In this document: one piece after another, positions 1 to 64,000 of the stretch
How the letters are laid out: every line of letters begins with the position of its first letter
Numbering within the stretch: the stretch's first letter is position 1
DNA from: Nocardioides zeae
GTDB taxonomy: Bacteria > Actinomycetota > Actinomycetes > Propionibacteriales > Nocardioidaceae
Direction: 5' to 3'
Assembly: GCF_010686755.1 (NCBI RefSeq)
Contig: NZ_JAAGXA010000004.1
Location: forward strand, 234,427 to 298,426
DNA length: 64,000 nucleotides
The notes under the pieces: generated by a model
Database searches by the model: none
The model's input: only the letters and a program-made list of their open reading frames with translations
What the model was told of the DNA's origin: nothing
Program-made: the position numbers and the translations under genes

Positions 1-69
1 ACCCCCCCGGCCCCCCGGGTGGGTGCCCCCCGCGCGCCTGTTGCCGGCGGGGGGGGCCCACGACCCGTT

Positions 70-300
70 TCAGGCAGGTCCGGTCGTGAGGGGCAGCTCG
101 ACGAGGAGTGCCCCGACGACCACGAGCAGGGGGATCACGACGACGAACAGGATCCCGACCACGATGCCCACGAGGCTGTCGCCCCCGAGGTCGCCGTCGC
201 TGGCGTCGCCGGGCTCGTAACCCAGCCGTCGGCGGGGTTGCCAGGGGAGCAACCGGCGGCGTACGTCGACGGTGCGCCCGTCGGGTGTCGAGACCTGCAT
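70..300 (-). CDS. Small membrane protein of unknown function
   Basis: Predicted 76-aa protein. The N-terminal half is polar and arginine-rich (DGRTVDVRRRLLPWQPRRR), followed by an acidic glycine-rich stretch and one hydrophobic C-terminal helix (about residues 48-70, VGIVVGILFVVVIPLLVVVGALLVE cut short here as VGIVVGILFVVV). The ATG at 300 is preferred over an in-frame start at 369 because GAGG lies 8 bases upstream of it. The basic domain would sit in the cytoplasm with the helix as a tail anchor. It is divergent from the CsbD gene. I do not recognise a family, and the function is unknown. Confidence 0.6.
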   Translation of the reverse strand: MQVSTPDGRTVDVRRRLLPWQPRRRLGYEPGDASDGDLGGDSLVGIVVGILFVVVIPLLVVVGALLVELPLTTGPA

Positions 301-422
301 GGCGTCATCCTCGCCGCGGGCGTCCGGCCGCGGGGGTGCTTCGACACTTCCTGGGGTTTCCACCACCACGTGCCTACCGTGGAGGGCGTCCGCTCCATCC
401 GACGACGCACGGAGGTTGCACC

Positions 423-596
423 ATGGGTATCGCCGACAAGGCCAAGAACACCGCGCAGGACCTCGCTGGCAAGGCCAAGGAGGCCCTCGGCGACGCGAAG
501 AACGACGACGAGCTGAAGGCGGAGGGCAAGGCGGACCAGACCAAGGCGTCCGCCAAGCAGGCCGGCGAGAACGTCAAGGACGTCTTCCGCTCCTGA
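423..596 (+). CDS. CsbD family stress protein
   Basis: A 57-aa hydrophilic, lysine- and alanine-rich protein beginning MGIADKAKNTAQDLAGKAKE, typical of the CsbD family, small general-stress proteins of unknown biochemical role. The length is usual for actinobacterial members. GGAGG at 411-415 sits 7 bases before the ATG. It stands alone, divergent from the small membrane protein and followed by a long perfect inverted repeat. CsbD genes are often controlled by stress sigma factors in other bacteria, but no clear promoter motif was identified here. Confidence 0.88.
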   Translation: MGIADKAKNTAQDLAGKAKEALGDAKNDDELKAEGKADQTKASAKQAGENVKDVFRS

Positions 597-609
597 CACC
601 GTGCTCCCC

Positions 610-678
610 GGGGCGGGACACCGGTGGGACGGAGCCATCCGCACGACGGACGGCGCCGAACCACCGGTGTCCCGCCCC
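610..678. repeat. 18-bp perfect inverted repeat between csbD and GPx genes
   Basis: GGGGCGGGACACCGGTGG (610-627) is perfectly complemented by CCACCGGTGTCCCGCCCC (661-678), with a 33-base spacer. It could form a large hairpin that ends csbD transcription, or belong to the palindromic repeat families seen elsewhere in the window. There is no T-tract. Only one copy was noticed. Confidence 0.7.
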
Positions 679-719
679 GATGCACGTCCGCAGCGACCCG
701 AGGAAGCCCGAGGAACCCC

Positions 720-1211
720 GTGAGCACGAAGAGCACCCTGTCCGACTTCACCGCGACCCGTCTCGACGGCCACGACGAGCCGCTGGCGACGTACGCCGGC
801 AAGGTCGTCCTCGTCGTCAACACCGCCAGCCAGTGCGGGTTCACGCCGCAGCTGGAGGGCCTCGAGGAGCTGTACCGGACGTACGGCGACCAGGGACTGG
901 TCGTCCTCGGCTTCCCGTGCAACCAGTTCAACGGCCAGGAGCCCGGCGACGCCGACGAGATCGGCTCCTTCTGCCAGCGCAACTACGGCGTGACGTTCCC
1001 GATGTTCGCCAAGGTCGAGGTGAACGGCCCGGGCGCCCACCCGGTCTACGACTGGCTGCGACACGAGAAGTCCGGCCTGCTCGGCGGCAAGATCAAGTGG
1101 AACTTCACCAAGTTCCTCGTCGGCCGCGACGGACGCGTCATCGACCGCTACGCGCCGACGACGAAGCCCGCGAAGATCGCCGGCGACATCGAGAAGGCGC
1201 TCGCGGGCTGA
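720..1211 (+). CDS. Glutathione peroxidase family thiol peroxidase
   Basis: 163-aa protein of the GPx/BsaA family that reduces peroxides. The peroxidatic cysteine lies in NTASQCGFTPQ (Cys39), with the conserved FPCNQF motif (about 65-70) and KWNFTKFLV (about 125-133) giving the Gln and Trp/Asn of the active site. It is a cysteine, not selenocysteine, form. Actinobacteria lack glutathione, so a thioredoxin- or mycothiol-linked reductant is more likely (inference). The start is GTG at 720, preceded by an AGGA-containing ribosome site. It is monocistronic and convergent with the GH6 gene. Confidence 0.93.
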   Translation: MSTKSTLSDFTATRLDGHDEPLATYAGKVVLVVNTASQCGFTPQLEGLEELYRTYGDQGLVVLGFPCNQFNGQEPGDADEIGSFCQRNYGVTFPMFAKVEVNGPGAHPVYDWLRHEKSGLLGGKIKWNFTKFLVGRDGRVIDRYAPTTKPAKIAGDIEKALAG

Positions 1212-1215
1212 CGCC

Positions 1216-2214
1216 TCAGGGCTTGGCCATGAGGCGCTTGGCCCCGGTCGGCCACCACTGGCCGGCCGGCGGGCCTCCGTTGCAGGTGCCGTCGGACTCG
1301 CCCGGCCGCTTGACCCAGGCGACGAAGTCGATGCTCTTCGCGTTGACGACCCGCGGGTTCATGCCGAGCCGGGCCGAGGGCGCGTTGCACCATTGGCCGT
1401 CGGCCGGAGCACCGCCGCCGTTCCGCGAGGTGTCGACGAGCACCGTCTTGCCGTGGGCGCCGCGGCGTGCGAGCTCGGCGACCACCTGCTGACCGTAGGC
1501 CCCCACCGTGTTGGTGCCCTGGTAGTTGCTGACGTTCACCGACACGCCGCGGGCGTAGGCGATGCCGGCCTGGGTCACCCGGTCGGCCATCACGCTGGCC
1601 GGCTGCCACGCCGAGTGCCCGGCGTCCAGGTAGACCCACACCCCGGCCGCCTGGAGCTGCTGCGCGGCGTACCGGATCAGCGGCAGCCACTGCTCCTGCC
1701 CGGTGCACGAGCCGAGCAGCGCGAGCGCGTCGGGCTCGAGCACGGCGACGGCCCGCGACCCCTTCAGCCCGGCGGCGACCTCCCGGATCCACGAGCGGTA
1801 CGTCGTCGGGTCGAACCCGCCCGCCGAGTGGTTCCCGCAGTCCCGGCCAGGCAGCGCGTAGATGGCCACGAGCGGGGTCTTCTGGCTCCGTACGCCGTAG
1901 TCGCCCCACGACTTCGCCGCGGACCGGGCCTTGCTGACGGGCAGCGCCGAGGTGAACCACCGCGCCTGGGCGACGCCCGCGATGCGCTTGAACGACGGGT
2001 CCTTCGCCGCCGCCTTCATCGCGAGGCTCGAGGGGTCGATGAGGAAGCCACGCGTGAGCCGCGGGTCGAGCGCCGCCGGAGCCGGGGCCGCCGCGACCGA
2101 CGCGGTCACCGGGGTCGCGGCGGCGACGGGCGTGCCGCCGGGGGCCAGCAGGCTGAGGAGCAGGGTGGCGACCGCGACGCCCGCGACCGACCAGGGCGCG
2201 CGGCGCAGGGTCAT
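1216..2214 (-). CDS. Secreted glycoside hydrolase family 6 protein
   Basis: 332 aa with an N-terminal signal peptide (about residues 1-33, arginine-rich then LLLSLLAPGGTPVAAA). The rest matches GH6 (endoglucanase or cellobiohydrolase) with VLEPDALALL containing the predicted acid aspartate, YLDAGHSAW, NVSNYQGT, VLVDTSRNGGGA and a late WVKRPGESDGTC loop. No cellulose-binding module is visible. GH6 enzymes cleave beta-1,4-glucans with inversion; small single-domain actinobacterial members may act on other beta-glucans. It is exported, perhaps for polysaccharide use or wall biology. No linked sugar-uptake genes are present. Confidence 0.9.
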   Translation of the reverse strand: MTLRRAPWSVAGVAVATLLLSLLAPGGTPVAAATPVTASVAAAPAPAALDPRLTRGFLIDPSSLAMKAAAKDPSFKRIAGVAQARWFTSALPVSKARSAAKSWGDYGVRSQKTPLVAIYALPGRDCGNHSAGGFDPTTYRSWIREVAAGLKGSRAVAVLEPDALALLGSCTGQEQWLPLIRYAAQQLQAAGVWVYLDAGHSAWQPASVMADRVTQAGIAYARGVSVNVSNYQGTNTVGAYGQQVVAELARRGAHGKTVLVDTSRNGGGAPADGQWCNAPSARLGMNPRVVNAKSIDFVAWVKRPGESDGTCNGGPPAGQWWPTGAKRLMAKP

Positions 2215-2284
2215 GGGCGGAGCGTACGGCGCGGACCGCCTCCCCGAGGCCTGCTTGGCCGATCCGGCCGGTCGGCGTACGCTC

Positions 2285-2296
2285 GCGATATATCGC
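2285..2296. promoter_or_regulatory. 12-bp palindrome, likely PadR operator
   Basis: GCGATATATCGC is a perfect 12-bp palindrome 22 bases before the start of the PadR gene, in a locally AT-rich patch. TATCGCGATA/GATATATC-like palindromes are typical of PadR autoregulation in actinobacteria, so this is the expected operator of the following pair. Confidence 0.6.
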
Positions 2297-2318
2297 CGAC
2301 TGTCGATGAGGAGCAGCC

Positions 2319-3050
2319 ATGTGGGACGACGCGGACGACGACGCGGAGCGCGACGAGCAGAAGGGTGAGCGCCGCCGGGGGAGCGGGTCCGACCGCTTCG
2401 GCGGCGGCGAGTGGGCCGCGTGGGGTGAGGCGCTGTCCTCGTTCGGGCCGCCGCAGCCGGGTCGCCGCGGACCGCGTCCGGGCCGTGGCCCGGGTCGCGG
2501 CGCCGGTCGTCCCGGTGGCCGCCACGGCCAGCCGGTGCCCCCGTGGATGGCGGCGCTGCTCGGCTTCGACGCGCCGACGGAGCGCCCGCGCCCGAGCGGG
2601 CCGCGCGTCAGGCGCGGCGACGTGCGTGCGGCGATCCTCGACGTGCTCTCCGAGGAGCCGCGCAACGGCTACCAGGTCATCAACGAGATCGCGGAGCGCT
2701 CCCACGGGGAGTGGAAGCCGTCGCCGGGCTCGGTCTACCCGACCATCCAGCAGCTGGAGGACGAGGGCCTCGTCGTCGCCGACGAGCCCCTGGGTCGCCG
2801 CACGCTCACGCTGACGGCGGAGGGACGCGCGTACGTCGCGGCCCACGCCGACGAGCTCGCCGCCGTGTGGCGGCCGTTCGCCCCGCCGGAGCCGGACCCG
2901 CAGGGTGCGCTGCCCGAGATCGGCCAGGTCATGAGCGCCCTGTGGCAGATCGTCGCGACGGGCACCGACGCGCAGCGCAAGCAGGCGCTGGAGGTGCTGG
3001 CCGACGCGCGACGCCGTCTCTACGGGATCCTGGCCGAGGGCGACAAGTGA
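2319..3050 (+). CDS. PadR family transcriptional regulator
   Basis: 243 aa. The first 100 residues or so are a charged, Gly/Pro/Arg-rich low-complexity extension. The PadR winged helix follows (RRGDVRAAILDVLSEEPRNGYQVINEI ... GSVYPTIQQLEDEGLV, about residues 100-170), then a C-terminal helical dimerisation region. The start ATG has GAGGAG (2308-2313) upstream. The gene overlaps the following DUF1707 gene by 4 bases (GTGA), so the two are translationally coupled. A perfect palindrome upstream suggests autoregulation. The ligand is unknown. Confidence 0.92.
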   Translation: MWDDADDDAERDEQKGERRRGSGSDRFGGGEWAAWGEALSSFGPPQPGRRGPRPGRGPGRGAGRPGGRHGQPVPPWMAALLGFDAPTERPRPSGPRVRRGDVRAAILDVLSEEPRNGYQVINEIAERSHGEWKPSPGSVYPTIQQLEDEGLVVADEPLGRRTLTLTAEGRAYVAAHADELAAVWRPFAPPEPDPQGALPEIGQVMSALWQIVATGTDAQRKQALEVLADARRRLYGILAEGDK

Positions 3051-3469
3051 CCGACCTGCGCCTGTCCGACGCGGAGCGCGCCGAGGCGGCGCAGGTGCTC
3101 GCCGACCACCACGTCGCCGGGCGGCTGGACGTCGAGGAGCACGAGGAGCGGCTCGCGCGGGTGTGGGCGGCGCGGTACGCCGCGGACCTCCGACCGGTGT
3201 TCGACGACCTGCCCGCCCCGCACCCGGTCGCGATCGGGGGCTCGCTCGAGCGGAGGGCCGGCGACGGCGTCGACTGGAACGCGCCGCGGCACGACGTCGT
3301 CCGCCGCCGTCCCCCGGGGCAGGTGGCGCGACGGACGTGGACGGTCGGCCTCGGGGTCGTGCTCCTCACCGTCTTCGGCCTGACCGCCGTCGGCGAGGTC
3401 GGCGCCGTGCTGGTGCTCCTGCCCCTGGCGGTGGTGTTCGCGTTCCTGTTCGCCCGCCGGATGTCGTGA
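3047..3469 (+). CDS. DUF1707 domain membrane protein
   Basis: 140 aa with a GTG start overlapping the PadR stop. The N-terminal about 55 residues are a DUF1707 domain (LRLSDAERAEAAQVLADHHVAGRLDVEEHEERL). Two hydrophobic helices (about 98-118 and 119-136) sit at the C-terminus. DUF1707 is a short helical domain widespread in actinobacteria, often in membrane proteins or next to PadR regulators; its role is unknown. It is probably co-regulated by its PadR partner. A strong hairpin terminator follows. Confidence 0.88.
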   Translation: MTDLRLSDAERAEAAQVLADHHVAGRLDVEEHEERLARVWAARYAADLRPVFDDLPAPHPVAIGGSLERRAGDGVDWNAPRHDVVRRRPPGQVARRTWTVGLGVVLLTVFGLTAVGEVGAVLVLLPLAVVFAFLFARRMS

Positions 3470-3473
3470 CGAC

Positions 3474-3515
3474 GACGCCCCCGCTCTCCCCGGGTGAGGG
3501 GAGGGCGGGGGCGTC
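3474..3515. terminator. Hairpin terminator between convergent genes
   Basis: An 18-base left arm (3474-3491) pairs with 3498-3515 with one mismatch around a GGGTGA loop. It lies between the DUF1707 gene and the convergent YceI gene and can serve both strands. Confidence 0.75.
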
Positions 3516-3559
3516 GGTGGGTGCCCGTCAGGGTGTGACGGGACCGTGCGGGGGGTCGC

Positions 3560-4165
3560 TCAGGCGGACTGGACCGCGGAGATGTCGAACTCGAGCTTGA
3601 CCTTCTCCGAGATGAGCACGCCGCCGGTCTCGAGGGCCGCGTTGTAGGTGAGGCCCCAGTCCTTGCGGTTGATGGTGACGCCGCCCTCGAAGCCGATGCG
3701 CACGTTGCCGAACGGGTCGCGGGCCGAGCCGGTCTGCTCGAGCTCGACGGTGACGGGCTTGGTGACGTCCTTGATGGTGAGGTCGCCCGTGATCAGCCAG
3801 GTGTCGGCGTCCTCGCGCTCGACCTTGGTCGAGACGAAGGTGATGTTCGGGAACACGTCGGCCTGGAAGAAGTCACCGGTCTGCAGGTGGCCGTCGCGGT
3901 CGGCGTTGCCGGTGTCGATGCTGGCGGCCTTGAGGGTGATGTCGACCTTCGAGTTGGCCGGCGTGGCCGTGTCGACGTGCGCCGTGCCCTCGAACTCCTT
4001 GAAGGAGCCGCGCACCGTCGTCACCATCGCGTGGCGCACGGAGAAGCCGAAGCGCGTGTGGGTGATGTCGAGGGCGTAGTCGCCGGCGATGTCGTCGAGC
4101 AGGGTGGTGGGGGCGTCGAAGTCGGACGCGGTGTCGGTGGTGGCCTTGCGGTTGAAGATGCCCAT
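3560..4165 (-). CDS. YceI family lipid-binding-like protein
   Basis: 201 aa of the YceI/lipocalin-like family: YALDITHTRFGFSVRHAMVTTVRGSFKEFEG near the N-terminus, then the DGHLQTGDFFQADVFPNITFVS segment and TINRKDWGLTYNAALETGGVLISEKV. YceI proteins form an extended beta-barrel that binds isoprenoids in some bacteria. No signal peptide is visible, so this copy is probably cytoplasmic, as in many actinobacteria. Start at 4165 is chosen because GGAGGA lies just upstream; a longer reading to 4291 lacks such a site. It is monocistronic. Confidence 0.92.
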   Translation of the reverse strand: MGIFNRKATTDTASDFDAPTTLLDDIAGDYALDITHTRFGFSVRHAMVTTVRGSFKEFEGTAHVDTATPANSKVDITLKAASIDTGNADRDGHLQTGDFFQADVFPNITFVSTKVEREDADTWLITGDLTIKDVTKPVTVELEQTGSARDPFGNVRIGFEGGVTINRKDWGLTYNAALETGGVLISEKVKLEFDISAVQSA

Positions 4166-4280
4166 GGTGCTGTCCTCCGGGGTGGTCGCTGGTGTTCTAG
4201 TTGAACATTCAACAGAAACGGTACTCCGGTCCGGTTGAAGCGTCAAGCCTCCGCCGGTGGCGCGTGGGTGAAATGCAGAC

Positions 4281-4312
4281 GGAGCCGCCACCCCGGGTGG
4301 GGTGGCGGCTCC
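4281..4312. terminator. Perfect 14-bp hairpin terminator
   Basis: GGAGCCGCCACCCC (4281-4294) and GGGGTGGCGGCTCC (4299-4312) are perfectly complementary with a 4-base loop. It follows the small gene at 4340-4477 on the minus strand. Confidence 0.75.
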
Positions 4313-4339
4313 GACGTGGAGTGGTGGGTGCGGGGAGCG

Positions 4340-4477
4340 TCAGGCGGCGGCCGGTCGGGCGACGGCCGACGAGGCCGAGGTCCAGCGAGCCTCCATGCGC
4401 GTGCGGCCCTTGATGTCCGTGACCTTGACCCAGGTCATGGCGGGCGCGGAGCGGCGGTCCTGTGCGGCGTTGTGCAT
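4340..4477 (-). CDS. 45-aa hypothetical protein
   Basis: A short open reading frame encoding MHNAAQDRRSAPAMTWVKV and then a basic stretch ending in an Ala-rich tail (45 aa). The case for a real gene is the very strong ribosome site AGGAGG (4485-4490) with 7-base spacing, a plausible -10 (TATCTT) further upstream, and a perfect hairpin terminator immediately after the stop. No family is recognised. It sits alone between the YceI gene and the SGNH esterase gene. Confidence 0.65.
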   Translation of the reverse strand: MHNAAQDRRSAPAMTWVKVTDIKGRTRMEARWTSASSAVARPAAA

Positions 4478-4819
4478 GGTGACACCTCCTGTTCATGTTC
4501 CGTTCACCAAAAGATAGCCCACCGGTCGGCACTTCGGTAGTCGACGTGACCCGAAACGCGCCGGATCGGGCACGTCCGCCCCACTCGGACCCCGATTTCG
4601 GCCCCCGAGGGGGCGATGTCGCTCCACTCGAGCCGGTCGGGCGAGGTGAACGGCGGGCGTCCGGAGATGAACGAAAGGTGAACGAGCCTTCGGCGCAACC
4701 GGAAGGGTCCGGGCCGTGGGTCGGGTCGCGAGGGTGGCGGACTGTCGGTGGCCGCGCCTACGGTGCTGGTGGTGCCGCTCGGGCGCCACCCGTCTCGCCA
4801 TCATTCTCGGGAGGAACAC
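4478..4819. other. Intergenic region with divergent promoters
   Basis: This 342-base gap separates the divergent 45-aa gene and the SGNH gene. A TATCTT hexamer lies about 30 bases upstream of the small gene. A weak minus-strand reading frame at 4504-4698 has no ribosome site and no recognisable product. Nothing else is evident. Confidence 0.4.
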
Positions 4820-5926
4820 ATGGCGATCCACCCCTTCCTGTCCGCCGGCCGATCGTGGGCCAGGCCCGCAGGCCGCCTGCTCGCCGCGGGGGCCGGTCTG
4901 GCCCTCGCCGCCACCGCCCTCGGCAGCGGCGCCGCCGTCGCCGACCCGGTGTCCGGCTCGACCGGCGCCGGCCCCGACACCGCCTCCGCCACGCCCGGCG
5001 TCTCCGGCTCCACCTCCGTGGGGGCAGCGGTGCCCGCCGGGTCGACGTACGTCGCTCTCGGCGACTCCTACTCGTCCGGCACCGGCACGCGCAGCTATCT
5101 CGACGACGGCACGGAGTGCCTGCGCTCCGCGAGCGCCTTCCCCTCGCTCCTGGCCGCAGCGAACGGCTACGCGCTCGACTTCCGGGCGTGCTCGGGCTCC
5201 GTCGTCGCGGACGTCCGGGCCAACCAGCTCGGAGCGCTCGGGCCCGACACCGACCTGGTCACGCTCACGATCGGCGGCAACGACGCCGACTTCACCGGCG
5301 TCATCACGGAGTGCGCGCTGCCGGCCTGGGCGAGCGACTGCGACGCCGCGATCGACCAGGCGCAGGCGTTCGTGGCCGCGACGCTGCCGTCGCGGCTCTC
5401 GGGTCTCTACGCCGAGATCCGGGCTGCGGCGCCGGCCGCGGAGGTCGTCGTCGCGGGTTACCCGCGGCTGTTCATGGGTGAGGACTGCGACGCCCTCACC
5501 TTCTTCTCGCCCGAGGAGCAGACGCGCCTCAACGCGACGGCCGACCAGCTCAACAGCCGCACCGCCGCTGCGGCGTCGGCGGCGGGCTTCACCTTCGTGA
5601 ACCCGACGGGCGCCTTCACCGGCCACGCCGTGTGCGACGACCCCGAGTGGCTCAACGGCCTCTCCAACCCGGTCGTCGAGAGCTACCACCCCAACGTCGC
5701 GGGGCACGCCCAGGGCTACACGCCGCTCGTCGGCGCCGCCGTGGGCACCACGGTGACGGTCACCGACGCCGTGGTCGCGGAGGCCGCCTCCCGCTCCGGC
5801 GAGCAGGCCGCGCTGCAGGCCGAGCGCGCGCCCCTCGACCGCGGTGTGAGCCCGGCCCAGGTCGACGTGGCGCAGCTCGACCGGGCCCACGACGCCGTCG
5901 CGAGGGGTGCCGCGCCCGCCGAGTGA
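4820..5926 (+). CDS. Secreted SGNH/GDSL esterase or lipase
   Basis: 368 aa. The signal peptide covers about residues 1-41 (RLLAAGAGLALAATALGSGAAVA). The catalytic serine is in GDSYSSG (Ser83), GGND lies at about 152-155, and the catalytic His in SYHPN (about 290), matching Streptomyces-type secreted SGNH lipases and phospholipases. Three conserved Cys pairs support an extracellular fold. After about residue 310 an Ala-rich, charged extension of about 55 residues continues with no known domain. Start ATG has GGGAGGA upstream. The substrate is unknown, probably acyl esters or phospholipids. Confidence 0.92.
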   Translation: MAIHPFLSAGRSWARPAGRLLAAGAGLALAATALGSGAAVADPVSGSTGAGPDTASATPGVSGSTSVGAAVPAGSTYVALGDSYSSGTGTRSYLDDGTECLRSASAFPSLLAAANGYALDFRACSGSVVADVRANQLGALGPDTDLVTLTIGGNDADFTGVITECALPAWASDCDAAIDQAQAFVAATLPSRLSGLYAEIRAAAPAAEVVVAGYPRLFMGEDCDALTFFSPEEQTRLNATADQLNSRTAAAASAAGFTFVNPTGAFTGHAVCDDPEWLNGLSNPVVESYHPNVAGHAQGYTPLVGAAVGTTVTVTDAVVAEAASRSGEQAALQAERAPLDRGVSPAQVDVAQLDRAHDAVARGAAPAE

Positions 5927-5965
5927 CGCACCCCGGGAACCACGGAGGGCACCGGCTCGTTGGAG

Positions 5966-6049
5966 GAGCCTGAGAGGGGTACGTCGCGGGACAGCCGCGG
6001 CGTACCCCGTCCTCTCCCTCTGGCTGAATGAACTGATCGGAGCCCGTCC
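5966..6049 (+). promoter_or_regulatory. Structured leader of the terC gene
   Basis: Arms GGGGTACGTCGCGG (5976-5989) and CCGCGGCGTACCCC (5995-6008) form a 14-bp hairpin with one G-T pair. It is enclosed by a second helix, AGCC with GGCT and GAG with CTC, with TGA unpaired. The ribosome site CGGAG for TerC follows. It may be a terminator of the esterase gene, a cis-regulatory RNA, or both. It does not match the manganese (yybP-ykoY) consensus as I remember it. Confidence 0.45.
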
Positions 6050-7252
6050 ATGGATGTCTCCCCACTGATCTGGGGTCTCACCATCGTCGTCATCGCAGGC
6101 CTGCTGGCCTTCGACTTCTTCTTCCACGTGCGGAAGGCACACATCCCCACGCTGAAGGAAGCGGCGATCTGGTCGGCGATCTACGTCGGGCTCGCGGTCG
6201 CGTTCGGCTTCTTCGTGCTGTGGGAGTGGGGTGGGAGGTACGGCGGTGAGTACTACGCCGGCTACATCACGGAGAAGGCGCTCAGCGTCGACAACCTCTT
6301 CGTCTTCCTCATCATCATGGCGAGCTTCAAGGTGCCGCGCGAGGACCAGCAGAAGGTGCTGCTCTTCGGCATCGTGTTCGCCCTGTTCGCCCGCAGCGCG
6401 TTCATCTTCGTGGGCGCCGCGGCCATCAACAACTTCTCCTGGGTCTTCTACCTCTTCGGCGCGATCCTCATCTACACGGCGTTGTCGCTGTTGAAGGAGG
6501 AGGACGAGGAAGAGGGCGAGATCGACAACTTCGTCATCCGCCTCGCCAAGAAGTGGTTCCACACCTCGGACGAGTACGACGGCGACAAGATGTTCACCGT
6601 CGTCAACGGCAAGCGCATGCTGACGCCGATGCTGCTCGTGATGATCGCGATCGGCGGCACCGACCTGCTCTTCGCGCTCGACTCGATCCCGGCCATCTTC
6701 GGGCTCACGCAGGAGTCCTACATCGTCTTCACGGCGACGGCCTTCTCGCTCATGGGCCTGCGGCAGCTGTTCTTCCTCATCGACGGCCTGCTCGACCGCC
6801 TCGTGTTCCTGTCCTACGGCCTGGCGGTCATCCTCGGCTTCATCGGTGTGAAGCTCTTCATCCACGCCCTGCACAAGAACGAGATCCCGTTCATCAACGG
6901 CGGCGAGCACGTCACCGTCATCCCCGAGGTCTCGATCGCGGTCTCGCTGAGCGTCATCGTCGGCGTCCTCGCCATCACGGTCATCGCCTCGCTGCTCTCG
7001 CCGAAGGGCAAGGCGGAGTCGACGATCAAGGCGGCGAAGGCCAACGCCGAGCACTACCTCGACGGCTCCTACACGCACGACCCGGCCGAGCACGACCGGC
7101 TCTACGCCGTGGTGGCCGCCAAGGAGCAGCAGATCGCCGACCTGCCGGAGAAGTTCCAGCCCGACGCGAAGGAGCGGGCCGAGCTCGACGCGCTCTTCGC
7201 CCGGGTGCACGAGGCGCACGGCGACGTCTCCCCGGGCGGCAAGACCCTCTGA
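6050..7252 (+). CDS. TerC family integral membrane protein
   Basis: 400 aa with about nine membrane helices and a charged cytoplasmic C-terminal tail (about 320-400). TerC hallmarks are DFFFHVRKAHIPTLKEA near the N-terminus, TEKALSVDNLFVFLII and GGTDLLFALDSIPAIFGLT, which carry conserved acidic residues in membrane helices. TerC/Alx proteins are linked to manganese export, metalation of exoenzymes and tellurium resistance in other bacteria. A strongly structured leader precedes it and a good hairpin terminator follows. It is monocistronic. Confidence 0.93.
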   Translation: MDVSPLIWGLTIVVIAGLLAFDFFFHVRKAHIPTLKEAAIWSAIYVGLAVAFGFFVLWEWGGRYGGEYYAGYITEKALSVDNLFVFLIIMASFKVPREDQQKVLLFGIVFALFARSAFIFVGAAAINNFSWVFYLFGAILIYTALSLLKEEDEEEGEIDNFVIRLAKKWFHTSDEYDGDKMFTVVNGKRMLTPMLLVMIAIGGTDLLFALDSIPAIFGLTQESYIVFTATAFSLMGLRQLFFLIDGLLDRLVFLSYGLAVILGFIGVKLFIHALHKNEIPFINGGEHVTVIPEVSIAVSLSVIVGVLAITVIASLLSPKGKAESTIKAAKANAEHYLDGSYTHDPAEHDRLYAVVAAKEQQIADLPEKFQPDAKERAELDALFARVHEAHGDVSPGGKTL

Positions 7253-7273
7253 GGTCCGTCACCCAGCACCGGC

Positions 7274-7307
7274 GGGGCCGGAGCGACCACCAGGTCGCTC
7301 CGGCCCC
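7274..7307. terminator. Perfect 15-bp terminator hairpin
   Basis: GGGGCCGGAGCGACC (7274-7288) pairs perfectly with GGTCGCTCCGGCCCC (7293-7307), followed by GTTCCGTT. It ends terC. Confidence 0.8.
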
Positions 7308-7328
7308 GTTCCGTTGGCGGCTCCTCTG

Positions 7329-7380
7329 CGGGACGTCATGCGCCGCGGTCGCCCGGGCCGCCGCCCCGCATGACGTCCCG
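7329..7380. repeat. Palindromic repeat, family II copy 1
   Basis: CGGGACGTCATGCG (7329-7342) and CGCATGACGTCCCG (7367-7380) flank a 24-base spacer. The same arms with the same spacer length recur at 13942-13993. Both copies lie between convergent genes. Confidence 0.8.
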
Positions 7381-7394
7381 GGTGGGGTGGGGGG

Positions 7395-8018
7395 TCAGAT
7401 CCAGCCGCGGTCGCGGGCGACGCGGGCGGCCTCGACGCGCGTGGACGTGCCGGTCTTGCCGATCGCCGACGACAGGTAGTTGCGCACGGTGCCCGCCGAG
7501 AGGTGCACGCGCTCGGCGATCCGCGCGACGGGCACGCCGTCGAGGGCCACACGCAGCACCTCCGCCTCGCGCTCCGTCAGCGGGTTGGCGCCGCCGGCCA
7601 GCGACTCCCCCGCCAGGAGGGGGTCGACGACGCGCAGGCCGGCGTGCACGCGCCGTACGGCCTCCGCGAGCTCGCCCGCCGGGGTGTCCTTGACGACGAA
7701 GCCGGCAGCCCCCGACTCGAGCGCACGCCGCAGGTACCCGGGGCGCCCGAAGGTGGTGACCATGAGGGAGCGGGCGGAGGGTACGGCGCGGGCGAGCTCC
7801 GCCGCGGCCGCGATGCCGTCCGGGACGGCCGTGCTGCCCGGCATCTCGATGTCGAGCAGGCAGACGTGGGCCGCGCTGCGCTCCGCGGCGGCGACCACGT
7901 CGTCGGCCCGCCCGACCTGGGCGACGACCTCGAGGTCGGGCTCCAGGTCGAGGAGCGCGGCCAGCGCGCCCCGCACGAGCGCCTGGTCGTCGGCGAGGAG
8001 GATGCGGATGGTGCTCAC
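7395..8018 (-). CDS. NarL/LuxR family response regulator
   Basis: 207 aa. Receiver domain about 1-120 with the acidic pair in LLADDQ, phospho-acceptor Asp56 in CLLDIEMPG and the conserved Lys in VVKDTPAGE. A LuxR-type helix-turn-helix follows (LTEREAEVLRVALDGVPVARIAERVHLSAGTVRNYLSSA, about 145-185). The GTG start at 8018 overlaps the kinase stop by 4 bases, with GGAGGT upstream. It is last in the ATPase-permease-kinase-regulator operon and probably controls that operon in response to the kinase signal. Confidence 0.94.
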   Translation of the reverse strand: MSTIRILLADDQALVRGALAALLDLEPDLEVVAQVGRADDVVAAAERSAAHVCLLDIEMPGSTAVPDGIAAAAELARAVPSARSLMVTTFGRPGYLRRALESGAAGFVVKDTPAGELAEAVRRVHAGLRVVDPLLAGESLAGGANPLTEREAEVLRVALDGVPVARIAERVHLSAGTVRNYLSSAIGKTGTSTRVEAARVARDRGWI

Positions 8019-9130
8019 CAGGTGACCTCCAGTCGTGTCCCGCCCTCGGGCCCGCTGGTGACCGTGAGGGTGCCTCCGGCGGCGCGGACGCGCTCGCCGA
8101 TGCCGCGCAGCCCGTTGCCGGGCTGGTGGACCCCACCCCGGCCGTCGTCGCTGACGGCGAGGCGGGCGTCGCCGAGCTCGACCGTGCAGCGGGAGGCGCC
8201 GCTGTGCCGCACCACGTTGGTCACGGCCTCGCGGAGCACCCAGGCGACGACGATGCGGCGGCGCGGGTCGACGACGTCGGGGTCGCTCGGCACGTCCGCC
8301 ACGATGTCCGCGGCGGTCAGCGCCTCCCGGGCGGAGGCCAGCTCGTCGCCGAGCCGGGCGACCCGGAGGCCGGACACGGTGGCCCGCACCTCGCCGAGCG
8401 CCTCCCGGCTGAGCGACCGGATCGACGCGATCTCGGCCTTCGCCCGCTCGGGGTCGAGGTCGACGAGCCGCTCCGCGAGCTCCGCCTTGGCGACGACGAC
8501 GGTGAGGCTGTGGCCCAGCACGTCGTGGACGTCGCGGGCCACCCGCTCCCGCTCGGCGACGAGGGCGATCTCCTCGCCCACCTCGCGCAGCATGTCCCGG
8601 CGGTCCTCCAGCACCCGGGCGACCACCATCGTGACGATGGTCGCGACGAGCACCGGCAGGAAGAAGGCGCCGCCGGAGAACGCCTCGACGAGACCGGCGA
8701 GCACGGCCGTCGCGACGACCAGCACGCCGACCACCACGGAGGCGATGCGCAGCGGGGCGAGGAACAGGGCGTACGCCGACGTGTAGATGAAGAACCCCAT
8801 CGACGAGATGCCCTGGAGGGCGACCGAGGCGGCGCTCAACGCGACGAGCGCGACGAGCCCCGCGACGGGCCACCAGGACGGCAGGCGGGCCTGCATCCAG
8901 CCCAGGTCGGCGATGACGAACCCGTGGACGTAGACGGCGACGAACAGCACGAGCACCGTCCACCCGACGACCTGCTGGGCCAGGGGCCGCGGCGTCTGGA
9001 GCAGGTCCAGCGCCGGGAAGAGCATGAAGACCAGCCAGATGCAGGCCATCGCCCAGCCCCAGCGGACACCGGGGTCCGCCGGGGCGGTGCTCCGCGCCGT
9101 ACCGGCGGGGTGGTCGGTCGTCGAGCTCAC
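8015..9130 (-). CDS. Sensor histidine kinase, HisKA_3 type
   Basis: 371 aa. Five or six membrane helices occupy about residues 25-165. The dimerisation segment RERVARDVHDVLGHSLTVVVAKAELAERL carries the phospho-acceptor His. The HATPase domain shows LREAVTNVVRHSGA, SDDGRGG and GNGLRGIGERVRAAGG. This is the DesK/LiaS-like architecture that senses membrane or envelope cues. GTG start at 9130 overlaps the permease stop (GTGA). Its partner regulator is the next gene. Confidence 0.93.
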   Translation of the reverse strand: MSSTTDHPAGTARSTAPADPGVRWGWAMACIWLVFMLFPALDLLQTPRPLAQQVVGWTVLVLFVAVYVHGFVIADLGWMQARLPSWWPVAGLVALVALSAASVALQGISSMGFFIYTSAYALFLAPLRIASVVVGVLVVATAVLAGLVEAFSGGAFFLPVLVATIVTMVVARVLEDRRDMLREVGEEIALVAERERVARDVHDVLGHSLTVVVAKAELAERLVDLDPERAKAEIASIRSLSREALGEVRATVSGLRVARLGDELASAREALTAADIVADVPSDPDVVDPRRRIVVAWVLREAVTNVVRHSGASRCTVELGDARLAVSDDGRGGVHQPGNGLRGIGERVRAAGGTLTVTSGPEGGTRLEVTW

Positions 9131-9888
9131 TGGCGCGCACGCCCCCGGCGCACCAGGAGCACCGCGACGACGCCGAGCACCGCGCACCAGACGCCCAGGT
9201 TGAGCAGGGGGACCCACAGCGGGTCGGTGCCGAGGTCGGAACCGTCGTTCGAGATGAGGCGGCCCTCCGTGACGGGGTAGCGGGCGAGCGTGGCGTACCC
9301 GTAGAGCGGCGTGAACTTCGCGATCGTCAGCAGCGTGCCGCTCAGGGGGACGAAGACGTTGCCCAGGAACGCGAGGATCACGACCATACCGCTCGCCGCG
9401 CTCACGGCGGCCTCGCTGCGGAAGGCCAGACCGGCGCAGAGACCGAACAGGGCGAAGACCACCGAGCCGATGGCGATCGCGAGCAGGCTCAGCGCCCAGG
9501 CGGCCGCGGTGCCCGAGGCGCCGGTGAGCGCACCGAGGACGGAGATGAGGGCCACCGGGAGCAGGGCGACGAGCACCGCGAGGGTGGCCTTCACGACGAC
9601 GAAGCCGAGGTCGGGCAGCGGCGTGAGGCCCAGCTGGCGGCCCCACCCCTGCATGCGCTCGACGGCGGCGGTGCCGCCGACGCCGACGGTGGCGGTCACC
9701 GCGCCGTACGCCGCCATCGACAACATGATGTAGAGCGCCACGTTGCCGTTGCCGACCGACGCCTGCGAGCCGTCCTGGGTGGCGCCGAAGACGATGTAGA
9801 GGAACGCCGGCAGCGCGACGATGAAGAAGAGGCTCGCGCGGTCGCGGACGAAGCGTCGGACCTCGAGGCCGAGGTAGGTGGTGTTCAT
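9127..9888 (-). CDS. ABC-2 type exporter permease
   Basis: 253 aa with six membrane helices, an N-terminal cytoplasmic MNTTYLGLEVRRFVRDRASL segment and the ABC-2 fold of drug and lipid exporters. It pairs with the ATPase encoded just upstream, whose stop overlaps this ATG by 4 bases. The pair forms a DrrAB-like half-transporter set; the substrate is unknown, though linkage to a DesKR-type two-component system suggests export in response to envelope stress (inference). Confidence 0.9.
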   Translation of the reverse strand: MNTTYLGLEVRRFVRDRASLFFIVALPAFLYIVFGATQDGSQASVGNGNVALYIMLSMAAYGAVTATVGVGGTAAVERMQGWGRQLGLTPLPDLGFVVVKATLAVLVALLPVALISVLGALTGASGTAAAWALSLLAIAIGSVVFALFGLCAGLAFRSEAAVSAASGMVVILAFLGNVFVPLSGTLLTIAKFTPLYGYATLARYPVTEGRLISNDGSDLGTDPLWVPLLNLGVWCAVLGVVAVLLVRRGRARQ

Positions 9889-10895
9889 CGGGACTCCTCC
9901 TGCGGGGCGGACGCGTCGGTGGGGGCGCTGGTGGGGGCGCTGGTGAGCGCGACGAAGGCGTCGTCGAGGGAGCCGGTCACGACCTCGAGGTCGTGGGCGC
10001 CGACGTCGACGAGGAGCACGCGGGCCACCGCGTCGGAGTCGGTGGCGACCACGGCGACGCGGCCCGAGTCGTCGGCCGTGACGCTGGCGGCACCGGGGTG
10101 ACGACGCAGGGCGACGAGCGTCTGGTGCCGCTCCTCGAAGGAGAGCGTCTCCGGGAGGGTGGCACGCACCGTGCGGCCCGACGCCCGCGAGCGGATCTCG
10201 GCGGTCGTGCCGTCGGCGATGACCAGGCCGTCGGCCACGACCACGATGCGGTCGGCGAACTGGTCCGCCTCCTCCAGGTAGTGCGTCGCGAACACGACCG
10301 TGCGGCCGCGCGCGGCCTCGGCGTGCATCGTCGCCCAGAAGTCGCGGCGGGCGGTGACGTCCATGCCGGCGGTCGGCTCGTCGAGCACGAGCAGGTCGGG
10401 CTCGGGCAGCAGGGCCAGCGCGAACCGCAGGCGCTGCTGCTCGCCGCCCGAGCACTTCGAGACGAGGCGGGACGCCAGGTCGGTGAGGCCGGCGCGCGCG
10501 AGCACGTCGTCGACGGGCGCGGGGTGCCGGTACGTCGACGCGATCAGCCGCACCGTCTCCGCGACCGTGAGGTCGTGGAGCAGGCCGCCGGTCTGCAGCA
10601 CCGCGGAGACGCGGGCCGTCGCGATCGCCCGCCGGGGGGCGAGGCCGAAGACCTCGACGCTGCCGCTCGTCGGGTCGGTGAGGCCGAGGAGCATGTCGAG
10701 CGTCGTCGTCTTGCCCGCGCCGTTGGGCCCGAGGACGGCCACCACCTCGCCGGGCTGGATCGTCAGGTCGATGCCGCGGACGGCCGTCACCTCGCCGGCG
10801 CGGGTGCGGAACGTCTTGGTGAGCGACCGCAGCGCGACCGCGGGGCCGTCGCTCGGCCGGGCCGCGGTGGGCCCGCTGGGGTGGGTCGTGGTCAT
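9885..10895 (-). CDS. ABC exporter ATP-binding protein
   Basis: 336 aa. Walker A GPNGAGKT at about residue 55, signature CSGGEQQR, Walker B LLVLDEPTAGMD, then the H-loop in FATHYLEEAD, followed by a C-terminal extension typical of DrrA-type ATPases (about 230-320). The tail ends in Ala/Ser/Pro repeats. The ATG at 10895 is preferred because earlier in-frame starts run into the divergent dehydrogenase promoter. It is first in the four-gene operon. Confidence 0.93.
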   Translation of the reverse strand: MTTTHPSGPTAARPSDGPAVALRSLTKTFRTRAGEVTAVRGIDLTIQPGEVVAVLGPNGAGKTTTLDMLLGLTDPTSGSVEVFGLAPRRAIATARVSAVLQTGGLLHDLTVAETVRLIASTYRHPAPVDDVLARAGLTDLASRLVSKCSGGEQQRLRFALALLPEPDLLVLDEPTAGMDVTARRDFWATMHAEAARGRTVVFATHYLEEADQFADRIVVVADGLVIADGTTAEIRSRASGRTVRATLPETLSFEERHQTLVALRRHPGAASVTADDSGRVAVVATDSDAVARVLLVDVGAHDLEVVTGSLDDAFVALTSAPTSAPTDASAPQEESR

Positions 10896-11001
10896 GGCCC
10901 GAGCCTGCCGCGACGGACCGGTCCCGCGCCGTGCCCGCCTGTCACGACCCTCCCGTGACACCTGTCATGCGAGTGCTGGTGCGCGGTGGCACGCTGGCTC
11001 C

Positions 11002-12459
11002 ATGAGCGCACTCCCGGACGGCATCCTGACCCCGCAGCTCTACGTCGGCGGCACCTGGCGCGACGCCGACGAGGGCGAGACCTTCGACGTGCTCGACCCG
11101 GCCGACGAGTCGGTGCTGGCGACCGTCGCCGACGGCACCGCCGACGACGCCGTCGCCGCCCTCGACGCCGCGGTCGCGGCCCAGCGGGACTGGGCGCGGA
11201 CCCCGCCGCGGGAGCGCAGCGAGATCCTGCGCGCGGCGTACGAGCGGATCGTCGAGCGCACCGACGACTTCGCCCGGCTGATCAGCCTCGAGATGGGCAA
11301 GCCGCTCAAGGAGGCGGCGGGCGAGGTGGCGTACGGCGCAGAGTTCCTGCGCTGGTTCGCCGAGGAGGCCGTGCGGATCCACGGCCGGTGGATGGACGCG
11401 CCCGCCGGCGGGTCCCGGCTGCTGACCGTGAAGAAGCCGGTCGGCCCCTGCCTGCTCATCACGCCGTGGAACTTCCCCATCGCCATGGCGACCCGCAAGA
11501 TCGGCCCCGCCATCGCCGCGGGCTGCACGATGGTCGTCAAGCCGGCCGCCCTCACGCCGCTGACCACGCTCGCCGTGGCGCAGGTGTTCGAGGAGGTCGG
11601 CCTGCCCGCCGGGGTGCTCAACGTCGTGACGTCGACGCGGTCGGGCGAGGTCTCGTCGATCCTCATGGCCGACGAGCGGCTGCGGAAGGTGTCGTTCACG
11701 GGCTCGACGCCCGTCGGGAAGAAGCTGGTCGAGCAGTCGAGCGAGCAGCTGCAGCGGCTGTCCATGGAGCTGGGCGGCAACGCGCCCTTCATCGTCTTCG
11801 AGGACGCCGACGTCGACGCCGCCGTCGAGGGGGCCGTGCTCGCGAAGATGCGCAACATGGGCGAGGCGTGCACGGCGGCCAACCGGTTCCTCGTGCACGA
11901 GTCGGTGGCGGACGCGTTCTCCACGGCACTCGCGGAGCGGATGGGGGCGATGCGGGTGGGCCGCGGGCAGGACGACGGCGTCGAGGTCGGTCCGCTCGTG
12001 CAGGCCAAGGCCGTCGAGGAGATCGACCAGCTCGTCACCGACGCCGTCCACGACGGCGCCCGCGTGCTCACCGGCGGCACCGTGCCCGACGGGCCCGGCT
12101 ACTTCTACCCGCCCACCGTGCTGACCGACGTCCCCCACGAGGCCGCGATCGCGACCACCGAGATCTTCGGGCCCGTCGCGCCCATCTCCACCTTCACCAC
12201 CGAGGACGAGGCCGTCGAGCGGGCGAACGCGACGGAGTACGGCCTCGCCTCCTACGTGTTCACCCGCGACATCGAGCGGACGATCCGGATGGCCGAGCGG
12301 CTCGACTACGGGATGGTCGGGATCAACACCGGGCTGCTGTCCAACCCCGCCGCGCCGTTCGGTGGCGTGAAGCAGTCCGGCTTCGGGCGCGAGGGTGGGT
12401 TCGAGGGCATCGAGGAGTACCTCGAGACCACGTACGTCGGGATCGCCGTGGGGGGCTGA
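11002..12459 (+). CDS. NAD(P)-dependent succinate-semialdehyde-type dehydrogenase
   Basis: 485 aa of the aldehyde dehydrogenase superfamily, closest in pattern to GabD-type succinate-semialdehyde dehydrogenases (FDVLDPADESVLATVADG, SLEMGKPLKEA, ITPWNFPIAMATRKIGPA, SFTGSTPVGKKL). The general base Glu is in SMELGGNAPF and the catalytic Cys in GEACTAANRF; NPAAPFGGVKQSGFGREGG closes the fold. Substrate by similarity is succinate semialdehyde or glutarate semialdehyde. There is no gabT nearby. It is divergent from the exporter operon. Confidence 0.88.
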   Translation: MSALPDGILTPQLYVGGTWRDADEGETFDVLDPADESVLATVADGTADDAVAALDAAVAAQRDWARTPPRERSEILRAAYERIVERTDDFARLISLEMGKPLKEAAGEVAYGAEFLRWFAEEAVRIHGRWMDAPAGGSRLLTVKKPVGPCLLITPWNFPIAMATRKIGPAIAAGCTMVVKPAALTPLTTLAVAQVFEEVGLPAGVLNVVTSTRSGEVSSILMADERLRKVSFTGSTPVGKKLVEQSSEQLQRLSMELGGNAPFIVFEDADVDAAVEGAVLAKMRNMGEACTAANRFLVHESVADAFSTALAERMGAMRVGRGQDDGVEVGPLVQAKAVEEIDQLVTDAVHDGARVLTGGTVPDGPGYFYPPTVLTDVPHEAAIATTEIFGPVAPISTFTTEDEAVERANATEYGLASYVFTRDIERTIRMAERLDYGMVGINTGLLSNPAAPFGGVKQSGFGREGGFEGIEEYLETTYVGIAVGG

Positions 12460-12469
12460 GGTCGGTCCC

Positions 12470-13402
12470 TCAGCCAGCCCCGAGGGCGGCCATGTCGTCG
12501 GCGAGCAGGTCGGCGGCGGTGGCGGCGCCGGCCATCTGGCCCGCCGCCATCGCCGCGATCACCGACGGCATCGGCATCGGGAACGACGGACGGTGGGCCA
12601 GGTCGCCGCCGGCGAACACGCCCGGCAGGCTCGTGCGCCCCATGTCGTCGATCTCGACGCATCCGGACGGCAGCAGGGTGAGCCCCAGCTGCTCCGCGAA
12701 GGGCGCGGCCTGGTGGAACGTCGGCGTCACCAGCACGCCGATGGCGTCGATCGCCTCGCCGTCGGAGAGCAGGACGCGCGCGCCCTCGCCGTACCGCTCG
12801 AAGCGCTCGACCTTCGCCTCCACGACCGTCGCGCCGAGTGCCTCGAGCTGGGCCCGCACCTCGGGCTCGACCGGCTGGCCGTCGGCCAGCACCGAGATGC
12901 GACCCGCGATGCGGCGCATGAGGGCGGTGCCGTGCACCTGGGGTGCGCCGGCGCCCAGGACCACGAGGTGGCCGTCGCGGAACTCGTGTCCGTGGCAGAA
13001 CGGGCACTGCGCGGCGACGGTGCCCCAGAGCTCGTCGAGCCCCTCCTTCGCGGGCAGCTCGTCGCGGAGGCCGGTGGCCAGCACGACCCGGCGGGCCCGC
13101 ACGGTCGTCCCGTCGCCGAGGGTGGCGGTGAACCCGGTCGCCACGTCGCCGGCGATCGACTCGACGCCGGTCTCGCGCAGCTCGACGTCGTAGTCGGCCA
13201 GCTGCTCCCGGGCCTGCGCCCGGAACTCGACCGGCGGGCGGCCGTCGTGCGTGAGGACGTTGTGCATGTGCTCGACGGTGGCGTTGCGGTAGCGGCCGGA
13301 GTCGACGAGCGTCACCGACCGGTGGATGCGGCCCAGGGTGAGGGCCGCCTGGAGGCCGGCGGGACCGCCGCCGACGACGAGGGCGTCACGGATCTCGGAC
13401 AT
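12470..13402 (-). CDS. Thioredoxin reductase-like flavin oxidoreductase
   Basis: 310 aa. FAD-binding GGGPAGLQAALTLGR at about 10-24, a redox-active CxxC in CPFCHGHE (about 143), the second dinucleotide motif VVLGAGAPQVHG and the FAD motif GVFAGGDLAH near the C-terminus. This is the layout of low-Mr thioredoxin reductase relatives. The electron acceptor is unknown. It is divergently transcribed from a MerR gene, with two palindromes in the shared control region, so MerR control is likely. Confidence 0.9.
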   Translation of the reverse strand: MSEIRDALVVGGGPAGLQAALTLGRIHRSVTLVDSGRYRNATVEHMHNVLTHDGRPPVEFRAQAREQLADYDVELRETGVESIAGDVATGFTATLGDGTTVRARRVVLATGLRDELPAKEGLDELWGTVAAQCPFCHGHEFRDGHLVVLGAGAPQVHGTALMRRIAGRISVLADGQPVEPEVRAQLEALGATVVEAKVERFERYGEGARVLLSDGEAIDAIGVLVTPTFHQAAPFAEQLGLTLLPSGCVEIDDMGRTSLPGVFAGGDLAHRPSFPMPMPSVIAAMAAGQMAGAATAADLLADDMAALGAG

Positions 13403-13433
13403 GGGGTGCTCCTTCGCGGGTGATGGATGCTTG

Positions 13434-13448
13434 CGCTGGTCACCAGCG
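13434..13448. promoter_or_regulatory. 15-base palindrome in oxidoreductase/merR control region
   Basis: CGCTGGTCACCAGCG is a perfect palindrome (7-bp arms, 1-base centre) between the divergent oxidoreductase and MerR genes. It is a candidate regulator site. Confidence 0.5.
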
Positions 13449-13450
13449 TG

Positions 13451-13474
13451 TGACTTCATGTTGGGATGAAGTCA
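13451..13474. promoter_or_regulatory. 9-bp dyad spanning the merR start codon
   Basis: TGACTTCAT (13451-13459) and ATGAAGTCA (13466-13474) are perfect inverted repeats with a 6-base centre. The right arm contains the merR start codon itself, so a bound dimer would cover the start; this fits a MerR autoregulatory operator and possibly a leaderless mRNA. Confidence 0.6.
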
Positions 13475-13933
13475 AGCGAGTGGAGCATCGGGGCTGCGGC
13501 GAGCCGGTTCGGGCTCGAGACGCACGTGCTGCGGCACTGGGAGGACGAAGGTCTCCTCGAGCCGGGGCGCGACGGTGCCGGACGGCGGCGCTACGTCGAG
13601 CGCGACATCGTGCGGATCGCGGCCATCGTGCGCAACAAGGCCGCCGGGATGACGCTGGAGCAGATCCGGATCCTGCTCGACAGCGAGGCCGAGGGGCGGC
13701 GCGAGGTGCTGCAGGCCCACCTCGACGACATCGCCGAGCGGGTGCGGTCGATGGAGCTGTGGCGCGAGATGACCGAGCACGCGCTGGCCTGCCGGGCGCA
13801 CGACGTCACCAACTGCCCCCGTTACAAGGGATTCCTCGCCGACCTCCTCGACGAGTCGCGCCCGCGGCCGCCGCTCCCGGCGGAGGCGAGCTGGGAGGGA
13901 GCGGTACGGCGCGCGCGAGCCGCCGTCGACTGA
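13466..13933 (+). CDS. MerR family transcriptional regulator
   Basis: 155 aa. The N-terminal MerR winged helix (WSIGAAASRFGLETHVLRHWEDEGLLEPGRDGAGRRRYVERDIVRI) is followed by a dimerisation helix and a tail with two cysteines and a histidine (ALACRAHDVTNCPRYKGF) that could sense redox state or metal (inference). No Shine-Dalgarno is evident upstream of the ATG, which lies inside a perfect dyad. The divergent flavin oxidoreductase is the likely target. Confidence 0.9.
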   Translation: MKSSEWSIGAAASRFGLETHVLRHWEDEGLLEPGRDGAGRRRYVERDIVRIAAIVRNKAAGMTLEQIRILLDSEAEGRREVLQAHLDDIAERVRSMELWREMTEHALACRAHDVTNCPRYKGFLADLLDESRPRPPLPAEASWEGAVRRARAAVD

Positions 13934-13941
13934 GAACCACC

Positions 13942-13993
13942 GCGGGACGTCATGCGAGGTGGTCGCGGGGGCGACCGGTTCGCATGACGTCCC
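13942..13993. repeat. Palindromic repeat, family II copy 2
   Basis: CGGGACGTCATGCG (13942-13955) and CGCATGACGTCCCG (13980-13993) with a 24-base spacer, matching the copy at 7329-7380. It lies between the convergent MerR and flotillin genes. Confidence 0.8.
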
Positions 13994-14025
13994 GGGGTGG
14001 GGTCGGGCGGGAGGGCCCTGGGGGA

Positions 14026-15567
14026 TCAGGCGGTGGGCTGCTCCGCGGTGCTGTCGGAGGCATCCGCGCCGGAACCGAGGCCGATCTTCTCGGTCGCGGA
14101 GCCGACCGACCGCTTGATGAGGGCGTCGAGGTCGAGGCCGGTCGACGTCTTCAGCATGTCGAGCGTCTGCACGAGGTTGTTCGTGACCTGCTTCGGGATC
14201 GCGCCCGCGCCGTCGGTGGAGACGACGGTGAGCTTGTCGATCGCGGAGATCGGGGCCGCGACCTCCTTGGCGATCTGGGGCAGGACCTCGATGAGCATCT
14301 GCAGCACCGCGGCGTCGTTGTAGTGCGCGAACGCCTCGGCGCGCTTGTCCATCGCCTCCGCCTCCGCCTGACCGACGGCGAGCACGGCGGCAGCCTGGGC
14401 CTCGCCCTCGGCACGGACGGCGTCGGCCTCGGCGACACGGCGGGCGCGCTCGGCGGCACCACGGCGCTCACCCTCGATGGCCTCGGCCTCGGCCAGCGCG
14501 GAACGACGGGCCTTCTCGGCCTCACCGTTGAGGCGGGCCTCCTGGGCCTTGGCCTCCGCGGCCGCGATCGTCGAGGCCTTGCGGGCCTCGGCGGCGGCGA
14601 TCTCGGCGGAGCGCTTGGCCTCGGCGTCCTGCTCCACGCGGTAGCGCTCGGCGTCGGCCGGCTTGCGCACCTTCGTCTCGAGCTCGCGCTCGGTCAGCGC
14701 CGCCTGGCGCACGGCGACCTTCTCCTGCTCGAGCAGGATCGCCTGGTCCTGGTCGGCCTGCGCGAGCGGGCCGGCCGCAGCGGCACGAGCCTGGGCGGCG
14801 TCGGTCTCGACCCGGATCTCGGCCTGCTTCAGCGCGAGGGCGCGCTGCGAGATCGCGATCTCCTCCTCGGCGGCGATGCGGGCCTGCTCGGCGGCCTGCC
14901 GCGCGTTGGCCTCCGCGATCGACGCCTCCTGCTGGATGCGCGCCGCCTCGGGCCGGCCGAGGTCGGCCAGGTAGGACCCGTCGTCGGTGACGTCCTGGAT
15001 CTGGAACGTGTCGAGGATGAGGCCCTGGCCGGTCAGCGAGTTCTCCGACTCGTCGGCCACACGCTGCGCGAACGCCGCACGGTCGCGGATGATCTGCTCG
15101 ACCGTCAGGCCGCCGACGATGGAGCGCAGCGCACCGGCGAGCACCTCCTGCGTGAACGGCTCGATGTCGCCCTGCTGGGAGAGGAACCGCTGCGCGGCGA
15201 GACGGATCTGGTCGGCGTTGCCACCCACCTTGACGATGGCGACGCCCTCGACGTTGAGCTTGATGCCCTGGCCGGAGACCGCGCCGCGGATCTGCACCGA
15301 GATGCGGCGCGACGACAGGTCGAGGTTGCCGAGCTTCTGGACGAACGGGATGACGAACGTGCCGCCACCCATGACGACCTTCTGGCCCGAGAGGTCGGTG
15401 GTGAGCTCACCCGTCTCCGGGTTGACCACCGCCTTGCCCTTGCGGCCCGTGACGATGAACGCCTCGTTGGGGCCGGCGACCTTGTAGCGGCTGGTGATGA
15501 GCAGCACCAGCAGCACGAAGAGGACGACGAATCCGATGATCGATGTCAGTACCGGGTCCATGTACAT
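14026..15567 (-). CDS. Flotillin-like SPFH domain protein
   Basis: 513 aa. One N-terminal membrane helix (about 8-24), an SPFH/PHB domain (about 25-210, with KVAGPNEAFIVTGRKGKA and FVQKLGNLDLSSRRISVQ), then a long Ala/Glu/Arg-rich coiled coil (about 210-430) and a C-terminal flotillin tail (YNDAAVLQMLIEVLPQIAKEVAAPISAIDKLTVV). Flotillins scaffold membrane microdomains. The NfeD gene immediately upstream is the classic partner. Start could be the first ATG (15567) or the second (15561), whose AAAGG spacing is better. Confidence 0.93.
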   Translation of the reverse strand: MYMDPVLTSIIGFVVLFVLLVLLITSRYKVAGPNEAFIVTGRKGKAVVNPETGELTTDLSGQKVVMGGGTFVIPFVQKLGNLDLSSRRISVQIRGAVSGQGIKLNVEGVAIVKVGGNADQIRLAAQRFLSQQGDIEPFTQEVLAGALRSIVGGLTVEQIIRDRAAFAQRVADESENSLTGQGLILDTFQIQDVTDDGSYLADLGRPEAARIQQEASIAEANARQAAEQARIAAEEEIAISQRALALKQAEIRVETDAAQARAAAAGPLAQADQDQAILLEQEKVAVRQAALTERELETKVRKPADAERYRVEQDAEAKRSAEIAAAEARKASTIAAAEAKAQEARLNGEAEKARRSALAEAEAIEGERRGAAERARRVAEADAVRAEGEAQAAAVLAVGQAEAEAMDKRAEAFAHYNDAAVLQMLIEVLPQIAKEVAAPISAIDKLTVVSTDGAGAIPKQVTNNLVQTLDMLKTSTGLDLDALIKRSVGSATEKIGLGSGADASDSTAEQPTA

Positions 15568-15604
15568 GGGCCTTTCGGTCGTGGATGTGCAGGTCGTGCG
15601 GGGG

Positions 15605-16102
15605 TCAGGGGAGGACGTCGTACGTCGCGGCGACCGTCACCGCGGTCGGTGAGAGCACGCCGGTGACGTGCACCTCGGTGCCTGCGGGGAGCGCGCGCTC
15701 GGCCTGGGCGTTGAAGCGGAAGGTGTGGCCGCCGCGCCGGACGGTGATCGCGCCGTACCCGCCGTCGGGGATCGCGGACACCACCTGGGCGTCCCAGCCG
15801 ACCACGTCGCGGGTCGTGGGGGTCTCGTCGGTGGCGCCCGAGCGGACGAGCCGGGTCAGCCAGGCGCTGAACCAGCCGACGAGCAGACCGGCGCCCGCAC
15901 CGATGCCCGTGGCCACGAGCTGGGGAGCACCGGCGCCCTGCGCGATCGCGCCGCCGAAGCCGAGGGCGGAGACGAAACCGCCGAGCGCGGCCGTGGAGAA
16001 CCAGTCGCCCGCGAGGCCGTCGAAGTCGAGGATGCCGTCGAGGACGAGGGAGAGCAGGAGCACGCCGACGCCGCAGAGTCCGATGATCACGAAGGGGGTC
16101 AC
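15605..16102 (-). CDS. NfeD-like membrane protein
   Basis: About 165 aa. Three membrane helices (about 5-75: FVIIGLCGVGVLLLSLVLDG, then FVSALGFGGAIAQGAG and IGAGAGLLVGWFSAW) and a C-terminal OB-fold (about 100-165, VVGWDAQVVSAIPDGGYGAITVRRGGHTF). NfeD proteins work with SPFH proteins in membrane quality control. The gene is 37 bases upstream of the flotillin gene in the same direction. The start is uncertain: GTG at 16102 or GTG at 16111, with GAGGAG just before. Confidence 0.87.
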   Translation of the reverse strand: MTPFVIIGLCGVGVLLLSLVLDGILDFDGLAGDWFSTAALGGFVSALGFGGAIAQGAGAPQLVATGIGAGAGLLVGWFSAWLTRLVRSGATDETPTTRDVVGWDAQVVSAIPDGGYGAITVRRGGHTFRFNAQAERALPAGTEVHVTGVLSPTAVTVAATYDVLP

Positions 16103-16253
16103 GGGCAGCACGTCTCCTCGGGGCAAGGGGGCGGTGCACCTGGTCCTACCCCCGCCTCCACCCTCGCACACCTCCGCCGCCGGCGTCGGGCCGCGTCCCC
16201 AGGGTGGGGAAGAGCACCCGGAACTGTCGCCCGGGCGTGGCAGTCTGGACGTC

Positions 16254-17714
16254 ATGTCGAGCGCACATCCCCAGGGCACGCCCGGACCCCCGACCACGAT
16301 CGTGCTGTTCGGCGCGACCGGCGACCTCGCGCGGCGCAAGCTGCTGCCCGGGATGCTGCACCTGCTGCGCTCCGGCCTGCTGCCCCGGGTGCAGATCGTC
16401 GGGACGTCGCTGGAGGAGCACACGCGCGACTCCTTCGTCGAGTTCGCCCACCGGGCCATCCGGGAGTTCTCCCCCGACACCACCGAGGCCGAGTGGAAGG
16501 ACTTCGCCCAGCGCCTCTTCTGGGCGCCCGGGGGCACGGCGGAGTCGCTGCGCGCCGCCGTCGAGGAGGCCGAGGGCGAGTGCGAGGGCCCGCAGCGGCG
16601 GTTGCACTACCTCTCGGTGCCGCCGCGGGCCGCGCTGGCCGTGATCCACACCCTGCGGGACGCGGACCTGGTCGAGGGCTCGCGCGTCATCATGGAAAAG
16701 CCGTTCGGCACCGACCTCGAGAGCGCGAAGCAGCTCAACGCGGCCGTGCACGCCGTCTTCGACGAGTCCCAGGTCTTCCGCATCGACCACTTCCTCGGCA
16801 AGGAGGCGGCGCTCAACATCCTGGCGTTCCGCTTCGCCAACGGCCTGTTCGAGCCCGTGTGGAACCGCAACATGATCGACCACGTGCAGATCGACGTTCC
16901 GGAGAAGCTGGGCCTCGAGCAGCGTGCGTCGTTCTACGAGTCGACGGGCGCCTACCGCGACATGGTGGTCACCCACCTCTTCCAGGTGCTCGCGTTCACG
17001 GCCATGGAGGCCCCGACCGCGCTCGACCCGCAGTCGATCACCGAGGAGAAGTTCAAGGTCTTCCGGTCGATGCTGCCGATCCACCCGGAGGACGTCGTCC
17101 GGGGGCAGTACCTGGGCTACCGCGAGGAGCCCGGCGTCGACCCGGAGTCGGAGACGGAGACCTTCATCGCGCTGCGCTGCTTCGTCGACAACTGGCGCTG
17201 GGCGGGCGTCCCGTTCTACCTGCGCACCGGCAAGAAGCTCGCCGAGGGCCAGCGGATCATCTCCGTCGCGTTCAAGGAGCCGCCCAAGTCGATGTTCCCC
17301 GAGGGCTCGGGCATCGGCCAGCACGGTCCCGACCACCTGACCTTCGACCTGGCGGACCAGGCCCGGGTGTCGCTGTCCTTCTACGGCAAGCGGCCCGGTC
17401 CCGGCTTCCGGCTCGACAAGGTGTCGATGCAGTTCTCGGTGGAGGACACGACCTGGGCCGGCTCCGTGCTCGAGGCCTACGAGCGGCTCATCCTCGAGGC
17501 GACCAAGGGCAACCACACGCTGTTCACGACGGCCGAGGGCGTCGAGCGCCTCTGGGAGATCTCGACGCCGTTGCTGGAGGACCCGCCGCCGGTGCGGCCC
17601 TACGAGCCCGGCACGTGGGGTCCGAACCAGATCCACCAGCTCATCGCGCCGCGCGCCTGGCGGCTGCCGTTCGAGCGGAAGTGGCGGGAGCGCACGACGC
17701 GCGACGACGCGTGA
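16254..17714 (+). CDS. zwf: Glucose-6-phosphate 1-dehydrogenase
   Basis: 486 aa, full family length. NADP-binding GATGDLARRKL near residue 14, the EKPFG motif (about 150), and active-site RIDHFLGKE (about 178-186) with the catalytic His. C-terminal substrate and dimer regions (VPFYLRTGKKL, SVEDTTWAGSVLEAYERLI) are intact. It oxidises glucose 6-phosphate to 6-phosphogluconolactone, the entry to the pentose phosphate pathway. It stands apart from the usual tkt-tal-zwf-opcA cluster, so it may be a second copy (inference). Divergent from nfeD. Confidence 0.96.
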   Translation: MSSAHPQGTPGPPTTIVLFGATGDLARRKLLPGMLHLLRSGLLPRVQIVGTSLEEHTRDSFVEFAHRAIREFSPDTTEAEWKDFAQRLFWAPGGTAESLRAAVEEAEGECEGPQRRLHYLSVPPRAALAVIHTLRDADLVEGSRVIMEKPFGTDLESAKQLNAAVHAVFDESQVFRIDHFLGKEAALNILAFRFANGLFEPVWNRNMIDHVQIDVPEKLGLEQRASFYESTGAYRDMVVTHLFQVLAFTAMEAPTALDPQSITEEKFKVFRSMLPIHPEDVVRGQYLGYREEPGVDPESETETFIALRCFVDNWRWAGVPFYLRTGKKLAEGQRIISVAFKEPPKSMFPEGSGIGQHGPDHLTFDLADQARVSLSFYGKRPGPGFRLDKVSMQFSVEDTTWAGSVLEAYERLILEATKGNHTLFTTAEGVERLWEISTPLLEDPPPVRPYEPGTWGPNQIHQLIAPRAWRLPFERKWRERTTRDDA

Positions 17715-17792
17715 ACGACCGGTGTCGGGGGCTCGGCGGGGATTGAACCGTCCGGGCGGGGGGTAGCCAGCGCTCCGGAGGTGGGGGTCATC

Positions 17793-20700
17793 ATGGAGAT
17801 GCGCAGGTTCGAGCTGGTCGACGGCTCGGCAGACAAGTTCTGGTCCGTCGGTGTCGACGGTGCGCGGGTCGTCGTGCACTACGGGCGCAACGGCACCAAC
17901 GGGCAGGTCAAGGAGAAGGTCCACGGCAGCCCGGACGACGCGGCCACGGACGCCGAGAAGCTGGTCGCCGCGAAGGTCAAGAAGGGGTACGTCGAGGCGG
18001 GCTCCGGCGCCGCACCCGCGACCGTGAGCGCACCCGCGACCGTGAGCGCACCCGCGCCGGCGTCCGCACCGGTGCCCGCGCCGGTGCCCGCGCCGGCCCC
18101 GCCGCCCGCCCCCGCACCCACGCCCGCACCCGCTTCCACTCCGGCGGAGCAGCCGGGGACGCACCGCGACGTACCGGAGCCAGAGGCGTTCGAGCCCGGG
18201 GACCTCGGCTTCCGGTGGCACCCGCTCGAGCTGGCTGCGCTCCCCGAGGGACCGGCGGCGCCCGCCGCCGACCCGGAGGGCTCCCCGCAGGAGGTCGTCG
18301 CCGCCTGCGAGGCCGCGGTCGAGGCGCACCTGGTCGCGGACACCTCGGACTACCGCCGCCACGAGTGGGCCGCGAGCCCGCCGTTCGCGGGCGTGCCCGG
18401 CGAGCTGACGGCCCGGTGGTGGCGGACCTACATGCGGGAGCACGTGCCCGAGGTCCACGAGGACGGCCGGTGGCGCCCCGTGACCTCCGCCGAGTGGCAG
18501 CAGGCGCGGGTGGAGGGGCGGAAGCTGAAGGAGTACGGCGGCCACCTCGACCAGCGGCAGCGCCGGGCGCGGGCCTCCGAGGTCGTGCTGGACGCGGCGG
18601 CCGCGCTGCCGCCCGGACTGACCGACCTCACCGGCGGGGTCCAGTTCTGCAACCTCGACGACGTCTCCGAGATCGCGGTCGACCTCGTCACCGACGGCCG
18701 CGCCGCGGTGCTCGAGCGGATCACGTCGCGGATCGCCCTCGAGTGGGCGCCCGCGTTCCGCGCGCTCGTCCCCGACCTGACCGCGGCCGAGGTGGACGCC
18801 GCCCTCGACCGCACGCGGGCGCGCTGGGCCGCGGAGGGCACGCCGCGGTTCATCGACCCGGACCTGCAGCCCGCGCTGCTGCGCAGCGTGCTCCTGGCGA
18901 GCCCCGAGGAGCACACCGACCTGGTCGCGGGGACGACCGTCGGGTCCGACGGCTACCTCTCCCTCGCGCACCTCGGCCGTCTCGTCGCCGCCGCCGTGCG
19001 GCTGCCCGACGCCGACGCCCGTCGGGCGCTCTGGGAGCGGGTGGTGGACGCGTCCGAGAGCGACGGCCTCCAGGTCTCGGACACCGCCCCGCTACCGTCC
19101 GCCCTCGCGATCGGCCTGTTCGGCGTGCCGATGTTCGAGCGCGCGGTCGCGGTCGTCTGCGCCAAGGGTCGCGGCGGCGAGGCCGTCGCGCTCGCCCAGC
19201 GCCTCGCGTCGCGCGTCGACGGGCCCGGCGCGGTGCCGGGGATGCTGCGGCTCCTCGCGCGGTCGAAGGCCGGCACCGTCGCCCGCGACTGGCTCGTGGC
19301 GCACCGGGGGTTGCTCGCGGCGTACGAGGGTCCGCTGGACCGCACCGAGCGGGAGGCGCTCGGCGGGCTCGTGCGGGAGATCCTCGTCGTCGACCCCTCG
19401 TTCGCGCCCCGGCACCCGGCGATGGTCGCGGTCACCGAGGAGGTGCAGCGGCTCGCTGCGCTGCCGGTGCTGGGCGCCGACGGCGCGATGCCGACGTGGT
19501 GGACGGAGGCGGTCGCGGCCGAGGAGGCCGCCGAGGTCGTTCCCAGCAAGATCAAGGTGCTGAAGAAGCTCCCGGCGTGGACGGGCGCGCTGCCGCCGCT
19601 GCGCGTGACCGACGCAGAGGGGGAGGCCCGCCTCGACCCCGCCGCGACCGCGGCCGTGCTGGGCTCGGCCATGCGCAGCGCGTGCGACCCGACGCTCGCC
19701 CCGCGACCCCTGGTCGCAGCGGTGCGGGAGCGCATGAGCGCCTCGGCCCGGGACGCGGTGGGCAGCGGCCTGCTGCGGGGCTTCCTCGGCAACGGCGCGG
19801 CCTCGGGCGAGCGGGCGCTGTTCCTGGCGTCGGGGTTCCTGGGGGCGGAGGGGTACGTCGCGGAGCTGACCCCGCTCGTGCGGGCCTGGCCCGGCGAGAG
19901 CCAGCACCAGCGGGCCGTGCTCGGCCTCGACGCGCTCGCCGCGACCGGCACCAACGCCGCGATGCAGTCCATCTCCGGCATCGCGGGCAAGTCGAAGTTC
20001 AAGGGCGTGCAGAAGGCCGCGAACGAGTCGTTGCAGCGCCTCGCCGACCTGCAGGGCCTCACGGTCGACGAGTTCGAGGACCGGGTCGTGCCCGACGCCG
20101 GCCTCGACGAGCGCGGCGTGCGGGTGCTCGACTACGGCCCGCGACAGTTCCGGGTCGGGCTCGGCACCGACGGCAAGCCGGTGGTGCACGCGCTCGGCGA
20201 CGACGGTCGGCCGACCGGGAAGCCCCGCACCTCGTTGCCCGCGCCCAACAGCAAGGACGACGCCGAGAAGGCTGCGGAGACGAAGAAGGAGTTCACGGTG
20301 CTGCGCAAGCAGCTCACCGACGTGGCCTCCATCCAGACGACCCGGCTCGAGCGCGCGATGGTGACCGGGCGGGTGTGGTCGGCGGGCGACCACGCGGCGT
20401 ACGTGCTGCGGCACCCGGTGCTCAACGCGCTCGTGCGGCCGCTGGTGTGGCGCCTGGTCGAGGCCGACGGCGCGGAGCGGCTGGTGCGGGTGACGGAGGA
20501 CCGGGAGTACGTGACGGCCGAGGAGGACCCCGTGGAGCCCGGCGCGGGCGCCACGATCGCGCTCGCGCACCCGCTCACCATCGACGAGGTCGACAAGGAC
20601 GCGTGGCGTGCGCACCTGCTCGACTACGAGCTGACCTCGCCCGTCGAGCAGCTCGACCGTGCCGTGTTCGGGCTGCCGGAGGGGCAGAGCGGGCCCTCGC

Positions 20701-21068
20701 TCGCCGGTCTGCCGACGGGGCGGATCGGTCCCGGCGCGCTGTCGACGACGCTGGAGCGCGCGGGCTGGCGCCGCGGCGAGCCGCAGGACGCCGGCGTCAT
20801 CCACGTGTTCACCCTGGCACTGCCGACCCACGGGGTCGGTGTAGTGCTCGAGATCTCCGACGGGCTGTGGGCCGGGATGCTCCACGAGTCGGGTCCGCAG
20901 AAGCTGGACGCCGTGAGCCTCGTGCCGCTGTCGTACGTCGAGGGCGGCGTGGGCTACGTCTGGTGGCAGCGCGAGGACCCGCGGCTCGACTGGGCGACCG
21001 CCGACCCGGTGGTGGTCTCCGAGGTGCGCCGCACGCTCGCCGCGGTCGAGGCGAGGATGGAGGCGTGA
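17793..21068 (+). CDS. WGR and DUF4132 domain protein, YehI-like
   Basis: 1091 aa. WGR domain at about 1-75 (RRFELVDGSADKFWSVGVDG, HYGRNGTNGQ), a Pro/Ala-rich repetitive linker (about 72-120) with duplicated APATVSAPATVSAP units, a long alpha-helical HEAT-like middle, and a C-terminal DUF4132 domain from about 780 (DYGPRQFRVGLGTDGKPV). Same architecture as E. coli YehI/MolR-type proteins. ATG at 17793 is chosen for GGAGG 11 bases upstream. First gene of a five-gene operon. WGR domains bind nucleic acid ends in PARPs; here the role is unknown. Confidence 0.9.
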   Translation: MEMRRFELVDGSADKFWSVGVDGARVVVHYGRNGTNGQVKEKVHGSPDDAATDAEKLVAAKVKKGYVEAGSGAAPATVSAPATVSAPAPASAPVPAPVPAPAPPPAPAPTPAPASTPAEQPGTHRDVPEPEAFEPGDLGFRWHPLELAALPEGPAAPAADPEGSPQEVVAACEAAVEAHLVADTSDYRRHEWAASPPFAGVPGELTARWWRTYMREHVPEVHEDGRWRPVTSAEWQQARVEGRKLKEYGGHLDQRQRRARASEVVLDAAAALPPGLTDLTGGVQFCNLDDVSEIAVDLVTDGRAAVLERITSRIALEWAPAFRALVPDLTAAEVDAALDRTRARWAAEGTPRFIDPDLQPALLRSVLLASPEEHTDLVAGTTVGSDGYLSLAHLGRLVAAAVRLPDADARRALWERVVDASESDGLQVSDTAPLPSALAIGLFGVPMFERAVAVVCAKGRGGEAVALAQRLASRVDGPGAVPGMLRLLARSKAGTVARDWLVAHRGLLAAYEGPLDRTEREALGGLVREILVVDPSFAPRHPAMVAVTEEVQRLAALPVLGADGAMPTWWTEAVAAEEAAEVVPSKIKVLKKLPAWTGALPPLRVTDAEGEARLDPAATAAVLGSAMRSACDPTLAPRPLVAAVRERMSASARDAVGSGLLRGFLGNGAASGERALFLASGFLGAEGYVAELTPLVRAWPGESQHQRAVLGLDALAATGTNAAMQSISGIAGKSKFKGVQKAANESLQRLADLQGLTVDEFEDRVVPDAGLDERGVRVLDYGPRQFRVGLGTDGKPVVHALGDDGRPTGKPRTSLPAPNSKDDAEKAAETKKEFTVLRKQLTDVASIQTTRLERAMVTGRVWSAGDHAAYVLRHPVLNALVRPLVWRLVEADGAERLVRVTEDREYVTAEEDPVEPGAGATIALAHPLTIDEVDKDAWRAHLLDYELTSPVEQLDRAVFGLPEGQSGPSLAGLPTGRIGPGALSTTLERAGWRRGEPQDAGVIHVFTLALPTHGVGVVLEISDGLWAGMLHESGPQKLDAVSLVPLSYVEGGVGYVWWQREDPRLDWATADPVVVSEVRRTLAAVEARMEA

Positions 21069-22177
21069 GCATTCCCGCCCCCCGCGTCCAGCGCCCGTCG
21101 GCCGAGACGCGCTGGGCGGACGAGCTCGACCGCCTCGCCGACCGCGATCGCCGCACGGGCGCCCGTGTGCCCGAGGGGTGGCGCCTGTCCCCGCGCAGCG
21201 TCGTCGACTTCGTGCTCGGCGACGCGGGCCAGCGCGACGGGCTCGGGCTGGAGACCAAGTTCGTCGGCGACCGGGCGCTCGTCGAGCGGTGCGTGGTCGC
21301 GCTCGCCACCGACCGCGGCCTCATGCTCGTCGGCGAGCCGGGCACGGCGAAGTCGTTCCTCTCCGAGCTGCTCGCCGCCGCGGTCTCCGGCGACTCGACG
21401 CTCACCGTGCAGGGCACGGCGTCGACCACGGAGGACGCGATCACCTACTCGTGGAACTACGCCCTCCTGCTGGCGCGCGGGCCCAGCCTCGACGCGCTCG
21501 TGCCGGCGCCCGTGCACCGCGGCATGAGCACCGGCGCGGTGGTGCGGTTCGAGGAGATCACCCGCTGCCCGATCGAGACGCAGGACTCGTTGCTCTCCGT
21601 GCTGTCCGACCGGGTGCTCGTCGTGCCCGAGCTCGAGGACGAGCACCGGGTGCTCCACGCCCGCCGCGGCTTCTCGGTGATCGCCACCGCCAACGTGCGC
21701 GACCGGGGCGTCAACGACATGAGCGCGGCGCTCAAGCGGCGCTTCAGCTTCGAGACCATCCACCCCATCGCCGACCTGCGTCGGGAGGCCGAGCTCGTGC
21801 AGCGCCAGAGCGACGCGATCCTCGCCGACGCCGGCATCACCGCCGCGCTGCCCGGCGACCTCACCGAGGTGCTGGTGACGATGTTCGCGGAGCTGCGGCG
21901 CGGGCGCACCGCGGACGGCCGTCCGGTCGAGCAGCTCTCGACCGCGATGTCGACGGCGGAGGCGGTGTCCGTCGCGGTCGCGACGGGGCTCTCGTCGGCG
22001 TGGTTCACCGCCGCGCCGCCGCGCGGCGAGGACGTCGTCGGCGCCCTGCTCGGCACGGCGCTCAAGGACTCCGACGAGGACCGGTCCCGTCTGCGGGGCT
22101 ACCTGACGCGGGTCGCGAAGGAGCGCGGCGGGCGGTGGCAGGAGCTGCACGCCGCCCGCGGCCTGCTCGATGGCTGA
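21065..22177 (+). CDS. MoxR-type AAA+ ATPase, YehL-like
   Basis: 370 aa. Walker A GEPGTAKS (about 90-97), Walker B region VVRFEEITR (about 157-165), sensor 1 in VIATANVRDRGVN (about 204) and an Arg-finger region ALKRRFSFETI. MoxR ATPases remodel or activate protein partners, usually together with a VWA protein. GTG start overlaps the DUF4132 stop (GTGA) and its 3' end overlaps the DUF5682 start by 8 bases. It is the probable motor of the five-gene system. Confidence 0.93.
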   Translation: MSIPAPRVQRPSAETRWADELDRLADRDRRTGARVPEGWRLSPRSVVDFVLGDAGQRDGLGLETKFVGDRALVERCVVALATDRGLMLVGEPGTAKSFLSELLAAAVSGDSTLTVQGTASTTEDAITYSWNYALLLARGPSLDALVPAPVHRGMSTGAVVRFEEITRCPIETQDSLLSVLSDRVLVVPELEDEHRVLHARRGFSVIATANVRDRGVNDMSAALKRRFSFETIHPIADLRREAELVQRQSDAILADAGITAALPGDLTEVLVTMFAELRRGRTADGRPVEQLSTAMSTAEAVSVAVATGLSSAWFTAAPPRGEDVVGALLGTALKDSDEDRSRLRGYLTRVAKERGGRWQELHAARGLLDG

Positions 22178-24620
22178 GGTCCGGGCGACCGCGGAGGTCG
22201 CCGAGGTCGACGCGCAGGGCGTCTGCTGGGTGCCCGTGCGCCACCACTCGCCGGCCGCCACCCGCGCGGTCCGCGACCTCGTCGCCCGCCTGCGCCCGGT
22301 GGCCGTGCTCGTGGAGGGCCCGGCCGACTACACGCGCATCGACCAGCTGCTGCTCGCGCACACGCCGCCCGTCTCGCTCATGACCTGGTTCCGCCGCGAG
22401 ACGCCGGAGCGCACGCAGGTGGCCTACGCGCTCTACCCGTTCGCGGTCTTCAGCCCCGAGTGGCACGCGGTGCGCGACGGCGCGGCCTCCGGCGCCGACG
22501 TGCGGTTCGTCGACCTGCCGTGGCACGCGCAGGTGGTCGTCGAGGAGGGCGGGTACGACGCGGGCCCGGCCCCCACCGAGGGCGCGGCCCTGCACCGCAC
22601 CGACGAGGTCAGCGCGTCGTTCTTCGACGGGCTCGCGGCGTACACGGGGCGGCGGGAGATGTCGGCGGTCTGGGACGAGCTGGCGGAGATCGACCCGGAA
22701 CTGGGGACCGCGACCTACCTGCGGAGGGCGGCGCTGCTGGGCGCCGGGATCCGCGCGGACGGCGACGCCCGCCGTGATGCCCGCGCGCTCGCGGACCGGG
22801 CGCTCGACGAGGCCCGCGAGGCCCACATGGCCGCGGAGATCCGCCGGGCGCGGGCCGACCACCCGGACGGGGTGCTGCTCGTCGTCACCGGCGCCGCCCA
22901 CACGGCGGCCCTGCAGGAACGCCTGGCCGAGGCGCCCCGGGCCGACGAGCTCGCCGGTCCGCCGCCGACCCCCGCCGACCTGGAGACGGGGCAGGCGCTG
23001 GTGCCGACGTCGTACCCGGCGCTCGACGAGCAGCGCGGCTACCTGGCGGGGCAGCCGAGCCCGGGCTACTACGACCGCGTGCACCGGGCGGCCGGCGCGG
23101 AGGCCGCGGCGCTGACGGACACCGTGCTCACCGAGGCGGTCGCCGCGCTGCGCGACGCAGGGGCGACCCTGTCGGCGGCCGACCTGATCGCGGCGCGGGC
23201 GGCGATGCTGGGACTGGCGACGCTCCGCGGCCACGCCCGGCCCTGGCGCGACGACCTCGTCGACGCGCTCACCTCGACGCTGGTGAAGGACACGGTGGCG
23301 CCCGACGCCGCGACCAGTGCCGACGGTGGCCACCCGCTCCTCAACCGGGTGCGCGAGCTGATGCGCGGCGACGCGGTCGGGCGGTTGGCGCCGGGCACCG
23401 ACGTGCCGCCGCTCGTGGTCGAGGTGGAGGCGCGCTGCGCGGCGCTGGGGATGCCGCTGACCCCGCAGCCGACGACGCACACGCTCGACCTGGAGGACGA
23501 CGCCGACCGCGAGCGGGCGCAGCTGCTCCAGCGGCTCCGGGTGCTGGAGATCCCGGCGGGACGGCTCGTGCGGGACGTGCGCGGTCCCGACCCGCAGGGG
23601 CCGATCGGCACGCAGGTGGGTGCGCGGGTGGACTCCACCCAGGAGTGGCGGGTGCGGGGCGGCACGACGGTGACCGCCCGGGCGGTGCTGGCGAGCCGGT
23701 GGGGCGCGAGCATCGAGCAGGCCGTGCTCGCGGTGCTCGGGCGCCGGGCCGCGGAGGGCGACGTCGCATCCCTCACCAGCGCGCTCCTCGACGCGGTGCT
23801 GTGCGGTCTCCCCGACCTGACGGGACGGCTCAGCGAGCAGGTCGAGGTGGGCACGCTGGCCCTCGACCGGCTCCCGGAGCTCGTCGAGCCGCTCGGGGTG
23901 CTGCTGCGGCTGCACCGGTTCGACCGGTGGTACGGCACGACCGACCGCGCCGACCTCGGGGCACTGCTGCGCCTCGTCGGCCTGCGGTGCGTCGAGCTGG
24001 TCGAGCGGCTCGGACCGCAGGGCCCGGGCGCGCCGTCGGAGCAGCTCGCGGTCGCCCTGCGCCGACTCGTCGACGCCGTCGTCGCGTCGCCCGCGCTGCA
24101 GGACCTCGAGCCGCGGCTCGCGGCAGCCGTGGCCGAGCAGCTCGCGCGGGGCAGCACCCGCTCGGGCCACGCCCCGGAGGCGCTGGGCGCTCTCACCGGC
24201 GCCCGCTGGCTCCTCGCGTCGGTCGCGCCGCGGGACCTCGCGGCGGTCGGTCCCGAGGGCGCGCCGGACCCGGCGGGGACGGGGGAGTGGTACGCCGGGC
24301 TCCTCGCCGTCGCCGGCCACCTCGCCCTCGCGGCGCCGGAGATCTTCGACCCGCTCGACGCCGCCCTGCGGCACTGGTCGCCCGACGACTTCCGCCGCGC
24401 GCTCCCCGACCTGCGCCGGGCCGCGACCAGCCTGCTCCCGCGCGAGCGTCGCGCGCTGCTGGCGCACCTGGGGGGCGGGCTCGTCGGGGCTTCCTCCCCG
24501 GTGGGCGGTGACCTCGTCGTACCGGAGCACGAGCTGGCCGCCCTCCTCGCCCGGGAGGACGCGCTGTGGGCGCTCGTGGAGGAGCACACGGGGCCGCTGC
24601 GAGCGGGTACGGCGCGGTGA
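22170..24620 (+). CDS. DUF5682 family protein, YehM-like
   Basis: 816 aa. The N-terminal domain shows VRHHSPA (24-29), VEGPADY (48-54) and VTGAAHTAAL (about 239-248). These short His/Glu motifs resemble the spacing of the TraB/EreA/ChaN superfamily, so a hydrolase or metal-dependent activity is possible (inference). The rest is long helical sequence without recognised motifs. ATG overlaps the end of the MoxR gene; its own stop overlaps the VWA start. Orthologous in layout to E. coli YehM. Its biochemical function is unknown. Confidence 0.85.
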   Translation: MAEVRATAEVAEVDAQGVCWVPVRHHSPAATRAVRDLVARLRPVAVLVEGPADYTRIDQLLLAHTPPVSLMTWFRRETPERTQVAYALYPFAVFSPEWHAVRDGAASGADVRFVDLPWHAQVVVEEGGYDAGPAPTEGAALHRTDEVSASFFDGLAAYTGRREMSAVWDELAEIDPELGTATYLRRAALLGAGIRADGDARRDARALADRALDEAREAHMAAEIRRARADHPDGVLLVVTGAAHTAALQERLAEAPRADELAGPPPTPADLETGQALVPTSYPALDEQRGYLAGQPSPGYYDRVHRAAGAEAAALTDTVLTEAVAALRDAGATLSAADLIAARAAMLGLATLRGHARPWRDDLVDALTSTLVKDTVAPDAATSADGGHPLLNRVRELMRGDAVGRLAPGTDVPPLVVEVEARCAALGMPLTPQPTTHTLDLEDDADRERAQLLQRLRVLEIPAGRLVRDVRGPDPQGPIGTQVGARVDSTQEWRVRGGTTVTARAVLASRWGASIEQAVLAVLGRRAAEGDVASLTSALLDAVLCGLPDLTGRLSEQVEVGTLALDRLPELVEPLGVLLRLHRFDRWYGTTDRADLGALLRLVGLRCVELVERLGPQGPGAPSEQLAVALRRLVDAVVASPALQDLEPRLAAAVAEQLARGSTRSGHAPEALGALTGARWLLASVAPRDLAAVGPEGAPDPAGTGEWYAGLLAVAGHLALAAPEIFDPLDAALRHWSPDDFRRALPDLRRAATSLLPRERRALLAHLGGGLVGASSPVGGDLVVPEHELAALLAREDALWALVEEHTGPLRAGTAR

Positions 24621-25822
24621 CCGCCCCGCCCGGGGCCCCGAGCCCCGACGAGGAGGAGCTGGTCGCCCGGCGGTGGCGGCTGGTGCTGGGGCCGTCGGCC
24701 GACGACGCGCTGGGCCGGCCCGTCGGCGAGGACGCCCGCCTCGACGACGCGCTCGGCTTCCTGGAGGAGGGCACGTCACGCACGGCGGGCTCGACCGGCT
24801 CCGGCTTCCTGACCAGCACGGACTGGATCAACGAGGTGCAGGAGCTGTTCCCGCGCTCGGTGGCCGACCGGCTGGTCGAGCGGGCGGTGGAGACGCGGGG
24901 CGTCGACGACCTCGTGCTCGACGCCGAGGCGTTGGCCGCCGTCACCCCGAGCCAGGCGTTGCTGACGGCGATCCTCCGCAACCGCAGCCTCATGGCGCCC
25001 CACGTGCTCGCCGCGGCCCGCACGGTCGTCGCGCAGGTCGTGGCCGAGCTCGTGGAGCGGCTGGCGACGCCGGTGCGCAACCCGTTCACCGGCGTCCGCG
25101 ACCCCCGGCGCCCCAGCCGCCAGCGCGTGGCCGCCAACTTCGACGCCCGGGCCACCATCCGGGCCAACCTGCGCAACGTCGACCCGGTCAGCGGGCAGCT
25201 CGTCATCAAGCGGCCGCTGTTCGCCAGCCGCGTGCGCCGCCAGGTCGACCGGTGGCAGGTGATCGTCGCGGTCGACCAGTCCGGGTCGATGGCCGGCTCG
25301 GTCATCCACTCGGCCGTGACGGCGGCGATCTTCCACGGCGTGGGGTCGATCCGCACCCACCTCGTCGCGTTCGACACCGAGGTCGTCGACCTCTCCGACC
25401 AGCTGGCCGACCCGGTCGAGGTGCTGCTCGGGGTGCAGCTCGGCGGGGGGACGGACATCGGGAAGGCGGTGCGCTACTGCGCGTCGCTCGTGACCGAGCC
25501 GCGGCGGGCGATCGTGGTCGTCATCAGCGACTTCTTCGAGGGCGGCGACGTGGCGGTGCTCCGCGCGGCGGTGCGGGAGCTCGCCGAGAGCGGCGTGACC
25601 GTGCTGGCGCTCGCCGCGCTGGAGGAGGACGGCACCGTCACCGTGCACGAGGACGAGGCCCGCGAGCTCGCCCGGCTCGGCGCGCACGTCGGCGCGATGA
25701 CGCCCGACGTGCTCGCGCAGTGGGTCGCGGAGGTCGTCGACGGTCGGCGCGAGGCGGGGCCGCCGGCGGCGCCGCCCGCTCCGTCACCGGGGGCCGGCCC
25801 GGCGCGGGGGGTGAGCCGGTGA
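24617..25822 (+). CDS. VWA domain protein, YehP-like
   Basis: 401 aa. C-terminal von Willebrand A domain with an intact MIDAS: DQSGSM (Asp220, Ser222, Ser224), Thr in GGGTDIG (about 279) and Asp in ISDFFEGG (about 303). The N-terminal about 200 residues are helical with VRNPFTGVRDPRRPSRQRVAANFD. VWA proteins bind partners through a metal ion and commonly pair with MoxR ATPases. GTG start (24617) overlaps the DUF5682 stop. The last 25 residues are Ala/Pro-rich. Confidence 0.92.
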   Translation: MTAPPGAPSPDEEELVARRWRLVLGPSADDALGRPVGEDARLDDALGFLEEGTSRTAGSTGSGFLTSTDWINEVQELFPRSVADRLVERAVETRGVDDLVLDAEALAAVTPSQALLTAILRNRSLMAPHVLAAARTVVAQVVAELVERLATPVRNPFTGVRDPRRPSRQRVAANFDARATIRANLRNVDPVSGQLVIKRPLFASRVRRQVDRWQVIVAVDQSGSMAGSVIHSAVTAAIFHGVGSIRTHLVAFDTEVVDLSDQLADPVEVLLGVQLGGGTDIGKAVRYCASLVTEPRRAIVVVISDFFEGGDVAVLRAAVRELAESGVTVLALAALEEDGTVTVHEDEARELARLGAHVGAMTPDVLAQWVAEVVDGRREAGPPAAPPAPSPGAGPARGVSR

Positions 25823-27744
25823 TCCCCGACCTCAGCGGGCTGACGCCCGACGTGCTGCGCGACCTCACCAACGTCGGCACGGTGCGTCGCGCGGAGCGGG
25901 AGGTCGACCAGGGCACCGTCGAGGTGACCTTCGCGGAGACCGACGCGGGGCTCGAGGCGACCGCGCCCGACGCCTCGTGCCTGCTGGGCGCCGGGCCCTT
26001 CGACTCGTGGCGCTGCGACTGCGCGGCGGGCGGGGGCTGTCGCCACGTCGTACGCGCGGTGCTGGCGTGGCGCTCCACCGCCGCAGGTCGTGGTGTGAGC
26101 CCTCCGGAAAGTGGCGGCCCGGCACCACGACCCGGGGAGGGGGACGGCGGGGGAGCGGTCGACGCCCGGACGGCGGCGGCAGCGGCACGCGCGCGGGCGG
26201 CGTACGGGCTCGTCGCCACGGTGCAGCGCGGCGCGCGCACGACGGTCGTGCTCCACGTGCCCGCCGAGGCGACGGTGCGGTTCGGTGCGGACGCCGACCC
26301 GCGGTTCGCGCGCTGCGACTGCGGCCAGCCCGGTTGCGTCCACCTCGACCACGCGCTCGCCGCGCTGGCAGGTCGGGCCGCGGACGGCCCGGGGGACGGT
26401 CTCGTCGCCGTGGACCCGGAGGGGGGCGGAGCCGCCGCAGCGCCCGGCGCCCTCACCGACGCCTGGCGCGACTGGTGGGCGCAGCTCGTCACCCTCGGTC
26501 TCGGTGCGGCGGAGGAGCTCGTCGCCGCCGGGGTGGGGCTCGCCACGCGGATGGAGGACGCCGGCCTCGTCCACCCGGGTGCGGTCGTGCGCGACCTCGT
26601 CGCCCAGCTCGCCCACCAGGCCGCGCGGGACGCGGAGGTGTCGCCGGCCCGGCTCGTGGGTCTCGCGGGCGAGCTGGAGTCGCGGCTGCGGGCGCTCGCG
26701 CGACCCGGGGGCGTCCCGCCCGCGCTGGTCGCCGGCGTGCCCGACGCCGAGCAGACCGTCGGCGCCCAACGTCTCGTCGGCCTCGGGGCCGAGCACCTGC
26801 ACGTCGGGGGCTGGGGTCGGCTGCGGGTCTACCTGGGCGACGTGCGCTCGGGGGCCGTGCGCACGCTGACGGTGGAGGGGACCGACACCGAGGAGACGCC
26901 GGTGACCGCGCGGCGGCTGGGGGCGCGGTCGCGGTCGGGCAGCACGTACGCCGACTGGGCCGCCGCCGCTGCGGTCCTCCCGCGCAGCCGACGCCGGGGC
27001 GCGGAGCTCGTGCTGCCACGGGCCTCACCGGCAGTCCGCCGCGGCGGGACCTGGCCGGTGCCCGACGACTCGCCGCTGCTCGCCGACCGCCTCGACATGG
27101 TCGCCGTGGGGGTCGACGTCCCCGGCCCCCTCGCGCCCCGCGGCTCCGCGGCCGGCGTCGGCGCCGTGCGGGTCGCCTCCGTGCGGGACGTCGTGCACGA
27201 CCTGCTCGAGGCCCGGCTGACGGCGACCATCGTCGACGAGCGGGGAGCGACGGCCCGGATCGAGCTGCCCGTGTCGGCCCGTGCACGGCCGGGCATCGAG
27301 GCGACGGCGGAGCGGTTGGCGTCGGGGACGACGACCGCCGTGGCGGGCCGGTGGGTACGTCGCGCCGAGGGTCTCGTCGTCCGGCCCACCTTGCTCGACG
27401 GGGCGGGCGGGCCGCTCGTCGTGCCGCTCGCCGAGGGGGCCGAGGGGGCCGAGGGGGCCGGCGGATCTCCGGCGGGGGAGGCCGAGCCGTCGACCGACCC
27501 GTGGCAGCGGCTCACGGGAGACGTCACCGAGACGCTGGGACGCCTGCTGGTGCTGGGGGCGCGTCGCGGTGCGGCGGGCTTGCGCCGCGACCTGGCCGAT
27601 CACGCGGCCCGAGCCGAGAGGCTGGGCCTGCTGCGCTGGGCCGGGGCCCTGCGGGCGGCCGCGGGCGAGGAGCTCGACCCGGCCGACCTGCTCGACCCGG
27701 CCGACCTGCTCGACCTGGCCGTGCTGCTGGAGATGGGGCGCTAG
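25819..27744 (+). CDS. SWIM zinc-finger protein, YehQ-like, with two SWIM-like motifs
   Basis: 641 aa, GTG start overlapping the VWA stop. A SWIM motif CDCAAGGGCRH (Cys66, Cys68, Cys74, His76) is followed by a second CxCx4CxH motif, CDCGQPGCVH (Cys166, Cys168, Cys173, His175). SWIM fingers bind DNA or protein. Between them, residues about 90-107 are encoded by an in-frame copy of a palindromic repeat that also lies just after the stop codon. The C-terminal part is long and repetitive (AEGAEGAEGA; DPADLLDPADLLD). Last gene of the operon. Confidence 0.88.
   Translation: MIPDLSGLTPDVLRDLTNVGTVRRAEREVDQGTVEVTFAETDAGLEATAPDASCLLGAGPFDSWRCDCAAGGGCRHVVRAVLAWRSTAAGRGVSPPESGGPAPRPGEGDGGGAVDARTAAAAARARAAYGLVATVQRGARTTVVLHVPAEATVRFGADADPRFARCDCGQPGCVHLDHALAALAGRAADGPGDGLVAVDPEGGGAAAAPGALTDAWRDWWAQLVTLGLGAAEELVAAGVGLATRMEDAGLVHPGAVVRDLVAQLAHQAARDAEVSPARLVGLAGELESRLRALARPGGVPPALVAGVPDAEQTVGAQRLVGLGAEHLHVGGWGRLRVYLGDVRSGAVRTLTVEGTDTEETPVTARRLGARSRSGSTYADWAAAAAVLPRSRRRGAELVLPRASPAVRRGGTWPVPDDSPLLADRLDMVAVGVDVPGPLAPRGSAAGVGAVRVASVRDVVHDLLEARLTATIVDERGATARIELPVSARARPGIEATAERLASGTTTAVAGRWVRRAEGLVVRPTLLDGAGGPLVVPLAEGAEGAEGAGGSPAGEAEPSTDPWQRLTGDVTETLGRLLVLGARRGAAGLRRDLADHAARAERLGLLRWAGALRAAAGEELDPADLLDPADLLDLAVLLEMGR
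26086..26136. repeat. Palindromic repeat, family I copy A, inside a coding region
   Basis: Left arm GGTCGTGGTGTGAG, loop GGAAAGTGG, right arm GCACCACGACC. About 90% identical to copy B at 27763 and similar to copy C at 34451. It is read in frame by the SWIM gene as GRGVSPPESGGPAPRPG. Confidence 0.8.
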
Positions 27745-27762
27745 GCCGTTCGCGCCCTCACC

Positions 27763-27814
27763 GGTCGTGGTGTGAGGCCCCCGGAAAGTGGTGGCCTCGC
27801 ACCACGACCCGGGG
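27763..27814. repeat. Palindromic repeat, family I copy B
   Basis: GGTCGTGGTGTGAGGCC (27763-27779) pairs with the arm ending at 27810 with one mismatch, loop containing GGAAAGTGG. It lies between the convergent SWIM and methyltransferase genes and could act as a bidirectional terminator. Confidence 0.8.
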
Positions 27815-27832
27815 GCGGGGAAGGGATGGGAC

Positions 27833-28894
27833 TCAGGGCATCCGCAGGACGCCGAGCCCCTTGTAGAGGTCGACGCGCTCGATGGTCGCGCCGGGCTCCG
27901 ACTCGGCCCAGCGCTCGCCGGTGATGCGCTCGTCGGAGCGGTCGTAGTCGTCCATGAGCACCAGGGCGCCCGGCGCGAGGCGGTCGCGCATGACCGGGAA
28001 TGCGGGGTACCGCGCCTCGGGGCCGCCCGATCCCGGCGGGCCGTCGACGATCATGAGGTCGATCGGGGGCAGGTCGCCGATCGCAGCCGCGTCGTACCAC
28101 TGCGGTTCGTGGCCCGGCACGGGCGAGTCGACGAGCGGCGCGATCCGCACCTCGGCGACGTCGGCGACGCCCGCCTCCTCGAGGGTGCGCTGCGTCTGGC
28201 CGCCGTAGTAGGCGTCGTGGTCGACGGAGATGATGCGGGTCGGCAGCCCGTACTGCTTCGCGACGAGCCCCATGAGGAGCGTCGACGAGCCGGAGCCGAA
28301 CTCGAGCACCGTCGCCGGGCGCCGGGTGCGGAGCAGGTCCACCAGGTGGAGCAGCAGGTCGGGCGACGCCGCGAAGCCGCTGAGGCCGGGCAGCGGACGC
28401 TCGATGCGCACCGCGTCGAAGAGCTGCAGCAGCGCCTGGGTCTGGCGCGTGGTGCCGACGTTCTCCGCCGTCAGCATCTTCTGCACCTCGTCCAGCGTCG
28501 ACGCCCGGACGCGGTGGAGCTCGGCCCGCTCGGCCTTCGCGGAGTCGGACACCGCGCCGCGGACGAGGTCGGTGGTGCGGATCGCGTTCTTCTCGACGGA
28601 CTCCCGGAGGCCGTCGGTGCGGGCCTTGAGCAGCGTCACGACCGTGTCGGTGCCGGCGCCGACGTGGCGGTCGTTGACGGCGAGCCGGCCGACCACCCCG
28701 TGCAGCGCGCCGAGGAGGACGGCCTGCACCGTCAGCACCACGCCGAGACCCAGCCCGATGAGCCAGGCCCCGTCGAGGTCGACCACCACCGCCGCGAGCA
28801 GCGGCAGCCCCACGAGCCCGACGAGGGCGACCAGGGCGACGACGGGACGTCCCCGTCGGGGGAGGAGGGTGCTCAGCGGCGTGCGTGACGTCAT
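27833..28894 (-). CDS. Membrane-anchored class I SAM-dependent methyltransferase
   Basis: 353 aa. Two N-terminal membrane helices (about 18-70), a coiled-coil-like linker (about 85-145), then a Rossmann-type methyltransferase: VLEFGSGSSTLLMGLVAKQYG (about 195), ISVDHDAYY, LMIVDGPPGSGG and LVLMDDYDRSDE. Resembles methyltransferases or O-methyltransferase-like proteins of glycan and lipid pathways. Substrate unknown. Start at 28894. It precedes the folP2-gpgS genes in the same direction but is separated by 48 bases. Confidence 0.82.
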   Translation of the reverse strand: MTSRTPLSTLLPRRGRPVVALVALVGLVGLPLLAAVVVDLDGAWLIGLGLGVVLTVQAVLLGALHGVVGRLAVNDRHVGAGTDTVVTLLKARTDGLRESVEKNAIRTTDLVRGAVSDSAKAERAELHRVRASTLDEVQKMLTAENVGTTRQTQALLQLFDAVRIERPLPGLSGFAASPDLLLHLVDLLRTRRPATVLEFGSGSSTLLMGLVAKQYGLPTRIISVDHDAYYGGQTQRTLEEAGVADVAEVRIAPLVDSPVPGHEPQWYDAAAIGDLPPIDLMIVDGPPGSGGPEARYPAFPVMRDRLAPGALVLMDDYDRSDERITGERWAESEPGATIERVDLYKGLGVLRMP

Positions 28895-28941
28895 GGTCAG
28901 GAATCTATCCAGACCCGCCGACGGTGTGGGGCAGCGGCGCG

Positions 28942-29805
28942 TCAGGCCAGTCCGCGGATCGCGCGCGCAGGCGGCCGCCGTCCCGCGATGGTCCACGCCA
29001 TGTCGACCACCTGACGGGTCTCGGGCACCTGGTGGACGCGGTAGATCCGCGCGCCCGCCTGGGCGCAGATCGCGGTGGCGGCCAGCGTGCCGAGCAGCCG
29101 GTCGCCGACCCCGCGGTCGAGGGTCTCGCCCACGAAGTCCTTGTTGGAGAGGCTGACGAGCACCGGCCAGCCCGTCGCGACCATCTCGCCGAGCCGGCGG
29201 GTCACCTCCAGCGACTGGAACGTGTTCTTCCCGAAGTCGTGGGCGGGGTCGATCACGATCGACTCCCGCGCCACGCCGGCGGCGAGCGCGCGCTCGGCGT
29301 ACGCCGTGGTGTCGGCGATCGCGGAGGCGACCACGTCGTCGTACGCCAGCCGGTGCGGTCGCGTGCGCGGCGTGACCCCGCCGGTGTGGGTGCAGATGAT
29401 CGCGGCGTCGTGCTCGGCGGCGGCGTCGACGAGCTCGGGGTCGGCACCGCCCCACGCGTCGTTGAGCACGTCGGCGCCCTCGGCGCAGACGGCGCGGCCG
29501 ACGGAGGCGCGCCAGGTGTCGACGGAGATGACGAGGTCGGGGTACGCCGCGCGCACCCGCGCCACGAACGACACCACGCGGCGCCGCTCCTCCGCCTCGT
29601 CGATCTCGACGCCCGGCGCGGCCTTGATGCCGCCGATGTCGACGATCTCCGCGCCCTCGTCGACGACCTGCGCCACGCGGTCGAAGGCCTTGTCCTCCGC
29701 CCAGGTGGCGCCCTTGTCGTAGAACGAGTCGGGCGTGCGGTTGACGATCGCCATCATCAGCGTGGCGTCGTCGGGGAACGAGTGCCGCCCCAGGCGCAGC
29801 GTCAT
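28942..29805 (-). CDS. Dihydropteroate synthase-like protein, FolP2 type
   Basis: 287 aa with the FolP2-type motif MAIVNRTPDSFYDKGAT (about 18-34), VDIGGIKAAPG, ISVDTWRA, IDPAHDFGKNTF, LSNKDFVGETL and the conserved tail ARAIRGLA. This is the mycobacterial FolP2 pattern rather than canonical DHPS; FolP2 is reported not to make dihydropteroate and its role is unclear. It overlaps gpgS by 4 bases, the same neighbourhood as Mycobacterium folP2-gpgS, suggesting a link to methylglucose lipopolysaccharide or glycerate glycoside metabolism (inference). Confidence 0.9.
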   Translation of the reverse strand: MTLRLGRHSFPDDATLMMAIVNRTPDSFYDKGATWAEDKAFDRVAQVVDEGAEIVDIGGIKAAPGVEIDEAEERRRVVSFVARVRAAYPDLVISVDTWRASVGRAVCAEGADVLNDAWGGADPELVDAAAEHDAAIICTHTGGVTPRTRPHRLAYDDVVASAIADTTAYAERALAAGVARESIVIDPAHDFGKNTFQSLEVTRRLGEMVATGWPVLVSLSNKDFVGETLDRGVGDRLLGTLAATAICAQAGARIYRVHQVPETRQVVDMAWTIAGRRPPARAIRGLA

Positions 29806-30767
29806 GCGGTCTCCTCCGGTGCCAGGACCGTGCGTTGGGGTGGGCGCTCGCCCACGGTCACGGCCCGCAGGTGCGGTACGGCGCCGGCCTCGGTGCGCAC
29901 GAACTGCCGCAGCCCGACCGTGTCGACGCCGGCGACCTCGCCCGTGCGGCGCGCGACCGCGGCGAGGATCTGCGTCGCCATCGCGCCCAGGTCGGCCAGC
30001 CCTTGGTGGCGGTGCGAGCGGCGTCCGAGGTCGACCTGGGCGATCGCGTCCGCGCCCCGCGCGCGCAGGGTGTCGACGAGCGCGGCCAGCTCGACGGCGT
30101 ACCCGGTCGGGACGCTCAGCGAGCCGAACAGGTCGCGCCGCACCGCCCACTCGCCCGCCAGCGGCTGCACGAGCCCGGCGAGCTCCGGGAACGCGAGCGC
30201 GATCAGCGGGCGGGCGACGAGCTCGGTGACCCGCCCCCCGTCGTACGGACCCCCGCCCTCGACGTCGAGCGGCCGCTCGTAGAAGCCCTTGACCAGACCG
30301 ACGGTCGGATCGGTGAGGAGGGGGCCGAGGAGGCCGGGCACGAAGTGGGTGTCCCACTCACGCAGGTCGGCGTCCATGAAGACGAGCACGTCGCCGCGGG
30401 TCACGAAGAGCGACTTCCACATCGCCTCGCCCTTCCCGGGCGCCCAGCCGAGGTCGGGGCGGATGTCGGCGGCGGCGTGCACCACGGCGCCCGCGTCGGC
30501 CGCTGCCTGCGCCGTGCCGTCGGTGGAGTCGGAGTCGATGACGACGATCTCGTCGAGGAGGCGCGCGGTCTCGACGAGCCGCTCGCGCACGCGGGTCACG
30601 ACGTCGCCGACGGTGGCGGCCTCGTTGCGGGCCGGTACGACGAGGCTGACGGTCGCGCCGGACGCCTCGCGCGCGGCGAGGAGGGCGTCGAGCGACCAGT
30701 CCTGCCAGTGGTGGGTGCGACGGGCCGACCACGCGGACGTGGCGTCGTCAGGGCGCGGCGCGTTCAC
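29802..30767 (-). CDS. gpgS: Glucosyl-3-phosphoglycerate synthase
   Basis: 321 aa GT-A fold glycosyltransferase (GT81-like): VSLVVPARNEAATVGDVV (about 40-57), the metal-binding DxD in VFMDADLREWD (about 130), PLAGEWAVRRDL and the basic DLGRRSHRHQGL segment. It transfers glucose from a nucleotide sugar to 3-phosphoglycerate, the first step to glucosylglycerate and methylglucose lipopolysaccharides. Its stop overlaps the folP2-like start, indicating an operon. Confidence 0.93.
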   Translation of the reverse strand: MNAPRPDDATSAWSARRTHHWQDWSLDALLAAREASGATVSLVVPARNEAATVGDVVTRVRERLVETARLLDEIVVIDSDSTDGTAQAAADAGAVVHAAADIRPDLGWAPGKGEAMWKSLFVTRGDVLVFMDADLREWDTHFVPGLLGPLLTDPTVGLVKGFYERPLDVEGGGPYDGGRVTELVARPLIALAFPELAGLVQPLAGEWAVRRDLFGSLSVPTGYAVELAALVDTLRARGADAIAQVDLGRRSHRHQGLADLGAMATQILAAVARRTGEVAGVDTVGLRQFVRTEAGAVPHLRAVTVGERPPQRTVLAPEETA

Positions 30768-30871
30768 CTCGACAGGTTAGAGGTGGGTCGGGAACGGGGT
30801 CGGGGCGGTCGGCGCGGGCCGGTGGGGAAAACAGGTCGAGGACTGTCAGCCGCTCCTGCCAGGCTGCACCC

Positions 30872-32341
30872 ATGCCCGACCAGGACGCCTTCATCGACGC
30901 CTTCGCCCGCTTCCTCGACAGGGTGGTGCACGACCACGAGCGCAGGACCTCGTCCGACCCGGGCGAGCTGGTGCGGATCCTCGACGCCCATCTCGGCACG
31001 CCGGCCGCCGACTGCTCGATCGTGACGGAGAAGCTGCCGCCCTGGCGCCTCGTCGACGCCGACGTGGTGATGGAGTCGATGGCGGATGCGGCCGGTCGCG
31101 TGCTGGGTCTGTCCGTCGACCGGCGGCAGCACGATGTCAGCTTCCGCTCGATCGTGGCTGGCCGGCACGGTGCGGCGGGCATCGCTCCGGTGGACCACGT
31201 CACGATGCCGATCGGGCCGGGGGAGGAGCGCCGCGTCGTCTCCCGCGGCCTGCGTCTCCTGACCTGGGCCGGCGAGCCGGTGGCCGTGCTGCAGTCGGCC
31301 GCCGACCCGGAGTGGAACCGTCAGGAGGCGACCTTGGAGGTGGTCGGCGCCCGCCCCGCGACGGTGGACGCCTTCCTGGCGGAGGTCCGACGCCGGATGA
31401 CCGCCGACAGCGTGCTGCGCGGGCAGGTGATGACGTTCCGTCCGCACGGGTTCGAGTCGATGCTCGGGGGCGTCGCCTTCGTCGAGCGGCCCTCCGTGGC
31501 GCGGGACGACGTCGTGCTCCCGGACGGTGCTTTCGAACGACTCGAGCAGCACGTGCTCGCGCTCGGCGTCCACCGGGAGGCGCTGCTCGCCGCCGGGCAG
31601 CACCTGAAGCGCGGCGTCCTGCTCTACGGCCCGCCGGGCACGGGCAAGACCCACACGGTGCGCCACCTCGTCGGAGCGGCCGCGGGCACGACCGTGCTGA
31701 TGCTCAGCGGCAACTCCCTCGGTGCGGTGCGGGAGGCCGCGAGCATCGCCCGCGTGCTCGAACCCGCGATCGTCGTGCTGGAGGACTGCGACCTCATCGC
31801 CGAGGACCGCGACATGATGGGGTCGCCCGACTCGCTGCTGTTCGAGCTGTTGGAGGCGCTCGACGGCCTCGACGGGGACGCGGACGTCGCCTTCCTGCTC
31901 ACGACCAACCGGCCCGACCTGCTGGAGCAGGCGCTGGCGCAGCGGCCGGGGCGCATCGACCTCGCCATCGAGGTGCCGCGACCTGACGCGGCCGCGCGGC
32001 GCCGGCTCTTCGCGCTCTACGCCCGGAGCCTCGACCTGAGCGATGCGGCCGTGGACGCGGCGGCCGACCGGGCGGAGGGTGTCACCGCCTCGTTCGCCAA
32101 GGAGCTGGTGCGCCGCACCGTGCTGGCCGCCGCCGTGGAGGGCGTGCCCGTCGCCGACCGGCACCTGGAGGAAGCCCTCGACGAGCTCCTCGGTGACCGC
32201 GAGTCGTTCACCCGCAGCCTGCTGGCCTCGGGGCCGGCGACGCACGAGGACGAGGCGCTCGGTCCCCGCCGTCGCGGTGAGGTCGGCGAGTCGTGGCTCG
32301 ACGAGGAGGGCAACAGCCACGTGGTCCTGGGTGGTGACTGA
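30872..32341 (+). CDS. AAA+ ATPase with unknown N-terminal domain
   Basis: 489 aa. The first 200 residues form an unrecognised domain. The AAA+ module has Walker A GPPGTGKT (253-260), Walker B IVVLEDCDLIAED (about 303-315), and LLTTNRPDLLEQALAQRPGRIDLAIEVPRPD with the arginine finger, as in FtsH/Cdc48-type ATPases. No protease motif follows; the C-terminus ends in a polar tail (ESWLDEEGNSHVVLGGD). It could be a solitary unfoldase. Divergent from gpgS and convergent with the next gene, 2 bases apart. Confidence 0.85.
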   Translation: MPDQDAFIDAFARFLDRVVHDHERRTSSDPGELVRILDAHLGTPAADCSIVTEKLPPWRLVDADVVMESMADAAGRVLGLSVDRRQHDVSFRSIVAGRHGAAGIAPVDHVTMPIGPGEERRVVSRGLRLLTWAGEPVAVLQSAADPEWNRQEATLEVVGARPATVDAFLAEVRRRMTADSVLRGQVMTFRPHGFESMLGGVAFVERPSVARDDVVLPDGAFERLEQHVLALGVHREALLAAGQHLKRGVLLYGPPGTGKTHTVRHLVGAAAGTTVLMLSGNSLGAVREAASIARVLEPAIVVLEDCDLIAEDRDMMGSPDSLLFELLEALDGLDGDADVAFLLTTNRPDLLEQALAQRPGRIDLAIEVPRPDAAARRRLFALYARSLDLSDAAVDAAADRAEGVTASFAKELVRRTVLAAAVEGVPVADRHLEEALDELLGDRESFTRSLLASGPATHEDEALGPRRRGEVGESWLDEEGNSHVVLGGD

Positions 32342-32343
32342 CG

Positions 32344-33279
32344 TCAGCGGTCGGGGTCGAAGCCGTACTCGTCCAGCACGTGGCCCGACAGCGTCGTGCT
32401 CATCCGGGCGCCCTCCGCGTAGGCGTTCGTGATCCAGATGTCGACCTGGGGCAGCTTGTCGATCGGGTCGAGCCCGACCTGGACCCAGTTGAGCACGGCG
32501 TCCTCCACGTTGAGGTCGGCGATCCCGCGGCCGATGTTGTCGAAGAGGCGGGGCACGTCGAGGTCGGTCAGGTCGATCACGGAGGCGCCGCGCCCGAGGG
32601 TGTCGTCGCGGATCCACAGGTACGGCGCGCCCGGGTCCTCGTCGTTCACGGTCCAGGTCTCGGTGCGCGGCGTGGTCGCCGCCACCGGGATGGTGATGGA
32701 CGCGCCGTTCTCGTCGAAGCGCAGCTCCGTCACGTAGGGGCGCTTCACCGCCCGCCACTGCTCGAGCAGCGTCGTCACGTGGGCCTCGTCGGGCGCCCAG
32801 TCGTCCAGACCCTCGAGCGCGACCGTGGGCCGGTCGGCGAACACGTCGCCCGGGTCCGGCTCCTCCGGCGTGAGGCGGACGTCGTCGATGGAGACGAGCT
32901 GGGCCCGCTGCTCGGCGACCGCCTCGTCGTGCTCGTCGGTGCCGAACAGCTGTCGCACCCCGACGCCTGCGCCGACGAGCAGCGCCACGGTGACGGCGAG
33001 GGTCAGGAGACGGCGGGTGCTGCTCGTGCTCGTGCCGGACGACGGCGGCGTACGGCGCGGGGCCGGCCTCGTCGCGAGCTGGGCCGCCGCCGCGTCGACG
33101 GCGTCACCCCGGAGGTCGGTGAGCAGGGTGGCCAGCTGGTCCACGTGGGTCGCCGCGAGGGCGGTCGCGGTGCGCTCCTCGCGCTCGACGGCGTCGAGCT
33201 GACCATCGACGTACGCCTCGGTGAGTGCCGCGACGACGGCGTTCCGGTCGGTGTCCCTCGCGCGCTTCGGTGGTGCCAC
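32344..33279 (-). CDS. DUF1707 domain single-pass membrane protein
   Basis: 311 aa. DUF1707-like N-terminus (RDTDRNAVVAALTEAYVDGQLDAVEREERTATAL, about 8-55), a Thr/Ser/Pro linker, a membrane helix (about 90-107, LLTLAVTVALLVGAGVGV) and an acidic extracytoplasmic domain (about 115-311) of unknown fold. GTG start at 33279. Function unknown; the cytoplasmic DUF1707 and external domain suggest a signalling or scaffold role (inference). Divergent from the rhomboid gene. Confidence 0.78.
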   Translation of the reverse strand: MAPPKRARDTDRNAVVAALTEAYVDGQLDAVEREERTATALAATHVDQLATLLTDLRGDAVDAAAAQLATRPAPRRTPPSSGTSTSSTRRLLTLAVTVALLVGAGVGVRQLFGTDEHDEAVAEQRAQLVSIDDVRLTPEEPDPGDVFADRPTVALEGLDDWAPDEAHVTTLLEQWRAVKRPYVTELRFDENGASITIPVAATTPRTETWTVNDEDPGAPYLWIRDDTLGRGASVIDLTDLDVPRLFDNIGRGIADLNVEDAVLNWVQVGLDPIDKLPQVDIWITNAYAEGARMSTTLSGHVLDEYGFDPDR

Positions 33280-33348
33280 GTCGGCAGTCCCTACCCACCC
33301 CGCGTCGTCCCGACTCCTGGCTGGGCGCCCGTCGCTAGCCTGATCGGC

Positions 33349-33951
33349 ATGAGCACACCGGTGCAGACGGCCCCCGAGCGCGGTCCGGTCCGCGACGCCG
33401 CGACGCTGGTCGGCGGGTTCGTCGCGGTCCTGTGGGTCCTCGAGGTCGTCGACACGATCGTCGGCCACCGCCTCGACCAGTTCGGCGTGCAGCCGCGCAC
33501 CGACGAGGGCCTCGTCGGCATCGCGACGGCGCCGCTGCTGCACCTCGGCTTCGAGCACCTCGTCTCCAACACGATCCCGCTGCTGGTGCTGGGCTTCGTC
33601 ATCGCCCTGTCGGGGATCGGCCAGGCGCTCGCGGTCACGGGCGCGATCTGGGTCATCGGCGGCTTCGGCACGTGGCTCTTCGCCCCGTCGGGCACCAACC
33701 ACATCGGCGCGTCGGTGCTCGTCTTCGGCTTCATCGTCTACCTGGTGCTCCGCGGCTTCTTCACCCGGCGCATCGGCCAGATCGCCGTCGGTGTCGTGGT
33801 GCTGGTGCTCTACGGCGGCGCCCTGTGGGGCGTGCTCCCGGGCCAGCCGGGCATCTCGTGGCAGGGCCACCTCTTCGGCGCCGTCGGCGGAGGGCTCGCG
33901 GCGGCGATGCTGACACCGCGCCGTACCGATCCGACAGGAGCTTCTCGATGA
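33349..33951 (+). CDS. Rhomboid family intramembrane serine protease
   Basis: 200 aa with six membrane helices. LHLGFEHLVSNTIPLLVLGF matches the first conserved region, the catalytic Ser is in HIGASVLVFGFIVYL, and the catalytic His in WQGHLFGAVGGGLAAA near the end. Rhomboids cleave membrane proteins within the bilayer. A TAGCCT hexamer ends 8 bases before the ATG and no Shine-Dalgarno is seen, which suggests a leaderless mRNA. The stop overlaps the next start (ATGA). Confidence 0.88.
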   Translation: MSTPVQTAPERGPVRDAATLVGGFVAVLWVLEVVDTIVGHRLDQFGVQPRTDEGLVGIATAPLLHLGFEHLVSNTIPLLVLGFVIALSGIGQALAVTGAIWVIGGFGTWLFAPSGTNHIGASVLVFGFIVYLVLRGFFTRRIGQIAVGVVVLVLYGGALWGVLPGQPGISWQGHLFGAVGGGLAAAMLTPRRTDPTGASR

Positions 33952-34436
33952 CTGCGTTCTCGGTGACCCACGAGGCGACGGCCGTGCTGCCCGTCGAGCG
34001 GCAGGCCGTGTGGGACGTGCTGACCGACCCGGGGACGCTCGCCCAGCTGACGCCCATGCTGACCTCGATCGAGGAGCAGGGCGAGCACTGGGTGTGGCGC
34101 ATGACGAAGGTGCCCGGGCTCAGCCTCGCCGTCGCCCCGGAGTTCACGGAGCGCATGACGTTCACGGAGCTGGAGCGCATCGACTTCCGCCACGACCCGC
34201 CCGCGGGACGGGACGAGGACGCGGGGGCCGAGGGGTGGTACGAGCTGCGTGACGCCACCGACGCCGAGCGGGGCGCCGCGGAGGTGGCCTCCCACCTGGC
34301 GATCAGCCTCACCATCACCGTCGACCTGCCGCTCCCGCGGCTGTCGGCGCCGGCGGTCAAGACCGCCATGAAGCGCGTCGTGGCCTCGATGGGCAACGGC
34401 TTCGCGGAGAACCTCGACCGGCACCTGGGGATCTGA
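33948..34436 (+). CDS. SRPBCC family protein (DUF2505-like)
   Basis: 162 aa, START/Bet v1-like fold: FSVTHEATAVLPVERQAVWDVLTDPGTLAQLTPMLTSI at the N-terminus and a C-terminal helix AVKTAMKRVVASMGNGFAENLDRHL. Such proteins bind small hydrophobic ligands. Translationally coupled to the rhomboid gene (4-base overlap), so they form an operon. Ligand unknown. Confidence 0.85.
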   Translation: MTAFSVTHEATAVLPVERQAVWDVLTDPGTLAQLTPMLTSIEEQGEHWVWRMTKVPGLSLAVAPEFTERMTFTELERIDFRHDPPAGRDEDAGAEGWYELRDATDAERGAAEVASHLAISLTITVDLPLPRLSAPAVKTAMKRVVASMGNGFAENLDRHLGI

Positions 34437-34450
34437 CCCCGGAGCACCCT

Positions 34451-34497
34451 GGTCGTGGTGTGAGGCCACCGAGAAGTGGAGGGCTCACACCACGACC
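34451..34497. repeat. Palindromic repeat, family I copy C
   Basis: GGTCGTGGTGTGAGGCC (34451-34467) and GGGCTCACACCACGACC (34481-34497) with one mismatch; loop contains GAGAAGTGG. It lies between the convergent SRPBCC and aldo/keto reductase genes. Confidence 0.8.
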
Positions 34498-34513
34498 GAG
34501 ATGGGGTGTCGGA

Positions 34514-35371
34514 TCAGAGACCGGGGATCCAGTCGAACGTGTCCGGGTTGGGGCCGGTGCGTCCCTCCTCGCCCTTGTCGAGCGCGGTGATGCGGTTGAC
34601 CTCGTCGGCGGGCAGGGAGAAGTCGAAGATGTCCGCGTTCTCCTTCACCCGCTCCGGCGTGACCGACTTCGGGAAGATGATGTCGCCGCGCTCGATGTGC
34701 CAGCGGAGCGTCACCTGGGCGGGGGTCTTGCCGTACTTCTCGGCCAGCTCCACCAGCACCGGGTCGTCGAGCACCGCGCCCTGCGCGATCGGCGACCACG
34801 CCTCGACCGCCACGTTGAGGCGACCGGAGGCGAGACGCGCGTCCTCGTTCGTCAGGTAGGGGTGCACCTCGATCTGGTTGATCGCGGGCACGATCCCCGT
34901 CTCGTCGACGATGCGCTTGAGGTGCTCCGGGTGGAAGTTGGAGACACCGACGGACGTGGCCTTGCCCTCGGCGGCCAGCTCGGTGAGCGTGCGCCACGTC
35001 GAGACGTAGTCGCCGCCGTAGCGCGTCGGGAGCGGCCAGTGGATGAGGAAGAGGTCGACGTGGTCGACGTCGAGCTCACGGAGCGACTGCTCGAGGGCCG
35101 CGCGGGCGACGGCGGGCTCGTGGGAGTCGTTGTTGAGCTTCGTCGTGATGTAGACGTCCTCGCGGGCCAGGCCCGAGTTGCGCAGCGCACGGCCGACGCC
35201 GGCCTCGTTCTGGTACATCTGCGCCGTGTCGATGTGGCGGTAGCCCGCCTCGAACGCGGTCAGCACCGCGCGCTCCGTCTCGTCCGGCGGCACCTGGTAG
35301 ACGCCGAAGCCGAGCTGGGGGATGGACGTGCCGTTGTTGAGGCTGACGGTCGGGATCTGTGCGGAAGCCAT
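34514..35371 (-). CDS. Aldo/keto reductase
   Basis: 285 aa, AKR5-like. Catalytic tetrad from DTAQMYQNE (Asp, Tyr), ITTKLNND (Lys) and LFLIHWPLP (His). NADPH-binding region near FPKSVTPERVKENADIFDF. These enzymes reduce aldehydes, ketones and some sugars, for example 2,5-diketo-D-gluconate. Substrate unassigned. Lies 60 bases downstream of the alanine dehydrogenase gene on the same strand but without overlap. Confidence 0.93.
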   Translation of the reverse strand: MASAQIPTVSLNNGTSIPQLGFGVYQVPPDETERAVLTAFEAGYRHIDTAQMYQNEAGVGRALRNSGLAREDVYITTKLNNDSHEPAVARAALEQSLRELDVDHVDLFLIHWPLPTRYGGDYVSTWRTLTELAAEGKATSVGVSNFHPEHLKRIVDETGIVPAINQIEVHPYLTNEDARLASGRLNVAVEAWSPIAQGAVLDDPVLVELAEKYGKTPAQVTLRWHIERGDIIFPKSVTPERVKENADIFDFSLPADEVNRITALDKGEEGRTGPNPDTFDWIPGL

Positions 35372-35431
35372 GGGAGTGACAGTGCCACCGCGTTCAAGAT
35401 CATTCCTCCGCGTGAAGCGTCGTGAGGCGTC

Positions 35432-36580
35432 TCACCCGTCGAGGACGGCGCTGAGGCGGACGGCGTCGATCGAGTGCGCGCGCCCCACCGGCTCGCTCGT
35501 GAGCGCCCCGGCGTGCGTCGCGAGACCCTGCGCGAGCGCCGGGTCGGCCACGCAGGCGTCACGCCAGCCCCGGGCGGCGACCTCCGCGACGTACGGGAGC
35601 GTCACGTTCGTCAGCGCGTAGGTCGACGTGTGCGGGACGGCGCCGGGCATGTTCGCGACGCAGTAGAAGGTCGCGTCGTGCACGCGGTAGGTCGGGTCGG
35701 CGTGGGTCGTGGCGCGGGAGTCCTCGAAGCAGCCGCCCTGGTCGATCGAGATGTCGACGAGCACGGCGCCGCTGCGCATCCGCGCGACCGTGTCGTTGGT
35801 GACGAGCGTCGGGGCCTTCGCGCCCGGGACGAGCACGGCGCCGACGACGAGGTCCGCCTCGAGCATTGCCTCCTCCAGGGTCAGCGCGTTCGACGCGACC
35901 GTCTGCACCCGGTGGCCGAACAGCTGGTCGGCCCGCCGCAGCGCCGCGGGGCTGCGGTCGAAGAGCAGCACACGGGCGCCCATCCCCAGCGCCACCGTGG
36001 TCGCGTTGAGACCCGCGACCCCGGCGCCGACGACCACGACGTTGGCCGCGTAGGTGCCCGGCACACCGCCCATGAGCACACCGCGACCGCCGAGCACACC
36101 GGCCCCGGCGCGCATCAGGTGGTAGGCGCCCGCCTGCGGCGCCAGCCGTCCCGCGACCTCCGACATCGGGGCCAGCAGCGGCAGCCCCCCGTCCGGCCCC
36201 TGCACGGTCTCGTACGCCAGCGCCGTCACCTCCCGCGCCAGCAGCTCCTCGGTGAGCGCCTTGTCCGCTGCCAGGTGCAGGTAGGTGAAGAGCACGAGAC
36301 CTGGGCGCAGCCGGTGGTACTCCTCCGCCACCGGCTCCTTCACCTTGAGCACCAGCTGCGCCTCCGCCCAGGTGGCGTCGGCGGCCTCGTCCGCCGAGGC
36401 CCCGGTGACGATGCGGGCGCCCGCCGCGGCGTACTGCTCGTCCGTCAGCGCGGAGCCGAGACCGGCGCCGCTCTGCACGAGCACCTCGTGGCCGTGGGCC
36501 ACCAGCTCGGTGACGCCGGCGGGGGTGAGGGCGACGCGGTACTCGTGGTTCTTGACCTCGGTGGGGACACCGATGCGCAT
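35432..36580 (-). CDS. ald: Alanine dehydrogenase
   Basis: 382 aa, close to the family length of about 371. Start MRIGVPTEVKNHEYRVALTP is diagnostic. Substrate residues lie in LVLKVKEPVAEEY and FTYLHLAADK (catalytic His), the NAD site in VVVVGAGVAGLNAT (about 170), and the second active-site Asp in VLVDISIDQGGCFEDS. Interconverts L-alanine and pyruvate with NAD, important in redox balance and nitrogen use. Single gene, divergent from the HtrA-like protease. Confidence 0.96.
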   Translation of the reverse strand: MRIGVPTEVKNHEYRVALTPAGVTELVAHGHEVLVQSGAGLGSALTDEQYAAAGARIVTGASADEAADATWAEAQLVLKVKEPVAEEYHRLRPGLVLFTYLHLAADKALTEELLAREVTALAYETVQGPDGGLPLLAPMSEVAGRLAPQAGAYHLMRAGAGVLGGRGVLMGGVPGTYAANVVVVGAGVAGLNATTVALGMGARVLLFDRSPAALRRADQLFGHRVQTVASNALTLEEAMLEADLVVGAVLVPGAKAPTLVTNDTVARMRSGAVLVDISIDQGGCFEDSRATTHADPTYRVHDATFYCVANMPGAVPHTSTYALTNVTLPYVAEVAARGWRDACVADPALAQGLATHAGALTSEPVGRAHSIDAVRLSAVLDG

Positions 36581-36728
36581 GGGGACTCCTCGGACTCGTG
36601 GACGCGCGGTGGCGCGGCGGGGCGCGGCCTCGGGGTGTGACGCCGCTCACTCATTGTGACGGGTGCTCACACCGGATTCACAGAGTCCCCTCACCGGACA
36701 TTGGGTCGGCGGGTGTGAACTTGGTGCC

Positions 36729-38180
36729 ATGAACGACTCCCGTCCCTCCGCTCCGCCGCCCCACGAGCCGGAGCGTCCCGCGACCCAGCCGCTCCCCTCG
36801 TACGGCGCGCCCGGCGCGTTCCCGCCGCCGGGGGAGCAGTACGGACAGGGCCCCGCCGGGGCTCACGCCTCCGCGCCTCATGACGCCTGGGGCCAGCCCG
36901 CGGCGTACCCCCAGCAGCCCCAGCAGCAGCTCCCCCCGCCGCCCGGCTGGGGTCAGGTCCCGCCGGGACCCCAGGGACCGTACGGCGCGTACGGCGCGTG
37001 GCCGCCCGCTCCGCCGCCGCGCCGCAGGCGTCGCGCCGGGGTGCTCGCCGCCGTCGCCGGTGGTGTCGTCGGGGCCGCGCTCACGTGTGCGATCACGATC
37101 CCGTTCGTGGACTTCGGCGGCAACGACGACACCCGGCCGAGCAGCTCGACGTCGGGCGGCGCCGACATCGACGACCTCGTCAACCGCGGCGGCGGCGACA
37201 CCGACGAGGCCTCCGACCCCGGCGAGCTGTCCGACGCGGGCGTGCTCCTCGTCAACACGGCGCTCCAGGGCGGCGAGGGCGCCGGTACGGCGATGGTGCT
37301 CACCTCCGACGGGCTCGCGGTCACCAACTACCACGTGGTCGACAACTCGACCACCGTCGAGGTCGAGGTCGCCGCCACCGGGGAGACGCACGAGGCGACC
37401 GTGCTCGGGTACGACGCGTCCGCCGACGTCGCCGTGCTCCAGATCGACGGCGTCAGCGACCTCGACACCGTCACCCTCGACGACGACGGCGGGGTGGACG
37501 TCGGCGACGCCGTCGCCGCGCTCGGCAACGCCGGCGGCCAGGGCTTCCTCTCCGAGGTGCGCGGCGAGGTCACGTCCCTCGACGAGAGCATCACGACGAC
37601 GGACCAGTACAACGGCAACGAGACCGAGATCTCGGGCCTCATCGAGACCGACGCCGACGTGGTGCCCGGCTACTCCGGCGGCCCCATGTTCGACGCCGAG
37701 GGCGAGGTCATCGGCATCAGCACCGCCGCCGCCTCCACCAACGGCCAGGACGGACCGACGTCCTCCGGCCTGCCCGGGGCGCAGGCGCAGGCCCAGGGGC
37801 AGGGCCAGGTCCAGAAGGGCGGCGGCATCAGCTACGCCCGCCCGATCGACGAGGCGCTCGACGTCGTGCAGGCCGTCATCGACGGCGACGAGGGCGACGG
37901 CATCGTCATCGGCACGCCCGCCTACCTCGGCGTCAGCATCGACCCGTCCGGCGGCGAGCCGCTCGTCGCCGCCGCCGAGGCCGACACCCCCGCCGGCCAG
38001 GCCGGCCTCGAGGAGGGCGACGTCATCACCGCCATCGGCGACACCCAGGTGTCCACCTTCGACGAGCTCGCCGCCGCCGTCGCGTCCCACGAGCCCGGCG
38101 ACACCGTCACCATCACCTGGGAGCGCGACGGCCGCGAGATGACCGGCGACGCGACCCTCACGGAGTCGCCGCTGAACTGA
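36729..38180 (+). CDS. HtrA/PepD-like serine protease with PDZ domain
   Basis: 483 aa. A Pro/Gln/Gly-rich cytoplasmic tail (about 1-100), one membrane helix (about 104-124), a trypsin-like domain with His in VTNYHVVDN (about 203), Asp in GYDASADVAVL and Ser in VPGYSGGPMF (the usual GNSGGP is GYSGGP here), and a PDZ domain from about 390 (GVSIDPSGGEPLV, AGLEEGDVITAIGDTQV). Extracytoplasmic quality-control protease of the mycobacterial PepD/HtrA type. Ends just before a pair of palindromic repeats. Confidence 0.92.
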   Translation: MNDSRPSAPPPHEPERPATQPLPSYGAPGAFPPPGEQYGQGPAGAHASAPHDAWGQPAAYPQQPQQQLPPPPGWGQVPPGPQGPYGAYGAWPPAPPPRRRRRAGVLAAVAGGVVGAALTCAITIPFVDFGGNDDTRPSSSTSGGADIDDLVNRGGGDTDEASDPGELSDAGVLLVNTALQGGEGAGTAMVLTSDGLAVTNYHVVDNSTTVEVEVAATGETHEATVLGYDASADVAVLQIDGVSDLDTVTLDDDGGVDVGDAVAALGNAGGQGFLSEVRGEVTSLDESITTTDQYNGNETEISGLIETDADVVPGYSGGPMFDAEGEVIGISTAAASTNGQDGPTSSGLPGAQAQAQGQGQVQKGGGISYARPIDEALDVVQAVIDGDEGDGIVIGTPAYLGVSIDPSGGEPLVAAAEADTPAGQAGLEEGDVITAIGDTQVSTFDELAAAVASHEPGDTVTITWERDGREMTGDATLTESPLN

Positions 38181-38263
38181 GCCTTACCCCAGGCTCCCGC
38201 TGACCCAGGGCGCCGCACGGCCGAGGACCCGAGACCTTGCCGTGCGGCGCTCTGTTGTGTCGT

Positions 38264-38335
38264 CGTGTAACGCGGTGTCCGGGCTACTCCACACGTGGAC
38301 GACCACCGCGGAGGTAGCACTAACACCGCGCTAGA
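38264..38335. repeat. Palindromic repeat, family III copy 1 (degenerate right end)
   Basis: Begins CGTGTAACGCGGTGTCCGG and ends with a decayed arm (ACACCGCGCTAG). Same core as the 74-base elements at 38429 and 50056. It lies downstream of the HtrA-like gene. Confidence 0.8.
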
Positions 38336-38428
38336 TATCAGCCGGACGAGCACGGCCCCGGGAGCGGTCGGCCGTCGGTCCGGCTCGGGCGGTGGGGGTT
38401 GGGGCGGGGACCTGGATCTTGGCGCACG

Positions 38429-38502
38429 CGTGTAACGCGGTGTTACTGCTACTTGTGCGGTGGTCGACCACGTGTGCAGTAGCCCGGACACCGCGTTACA
38501 CG
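38429..38502. repeat. Palindromic repeat, family III copy 2 (74 bases)
   Basis: Terminal arms CGTGTAACGCGGTGT and ACACCGCGTTACACG are perfect inverted repeats; a central GGTCGACC is also palindromic. In inverse orientation to copies 1 and 3. Its reverse complement differs from the element at 50056-50129 at only about seven positions. Confidence 0.85.
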
Positions 38503-38536
38503 GGGCCGACGGGACCACCCCACCCCCGAAACGCAA

Positions 38537-38577
38537 CGTGGCCCCAGCGCGACGGAAACCGTCGCGCTGGGGCCACG
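38537..38577. terminator. Perfect 19-bp terminator hairpin
   Basis: 38537-38555 and 38559-38577 are perfectly complementary around an AAA loop, between the HtrA-like gene and the convergent MMPL gene. Confidence 0.8.
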
Positions 38578-38591
38578 CCCCGGCGTACCGC

Positions 38592-40871
38592 TCAGTCGTG
38601 CCGCGCGTGCGCGCGCTCGAGGCTCTCGCCCTCGACGTCGACGCGGGGCAGGATGCGGTCGAGCCAGCGGGGGAGCCACCAGGCCTTCTCGCCCATGAGG
38701 TACATCAGCGCCGGGATCAGCGTCATCCGCACGACGAAGGCGTCGATGAAGACGGCCGTCGCCAGGGCGAAGCCCATCGCCTTGATGAACGACATGTCCA
38801 TCAGCATGAACGCGGCGAAGACCGACATCATGATGACCGCGGCCGCAGCCACGACGCGCGCCGAGTTGCGGAAGCCGTCGATGACGGCCGCGACCGAGTC
38901 GGCGCCGTGGACGTGGGCCTCGCGGATCCGGGTCACGAGGAACACCTGGTAGTCCATCGCCAGGCCGAACACCACGCCCACCAGGAAGATCGGCATGAAG
39001 CTCACGAGGGGCTGGCCCTCGACGAGCCCGAGCGCACCGTCCTGGAAGACCAGCACGGTGATGCCGAGCGTGGCGAGCACCGTCAGCAGGAAGCCGAGGG
39101 TGGCGGTGAGCGGCACCAGGATCGAGCGGAACACCAGCACGAGCAGCAGGAACGCCAGACCGATCACGACGGTCAGGTAGATCGGCAGCGCGTCGTTGAG
39201 CCGGTCCGAGACGTCCACGGCGACGGCGGTCATGCCGGTGACGCCCAGCTCGGCGCCGGTCGACGACTCGATGTCGCCCTGGGTGTCGCGCAGGTCGGCG
39301 AGGAGGTCCGTGGTGGCGGCGTCCTCGGCGCTCGACTCGGGGGTGATGAGCACCAGGGCGCCGGTCGCTGCCGCGGGGTCGCCCTCCGGGTCGGCGTTCG
39401 TCTGCGTGATCTGCGCGTGCGCGACGTCGTCCTGCTCCGAGGCCCAGGCGACGACCTCGCCGAAGGCGGCCTGGCGCTCGGCGTCGTCCGCGATGTCCCG
39501 ACCGTCGACGACCGCGAGCAGCGGCGCCTGCCGACCGTCACCGAACGCCTCGGCGATGAGGTCGGACGCCTTGCGCTGCGTCGTGTCGCTCGGGCTCGTC
39601 GAGTCGCTGGGCAGGGCGAGCTGCAGGTTCTGCACGGGTACGGCGAGAGCGCCGAGCGCGATGACCACGAGCACCACGGCGGCGAGCGGCGAGCGCCCGA
39701 CGAGCTTGGCCCAGCGCACGCCGTTGTTGACGATGCGGCCCTTCTCGTCGCGCTGCGGGGCGTAGCGCCGCACGGTGCCGCCGAAGGCCTTCGACTTGAG
39801 CATGCCGAGCACGGCCGGCAGCAGCGTCAGGGCGACGAGCACGGCGAGGAACACGCCGCTCGCCGCGGCGAGACCCATCGCGGTGAGGAACGGGATGCGC
39901 ACGACGGCCAACGCCGCGAGGGCGATGAGGACGGTCAGGCCGGCGAAGACGACGGCGGACCCCGCCGTGCCGACCGCGATGCCTGCCGCCTCCTCGCGGT
40001 CGTCGGTGTGCTCCAGCTCGCTGCGGTAGCGGGCCAGGATGAACAACGCGTAGTCGATGCCGACCGCCAGGCCGATCATCACCGCCAGGATCGGGGTCAT
40101 GTCGGAGACGTCGGTGAACGCCGTCATGCCGGTGACGCCGAGCGAGGTCAGGGCGACGCCCACGATGGCGGTGACGATGGGCAGGCCGGCCGCCACGAGC
40201 GAGCCGAACGTCAGCACGAGCACGACGAGGGCGACCGCGATGCCGATGAGCTCGGAGGCACCGCTGATCTCCATGACCTGCAGGCCGGGACCGTTGGCCT
40301 CGACCTCGAGCCCGTCGCCGCGCGCGTCGTCGAGGAGCTCCAGGATCGCGTCCTGGCTCTCGGGCTCGATGTCGGTGGGCTCGTCGACGTCGAAGTCGAA
40401 GGTGATGAGACCGACCCGGCCGTCCGCGTCGACGGGCGCGAGGTTGGCGACGTCCTCCGGGCTGGCGCCACCGGCCGACAACGCCTCCTCCTGGGCGGCG
40501 GCCGCGGCCACCGGGTCGAGGATCGGCGCCTGCTCGCTGGACAGCACCTGCGGGCTGTCGGAGATGTCGGTGACGAGCTGGGAGATGCGGTCGGCGTACG
40601 CCGGGTCGCTCAGCTGCTCACCCTCCGGCACCGCGACGACGACGGTGACCGAGGTGTCGTTGAGGGCGTCCTCGGAGCCGGGGAACAGCTCCTCCTGGAG
40701 CTCGCTCGCCCGCTCCGAGGGGATGCCGGGGATCGAGAACGTGCTGCTCGTCGGCTGCTGGATCGCCAGGGCGGTGAAGCCCACGGCGACGAGCGCGACG
40801 ACCCAGACGCCGATGAAGGCCGGCCATCGCCGGAAGGCGGTCTTTCCGAGCCGGTAGAGAAGGGTGGCCAT
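38592..40871 (-). CDS. MMPL family RND-type transporter
   Basis: 759 aa, two repeats of a large external loop plus six membrane helices, 12 helices in all. Proton-relay Asp-Tyr pairs are in GIDYALFILARYRSEL and LAMDYQVFLVTRIREA. MMPL proteins export lipids, siderophores or drugs across the membrane in actinobacteria. The ATG at 40871 has AGGAG upstream. It follows the TetR gene by 66 bases on the same strand, so expression is probably under that repressor. Substrate unknown. Confidence 0.93.
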   Translation of the reverse strand: MATLLYRLGKTAFRRWPAFIGVWVVALVAVGFTALAIQQPTSSTFSIPGIPSERASELQEELFPGSEDALNDTSVTVVVAVPEGEQLSDPAYADRISQLVTDISDSPQVLSSEQAPILDPVAAAAAQEEALSAGGASPEDVANLAPVDADGRVGLITFDFDVDEPTDIEPESQDAILELLDDARGDGLEVEANGPGLQVMEISGASELIGIAVALVVLVLTFGSLVAAGLPIVTAIVGVALTSLGVTGMTAFTDVSDMTPILAVMIGLAVGIDYALFILARYRSELEHTDDREEAAGIAVGTAGSAVVFAGLTVLIALAALAVVRIPFLTAMGLAAASGVFLAVLVALTLLPAVLGMLKSKAFGGTVRRYAPQRDEKGRIVNNGVRWAKLVGRSPLAAVVLVVIALGALAVPVQNLQLALPSDSTSPSDTTQRKASDLIAEAFGDGRQAPLLAVVDGRDIADDAERQAAFGEVVAWASEQDDVAHAQITQTNADPEGDPAAATGALVLITPESSAEDAATTDLLADLRDTQGDIESSTGAELGVTGMTAVAVDVSDRLNDALPIYLTVVIGLAFLLLVLVFRSILVPLTATLGFLLTVLATLGITVLVFQDGALGLVEGQPLVSFMPIFLVGVVFGLAMDYQVFLVTRIREAHVHGADSVAAVIDGFRNSARVVAAAAVIMMSVFAAFMLMDMSFIKAMGFALATAVFIDAFVVRMTLIPALMYLMGEKAWWLPRWLDRILPRVDVEGESLERAHARHD

Positions 40872-40937
40872 CGCTGGTGCTCCTGTCGGGTGCGGGCGTG
40901 GGGTGCGGGCGTCGGGCTGGTGCGTCGGGGTGCCGGC

Positions 40938-41537
40938 TCAGGCGAGCAGCCGGCGGATGGTGCCGAAGTGGCGCGAGAAGAGGTCGGGCAGCGGGGTGTC
41001 GTCGCCGGCGATGCTGGCGTCGATGGCGGTGTCGAACACGACGAGCAGCACGCGGATGAGGAGCAGGGCGCCCTCCTGGTCGAGCTGCTCACCGCCGCGG
41101 GCGCGGACGGCTTCCTGGAGGTCGACGGCGAGCTCGGCGAAGCGGTCGTGGACCGCCTCGACCAGCCGGGGGATCTGGAAGAGCTGGCGGTGCAGCACCA
41201 TCTCCTCCCGCGTGGGCTCCTCGACCCCCAGCACCTCGCGGGCGAGGTGCTCGAGGTCCGCCCCGAGGTTGCCCGTCGGTCCGCCCCGGGCGAAGGCCTC
41301 CATGGCGTCGGCCGGCACGTCGACCCGGGGACCCAGGCAGGCGTCCACCTTCGACGGGTAGTAGTTGAAGAGGGTGCGGCGTGCGACCCCCGCCGCCTCG
41401 GCGAGCTCGTCCATCGTGAAGCCGTCGAGGCCGTGCTCCGTCGCCAGGCGCTGCGCGGACAGCGTGATGCGGCGCGCCGTCTCCTCGCGCTTGCTGGTGC
41501 GGTGGTCTGCCCCGCCGCTTTCTGCACTCGTGCTCAC
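40938..41537 (-). CDS. TetR family transcriptional regulator
   Basis: About 199 aa. N-terminal HTH: KREETARRITLSAQRLATEHGLDGFTMDELAEAAGVARRTLFNYYPSKVDA, then an all-helical ligand domain. GTG at 41537 is preferred because a palindrome just upstream (41541-41554) would otherwise be coding; the frame stays open to 41573. Located upstream of the MMPL gene in a likely bicistronic operon and divergent from a nitroreductase. Likely represses the exporter until a ligand binds. Confidence 0.9.
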   Translation of the reverse strand: MSTSAESGGADHRTSKREETARRITLSAQRLATEHGLDGFTMDELAEAAGVARRTLFNYYPSKVDACLGPRVDVPADAMEAFARGGPTGNLGADLEHLAREVLGVEEPTREEMVLHRQLFQIPRLVEAVHDRFAELAVDLQEAVRARGGEQLDQEGALLLIRVLLVVFDTAIDASIAGDDTPLPDLFSRHFGTIRRLLA

Positions 41538-41540
41538 GAA

Positions 41541-41554
41541 GTGCAAGTTTGCAC
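41541..41554. promoter_or_regulatory. Palindrome, probable TetR operator
   Basis: GTGCAAGTTTGCAC has 6-bp arms around GT, immediately upstream of the TetR start and in the region shared with the divergent nitroreductase gene. Related half-sites (AGTGCAA, GTGCAG) lie nearby on both sides. Confidence 0.6.
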
Positions 41555-41650
41555 TGCGTATCCGAAAGTGCAAAAGACTCGCGCTGTGACGTGTGCCGCA
41601 GTCGGGGGCCGGGCGGGGGTGGACGTGGGTCCGTAGCCCACAATCGAGGC

Positions 41651-42283
41651 ATGTCCGTCACGCAGGAGACCCCCGTCCGCGCGCCGCGCCCCGGCGCCGA
41701 GGTGCTCGCCGAGCCCATGCGCTCGCGCTGGAGCCCCGCGGTGTTCGCCACCGACGTCCCCGTCGGCGACGACGAGCTCGCCGGGATGCTGACCGCCGCC
41801 GCCTGGGCGCCGTCGACCGGGAACACGCAGCCGTGGGCGTACGTCGTCACCCGGGCCGGCACCGCGGCGTACGACGCCGTCATCGCCAGCCTGAGCAACG
41901 GCAACTCGGGGTGGGTGCCCACCGCGCCCGTCGTGATCGTCGCCGCCGCGCTCGTCGGGGAGTGGGAGGGCCGGAAGGGGATGGGCGACTACGCGCTCTA
42001 CGACCTCGGCCAGTCCGTCGCGCACCTCACCCTGCAGGCACAGGCCGTCGGGCTGCACACGCACCAGTTCGCCGGCTTCGACCACGAGGCGGCCGCGGCC
42101 GCGCTCGGCATCCCCGAGGCCTACCGGCCCATGGTCGGCATCGCCGTCGGCCGCCTGGGCGGCGACGAGCACGTCGCACGCGCCACCGAGGGCGACGTCG
42201 CGCGCCACACCAAGGACCGCACGCGCCGGGGCGCCTCCGAGGTGGGGTACGACGGCGTCTGGGGCACGCCCTTCCCGGGCTGA
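41651..42283 (+). CDS. Nitroreductase family protein
   Basis: 210 aa. FMN-binding MRSRWSPAVFATD (Arg-Ser-x-Arg type), the hallmark AAAWAPSTGNTQPWAYVV (about 54-71) and GLHTHQFAGFDHEAAAAALGIPE, ending with VGIAVGRLGGDEHVA. Flavin-dependent NAD(P)H oxidoreductase; natural substrate unknown. Divergent from tetR across the operator region. Ends before a block of repeats. Confidence 0.92.
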   Translation: MSVTQETPVRAPRPGAEVLAEPMRSRWSPAVFATDVPVGDDELAGMLTAAAWAPSTGNTQPWAYVVTRAGTAAYDAVIASLSNGNSGWVPTAPVVIVAAALVGEWEGRKGMGDYALYDLGQSVAHLTLQAQAVGLHTHQFAGFDHEAAAAALGIPEAYRPMVGIAVGRLGGDEHVARATEGDVARHTKDRTRRGASEVGYDGVWGTPFPG

Positions 42284-42353
42284 CCAGCCGGTCGCGCGGG
42301 GGGCGCGGGTCGCAGGGCGGCGCCCCTCGGGGGGAGGGGGGCTCCCCTCGGAG

Positions 42354-42452
42354 GAAAGAAAACGCGGACGGGACGGTCGGAGAAGCCCGGTTGGCACGTT
42401 CCAATCGACCGGCCGGTCCGCGTTTTCATTCGCCGGGTCCGCGTTTTCTTTC
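42354..42452. repeat. Compound inverted and direct repeat
   Basis: GAAAGAAAACGCGGAC (42354-42369) is perfectly complementary to GTCCGCGTTTTCTTTC (42437-42452); a third near-copy GTCCGCGTTTTCATTC lies at 42416-42431. A smaller dyad CCGGTTGG/CCAATCGACCGG is in the middle. The 3' end of the convergent small membrane gene is encoded inside this repeat. Confidence 0.75.
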
Positions 42453-42629
42453 GCCGGAGTCGGAGCCGGAGCCGCCGGAGCTGCCGTCGGAGTCCGACCC
42501 CGGTTCGCCCGTGGCCGGCCCGGTGCGGCGTCCGCCACGCCGGGCCAGGACGGCGAACACCACCAGCACCACCAGCACGACGCCGAGCACCACGAGGCCC
42601 AGCACCACCATCGACCCGAGCTGTGCCAT
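42426..42629 (-). CDS. Small single-pass membrane protein of the MNIO operon
   Basis: 67 aa: a hydrophobic helix (about 6-28, GSMVVLGLVVLGVVLVVLV), a basic RRGGRR and a polar Asp/Ser/Gly-rich tail. The ATG overlaps the stop of the preceding cysteine-rich gene (TGATG), so it is translationally coupled despite a weak ribosome site. Its last residues GERKRGPGE are encoded by a repeat unit. No family recognised. It may help membrane localisation of the modified product (inference). Confidence 0.62.
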   Translation of the reverse strand: MAQLGSMVVLGLVVLGVVLVVLVVFAVLARRGGRRTGPATGEPGSDSDGSSGGSGSDSGERKRGPGE

Positions 42630-42889
42630 CAGCTGCTCGACCCGCAGCCGCCGCCACCGCACGACGACCCGGAGCTGCACGAGCTCGAGCTGCAGGAGCT
42701 GGACCCGCAGGACGAGTCGTTGCCGGAGTCGCTGCTGCCGCAGCCCCCGACGTACCCGCCGCCCGCGCCGTACGCCCCGCGGCGCCCGCGGGACCGGCGC
42801 CGCTGGCTCGAGGTCGCGTTGGTGCTGACGGCGAGGGCGATCGCTCCGGCCACCACCGCCAGCACGACGCACACGATGACGATCGTCAT
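42629..42889 (-). CDS. Membrane-anchored Cys/Ser/Gly-rich small protein, possible MNIO substrate
   Basis: 86 aa. Hydrophobic N-terminal helix (3-22), a basic linker RRRSRGRRG (31-38), then a low-complexity tail with cysteines at 50, 61, 66, 71, 77 and 82, mostly one every five residues, separated by Ser/Gly. Starts with ATG overlapping the partner gene stop and ends overlapping the next start. Regularly spaced Cys in a low-complexity tail beside a DUF692 enzyme is what one expects of a RiPP precursor-like substrate. This role is an inference; no homologue is recalled. Confidence 0.75.
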   Translation of the reverse strand: MTIVIVCVVLAVVAGAIALAVSTNATSSQRRRSRGRRGAYGAGGGYVGGCGSSDSGNDSSCGSSSCSSSSCSSGSSCGGGGCGSSS

Positions 42890-43338
42890 GGTGCAGCTCC
42901 TTCCGAGAGGCCGGCGCGGGGCCGGCGGGTGAGGTGCCAGGTGCGGCTACCCAGTCCGAGGACCAGGGCCCGCCGACCGGCGATCGTCACGACGGCCGCG
43001 CGGCGGCGTCCGTCGTGGACGGCGTGGAGACGCAGCCAGTCGGCGGCGTCGGGATGGGCCTGCGGGAGCCACGCGGCGAAGGCCGCGAGGTCGTCGTGCG
43101 CGCACCCGGCAGCCGGGTGCGTGGCCGCCCAGCCGTGGAAGCGGTCGCGCCAGGCGGGCAACAGGTCGAGCTCGGGCGCGATGCGGAGCACGGCGTCGCT
43201 GCGCTTGCGGTGCAGCACGCGGGTCGTCAGCGCCGTTCCCGCCGCGCTCGCCGGGGCGAACCCGGGCGGGACGTCCCCGCGCAGCAGCGCGGCCAGCACC
43301 TCCTCCTGACGGCCGGCCAGCCGCGCGCGGGCGCTCAC
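42886..43338 (-). CDS. MNIO partner-like protein
   Basis: 150 aa, GTG start overlapping the stop of the MNIO gene (GTGA). N-terminus RLAGRQEEVLAALLRGDVPPGF resembles the helical N-terminus of DUF692 partner proteins (DUF2063/HvfC, MbnC-like); the middle is HGWAATHPAAGCAHDDLAAFAAWLPQ and the C-terminus ends VVTIAGRRALVLGLGSRTWHLTRR. Partner proteins recruit the precursor peptide to the MNIO enzyme. Assignment rests on position and general pattern, so it is tentative. Confidence 0.65.
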   Translation of the reverse strand: MSARARLAGRQEEVLAALLRGDVPPGFAPASAAGTALTTRVLHRKRSDAVLRIAPELDLLPAWRDRFHGWAATHPAAGCAHDDLAAFAAWLPQAHPDAADWLRLHAVHDGRRRAAVVTIAGRRALVLGLGSRTWHLTRRPRAGLSEGAAP

Positions 43339-44222
43339 CGGTCCGCTCCCGCCGGGAGGCGCCGGGCGACGGCGGCCCGCAACGCGTCGTACTCGCCGGC
43401 CACGGCCTCCGGCGTCACGTCCTCGTCCCGCTCCAGCAGGATGCCGGGGACGGGCAGCCCGCGCTGCCGGTACGCCGCGGCCAGCGTCGTCACGAGCCCG
43501 AGCACCGCCGGGACCATCGCGTGGGCGTGGGTGTCGAGGTAGAGCCCGTCGGGCCGTTCCTGGCCGCCGGCGACGTGCACGTAGGCGACGGCCTCCAGCG
43601 GGAAGCGCAGCAGGTCGGCGACCGGGTCGCTGCCCCGGGCGACCGCGCTCGCGTGGAGGTTGGCGACGTCGAGCACGAGACGGCAGTCCGTGCGCTCCAC
43701 GAGGGCGGTGAGGAAGTCGGGCTCGTCCAGCGTGTCCTCGGGCCAGGCGAAGAGGGCAGCGATGTTCTCGACGGCGAGCGGCACGGGCAGCGCGGCCTGC
43801 GCCGTCCGCACGTTCTCGACGAGCACCTCGAGGCTCTCGGCGGTGCGGGGCGGCGGCAGCAGGTGTCCGGCCTCGAGCACGTCGCCGTGCAGCGGGTCGG
43901 GGGTGGCGGCCGCGCGCACGAAGGCCACGTGCTCGCTGACCAGCGGCGCCCCCAGGGCCTCGGCGAGCGCGGCGAGGTGGGCCAACCGACGGGGGTCGGG
44001 CACGTCCGCCCCGGCCAGGCCCAGCGTCACGCCGTGCGGGACCACCGTGACGCCCGCGTCCCGCAGCGCCACGAGCTCGTCGGGCAGCCGCGCGGGGTCG
44101 ACGTTCTCCGCGACGACCTCGGTGAAGGAGAGGTCGCCGGCGGCGGCGTACGACGCGAGCAGGTCCGCCACCGGCCGCCGCCACGCGACGGCCGTGCCGT
44201 GCGGAGCAGGGGCGCGGACCAT
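43335..44222 (-). CDS. DUF692 family multinuclear iron-dependent oxidase (MNIO)
   Basis: 295 aa TIM-barrel protein of the DUF692/MNIO family. Candidate metal ligands: FTEVVAEN (Glu35, Glu39, Asn40), VPHGV (His63), SEHVAF (Glu97, His98), VENIAA (Glu142, Asn143), LVLDVANLH (Asp175, His180), VHVAGG (His206), LDTHAHAM (Asp220, His222, His224) and LLERDE (Glu264). Known members (MbnB, TglH, BufB) oxidise peptide cysteines using two or three irons. First gene of a four-gene overlapping operon. No good ribosome site precedes the ATG, so a leaderless mRNA is possible. Confidence 0.9.
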   Translation of the reverse strand: MVRAPAPHGTAVAWRRPVADLLASYAAAGDLSFTEVVAENVDPARLPDELVALRDAGVTVVPHGVTLGLAGADVPDPRRLAHLAALAEALGAPLVSEHVAFVRAAATPDPLHGDVLEAGHLLPPPRTAESLEVLVENVRTAQAALPVPLAVENIAALFAWPEDTLDEPDFLTALVERTDCRLVLDVANLHASAVARGSDPVADLLRFPLEAVAYVHVAGGQERPDGLYLDTHAHAMVPAVLGLVTTLAAAYRQRGLPVPGILLERDEDVTPEAVAGEYDALRAAVARRLPAGADR

Positions 44223-44263
44223 GCGCCCGAGTGTGCGCCGGACGGCCGAGGTCCAAACCGCGC

Positions 44264-44355
44264 CTGTGGAGGACGCCCCAGGCGGAGAACGGCTCCGGAT
44301 CGGGCCATGTGAGCGTTCCAACCGGTGCGTTCTCCGTCCCGGGCGTCCTCCACAG
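44264..44355. repeat. Compound inverted repeat in a divergent promoter region
   Basis: CTGTGGAGGACGCC (44264-44277) pairs with GGCGTCCTCCACAG (44342-44355); inside it CGGAGAACG (44283-44291) pairs with CGTTCTCCG (44328-44336). It fills the space between the MNIO operon and the pentapeptide gene. Confidence 0.75.
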
Positions 44356-44384
44356 CCCTCTCCCGCGACCGCTACGGTCCCGGC

Positions 44385-45044
44385 ATGGCCCGCCGTCGCA
44401 GCACGTCCGCTCCCCGCATCGCCGCTCCCGCCCTGGGGCCCCTGGTCGACGGCGACCCGACGGCGCTGCGGCCGGGCGGCGAGGTCGACGGCCTGCGGTT
44501 CGGCGGGCTCCGGCTCGGGGCGCTCGAGCTCGCCGGTGCGCGTCTCATCGAGTCGCAGCTGGAGGACGTGCACGCCGACGAGGCCGACCTGTCGGGCGCG
44601 CGCCTCTCCGACGTGGCCCTCGACGGGGTGAGCCTGCCGGTCGTCCGCGCGATCGGCACCCAGTGGCGGGACGTGCGGGTCACCGGTCGGATCGGGTCGC
44701 TGGAGGCCTACGAGTCGTCGTGGCGGTCGGTGCACCTCGTCGGCTGCAAGCTCAGCTTCGTCAACCTGCGCGGCGCCGAGCTGCTCGACGTGCTCCTCGA
44801 GGGGTGCGTGGTGGAGGAGCTCGACCTCGGTGGTGCCGCGCTCAGCCGCGTGCGGCTGGCGGACACGACGGTCGGTCGTCTCGACGTGCAGCAGGCGCAG
44901 CTGGCGGACGTCGACCTGCGCGGCGCCCGCCTCGACGACGTGACCGGCGTGCGGGACCTCCGGGGCGCCACCGTCTCACCGGCGCAGCTGGCGCTGCTCG
45001 CCCCGGCCATCGCCGCCGAGCTGGGGCTGCGGGTCGAGGACTGA
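44385..45044 (+). CDS. Pentapeptide repeat protein
   Basis: 219 aa. Repeating A(D/N)LXX-like pentapeptides from about residue 35 to 200 (LRFGGLRLGALELAGARLIESQLEDVHADEADLSGARLSDVAL; LADVDLRGARLDDVTGVRDLRGATV), predicted to form a right-handed quadrilateral beta-helix. Some family members mimic DNA and protect gyrase; others are of unknown role. TACGGT ends 8 bases before the ATG, suggesting a leaderless start. Divergent from the MNIO operon. Confidence 0.88.
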   Translation: MARRRSTSAPRIAAPALGPLVDGDPTALRPGGEVDGLRFGGLRLGALELAGARLIESQLEDVHADEADLSGARLSDVALDGVSLPVVRAIGTQWRDVRVTGRIGSLEAYESSWRSVHLVGCKLSFVNLRGAELLDVLLEGCVVEELDLGGAALSRVRLADTTVGRLDVQQAQLADVDLRGARLDDVTGVRDLRGATVSPAQLALLAPAIAAELGLRVED

Positions 45045-45057
45045 CCCGGCGGCCCGC

Positions 45058-45570
45058 TCAGGCGCCGTCGGCGCGCCGGTCCTGCTCCGCCGCCGCGAGC
45101 ACGTCGGCGTCGGTGCACGCGAGGGCGAAGGCGGCGATGCGGGCGCGGATCTCCCGTCCCAGCAGCCACTGCCCGATCGGCTCCGCGACGGGCCGCAGCC
45201 AGGCGGGCCGCACGGCATAGCTGTACTTCCACGTCGCCAGCGTCCCCGCGATCGGCGTGCCGTCGAGCACCCGCTCCTCGGGCGCGAACCGCCACCCGCC
45301 GCCGAACGTCGCGAAGAACCAGGGACCGCTCACCATGGTCATCCCGACGGACGTCGGGGGCCGGTACGACGCGTACTCGCTCACCATGCGGAGCCCGACG
45401 CGCGCCCGCGTGACGGTGCGGACGCCCTTCTGGGGGCGGTCGGCGTCGACGAGGTGCTGGTGGCGGACGAACGGGTCCCACGCGAGCCGCACCTCGCCCG
45501 TCGTCTGGGAGACCGCGAACGCGGTGGCCGGGCTGACCGGCACCCACTGGGCGGCGCTGACCTGGGGCAC
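45058..45570 (-). CDS. SRPBCC family protein
   Basis: 170 aa, polyketide-cyclase/START-like: an N-terminal SPATAFAVSQTTGEVRLAWDPFV and central GMTMVSGPWFFATFGGGWRF, ending with helical DADVLAAAEQDR. Predicted ligand-binding fold, no known ligand. Located 4 bases after the GNAT gene on the same strand, so likely co-transcribed. Convergent with the pentapeptide gene. Confidence 0.8.
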   Translation of the reverse strand: MPQVSAAQWVPVSPATAFAVSQTTGEVRLAWDPFVRHQHLVDADRPQKGVRTVTRARVGLRMVSEYASYRPPTSVGMTMVSGPWFFATFGGGWRFAPEERVLDGTPIAGTLATWKYSYAVRPAWLRPVAEPIGQWLLGREIRARIAAFALACTDADVLAAAEQDRRADGA

Positions 45571-45574
45571 GGCG

Positions 45575-45889
45575 TCAGAGGCCGAACTCGGCGCGGCGCC
45601 CCTCGGGCACCAGGTCGGCGTAGTCGGGGTGCTTCGCGACGTACCCGCGGAAGAAGGGGCAGAACGGCAGGAGCGAGCGGCCGTCGGCGCGGAGCCCGTC
45701 GAGCACCGCGACGGCGAGCTGCTTCGCGAGGCCCTGGCCGGCGAAGGCGTCGTCGATCTCGGTGTGCATGACGGCGACGACGGTGCCGCCCTCGCGCAGC
45801 CGGTAGTCGGCGAACCCGGCGAGGGCGCCGTCGACGCGCACCTCGTAGCGGGCCGCGTCGGTGTTGTCGGTGACGGAGACGTCGGTCAT
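45575..45889 (-). CDS. Small GNAT-like N-acetyltransferase (YjdJ/Acetyltransf_CG type)
   Basis: 104 aa, the size of the single-domain Acetyltransf_CG family: RYEVRVDGALAGFADYRLREGGTVVAVMHTEIDDAFAGQGLAKQLAVAVLDGLRADG and PFCPFFRGYVAKHPDYADLV. The GQGLAKQL segment binds acetyl-CoA. Substrate unknown. First of a two-gene unit with the SRPBCC gene, divergent from the malic enzyme gene. Confidence 0.9.
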   Translation of the reverse strand: MTDVSVTDNTDAARYEVRVDGALAGFADYRLREGGTVVAVMHTEIDDAFAGQGLAKQLAVAVLDGLRADGRSLLPFCPFFRGYVAKHPDYADLVPEGRRAEFGL

Positions 45890-45997
45890 GGGGACGACGC
45901 TACCCCCGTCCTGCGTCTGACCTGGGCCGACAGAGCGGTCGCTCGCTTTTGGACACTGTGGTCGCACGTGACTTGCCCGTAACCCGAGACCGGCCCG

Positions 45998-47416
45998 ATG
46001 GTGGGCTCCATGGCCCCCGTCACGTCCACTCCCGCGACCACGTCGTCGTACTCGATCACCATGCGTCTGCACACGACGCCCGACAACAGCCACATCGGCA
46101 CCGTCGCCACGGCGATCTCCGGTGCGGGTGGCGTCGTCACCGCCATCGACGTCGCGGAGTCGCGTCACGACCGCCTCGTGCTGGACGTGACCTGCTCGGC
46201 CTCCAACGCCGACCACTCGCAGGCGCTCGTCGACGCGGTCAGCGCCCTCGACGGCGTGACGGTCCACAAGGTCTCCGACCGCACGTTCCTGCTGCACCTC
46301 GGCGGCAAGATCGAGGTCTCCTCGAAGGTCTCGCTGAAGACGCGCGACGACCTGTCGATGGCCTACACGCCGGGTGTCGGCCGGGTCTCGCGTGCGCTCG
46401 CGGAGAACCCCGAGGACGTCCCGCGCCTCACCATCAAGGGCAACTCGGTCGCGGTCGTCACCGACGGCTCCGCCGTGCTCGGCCTCGGCAACATCGGCCC
46501 CGGCGCGGCGCTGCCCGTGATGGAGGGCAAGGCGGCGCTGTTCAAGCGCTTCGCCGACATCGACGCGTGGCCGATCTGCCTCGCCACGCAGGACACCGAC
46601 GAGATCGTCAAGGCCGTCGAGATGATCGCCCCCGGCTTCGGCGGCATCAACCTCGAGGACATCTCCGCCCCGCGCTGCTTCGAGATCGAGGCCCGCCTGC
46701 GCGAGAAGCTCGACATCCCCGTCTTCCACGACGACCAGCACGGCACGGCGATCGTCGTGCTCGCCGCGCTCACCAACGCGCTGCGCGTCGTCGACAAGCA
46801 GCTCGAGACCGTGCGCGTCGTGGTCTCGGGGGCCGGCGCGGCCGGTACGGCGATCGTGAACCTCCTGCTCGCCGCCGGCGTCACCGACGCCGTCGTGGTC
46901 GACAAGATCGGCTGCCTCGTCAGCACCGACGAGACGCTGCCCCCGGCGCACCGCGAGCTGGCGAGCCGCACCAACCCGCGCCAGGTGACCGGCAGCCTGC
47001 AGGACGCGCTCGTCGAGGCGGACGTCTTCATCGGCGTCTCCGCTCCCGGCATCCTCCAGGGCGAGTGGATCCCCACGATGGGCCGCGACCCGATCGTGTT
47101 CGCGCTGGCGAACCCCGACCCGGAGATCGACCCCAACGTGGCGAGCCAGTACGCCAAGGTCGTCGCCTCGGGCCGCTCGGACTACCCGAACCAGATCAAC
47201 AACGTGCTCGCCTTCCCCGGCGTGTTCCGCGGCCTGCTCGACGCCCGCGCCTCCGAGGTCACCCAGGAGGCGCTGCTGCGCGCCGCCGAGGCGATCGCGC
47301 TCGTCGTCACCGACGAGGAGCTCAACCCGAGCTTCATCATCCCCAGCGTCTTCGACCCCGCCGTGCCGAAGGCCGTCGCCGCGGCCATCGCGGGCGAGGA
47401 GCACGTGAAGATCTGA
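45998..47416 (+). CDS. NAD(P)-dependent malic enzyme with N-terminal ACT domain
   Basis: 472 aa. ACT-like regulatory domain (about 20-95: SITMRLHTTPDNSHIGTVATAISGAGG), then the malic domain with LSMAYTPGVGRVSRAL (Tyr of the active site), the catalytic Lys in VMEGKAALFKRF, the metal site in FHDDQHGTAI, and NAD-binding GAGAAGTAIVNLL. Converts malate to pyruvate and CO2. The start could be ATG 45998 or the in-frame ATG 46010. The ACT domain suggests amino-acid control. The region after the stop is unreliable sequence. Confidence 0.94.
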   Translation: MVGSMAPVTSTPATTSSYSITMRLHTTPDNSHIGTVATAISGAGGVVTAIDVAESRHDRLVLDVTCSASNADHSQALVDAVSALDGVTVHKVSDRTFLLHLGGKIEVSSKVSLKTRDDLSMAYTPGVGRVSRALAENPEDVPRLTIKGNSVAVVTDGSAVLGLGNIGPGAALPVMEGKAALFKRFADIDAWPICLATQDTDEIVKAVEMIAPGFGGINLEDISAPRCFEIEARLREKLDIPVFHDDQHGTAIVVLAALTNALRVVDKQLETVRVVVSGAGAAGTAIVNLLLAAGVTDAVVVDKIGCLVSTDETLPPAHRELASRTNPRQVTGSLQDALVEADVFIGVSAPGILQGEWIPTMGRDPIVFALANPDPEIDPNVASQYAKVVASGRSDYPNQINNVLAFPGVFRGLLDARASEVTQEALLRAAEAIALVVTDEELNPSFIIPSVFDPAVPKAVAAAIAGEEHVKI

Positions 47417-47640
47417 TCCCCCCGGGTCGTGGGGGGGGGGGCGGCGGGGGGGGGGGGGGGGGGGGGGCCGCGCGGGGGGGGGGGGGGGGGGGGGCCCGCC
47501 CCGGGGGGGCGGGGGGCTCTTTTATTGCGCCCCGCCCGGGTTGGGCGCCCCCGGGCTTGGTGGTCGGGGGCCCGCCCCCCACGACTGCGTTCGGGGGCGG
47601 GTCCCCGTAACAGCGCAGGAGTAGCGTCGCCGCACCACGC
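47417..47640. other. Poly-G block, probable assembly or sequencing artefact
   Basis: Between malic enzyme and the permease the sequence is almost pure G runs (several stretches of 10 or more G) followed by an atypical CTTTTATTGCG patch and near-complementary C/G blocks. True sequence here is probably a GC-rich hairpin misread by the instrument. Any reading frame crossing it should be ignored. A natural G-quadruplex region is the alternative. Confidence 0.6.
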
Positions 47641-47679
47641 GACCCCCGCGTGGTCGACGCAGTCGATGCAGGAGGCCCG

Positions 47680-49140
47680 ATGGCACCGGTCCCGTTCCGC
47701 ACCCAGCTGCTGCGCCGCAAGCCGCTCGCCGCCCGCGGCGGCCCTGGCGGCCCTGGCGGCCCCGAGCTGGGCCGCAGCATCGGCACGTTCTCGCTCATGA
47801 TGTTCGGCGTCGGCGCCACGGTCGGCACGGGCATCTTCTTCGTGCTGCAGGAGGCCGTGCCCGACGCCGGCCCCGCCGTCGTCGTCTCGTTCCTCGTCGC
47901 CGGCCTCGCGGCCGGGCTGTCCGCGATCTGCTATGCCGAGCTGGCGAGCGCGATCCCGGTCAGCGGCTCGACCTACTCCTACGCCTACCACGCCCTCGGC
48001 GAGCTCGTCGCGATGGTGATCGCGGCGTGCGTGCTGCTGGAGTACGGCGTGAGCTCGGCCGCCGTCGCCGTCGGCTGGAGCGGCTACTTCAACGAGCTGA
48101 CCGGCTCGGTGCTCGGCGTGCGCCTGCCGCAGGAGCTCTCGGTGTCGCCGGTGCCCTACGAGGACGGGCCCACCGGGTGGATCAACCTCCCGGCCGTCGT
48201 GCTCGTGCTGCTCTGCATGCTCCTGCTCGTGCGCGGGGCCAGCGAGTCGGCGCGGGTCAACACCGTCATGGTGCTCATCAAGCTGGCCGTGCTCGGGCTG
48301 TTCGTGGTCGTCGGCTTCTCGGCGTTCGAGGTCGACCGCTTCGACGCCTTCTGGGCGGCCGGCGCCGCGGGCGTCTCCGCCGCGGCGGCGACCATCTTCT
48401 TCTCGTTCATCGGCCTCGACGCCGTGTCGACGGCGGGGGAGGAGGTGCGGGACCCCCAGCGGGCCCTGCCCCGCGCGATCATGGGCGCGCTCGCCGTCGT
48501 CATCACGGTCTACGTGCTCGTCGCCATCGCGGGCGTCGGCGCGCAGCCGGCGTCGGAGTTCGAGAGCCCCGAGCAGCAGGAGGCCGGGCTCTCGGTCATC
48601 CTCCAGAACATCACCGGCTCCAGCATCCCGGGCACAGTGCTCGCCGCGGGCGCGGTCATCTCGATCTTCTCGGTCACCCTCGTGACCCTCTACGGCCAGA
48701 CCCGGATCCTCTTCGCGATGGGCCGCGACGGCATGCTCCCGTCCCGCTTCGCGCGGGTGAACCCGCGGACCCTCACCCCGACGTACAACACCGTCGTCGT
48801 CGCGATCGTCGTCGCGCTGGTCGCGGGGTTCGTGCCGAGCGACTACCTGTGGGACACGGTCTCCATCGGCACGCTCGGCGCGTTCATCGTGGTCGCGCTG
48901 GGGGTGCTCGTGCTGCGGCGCACGCAGCCCGACCTGGAGCGGCCGTTCCGGGTGCCGGGCTACCCGGTGACGCCGGTGCTGACCGTCGTGGTCTGCGTCT
49001 ACATCCTGTCGGGCCTGCCCGCCGTCACCTGGGCCATCTTCGGCACGTGGCTGGCGATCGTGCTCGCCTTCTACCTGCTGTGGGGCCGGCGGCACGCGCG
49101 CCTCAACGACCCCGCCACCGCTCGGGGCGAGGGGGTCTGA
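47680..49140 (+). CDS. APC superfamily amino-acid permease
   Basis: 486 aa with 12 predicted membrane helices. The family motif GVGATVGTGIFFV (about 49-61) and the helix 6 region FFSFIGLDAVSTAGEEVRDPQRALPRAI are typical of cationic amino-acid transporters. N-terminal 35 residues are cytoplasmic with a Gly/Pro repeat. GGAGG lies 4 bases before the ATG. It is followed 1 base later by a universal stress protein gene, a common pairing in which the USP may bind or regulate the carrier (inference). Confidence 0.93.
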   Translation: MAPVPFRTQLLRRKPLAARGGPGGPGGPELGRSIGTFSLMMFGVGATVGTGIFFVLQEAVPDAGPAVVVSFLVAGLAAGLSAICYAELASAIPVSGSTYSYAYHALGELVAMVIAACVLLEYGVSSAAVAVGWSGYFNELTGSVLGVRLPQELSVSPVPYEDGPTGWINLPAVVLVLLCMLLLVRGASESARVNTVMVLIKLAVLGLFVVVGFSAFEVDRFDAFWAAGAAGVSAAAATIFFSFIGLDAVSTAGEEVRDPQRALPRAIMGALAVVITVYVLVAIAGVGAQPASEFESPEQQEAGLSVILQNITGSSIPGTVLAAGAVISIFSVTLVTLYGQTRILFAMGRDGMLPSRFARVNPRTLTPTYNTVVVAIVVALVAGFVPSDYLWDTVSIGTLGAFIVVALGVLVLRRTQPDLERPFRVPGYPVTPVLTVVVCVYILSGLPAVTWAIFGTWLAIVLAFYLLWGRRHARLNDPATARGEGV

Positions 49141-49141
49141 G

Positions 49142-50062
49142 ATGACCATCGTCGCCGGCATCGCGCCGGGGAAGCCGGACGTCGACGGGCTGTCGTACGC
49201 CGCGCTCCTCGCCCGCTCGCTCCGCACGCGCCTGCGGGTCGTGTGCGTCGTGCCGGGCCCGTGGCCGACGCCGCTGTCGGGGGGCGTGGACCGCGAGTAC
49301 GCCGCGTACCTCGCCGACGCCGCGAGCGAGGAGGTGCCCGCGGTGCGGTCGCTGCTGGCGGAGCTGGCGCCGGACCTGGAGGCGGCCGGCGTGACCGCCG
49401 AGGTCGTGCGCGCGGTCGGGCGCTCGGTGCCCGGGACGCTGCTCGAGCAGGTCGCGGCGGCCGACGCGACGCTCGTCGTGCTCGGCGCGGGCGCGAACGG
49501 CGCATGGGGGCACGTCGTCGTGGGGTCGGCCGCGGACCGGCTCCTGCACTCCTCGCCGGTGCCGGTCGCCGTCGCGACGCGCGGCTTCCGGGCGGCGCCC
49601 GGCACGCGGGTCGGACGGGTGACCGTGGGCTTCCGGGGCGACCAGGCGTCGGCGGCGGCCCTGGCCCGGGCCGCCGGGCTGTGCACGGAGCTGGGGGCGA
49701 CGCTGCGGGTGGCGACGTTCGGGGTGCTCGGCCGCACGATGTACCCGCCCGAGGTGCGCGGCGAGGACGACGTGCTCGAGGCCTACCTCGAGCAGGCGAC
49801 CGCCGCCCAGGCCGCCGCCCTCGCCCTGCTGCCGGCGGACGCCGTGCCGGCCGAGGTCGAGCGCGTCGTCAGCCGGGGGCGTGACTGGGCCGAGGCGGTC
49901 GGCGGCCTGCCCTGGACGCCCGAGGACCTGCTGGTCGTCGGCTCGTCGTCGGCGGGGCTGCTGTCCCGGGTGTTCCTCGGCTCCAGCGCCGCCAAGATCC
50001 TGCGGCACTCGCCCGTGCCGGTCGTGGTGGTGCCGCGAGCGTCGTGGCGCCCCCGCGTGTAA
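49142..50062 (+). CDS. Tandem universal stress protein
   Basis: 306 aa with two UspA domains. Domain 1 (about 1-155) carries GAGANGAWGHVVVGSAADRL, the ATP-binding G-x2-G-x9-G-S motif; domain 2 (about 160-300) carries GSSSAGLLSRVFLGSSAAKI. Both look ATP-competent. Co-transcribed with the permease. The TAA stop (50060-50062) and the last two codons lie inside a 74-base palindromic element, so insertion of that repeat probably redefined the C-terminus. Confidence 0.92.
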   Translation: MTIVAGIAPGKPDVDGLSYAALLARSLRTRLRVVCVVPGPWPTPLSGGVDREYAAYLADAASEEVPAVRSLLAELAPDLEAAGVTAEVVRAVGRSVPGTLLEQVAAADATLVVLGAGANGAWGHVVVGSAADRLLHSSPVPVAVATRGFRAAPGTRVGRVTVGFRGDQASAAALARAAGLCTELGATLRVATFGVLGRTMYPPEVRGEDDVLEAYLEQATAAQAAALALLPADAVPAEVERVVSRGRDWAEAVGGLPWTPEDLLVVGSSSAGLLSRVFLGSSAAKILRHSPVPVVVVPRASWRPRV

Positions 50063-50129
50063 CGCGGTGTCCGGGCTACTGCAGTGGTGGTCGACCACCG
50101 CACAAGTAGCACGAACACCGCGTTACACG
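50056..50129. repeat. Palindromic repeat, family III copy 3 (74 bases)
   Basis: Arms CGTGTAACGCGGTGT and ACACCGCGTTACACG are perfect inverted repeats with a central GGTGGTCGACCACC palindrome. Near-identical to the element at 38429-38502. It lies between the USP gene and the convergent MMPL gene, and overlaps the USP stop codon. Confidence 0.85.
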
Positions 50130-50147
50130 TCCGGGGGCGGATCCGGT

Positions 50148-52169
50148 TCAGGCGTGCTTCCGGGGCCACCAGAACCGCTCGCCCAGCAGGCGCACGATCG
50201 CCGGTACGACGACGGTCCGGACCAGCAGCGTGTCGAGCAGCACGCCGATGCAGATCACGACGCCCAGCTGGGCCAGCACCACGAGGGGCAGCACGCCGAG
50301 CACGGCGAAGACCGCCGCCAGCAGGATGCCGGCGCTGGTGATGACGCCACCGGTCGCGCCCAGCGCCCGCAGCACGCCCTCGCGGGTGCCGTGCGCCCGC
50401 GCCTCCTCGCGGGTGCGGGTGACGAGGAAGATGTTGTAGTCGATGCCCAGCGCCACGAGGAACAGGAACGCGAAGAGCGGCACGTTCCCGGCCAGGTTCT
50501 CGAAGCCGAGCAGCCCGGTGAAGATCCACCACGAGGCACCGAGCGCGGCGGCGAAGGTCGCGACCACGGTGCCGACGAGGATGACCGGCGCCAGGATCGA
50601 GCGCAGCAGCAGGCCCAGCACGCCGAGCACCAGCAGCAGGATGAGCGGCAGGATGACGAGCCGGTCGCGGGCGTTGCCGTCGGCCTCGTCGAGCGAGTCG
50701 GCCGAGGCACCACCGACGTGGGTGTCGGAGAAGTCCGCCAGCGCGGAGCGCAGGTCCTCCACCGTCGTCTCGGCGGCGTCGCTGCCCGGCGTGCTCGCCA
50801 GGGTCACGTCGAGCTGCGTCACGCCCGCGCCCTCGTTGGTCACGCGCACCGCGTCGACGCCGTCGACGCCCTCGACCGCGGCGCTCACCTCGTCGGCGTC
50901 GGCGCGGGTGACGACCTGGGTGGGCTCCGCCGTGCCGGCCGGGAACGACTCCGCGATCCGCTCACTGGCGGTGATCGCCTCGGGCGTGTCGAGGAACTGC
51001 TCGGAGGTGCCCAGACCGGTCGAGATCTGGGTCGTGCCCGCGGCCAGGGCGACGAGCAGCACGGCCGAGCCGGCGACGTACGCCGCGGGACGGCGCGCCA
51101 CCACGTCGCCGATGCGCCGCCAGGTGGAGCGGCTCTCCGCGAGCACCACGTCCCCGTGCTTCGGGGCGGTCGGCCAGAAAATCCAGCGGCCGAAGCAGAC
51201 GAGCGCGGCGGGGAGCACCAGCAGCACGAAGAGGGCGGCGACGGTGATGCCGACGGCGCAGGCGATGCCGAGGCCGCGGGTGGTGGGGGTCAGGGACAGC
51301 ACGAGGGTGAGCACGCCCACGACGACGGTGGAGGCGCTGGTGAGCACGGCCTCGGCGGTGTGGCGCAGCGCGACGTCCATGGCGGCGAAGCGGTCCTCGC
51401 GGGAGCGGAGCTCGTCGCGGTAGCGACTGATGAGCAGCAACGCGTAGTTGCTGCCCGCGCCGAACACGAGGACCGACAGGATGCCGACCGTCGACTCGTC
51501 CCAGGCGACGTCGAGCAGCGCGAGCACGTGGGTGGCGAGCACGGCGGCGAGGCGGTCGGCGGCGCCGACGACCAGCAGCGGGACGACCCAGAGGATCGGG
51601 CTGCGGTAGGTGACGACGAGCAGCACCGCGACGACCAGCGCGGTGATCGCCAGCAGGCGCAGGTCGGCGCCCTCGAAGACGGCCGCCAGGTCGGCCTGGA
51701 TGCCGGCCGGCCCGGTGACCTGGGCGGTCAGTCCGTCGGGCACGTCGGCGTCGAGCCGGTCCCGCAGGTCGGTGACGGCGTCGGAGACCTCCGTGGCCGT
51801 GGACGCCTCGAGCGGCACGACGGCGATCGCCGCGGTGCCGTCCTCCGCGGGCTGGAGCGTCGGCGCACCCCCGGTGAGCTCGGCGACGAGGCCCTCGAGC
51901 TCGGGGATGCGGTCGCCCAGCTGCCCGTCGTCGTCGGCGGTGAACAGCACGACCGCGACGGTGCCGTCCTGCTCGGGCAGGTCCTCGGCGAGCTCGAGCG
52001 CGGCGGTGCTGTCGGCCCCGGCGGGCACGTTGTCGAGCGGCGTGCGGTCGCGCTCGCCCTCGCCGAGACCGATGAGCGCGCCCGCCAGCAGGAGCGGGAG
52101 GAGGGCGACGAGCCAGGAGGTGCGTCGCGCGACGACGACACCTCGCACGCGGCTCAGGACAAGGGACAC
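50148..52169 (-). CDS. MMPL family RND-type transporter
   Basis: 673 aa with 12 membrane helices and two external domains. Key membrane motif GAGSNYALLLISRYRDEL replaces the first Asp-Tyr with Asn-Tyr, while the second, LGIDYNIFLVTRTREEA, keeps Asp-Tyr. Short MMPL proteins of this type are often linked to MarR or TetR regulators and export of drugs or lipids. GTG at 52169 with GAGGAG 6 bases upstream. Divergent from a MarR gene with a shared control region of 60 bases. Confidence 0.92.
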   Translation of the reverse strand: MSLVLSRVRGVVVARRTSWLVALLPLLLAGALIGLGEGERDRTPLDNVPAGADSTAALELAEDLPEQDGTVAVVLFTADDDGQLGDRIPELEGLVAELTGGAPTLQPAEDGTAAIAVVPLEASTATEVSDAVTDLRDRLDADVPDGLTAQVTGPAGIQADLAAVFEGADLRLLAITALVVAVLLVVTYRSPILWVVPLLVVGAADRLAAVLATHVLALLDVAWDESTVGILSVLVFGAGSNYALLLISRYRDELRSREDRFAAMDVALRHTAEAVLTSASTVVVGVLTLVLSLTPTTRGLGIACAVGITVAALFVLLVLPAALVCFGRWIFWPTAPKHGDVVLAESRSTWRRIGDVVARRPAAYVAGSAVLLVALAAGTTQISTGLGTSEQFLDTPEAITASERIAESFPAGTAEPTQVVTRADADEVSAAVEGVDGVDAVRVTNEGAGVTQLDVTLASTPGSDAAETTVEDLRSALADFSDTHVGGASADSLDEADGNARDRLVILPLILLLVLGVLGLLLRSILAPVILVGTVVATFAAALGASWWIFTGLLGFENLAGNVPLFAFLFLVALGIDYNIFLVTRTREEARAHGTREGVLRALGATGGVITSAGILLAAVFAVLGVLPLVVLAQLGVVICIGVLLDTLLVRTVVVPAIVRLLGERFWWPRKHA

Positions 52170-52200
52170 GGCAGACTCCTCGGGGGAACGGGTCGATATG

Positions 52201-52229
52201 CTTCACGAAGTTAACCACTAAGGCGGTGA
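52201..52229. promoter_or_regulatory. Divergent MMPL/marR control region
   Basis: AT-richer 29-base patch with CTTCACGAAG (52201-52210), GTTAAC (52210-52215) and outer TTCAC/GTGAA half-sites. A probable MarR operator between the two divergent genes. Confidence 0.4.
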
Positions 52230-52709
52230 ATGACAATGGCCGGGGAGCTCAGGCCGGGATGGCACACGTCCGAGACGCTCGAGGCGCTGCGCGTGCTGCT
52301 CGACCGCGGCACCGCCGTGCACCGCGTCGTGGCGCGGGGCGCCGGCCTCGGGGACCACGAGATGGCCGTGCTCCAGCACCTCGTCCCCGGACCCGTCGGC
52401 CCCGCGGAGATCGCCCGGCGGCTCGAGGTCACCTCGGCCGCGGCGACGGGGATCGTGGACCGGCTCGTGGCGCGGGGGTACGCCGAGCGCCGGCCCCACG
52501 CCGTCGACCGACGCCGCACGGAGGTGCACCTGACCGAGACGGGTCGCGCCGAGGTGCGCGGACACCTCATGCCGATGTTCCGGGCCGTCGTCGCGCTCGA
52601 CGACCAGTTCGACGAGGCCGAGCGGGCCGTCGTCGCGCGGTACCTGCGGGGTGCCATCGCGGCGTTGGACGAGGTCGCGGGGCGGGGCACCGACCCGCGG
52701 GGCACCTGA
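52230..52709 (+). CDS. MarR family transcriptional regulator
   Basis: 159 aa winged-helix protein: ETLEALRVLLDRGTAVHRVVARGAGLGDHEMAVLQHLVPGPVGPAEIARRLEVTSAAATGIVDRLVARGYAERRPHAVDRRRTEVHLTETGRAEV with the MarR wing DRRR. Likely represses the divergent MMPL exporter and itself. The start could be ATG 52230 or 52236. Effector unknown. Confidence 0.92.
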   Translation: MTMAGELRPGWHTSETLEALRVLLDRGTAVHRVVARGAGLGDHEMAVLQHLVPGPVGPAEIARRLEVTSAAATGIVDRLVARGYAERRPHAVDRRRTEVHLTETGRAEVRGHLMPMFRAVVALDDQFDEAERAVVARYLRGAIAALDEVAGRGTDPRGT

Positions 52710-52739
52710 CCCGCGGCGTACCCGTTGCGGCGTCCCAGG

Positions 52740-52758
52740 TTAGGTTAGGGCAACCTAA
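52740..52758. promoter_or_regulatory. Iron box (IdeR/DmdR-type operator)
   Basis: TTAGGTTAGGGCAACCTAA closely matches the 19-bp DtxR/IdeR consensus TTAGGTTAGGCTAACCTAA and lies 24 bases upstream of the siderophore-binding lipoprotein start. Confidence 0.9.
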
Positions 52759-52781
52759 GTCCCGACCTGAGGAGCCGCTCC

Positions 52782-53777
52782 ATGTCGCCGTCCCGCACCG
52801 TCCGTCCTCTCGCCGTGGGGCTCGTGCTCCTGCCGCTGCTCGCCGCGTGCGGCGCATCGGACGACACGACCACGTCGGAGGGGACCGCGCTGGCGGAGGC
52901 GGGGGCGTTCCCCGTCGCGGTCACGCACGAGTTCGGCACCACGACCATCGACGAGGAGCCGCAGCGCATCGTCACGCTCGGTGTGACGGACGCCGACGTC
53001 GTGCTCGCCCTCGGCAAGGTGCCGGTCGGCAACACCGGCTACGCCTTCTTCGACGACGGCCTCGGTCCGTGGACCGACGACCTCGTCGAGGGCCACGACC
53101 TGACGTTCCTCGAGTCCGACTCCGCGCCCAGCCTCGAGCAGGTCGCCGGTCTCGACCCCGACCTCATCATCGGGGTGTCGGCCGGGTTCGACGAGGCCAC
53201 CTACGACGCGCTCGCGGAGATCGCGCCGGTGGTGGGCCGACCGGCCGGGGTGCCGGCGTACACCGCCTCCCGCGAGGACGCCGTCGAGCTCATCGCCTCG
53301 GCGCTCGGGCAGCCGAGCGCGGGGGAGCGCCTCGTCGAGGAGACCGACGCCGCCCTCGCGTCGGCCCGCGCCGACCACCCGGAGCTGGCGGGGAGCACGG
53401 GGGCGGCGGTGCTGCCGTACGACGGCAAGTACGGCGCGTTCCTGCCCGGCGACGCCCGCGGGCAGTTCCTCGCCGACCTGGGCGTGACCCTCCCGGAGGC
53501 GGTCAGCGAGCGGGACACCGGCGACAGCTTCTTCGTCGAGCTGTCGCGCGAGAACGTCGGCGCCCTCGACGGCGACGTGCTGCTCGTGCTCAGCGACGAC
53601 GAGGACATCGACCTCGCGGCGGAGAACCCGCTGTTCGCCGGTCTCGGCGTCGTGCAGGACGACGGGGTCGTGGTCGCCACCACCGAGGAGCGCGGCGCGA
53701 TCACCTACAACTCGCCGCTGTCGGTGCCGTACGCGGTCGAGAACCTCGTGCCGCGCCTCGCGGCGGCGGTGTCCTGA
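52782..53777 (+). CDS. Iron-siderophore ABC transporter substrate-binding lipoprotein
   Basis: 331 aa. Lipoprotein signal peptide with lipobox LLAAC (Cys23). FecB/FhuD-type type III binding protein: PQRIVTLGVTDADVVLALGKVPVG, LDPDLIIGVSAGF, LSDDEDIDLAAENPLFAGL. It would capture ferric siderophores at the outer face of the membrane. An iron box upstream implies derepression under iron limitation. No permease or ATPase gene follows; instead an AbiE island begins 11 bases after the stop, which may have separated it from partners. Confidence 0.93.
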   Translation: MSPSRTVRPLAVGLVLLPLLAACGASDDTTTSEGTALAEAGAFPVAVTHEFGTTTIDEEPQRIVTLGVTDADVVLALGKVPVGNTGYAFFDDGLGPWTDDLVEGHDLTFLESDSAPSLEQVAGLDPDLIIGVSAGFDEATYDALAEIAPVVGRPAGVPAYTASREDAVELIASALGQPSAGERLVEETDAALASARADHPELAGSTGAAVLPYDGKYGAFLPGDARGQFLADLGVTLPEAVSERDTGDSFFVELSRENVGALDGDVLLVLSDDEDIDLAAENPLFAGLGVVQDDGVVVATTEERGAITYNSPLSVPYAVENLVPRLAAAVS

Positions 53778-53787
53778 GGGGGGCGAT

Positions 53788-54624
53788 CTACATGATGGTC
53801 AGCGAGACGCCGAGGCCAGCCTCGAAGGCGTTGAGGATCTCGAGGCGGGTGGTGTGGTCGTCAGGCCAAGGCGCTGGACCGGCGATCTTCATCTCGGGAA
53901 CCAGGGCGTATGGATGCTCGCCTGGCCACCGCTCCCGAAGCTCGGTCACCCGCTGCGGCCCGATGAGGCTCGCGATGTCGGCTCCGAGGAGGCGAGAGGC
54001 GCCAAGACGCGGGTCGTAGCCCGACAGTGCGAGCAGGGTCGTGTCGTCGTACAGATGATCTTCGACAGTTGGCGACTCGATGTACCAGTGGATCGCGATG
54101 GCGATGTCCGAGGCGTCCTTGTAGGCACCGTACGCGCTCCGGTCCAGCCAGGCGGCTAGCTTGAGCGCGCAGTATCCGGGGATCGACGGAATTCGGACGC
54201 TACCGGCGCCCGGAAGGTGGAGAGCGTGCGACGCCGCGAACACCTCGCGGAATCCCCAGACGCTCATGTCCTCGCCTCGCGTGGGCGGCGTCACGGTCCC
54301 GGTGGGCCGCTCGACTGCTCCGAAAGGCATGATGTCGGTGGGAATTCCTACAACGTCAAAGCAGATGCCGGTGCCGCCCAGTCGCGACATCGAGGCAGTG
54401 AGCTCGTCGTAAACCTTCCAGTCGTCGACGGTGATGGCGCAGTCCACGTCGGTGGTCGTGCGAAGCGCGAAGTCGTGTCCGAGGGCCGCCTGAATGATGT
54501 CGCGGCACTGCGCGCCGACGATCATCAGCCGTTCTGCGTGAAGCCCGTCGTTGCCGACGAGCGCAGAGCACACGCGATCGACCAGTGCAAGTTCTTCGGC
54601 CGGGACCTTAGAAAAGTCGAGCAT
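53788..54624 (-). CDS. AbiEii-like nucleotidyltransferase toxin
   Basis: 278 aa. The nucleotidyltransferase core lies in RLMIVGAQCRDIIQAALGHDF (about 32-52) and TTTDVDCAITVDDW (about 56-69), where DxD would bind metal, followed by a helical domain (YCALKLAAWLDRSAYGAYKDASDIAIAI). AbiEii-type toxins modify tRNA or other targets to block growth on phage infection. Start overlaps the antitoxin gene by 17 bases. Base composition is visibly lower in GC than neighbours, consistent with recent transfer. Confidence 0.78.
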   Translation of the reverse strand: MLDFSKVPAEELALVDRVCSALVGNDGLHAERLMIVGAQCRDIIQAALGHDFALRTTTDVDCAITVDDWKVYDELTASMSRLGGTGICFDVVGIPTDIMPFGAVERPTGTVTPPTRGEDMSVWGFREVFAASHALHLPGAGSVRIPSIPGYCALKLAAWLDRSAYGAYKDASDIAIAIHWYIESPTVEDHLYDDTTLLALSGYDPRLGASRLLGADIASLIGPQRVTELRERWPGEHPYALVPEMKIAGPAPWPDDHTTRLEILNAFEAGLGVSLTIM

Positions 54625-55690
54625 GGCGCGCCTTCCACTCAGCGGCGACCTCCCTCAGGCGGGCGTCGTTCTCCGCCAAGAGGTCCGCATACACGATGGG
54701 CCATGGCGCCGTGCTCCAACGTTCGTTCACCGACGGACCTGGCACGGTCCAGAACTGGCGGCGGATCCGGATGTTGGCCTCGCGGGGATCGCGCACCGGG
54801 CGCCACCTGTTCTTCGCGGCTGTGGCGGGATCCCACTCGGGGGTGTAGTAGGTGTGGCTCTGTCGCTTCCGAAGGCTGAGGTCGGGGACGGCCTCGCCAC
54901 TGACGACGATGGGCTGGTCGCTGGGCCAGGTGATGTCGTCGAGAGAAAGCTCGACTCGCCGCAGCTTGTCGCTTACGTATGACGCAATGGCCAGCTTCGA
55001 CCCCAACCCGTTCGGGTAAGCAGCACTCCATAGATCGAGGAGTTCGGTGACGCGATCCGGTCGGAGGCGACGCCCGATGAGGTAACCGTTCGCGTCGAGC
55101 GCCTTGACCGTCTCGTGAGCCAGTCCGATGGATACGCCTGCCGCGTCCGCCAGCACCCTGGTCGGCTCGTGCATGAGGTCGGGCCAGGCCAGGGCGGTCG
55201 CGATGACCATCGAGCGGCTCGTGCTGAACATGTTGCGGACCGTCCGTTCGCCCACGCCTATCTCGTGGCGGAGATCATTGACGTTGTGTCGAGGGTGGTC
55301 GAAAACTGCGCCGCCCTCGCCGTCGGGCCGTCGTCCCCGTACCTCGATGAGGACGGCGTCGAATCGGATGCTCGCGTTTCCCAGTGTGTCTGCGTAGGCG
55401 ATTCCGAGGTCCCGAAATGCCCGCGCACTGCGCTCTTGGATGCGTGCGCCGACGACCAGGATCGGTCGCGAGCGGGCAGTCCGGTCCTCGAGTCCCATGG
55501 CGGCGACGGCGGTGAGGTTCATCGGCTGGGCGACTAGCATCTCGAACTGCTTGCTGGAGCCGCCGGCGATCAGCTCGATGGATGCGCCGGGTTGCCCGGT
55601 TCGACTCCTGGCGACGCGCGTCCGCAAGCCAAGCTGGTCGAGCTGATCCCGTACGCCGCCAACGACCGCAGCTGTCGTGGTGCCGTCCAT
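54608..55690 (-). CDS. AbiEi-like antitoxin/regulator
   Basis: 360 aa. A central winged-helix region (HEIGVGERTVRNMFSTSRSMVIATALAWPDLMHEPTRVLADAAGVSIGLAHETVKALDANGYLIG) matches type IV AbiEi-family antitoxins; the N-terminal part resembles a restriction-fold-like domain and the C-terminal part is unassigned. GGAGG 4 bases before ATG 55690 fixes the start. Upstream palindrome TTCACTTTAAGTGAA and repeats of GTTCACTTT fit negative autoregulation. Paired with the overlapping nucleotidyltransferase gene. Confidence 0.8.
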   Translation of the reverse strand: MDGTTTAAVVGGVRDQLDQLGLRTRVARSRTGQPGASIELIAGGSSKQFEMLVAQPMNLTAVAAMGLEDRTARSRPILVVGARIQERSARAFRDLGIAYADTLGNASIRFDAVLIEVRGRRPDGEGGAVFDHPRHNVNDLRHEIGVGERTVRNMFSTSRSMVIATALAWPDLMHEPTRVLADAAGVSIGLAHETVKALDANGYLIGRRLRPDRVTELLDLWSAAYPNGLGSKLAIASYVSDKLRRVELSLDDITWPSDQPIVVSGEAVPDLSLRKRQSHTYYTPEWDPATAAKNRWRPVRDPREANIRIRRQFWTVPGPSVNERWSTAPWPIVYADLLAENDARLREVAAEWKARHARLF

Positions 55691-55699
55691 GGCGCCTCC

Positions 55700-55732
55700 G
55701 TTCACTTTCCAGGGCTGTTCACTTTAAGTGAA
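55700..55732. promoter_or_regulatory. AbiE promoter operator
   Basis: TTCACTTTAAGTGAA (55718-55732) is a perfect 15-base palindrome; GTTCACTTT also occurs at 55700-55708 as a direct half-site. Immediately upstream of the antitoxin start. Confidence 0.65.
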
Positions 55733-55770
55733 AAGTTTCCAGAAACGAACATCTCCTGATGAGGAGTGGG

Positions 55771-56544
55771 TCAGGCCCGGCTCGCCGCCAACGCCGCGCC
55801 GACGATGCCCGCGGCGTTGCGGAGCCGGGCGGGCACGATCGGCGTGCGGATGTCGATCATCGACAGGAACTTGTCGGCCTTCTTGCTGACCCCGCCGCCG
55901 ACGACGAGCAGGTCGGGCGAGAACAGCCCCTCGAGCGCGCGGTAGAACACCGTCAGGCGCCGGGCCCACTCCTCCCACGAGAGGTCCTCGCGCTCGCGGG
56001 CGCTGTTGGCCGCCCACGACTCGGCGTGCACGGCGACGGGGTCGTGCTTGCCGCGCACCTCGTCGTCGAGCTCCAGCCACAGGTGGCCGAGCTCGGCGTT
56101 GGGCACGAGCGTGCCGTCGTGCACGAGCGCCCCGCCGATGCCCGTGCCGAGGGTGGTGACGACGACGAGGCCGGCGGTGCCGCGGGCCGCGCCGTACGTC
56201 GCCTCGGCGAGGCCCGCCGCGTCCGCGTCGTTGAGCACGTGGACCGGGCGCCCGAGCGCGCCGGAGACGAGCGCCGCCGCGTCGGTGCCGATCCAGCTCG
56301 CGTCGATGTTGGCCGCCGAGCCGATCACGCCGTGGCGCACGATGCCGGGCACGGTGAGCCCGACCGGGGAGTCGCCGGGGAAGGCCTCGGAGAGCTGCTC
56401 CAGCACGGCCGCGACGTTCTCGGGGGTGGACGCCTCGGGCGTGGGGATCCGCACGCGGTCGGCGGCGAACTCGCCGGTCGTGAGGTCCACGGGCGCGGCC
56501 TTGATCCCGCTGCCGCCGAAGTCGATGCCGAGGGGGAGCTGCAT
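55771..56544 (-). CDS. ppgK: Polyphosphate glucokinase
   Basis: 257 aa ROK family kinase: phosphate-binding [16 protein letters not shown] (6-21), glucose-binding [30 protein letters not shown] and ELGHLWLE. Actinobacterial PpgK phosphorylates glucose using polyphosphate or ATP, giving glucose 6-phosphate, the substrate of the zwf product earlier in this window. The gene is conserved core sequence next to the AbiE island and divergent from the exporter genes. Confidence 0.93.
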
Positions 56545-56683
56545 CCGTTCAGGCTAGTGGCGCGGCGCCGATGAGTCTGCGTCGCGGGCCGGGTCGGAGC
56601 GTGCGGCGACGACAAAGGGCTCGACCGGAGCCCCGTCGTACCGCTTCACTCTCCACAGCACCACCGACGAACAGGGAGACCGG

Positions 56684-57694
56684 ATGATCGAGGCACGGGG
56701 GCTCGTGCAGACCTTCCTCACGGGTCAGGGCCGCAAGAAGACCGAGGTGCACGCCGTCGCCGGCGTGGACCTCGACGTCGCCGAGGGCGAGGTCGTCGGC
56801 TTCCTCGGACCCAACGGCGCCGGCAAGACGACGACCCTCCGCATGCTGACGACGTTGTTGAAGCCGACGGCCGGTACGGCGCGGGTGGCGGGCTACGACG
56901 TGGCCACGCAGGCGGTGCAGGTACGCCGCGCGATCGGCTACGTCTCCCAGGTGGGCTCGACGTTCTCGGGCGCGTACGCCGGGGACGAGGTCGTCGACCA
57001 CGCGATGCTCTACGGGATGACGCGGCGGGCGGCGCACGCGAAGGGTCAGGAGCTGTTCGCGCAGCTCGACCTCGAGGGCCTGTGGCGGCGGATGCCGAAG
57101 AACATGTCGGGCGGGCAGAAGCGGCGCCTCGACATCGTGATGGGGCTCGTCCACGAGCCCGGCCTCGTCTTCCTCGACGAGCCCACGACCGGCCTCGACC
57201 CGCAGGCCCGCGCCAACCTGTGGGAGCACATCCGCGGGCTGCGCGACCGGCGCGGAGCGACGGTGTTCCTGACGACGCACTACCTCGACGAGGCCGACGC
57301 GCTCGCCGACCGCATCGTCATCATCGACAAGGGCCGCATCGTCGCCTCCGACACGGCCGACAACCTGAAGTCGCAGGTGGCCGGCGACCTCGTCGATCTC
57401 GAGGTGGCCACGCTCGACCAGGTGACCGTCGCGGCCGAGCGGCTCGGCGCCATCGGCGAGCAGCTCGAGGTGGTCGAGCGGCACGTCCGGGCGCGGGTGC
57501 CGCGGGCGGGGCGCGCCGTCCCCGGTCTGCTGCGCGACCTCGACGCCTCCGGCGTCGCGCTCGACTCGATCGAGGTGCTCCGCCCGACCCTCGACGACGT
57601 GTTCCTCACCCTCACCGGACGCTCCCTGCGCGACGCGGAGGGCGACGCGCCGGGCTCTCCCGATTCCTCCGAGCTGGAAGGGGCCGGCCGATGA
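56684..57694 (+). CDS. DrrA-type ABC exporter ATPase
   Basis: 336 aa. Walker A GFLGPNGAGKTTTLRML (about 40), signature MSGGQKRRLDI, Walker B LVFLDEPTTGLDPQ, then the C-terminal DrrA extension with ARVPRAGRAVPGLLRDLDASG. Family members export daunorubicin-like drugs and lipids. The stop overlaps the permease ATG by 4 bases. ATG at 56684 follows a GGGAG site. Confidence 0.94.
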   Translation: MIEARGLVQTFLTGQGRKKTEVHAVAGVDLDVAEGEVVGFLGPNGAGKTTTLRMLTTLLKPTAGTARVAGYDVATQAVQVRRAIGYVSQVGSTFSGAYAGDEVVDHAMLYGMTRRAAHAKGQELFAQLDLEGLWRRMPKNMSGGQKRRLDIVMGLVHEPGLVFLDEPTTGLDPQARANLWEHIRGLRDRRGATVFLTTHYLDEADALADRIVIIDKGRIVASDTADNLKSQVAGDLVDLEVATLDQVTVAAERLGAIGEQLEVVERHVRARVPRAGRAVPGLLRDLDASGVALDSIEVLRPTLDDVFLTLTGRSLRDAEGDAPGSPDSSELEGAGR

Positions 57695-58515
57695 CCGCCG
57701 CGCCGTCCGTGTCCGCCCCCACCGGCCGCACCCAGGTCGACGGCCTCGAGCCCAACGGGCTCGTGCGGGACGCCCTCATCGTCTACCGGCGCCAGATCCG
57801 GATGAACCTCCGCAACCCCGCGTGGGTGCTCATCGGGATCATGCAGCCGGTGCTCTACCTCGTGCTGTTCGGGCCGCTGCTCAAGCCGCTCGTCGGCTCG
57901 TTCGACCTGCCGACGGACAACCCGTACACCTTCCTCGTGCCCGGCCTGCTCGTGCAGCTCGGCATGTTCGGGGCGTTCTTCGCCGGCTTCGGCCTCATCG
58001 CCGAGTGGCGCGAGGGCGTCGTCGAGGCGGAGCGCGTCACGCCGGCCAGCCGGGCCGCGCTGCTCGTCGGGCGCCTGGCCCGCGACCTGTCGCTGCTGCT
58101 GGTGCAGGCGCTGATCCTCGTGGGGCTCGGCTACTGGATGGGCATGCGCGGCGACGCGCTCGGCATCGTCGCGGGCATCGTCATCACGCTGGCCGTCGGC
58201 GGCGCCTGCGCAGCGGCGTCCAACGCGCTCGCGCTGACGACGAAGAGCGAGGACGTGATGGCGCCGATCATCAACATGGTGATGATGCCGGTGCTGCTGC
58301 TCAGCGGGATCATGCTGCCGATGACCCTCGGGCCCGCCTGGCTCGAGTCGGTCAGCGACTTCATGCCGTTCCGGTGGGTCACGGACGCGGTGCGCTCGAC
58401 CTTCCTCGGCGACTTCGGGTCGAGCGGCGTCATGTGGGGCGTGACCTGGGCCGTCGCCCTGCTGGCGCTCGGCGTCTGGTGGGGGACCGCCGTGTTCCGG
58501 AAGGAGAACTCCTGA
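57691..58515 (+). CDS. DrrB-type ABC exporter permease
   Basis: 274 aa, six membrane helices of the ABC-2 fold, with RQIRMNLRNPAWVLIGIMQPVLYLVLFGPLL at the start and DFMPFRWVTDAVRSTFLGDF near the end, as in DrrB. Forms an exporter with the preceding ATPase. Substrate unknown. A large nested palindrome follows the stop. Confidence 0.93.
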   Translation: MTAAPSVSAPTGRTQVDGLEPNGLVRDALIVYRRQIRMNLRNPAWVLIGIMQPVLYLVLFGPLLKPLVGSFDLPTDNPYTFLVPGLLVQLGMFGAFFAGFGLIAEWREGVVEAERVTPASRAALLVGRLARDLSLLLVQALILVGLGYWMGMRGDALGIVAGIVITLAVGGACAAASNALALTTKSEDVMAPIINMVMMPVLLLSGIMLPMTLGPAWLESVSDFMPFRWVTDAVRSTFLGDFGSSGVMWGVTWAVALLALGVWWGTAVFRKENS

Positions 58516-58521
58516 GAGGCC

Positions 58522-58615
58522 GGCACTTTCCCCGGTCGACCGGGGAACACGCCACTTAGACCATCAACGTTGATGGTCTAGGTGACACGTTCCCCGGTCG
58601 ACCGGGGAAAGTGTC
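58522..58615. repeat. Nested triple palindrome
   Basis: Two copies of TTCCCCGGTCGACCGGGGAA (58528-58547 and 58590-58609) flank a perfect 24-base palindrome at 58557-58580 (centre CAACGTTG). The whole block is itself an inverted repeat. It lies between the convergent exporter and asparaginase genes. Confidence 0.85.
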
Positions 58616-58623
58616 ACCACGCC

Positions 58624-59541
58624 TCAGGCGGCGAAGGCGGCGCGCAGGGCGGCGTCGTCCGCGCCGGCGGCCACGAGCGACGCGAGCAGCACGCGGGCCT
58701 GGCCGGGGCGGAGCAGGCGGGCCAGCACCGCTCCGGCGGCGGCGAGGTCGTGGCCGCCGCCACCCCCGCCGTACCCCGCGGACAGCTCGCCCTCGGGGAC
58801 GCGCGTGGACACCACGACCGGTACGCCGCGGGCGACGGCTCGCCGTACCCCGTCGACCACGGCGGGCGTCGCGTTGCCGGCGCCGAGCCCGACGAGCACG
58901 AGGCCGTGCGCGCCGGCCGCGAGGCTGGCGTCGAGGTGGGTGGCGTCCCCGCCGGGGTGGACGGCCACGAGGTCGACCCGGACGCCGTCGACGCGCGCGG
59001 GCAGGTGCGGCAGGCGGCCGAGGCCCGGGGTGTCGACGAACCCGTCGATCGCGTCGGTGCTGCGCTTGGCGAGACCGGCGGCGCGGAGCACGCGCCCGCC
59101 CATCGCGACGAGGACCCCGCGGTCGGGGGCGCCGGCGCCCGACGCCACCGCGAGCGCCGCGCGGAGGTTGGCCGGGCCGTCGGCGTCGGGGGCGTCGGCC
59201 GTGCGCTGGGCGCCGGTGACGACGATCGGGCGGGGGTCGCGGTGCTGCAGGTCGAGCAGGAGGGCGGTCTCCTCCATCGCGTCGGTGCCGTGCACCACGA
59301 CGACGCCCTGGCAGGACGGGTCGGCCAGCTGCTCGCCGACCGCGTCGCTGATCCGCTGCATGTCCGCGAGGGTCAGGACGGCAGAGTCCTTGGCGAGGAG
59401 GTCGACGACGCGCACGGCCGGACCCCCGGGCGCCACCGCGCCCGCGAGCAGGTCGGAGGCGGCCAGCACGGGGGTGCTGGCGCCGTCCGTGCCGCGGACG
59501 CTGGCGATCGTGCCGCCGGTCGTGACCAGGGCGACCGTCAC
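58624..59541 (-). CDS. ansA: L-asparaginase
   Basis: 305 aa. First catalytic Thr in VTTGGTIAS (about 7-14) and second motif VVVHGTDAMEETALLL (about 87-102) with HGTD. It deaminates asparagine to aspartate and ammonia. No signal peptide, so cytoplasmic. GTG start overlaps the permease stop (GTGA), so the two are co-translated. Downstream steps are provided by the nearby aspartase gene. Confidence 0.93.
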   Translation of the reverse strand: MTVALVTTGGTIASVRGTDGASTPVLAASDLLAGAVAPGGPAVRVVDLLAKDSAVLTLADMQRISDAVGEQLADPSCQGVVVVHGTDAMEETALLLDLQHRDPRPIVVTGAQRTADAPDADGPANLRAALAVASGAGAPDRGVLVAMGGRVLRAAGLAKRSTDAIDGFVDTPGLGRLPHLPARVDGVRVDLVAVHPGGDATHLDASLAAGAHGLVLVGLGAGNATPAVVDGVRRAVARGVPVVVSTRVPEGELSAGYGGGGGGHDLAAAGAVLARLLRPGQARVLLASLVAAGADDAALRAAFAA

Positions 59542-60998
59542 TCGGGGCTCCTCTCCAGGGTGCCGCCGCGCTCGGCGGCGAGGGCCGCGATCCGTCCGCG
59601 GCAGCGGAACCATCCCACCACGAGCGCGGGCCCGATGAGGCCGATGGAGGCGACCGTCCACGTCCCGATGGGGTCGTCGAACGCCATGAGCACGACCACG
59701 GCGAGGAGGAAGACGAGGGTCAGCAGCCCCGTGTACGGCGCACCGAACATGCGGAACGACGGGCGCTCGAGCAGGCCCTGGCGGGCGCGCTGCCACAGCT
59801 TCAGCTGGCACAGGATGATGACGGCCCAGGCGCTGATGATGCCGAGCGCCGAGAGGTTGAGCGCGATCTCGAAGGCCTGGGACGGCACGATCGCGTTGAG
59901 CACGACGCCGAACGCGGTGACGACGGCGGTGACCGCGATGCCGCCGTAGGGCACCCCGTTGCCGTTCATCTTGGCGAGCGCCGCGGGGGCGGAGCCGGAG
60001 ACGGCCATCGAGTGCAGGATGCGGCCCGTGGAGTAGAGGCCGGCGTTGAGCGAGGAGAGCACGGCCGTCAGCACGACGAGGTTCATGATGATGTCCGCAC
60101 CCTCGACGCCGATCGAGCCGAAGAACGTCACGAACGGGCTCTCGCCGGCGCTGTACGACGAGGACGGCAGCAGCAGGGCCAGCAGCAGCACCGAGCCGAC
60201 GTAGAACACGGCGAGCCGGATGATGACGGTGCGGATCGCGCGCGGCATGACCTCGCGGGCGTTCTGGGTCTCGCCGGCGGCGGTGCCGACGAGCTCGATC
60301 GAGGCGTAGGCGAACACGACGCCCTGCATGACCACGAAGGCGGGGAGCACGCCGTTGGGGAACAGCCCGCCGTTGTCGGTGATGAGCGAGAGCCCGGGCT
60401 GGTGGCCGTCGACCGGCGTGCCGAGCACGACGAAGCCGATGCCGACGACGAGGAAGGTCACGAGGGCGACGACCTTGACGAGCGCGAACCAGAACTCGAG
60501 CTCGCCGAACACGGTGACGCTCAGCAGGTTCATGCCGAGCACCAGCACGAGCGCGATCATGGCGAAGACCCACTGGTCGACCGGGGCGAGCCAGTCGACG
60601 TACTGCTTGAAGAAGTTCATGTAGAGCCCGACCGCGGTGACGTCCGCGACGGAGGTCATCGCCCAGTTGAGCCAGTAGAGCCAGCCGGCGGCGAACGCCA
60701 TCTTCTCGCCGTAGAACTCCCGGGCGTAGGAGACGAACGAGCCCGACGAGGGCCGGTGGACGATGAGCTCGCCCAGGGCGCGGAGCACGAGGAAGGCGAA
60801 GAAGCCGCAGAGCGCGTAGACGAGCACGAGCGCCGGGCCGGCATCGGCGAGGCGCCCGCCGGCTCCCATGAAGAGGCCGGTGCCGATGGCGCCACCGATG
60901 GCGATCATCTGGATCTGGCGCGGGCGGAGGCCCTGGCGGAAGCCCGCCTCCTCCTCCGGGTGCACGACGGGGGTCGTGCCGGTCTGGTCGGTGGTCAT
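59538..60998 (-). CDS. ansP: Amino-acid permease, probable L-asparagine permease
   Basis: 486 aa APC permease with 12 helices. GLRPRQIQMIAIGGAIGTGLFMGAGGRLADAGPAL and the ELIVHRPSSGSFVSYAREFYGEKMAFAAGWLYWLNWAMTSVADVTAVGLYM segment are typical of AnsP/GabP-type carriers. Coupling to asparaginase supports asparagine as substrate. ATG 60998 has GAGG 6 bases upstream; a TTG at 61004 is less likely. Preceded by an operator CTGTATGACAG. Confidence 0.9.
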   Translation of the reverse strand: MTTDQTGTTPVVHPEEEAGFRQGLRPRQIQMIAIGGAIGTGLFMGAGGRLADAGPALVLVYALCGFFAFLVLRALGELIVHRPSSGSFVSYAREFYGEKMAFAAGWLYWLNWAMTSVADVTAVGLYMNFFKQYVDWLAPVDQWVFAMIALVLVLGMNLLSVTVFGELEFWFALVKVVALVTFLVVGIGFVVLGTPVDGHQPGLSLITDNGGLFPNGVLPAFVVMQGVVFAYASIELVGTAAGETQNAREVMPRAIRTVIIRLAVFYVGSVLLLALLLPSSSYSAGESPFVTFFGSIGVEGADIIMNLVVLTAVLSSLNAGLYSTGRILHSMAVSGSAPAALAKMNGNGVPYGGIAVTAVVTAFGVVLNAIVPSQAFEIALNLSALGIISAWAVIILCQLKLWQRARQGLLERPSFRMFGAPYTGLLTLVFLLAVVVLMAFDDPIGTWTVASIGLIGPALVVGWFRCRGRIAALAAERGGTLERSPE

Positions 60999-61045
60999 GT
61001 TCAACCTCGCGGTCGTGTGAGGGGCCGATCTGCCAGGCTGTCAAC

Positions 61046-61056
61046 CTGTATGACAG
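61046..61056. promoter_or_regulatory. FadR-type operator 1 (ansP side)
   Basis: CTGTATGACAG, a CTGT-N3-ACAG palindrome 47 bases upstream of the permease start; the same 8 outer bases recur at 61160. Confidence 0.7.
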
Positions 61057-61159
61057 ATCACATCGGCGGGAACGGTCGCACGGCGTGGCGGTGCGCGTCA
61101 AGACCCCGATCCGGCGCTAGGGGACGGTTGACCCCGCCGTGGGCACGTGTCACCCTGAT

Positions 61160-61170
61160 CTGTAAGACAG
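61160..61170. promoter_or_regulatory. FadR-type operator 2 (aspA side)
   Basis: CTGTAAGACAG, the same CTGT-N3-ACAG palindrome, 21 bases upstream of the aspartase start. A further GACAG half-site follows at 61174-61178. Confidence 0.7.
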
Positions 61171-61191
61171 CCTGACAGAAGGAAGCATCCC

Positions 61192-62673
61192 GTGGCCGAG
61201 CCCGCCGCCGACCTGACCGACACCGCCACTGACCTCCCCGTCGTGCCCGCGACCCGCACCGAGCGTGACCTGCTCGGTGAGCTCGAGGTGCCGGCCGACG
61301 CCTACTGGGGCGTGCACACGGCGCGGGCGGTGGCGAACTTCCAGGTCACGGGTACGCCGATCGGTCACCACGCGGCGCTCGTCTCGGCCCTCGCGGTGGT
61401 CAAGCAGGCGTCGGCGGCCGCCAACCACGAGCTGGGCCTGCTCGACGACGAGCGGTACGAGGCGATCGTCTCGACCTGCCGGGAGATCCGCGGGGGAGCC
61501 CTCCACGGTGAGTTCGTCGTCGACATGATCCAGGGCGGCGCCGGCACCTCGACCAACATGAACGCCAACGAGGTCATCGCCAACCGGGCGCTCGAGCTGC
61601 TGGGGCACCCCAAGGGCGCGTACTCGCGGCTGCACCCCAACGACCACGTCAACCTCAGCCAGTCGACGAACGACGCGTACCCCACGGCGGTCAACGTCGC
61701 CCTGGTGACGGCGCTCGACGAGCTGCTGGCGGCGATGGTGCGTCTCGAGGCGTCGTTCGCGCGGAAGGCGGCCGAGTTCGCGACCGTCGTCAAGGTGGGG
61801 CGCACCCAGCTGCAGGACGCGGTGCCGATGACGCTCGGCCAGGAGTTCTCGGCCTTCGAGGTGATGATCGGGGAGGACCGCGCGCGGCTCGCCGAGGCGG
61901 CCACCCTGCTGCTCGAGATCAACCTGGGCGCCACGGCGATCGGCACCGGCCTCAACGCGCCGCAGGGGTACGCCGCCCTGGCCTGCGCGCACCTCGGCCG
62001 GCTCACGGGCCGTCCGTTCGTCACGGCGGCCAACCTCGTCGAGGCGACGCAGGACCCGGGCGCGTTCGTGCACCTCTCCGGCGTGCTCAAGCGCGTCGCG
62101 GTCAAGCTGTCGAAGACCTGCAACGACCTGCGGCTGCTGTCGTCCGGCCCGCGGGCGGGCTTCGGCGAGATCACGCTGCCCCCGATGCAGGCCGGGTCGA
62201 GCATCATGCCCGGCAAGGTCAACCCCGTGATCCCCGAGATGGTGAGCCAGGTGGCCTACGCGGTCATCGGCCACGACGTGACCGTGACGATGGCGGCCGA
62301 GGCGGGGCAGCTGCAGCTCAACGCCTTCGAGCCCGTCATCGTGCACGCGCTGCTGCAGAGCATCACCCAGCTCGCGGCGGCCTGCCGCACGCTGGCCGAC
62401 CGGTGCGTCGACGGCATCGGCGCCAACGTCGACGTGATGGCCGCGCGGGTGCGCGACTCCATCGGCCTGGCGACGGCGCTCAACCCGATCATCGGCTACT
62501 ACGCGGCCACCGAGGTCGCCCAGCAGGCCCTGATGACCGGACGCACCGTGCCCGACATCGTGCTCGAGCGCGGCCTCCTCGACGCCGACGCGCTCGCCGA
62601 GGCGCTGCGCCCCGAGCGGCTCGCGGCGATCCCGCAGCACCCGGTCAGCCCGGAGGCGTCGACCCGTCCATGA
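61192..62673 (+). CDS. aspA: Aspartate ammonia-lyase
   Basis: 493 aa of the fumarase/aspartase family: ERDLLGELEVPADAYWGVHTARAVANFQVTG, the substrate loop GGAGTSTNMNANEVIANRA, HPNDHVNLSQSTNDAYPTA and the signature GSSIMPGKVNP with the catalytic Ser. Converts aspartate to fumarate and ammonia, feeding the citrate cycle. GTG start with AAGGAA upstream. Its last 29 bases overlap the end of the convergent regulator gene. Confidence 0.95.
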   Translation: MAEPAADLTDTATDLPVVPATRTERDLLGELEVPADAYWGVHTARAVANFQVTGTPIGHHAALVSALAVVKQASAAANHELGLLDDERYEAIVSTCREIRGGALHGEFVVDMIQGGAGTSTNMNANEVIANRALELLGHPKGAYSRLHPNDHVNLSQSTNDAYPTAVNVALVTALDELLAAMVRLEASFARKAAEFATVVKVGRTQLQDAVPMTLGQEFSAFEVMIGEDRARLAEAATLLLEINLGATAIGTGLNAPQGYAALACAHLGRLTGRPFVTAANLVEATQDPGAFVHLSGVLKRVAVKLSKTCNDLRLLSSGPRAGFGEITLPPMQAGSSIMPGKVNPVIPEMVSQVAYAVIGHDVTVTMAAEAGQLQLNAFEPVIVHALLQSITQLAAACRTLADRCVDGIGANVDVMAARVRDSIGLATALNPIIGYYAATEVAQQALMTGRTVPDIVLERGLLDADALAEALRPERLAAIPQHPVSPEASTRP

Positions 62674-63352
62674 GGGTGCTGAGCACCTGCGCGACCTCGC
62701 GCAGGTGCTCGGCCATCCGCTCCCGTGCGCCCGCACCGTCGCCGTCCTCGATCGCCTCGAGGATGCGGCGGTGCTCCGCGTTGGAGGCCTCCCGTCGGTG
62801 GGCGACGAGGTTGACGACCTCCGACTGCTGGCTCAGCGCCTCGCGGGCGTCGGCCACGACCTTGCGGAACAGCAGGTTGCCCGACGCCTCGGCGATGGCC
62901 GAGTGGAAGCGCGAGTCGAGCTCGGTCCACGCGTGGGGGTCCTCCTCGACGTCCATCTCCGCGGCGATGGCGACGAGCGCTTCCAGCTGCTCCGGCGTAC
63001 GCCGCTCCGCCGCCCACCCCGCCGACGGGACCTCGATGAAGGGGCGCGCCTCCATCAGGTCGCGCGCCGAGTAGGAGCCGTAGGTGAGCTCGGGGGCGGG
63101 GGAGGTGGCCACGACGTACGTGCCGCTGCCGGTGCGTGTGCGGGTCAGGCCCAGGGCTTGCGTGGACCGGAGCGCCTCGCGGACCACCGGGCGGCTCACG
63201 CCGTAGCGCGTCGCGAGCCCGGCCTCGGCCGGGAGGCGGGTGCCGACCGGCAGCGAGCCCGACTCGATCGCGGCGCGCAGGTCGTCGAAGACGGCCTCGG
63301 CGGCGTTCTTGCGGTTGATCGCGACGGGGCGGTCGAGCCATCCCTCGGTCAT
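62645..63352 (-). CDS. GntR family (FadR subfamily) regulator
   Basis: 235 aa. Winged helix KNAAEAVFDDLRAAIESGSLPVGTRLPAEAGLATRYGVSRPVVREALRSTQALGLTRTRTGSGTYVV (about 14-82), then an all-helical FCD ligand domain with the metal-binding His pattern LDSRFHSAIAEAS and NAEHRRILEAI. Likely binds the two CTGT-N3-ACAG sites and controls the asparagine/aspartate genes, with an acidic metabolite as effector (inference). Overlaps aspA at its 3' end. Confidence 0.92.
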   Translation of the reverse strand: MTEGWLDRPVAINRKNAAEAVFDDLRAAIESGSLPVGTRLPAEAGLATRYGVSRPVVREALRSTQALGLTRTRTGSGTYVVATSPAPELTYGSYSARDLMEARPFIEVPSAGWAAERRTPEQLEALVAIAAEMDVEEDPHAWTELDSRFHSAIAEASGNLLFRKVVADAREALSQQSEVVNLVAHRREASNAEHRRILEAIEDGDGAGARERMAEHLREVAQVLSTLMDGSTPPG

Positions 63353-63439
63353 CGCACCTCCCCCTCGCCGCGCAGGTGCAGCAGCCTATCCCGCGCGGAG
63401 CCGGTGGCACGACGGCGCCGGGGCGTCATGCCACCGCGG

Positions 63440-63586
63440 TCATCTCCATTTGTCTCCGTGGACCTTGCAGACCTGGCCGGTCCCGTCGCAGTAGGAGCAC
63501 TCCCGGAAGATGGCCCCCTTGCCGCTGCCGTCGCACCCGCTGCACCTCGTCAGCGCACTGTCGCACTGCTTGCACCTGGCCGCCAT
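63440..63586 (-). CDS. Small DnaJ-type zinc-ribbon protein
   Basis: 48 aa with CxxC-type repeats: RCKQCDSALTRCSGCDGSG then CSYCDGTGQVCKVHG, the CxxCxGxG pattern of DnaJ central zinc fingers, giving four Cys pairs for one or two zinc ions. ATG at 63586 has AGGGGG about 6 bases upstream; longer readings lack a site. Function unknown. It lies between the regulator gene and the divergent alkB-like gene. Confidence 0.72.
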   Translation of the reverse strand: MAARCKQCDSALTRCSGCDGSGKGAIFRECSYCDGTGQVCKVHGDKWR

Positions 63587-63690
63587 CCGTCGCCCCCTGT
63601 CTGGATCGAGTCCGTCTCGAGGACGTTCTACCATTCATAGATGGTGATGGCAATCAAGGCCCGCGGCGATCCGTGGAGGGGGGCACGCTG

Positions 63691-63748
63691 CTTTACATTC
63701 CGCTCCCTCTTGTCAAACGCTTTACATCTCCCTATGGTTTGTCAAACG
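63691..63748 (+). promoter_or_regulatory. alkB promoter built from a tandem 29-bp repeat
   Basis: Unit 1 (63691-63719) and unit 2 (63720-63748) share CTTTACAT at the start and TGTCAAACG at the end. A canonical promoter lies across them: -35 TTGTCA (63710-63715), 17-base spacer, -10 TATGGT (63733-63738). The second TTGTCAAACG covers the expected +1, so it may be an operator. Confidence 0.65.
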
Positions 63749-63790
63749 CCCGACGTGAGCGGGGCCACACGACAGCAAGGGAGCCGGCGG

Positions 63791-64000
63791 ATGGCAGACG
63801 TGGAGAGGGTGGCGGGCACGGTGCCCGCCGGCTCGACGGAGCAGTGGAAGGACCGCAAGCGCTACCTCTGGCTGATCGGCCTGGTCGTGCCGTCCCTGGC
63901 GTTCGTCGCCATCGGGATGTGGGGCCTGACCGGCTGGGGCGTGTGGCTCTGGCTCGGCCCCGTCGTCATCCTCGGGATCGTCCCGGCGATCGACCTGATG
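63791..64000 (+). CDS. alkB: Alkane 1-monooxygenase, N-terminal fragment (runs off window)
   Basis: 70 codons seen, open at the window end. EQWKDRKRYLWLIGLVVPSLAFVAIGMWGLTGWGVWLWLGPVVILGIVPAIDLM matches the N-terminus of membrane diiron AlkB hydroxylases, with the DRKRYLW motif and the first two membrane helices ending at IPxxD. The diagnostic His boxes lie beyond the window. AlkB hydroxylates medium-chain n-alkanes with rubredoxin as electron donor; a rubredoxin gene may follow. ATG has a GGGAG site upstream. Confidence 0.85.
   Translation, partial: MADVERVAGTVPAGSTEQWKDRKRYLWLIGLVVPSLAFVAIGMWGLTGWGVWLWLGPVVILGIVPAIDLM

Follow-up and report, generated by a model that had tools for sequence, protein, structure and literature searches.

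A small Nocardioides zeae operon encoding an MNIO enzyme, a likely partner protein and a candidate membrane-anchored cysteine-tail substrate

It has already been proposed that MNIO enzymes act on the Ser/Gly/Cys tails found at the C-termini of TIGR04222 membrane proteins (Antoine et al. 2025, PMC12452194). In that landscape such systems occur mostly in Actinomycetota and include partner proteins of PME-type 2; the tails are predicted to be extracytoplasmic, and how an MNIO enzyme handles a membrane-anchored substrate is left open for the TIGR04222 proteins. Precursors were sought there among the genes preceding the MNIO gene and partners among those following it, so tails encoded after the MNIO gene could be missed as precursors. 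A group named adjamnio-V is described as 'very small proteins' encoded after MNIO genes, whose sequences the main text of the paper does not display (PMC12452194).

The stretch analysed here, referred to as the window, comprises 64,000 nt of the Nocardioides zeae genome (assembly GCF_010686755.1, contig NZ_JAAGXA010000004.1, positions 234,427-298,426, forward strand). It contains a minus-strand operon in which an MNIO gene is accompanied by a gene for a small, membrane-anchored protein with spaced cysteines. The preliminary description of this DNA had called the system undescribed, which is too strong in view of the published proposal for the TIGR04222 tails (PMC12452194). A literature search on MNIO in Nocardioides found no reports, and a search combining DUF692, Cys-rich proteins and a transmembrane helix returned nothing new.

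The operon, its enzyme and the probable partner protein

Four genes, encoding proteins of 295, 150, 86 and 67 aa, follow one another with overlaps of 4 bases (MNIO/partner), 4 bases (partner/86-aa gene) and 1 base (86-aa/67-aa genes), and the gene structure first proposed is thereby confirmed. The 295-aa protein (43335..44222, minus strand) is an MNIO enzyme (DUF692/PF05114), a member of a known superfamily of iron-dependent enzymes that modify peptides, scoring 200.5 bits in Pfam against a gathering cut-off of 25, and is the sole PF05114 match in the 4.4-Mb genome. Its best NCBIfam score is to BufB, at 142 of 310 bits, far under the cut-off of that model. All nine iron ligands of TglH, taken as the reference (PMC10880893), have counterparts in the enzyme, six matched by alignment with TglH (E152, D185, N188, H216, D230 and H232) and three by motif and spacing (H63, H98 and E264). 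These positions are invariant in an alignment of 88 MNIO rows, in which some genomes are represented more than once.

The second gene (42886..43338, minus strand) has a GTG start and encodes a 150-aa protein predicted to consist of a helical domain and a short beta C-terminus. The structures closest to its AlphaFold model are MbnC and TglI, with modest Z scores, which suggests that the protein, earlier placed in the partner position by gene order, is indeed likely to be an MNIO partner. It shows the features by which PME-type 2 proteins are recognised, namely a predicted fold related to TglI/NGO1945, no DUF2063 signature and a gene near that of an MNIO. A Pfam scan of eight partners yielded no match, DUF2063 included; a Foldseek search with the 150-aa protein gave no lead, and its database relatives carry the precomputed annotation PF26136. 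Among 27 further MNIO loci from actinobacteria (L043-L069), a profile built for the partner finds a match in 25, of which at least seven have a TIGR04222 protein.

The last gene (42426..42629, minus strand) encodes a Cys-free, 67-aa single-helix protein with the same helix-plus-basic layout as the 86-aa protein. It is present in loci L031 and L033, where the helix is conserved, the tail has diverged and Cys is likewise lacking, and was not found by blastn in L002/L003 or their copies L038/L034. The gene is present as first described, but its occurrence in only the two closest relatives shows that it is not a core member of the operon; the protein is best seen, from its sequence, as an accessory or a decayed paralogue.

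Among the operon neighbours scanned, no metal-related genes were seen. A nitroreductase-family gene (41600-42283, plus strand) is convergent with the operon and also adjoins it in L003; MNIO-nitroreductase fusions are mentioned in PMC12452194. Elsewhere in the window, positions 47432-47520, just past a malic-enzyme frame, contain very long runs of G and C and look like low-quality or assembly-damaged sequence.

The cysteine tail and its predicted topology

The 86-aa protein (42629..42889, minus strand), the proposed MNIO substrate, begins with a hydrophobic helix (residues 2-29, 42803..42886), which gives way to a basic stretch, RRRSRGRR (residues 30-37), and a Ser/Gly tail whose Cys segment extends from C50 to C82 (42644..42742). 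The six tail cysteines listed previously (50, 61, 66, 71, 77 and 82) are present, together with a seventh, Cys7, inside the helix, that the list had lacked. A period of one Cys every five residues, as first stated, holds only approximately, the steps being 11, 5, 5, 6 and 5. In the AlphaFold model a single confident helix spans residues 2-29, while nearly all of residues 27-86 have pLDDT below 50, in line with a disordered tail.

The possibility that the tail is an artefact of frame or composition was rejected on the basis of the coding pattern and the Cys-spacing statistics. The 86-aa gene differs from its nearest relative, that of L031, at 20 bases, of which 14 are third codon positions; 13 of the changed codons are synonymous and five are non-synonymous, and none of the seven cysteines is lost. 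Among 27 distinct tail cores, drawn from 30 aligned tails including that of the window, 81% of the Cys-Cys steps are of 4-6 residues and none is shorter than 4. Shuffled cores give a mean of 36% for steps of 3-6 residues, and none of 1000 reaches 81%. The Cys spacing is therefore non-random. All 30 proteins start with a single hydrophobic helix, which leads through a basic cluster into a Ser/Gly tail that carries 3-7 post-helix cysteines; often, as judged by eye, an aromatic residue or pair stands ahead of the Gly stretch. The residue before a tail Cys is mostly Ser (89 of 128), and wherever another residue comes after the Cys (127 cases) it is always Gly or Ser.

The mean net charge around the helix in the 30 tails is -0.2 before it and +4.2 after it, and 28 of the 30 are biased to the C-terminal side. 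Since the positive charges follow the helix, the positive-inside rule predicts that the tail of the 86-aa protein lies on the cytoplasmic face of the membrane. Judged from the charges alone, the tails also lack the positive N-region that precedes the hydrophobic core of a Sec signal peptide.

If the tail were instead an MNIO substrate exposed outside the membrane, like the TIGR04222 tails, the product would be a surface-tethered metallophore. The similar Ser/Gly/Cys composition of those tails, predicted to be extracytoplasmic (PMC12452194), the relatedness of the enzymes and the sharing of the partner family with TIGR04222 loci are consistent with such an arrangement; the basic cluster after the helix, which predicts an inside tail in 28 of 30 proteins, and the stretch ahead of the helix, whose net charge is positive in none of the 30, make it unlikely. 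A crude helix scan of 13 actinobacterial TIGR04222 proteins gave a neutral or negative charge after the last helix in seven, +4 to +7 in five and +1 in one; the TIGR04222 protein of the Polyangiaceae locus L018 gave +5. In the positive-charge cases the scan had probably stopped at an earlier helix, and the opposite topology of the TIGR04222 tails is taken from the published prediction only (PMC12452194).

Linkage and distribution of the short tails

A scan of public genomes for MNIO yielded 19 loci, and 16 of them have a gene for a short Cys tail next to the MNIO gene; these belong to Nocardioides, Williamsia, Tsukamurella, Metallococcus, Flexivirga and a record labelled Kitasatospora. Williamsia has two tandem Cys tails, a TIGR04222 protein takes the place of the short tail in the Polyangiaceae locus L018, and L005 and L006 have no tail adjacent to the MNIO gene. 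In the MNIO tree, the enzyme of the Kitasatospora arboriphila record (L011) can hardly be told apart from that of Williamsia muralis, which makes contamination of this assembly probable. Enzyme, partner and Cys tail are linked across four actinobacterial families in three gene orders: MNIO-partner-tail in the N. zeae operon and Tsukamurella L017, MNIO-tail-partner in Tsukamurella L013, L015 and L020, and tail-MNIO-partner in genus g19. In N. luteus the tail adjacent to the MNIO gene has no partner, and a second tail 5 kb off has one.

The preliminary description had regarded relatives of the Cys gene that lack conserved cysteines or MNIO linkage as evidence against its reading. Conserved Cys spacing beside DUF692 genes proved to occur across actinobacterial genera, and these relatives keep both the spaced cysteines and the linkage to MNIO and partner genes.

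In a 69-row MNIO tree, 32 of the 36 rows from short-tail genomes, a group that includes five rows with the tail nearby rather than adjacent, form one clade with support 99/93. The other four (three of family f19 and one of f18) fall among TIGR04222-linked MNIOs, and the label switches between short tail and TIGR04222 at least three times on the tree. As the tree is midpoint-rooted only, these changes may have gone in either direction.

Within Nocardioidaceae, 20 of the 294 genomes sampled have an MNIO, which in two (G004 and G284) is a distant one. Cys tails were found in 18 of these 20 and in none of the 274 MNIO-lacking genomes, in a search at E 1e-4 whose first pass scored some of the candidates per genome, the genomes being related to one another. 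The tail profile matched 19 genomes, 14 of them with MNIO; a second profile, derived from the Cys-free look-alikes described below, added Cys tails in G243, G247 and G283, and that of G249 was found by direct inspection of 72 kb. Every one of the 18 genomes in the short-tail MNIO clade thus carries a Cys tail, which lies in or beside the operon in 13 and about 5-23 kb away in five, and a partner gene stands beside each of the five distant tails.

The matches in the five MNIO-less genomes comprise four Cys-free proteins and one that is not a tail. Rejected as tails were the match in G212, which has two stops and lies inside transporter-like frames, and the match in G076 (L116) and the second match in G206 (L120), both in frames of more than 2000 aa; L116 has no tail-profile match and no Cys/Ser/Gly tail.

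Look-alikes were found in six MNIO-less genomes altogether (G072, G137, G195, G206, G234 and G251). Each combines a helix with a Gly/Asp/His tail that lacks Cys, and most have a basic cluster as well; in one there is a Cys inside the helix. When each was scored against 200 composition-matched shuffles of its tail, four of the six exceeded all shuffles, and the remaining two exceeded 197 and 199. The gene adjoins coaE in five of the six genomes (by tblastn, with CoaE identified by Pfam in two), so that the look-alike is probably a paralogue at another locus and not an orthologue that lost its cysteines. Cys-free relatives had been thought of as grounds for refutation; in the Nocardioidaceae sampled, the Cys-free look-alikes were found in MNIO-less genomes only, but in five of six cases lie at another locus and may be paralogues. 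The Cys-free single-helix gene with a Gly/Asp/His tail beside coaE (L083, L086, L087, L110 and L111), in Nocardioides-type genomes without MNIO, encodes a small membrane protein that is uncharacterised.

An MNIO is present in 94 of 394 Actinomycetes genomes. With the threshold set at E 1e-7, more strictly than for the Nocardioidaceae, a tail was found in 19 of the 394, every one of which also has an MNIO. The tail lies at most 0.8 kb from the MNIO gene in seven of them. The other 12 belong to genus g46, in which the tail is 1.7-2.3 Mb from the MNIO gene or on another contig; this genus is taken to be Streptomyces because a named Streptomyces protein (P0017) equals, by eye, the tail of L098. 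MNIO is present in 36 g46 genomes. As the tails are unlinked, and the number of genomes of this genus without MNIO fell outside the data compiled, the co-occurrence in Streptomyces was rejected as evidence and given no weight. These orphan short Cys tails (L090-L093, L097-L102, L104 and L106), often with a WWAG-like motif, are candidate in-trans substrates. A database search with the tail profile found 40 proteins among the 7979 candidates scored, which are part of all candidates; of the 33 examined, most of those that carry a source name come from actinobacteria, the exceptions being Paenibacillus and Methylobacterium.

The unlinked Streptomyces tails would fit a different account, in which the protein with the Cys tail is active at the membrane with metals or in redox reactions without being modified, and the MNIO has some other substrate. 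Spaced cysteines in a flexible tail could bind metal as they are, and a modified tail product is not known. This account is nevertheless improbable, because the operon contains no small Cys-rich gene other than the 86-aa one, the look-alikes of MNIO-lacking Nocardioidaceae have no tail Cys, and the linkage of tail and MNIO is kept through three gene orders.

Proposed modification of the tail and comparison with known systems

We favour, with moderate confidence, the interpretation that the MNIO enzyme and its MbnC/TglI-like partner oxidise the cysteines of the 86-aa tail while it is tethered by its helix on the predicted cytoplasmic face of the membrane. The helix would be inserted with its N-terminus outside, leaving the tail in the cytoplasm, where the presumably cytosolic MNIO-partner complex could oxidise the tail cysteines one after another, each being converted to a thiooxazole-like or related oxidised group. 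The product, with its leader uncleaved and without being exported, may bind soft metal ions at the membrane. The likeliest ligand would be a soft metal, copper foremost, by analogy of the Cys-then-Gly repeats with the EGKCG-type captophorin repeats in which MNIO thiooxazoles arise (PMC13097082). That the product would be anchored and inside would also explain the missing protease and exporter genes.

Alternatively, the enzyme may carry out another reaction on the tail cysteines, for example carbon excision, cross-linking or thioether formation, giving a structural or signalling product that does not bind metal. Several MNIO reactions are known (PMC13097082), the best NCBIfam score, to BufB, is well under its cut-off, and the neighbouring genes scanned include none related to metals. 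The repetition of Cys followed by Gly or Ser nevertheless recalls the thiooxazole-giving EGKCG repeats (PMC13097082), and we consider this alternative very improbable. Returning to oxidised, metal-binding tails, we suggest tentatively that the operon represents a type of RiPP-like protein that is never cut loose or exported, an MNIO-oxidised, metal-binding Cys array on the inner face of the membrane, to which a separate MNIO clade and a small partner belong and which has Cys-free counterparts in enzyme-less genomes. If so, MNIO chemistry also serves proteins that never leave the membrane of the cell that makes them, and neither leader cleavage nor an exporter is involved. The small size of the system, with three genes, six tail cysteines and one helix Cys, would make it a tractable model for the handling of a membrane-anchored substrate by an MNIO enzyme.

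Of the known systems, adjamnio-V, known here by description only, resembles the present one in having very small proteins encoded right after the MNIO gene, as are the tails in three Tsukamurella loci and N. luteus; since its sequences are not displayed in the main text of PMC12452194, an overlap with the short-tail family may exist. The TglHI and MbnBC systems share the enzyme iron ligands and provide the best structural matches of the 150-aa partner. They have soluble precursors with one or two modified Cys, and further processing genes. Bufferins and captophorins (Buf1, Buf2 and EGKCG types, with BufB-BufC) are alike in combining a small Cys-repeat protein with an MNIO and a partner, and the g19 loci have the same order of precursor, MNIO and partner. 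In those systems the precursors carry Sec signal peptides and the partners are of the DUF2063 (PME-type 1) kind (PMC12452194), whereas the short tails have a charge-reversed helix and partners without a DUF2063 match.

The TIGR04222 systems are likewise actinobacterial MNIO operons with a membrane protein ending in a disordered, spaced-Cys Ser/Gly tail and a partner of the same family. Membership of the short tails in TIGR04222 was rejected: the NCBIfam model matches none of the 30 at E 0.01 and nothing in the N. zeae genome, while all ten multi-helix Cys-tail proteins from other MNIO loci, used as a positive control, match at E 0.001, nine of them above the cut-off. The TIGR04222 proteins have several helices, whereas the short tails have one, the opposite predicted tail side and mostly an MNIO clade of their own. 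Ser/Gly/Cys membrane tails had thus already been proposed as MNIO substrates, and what is new here is the small single-helix version with a predicted cytoplasmic tail.
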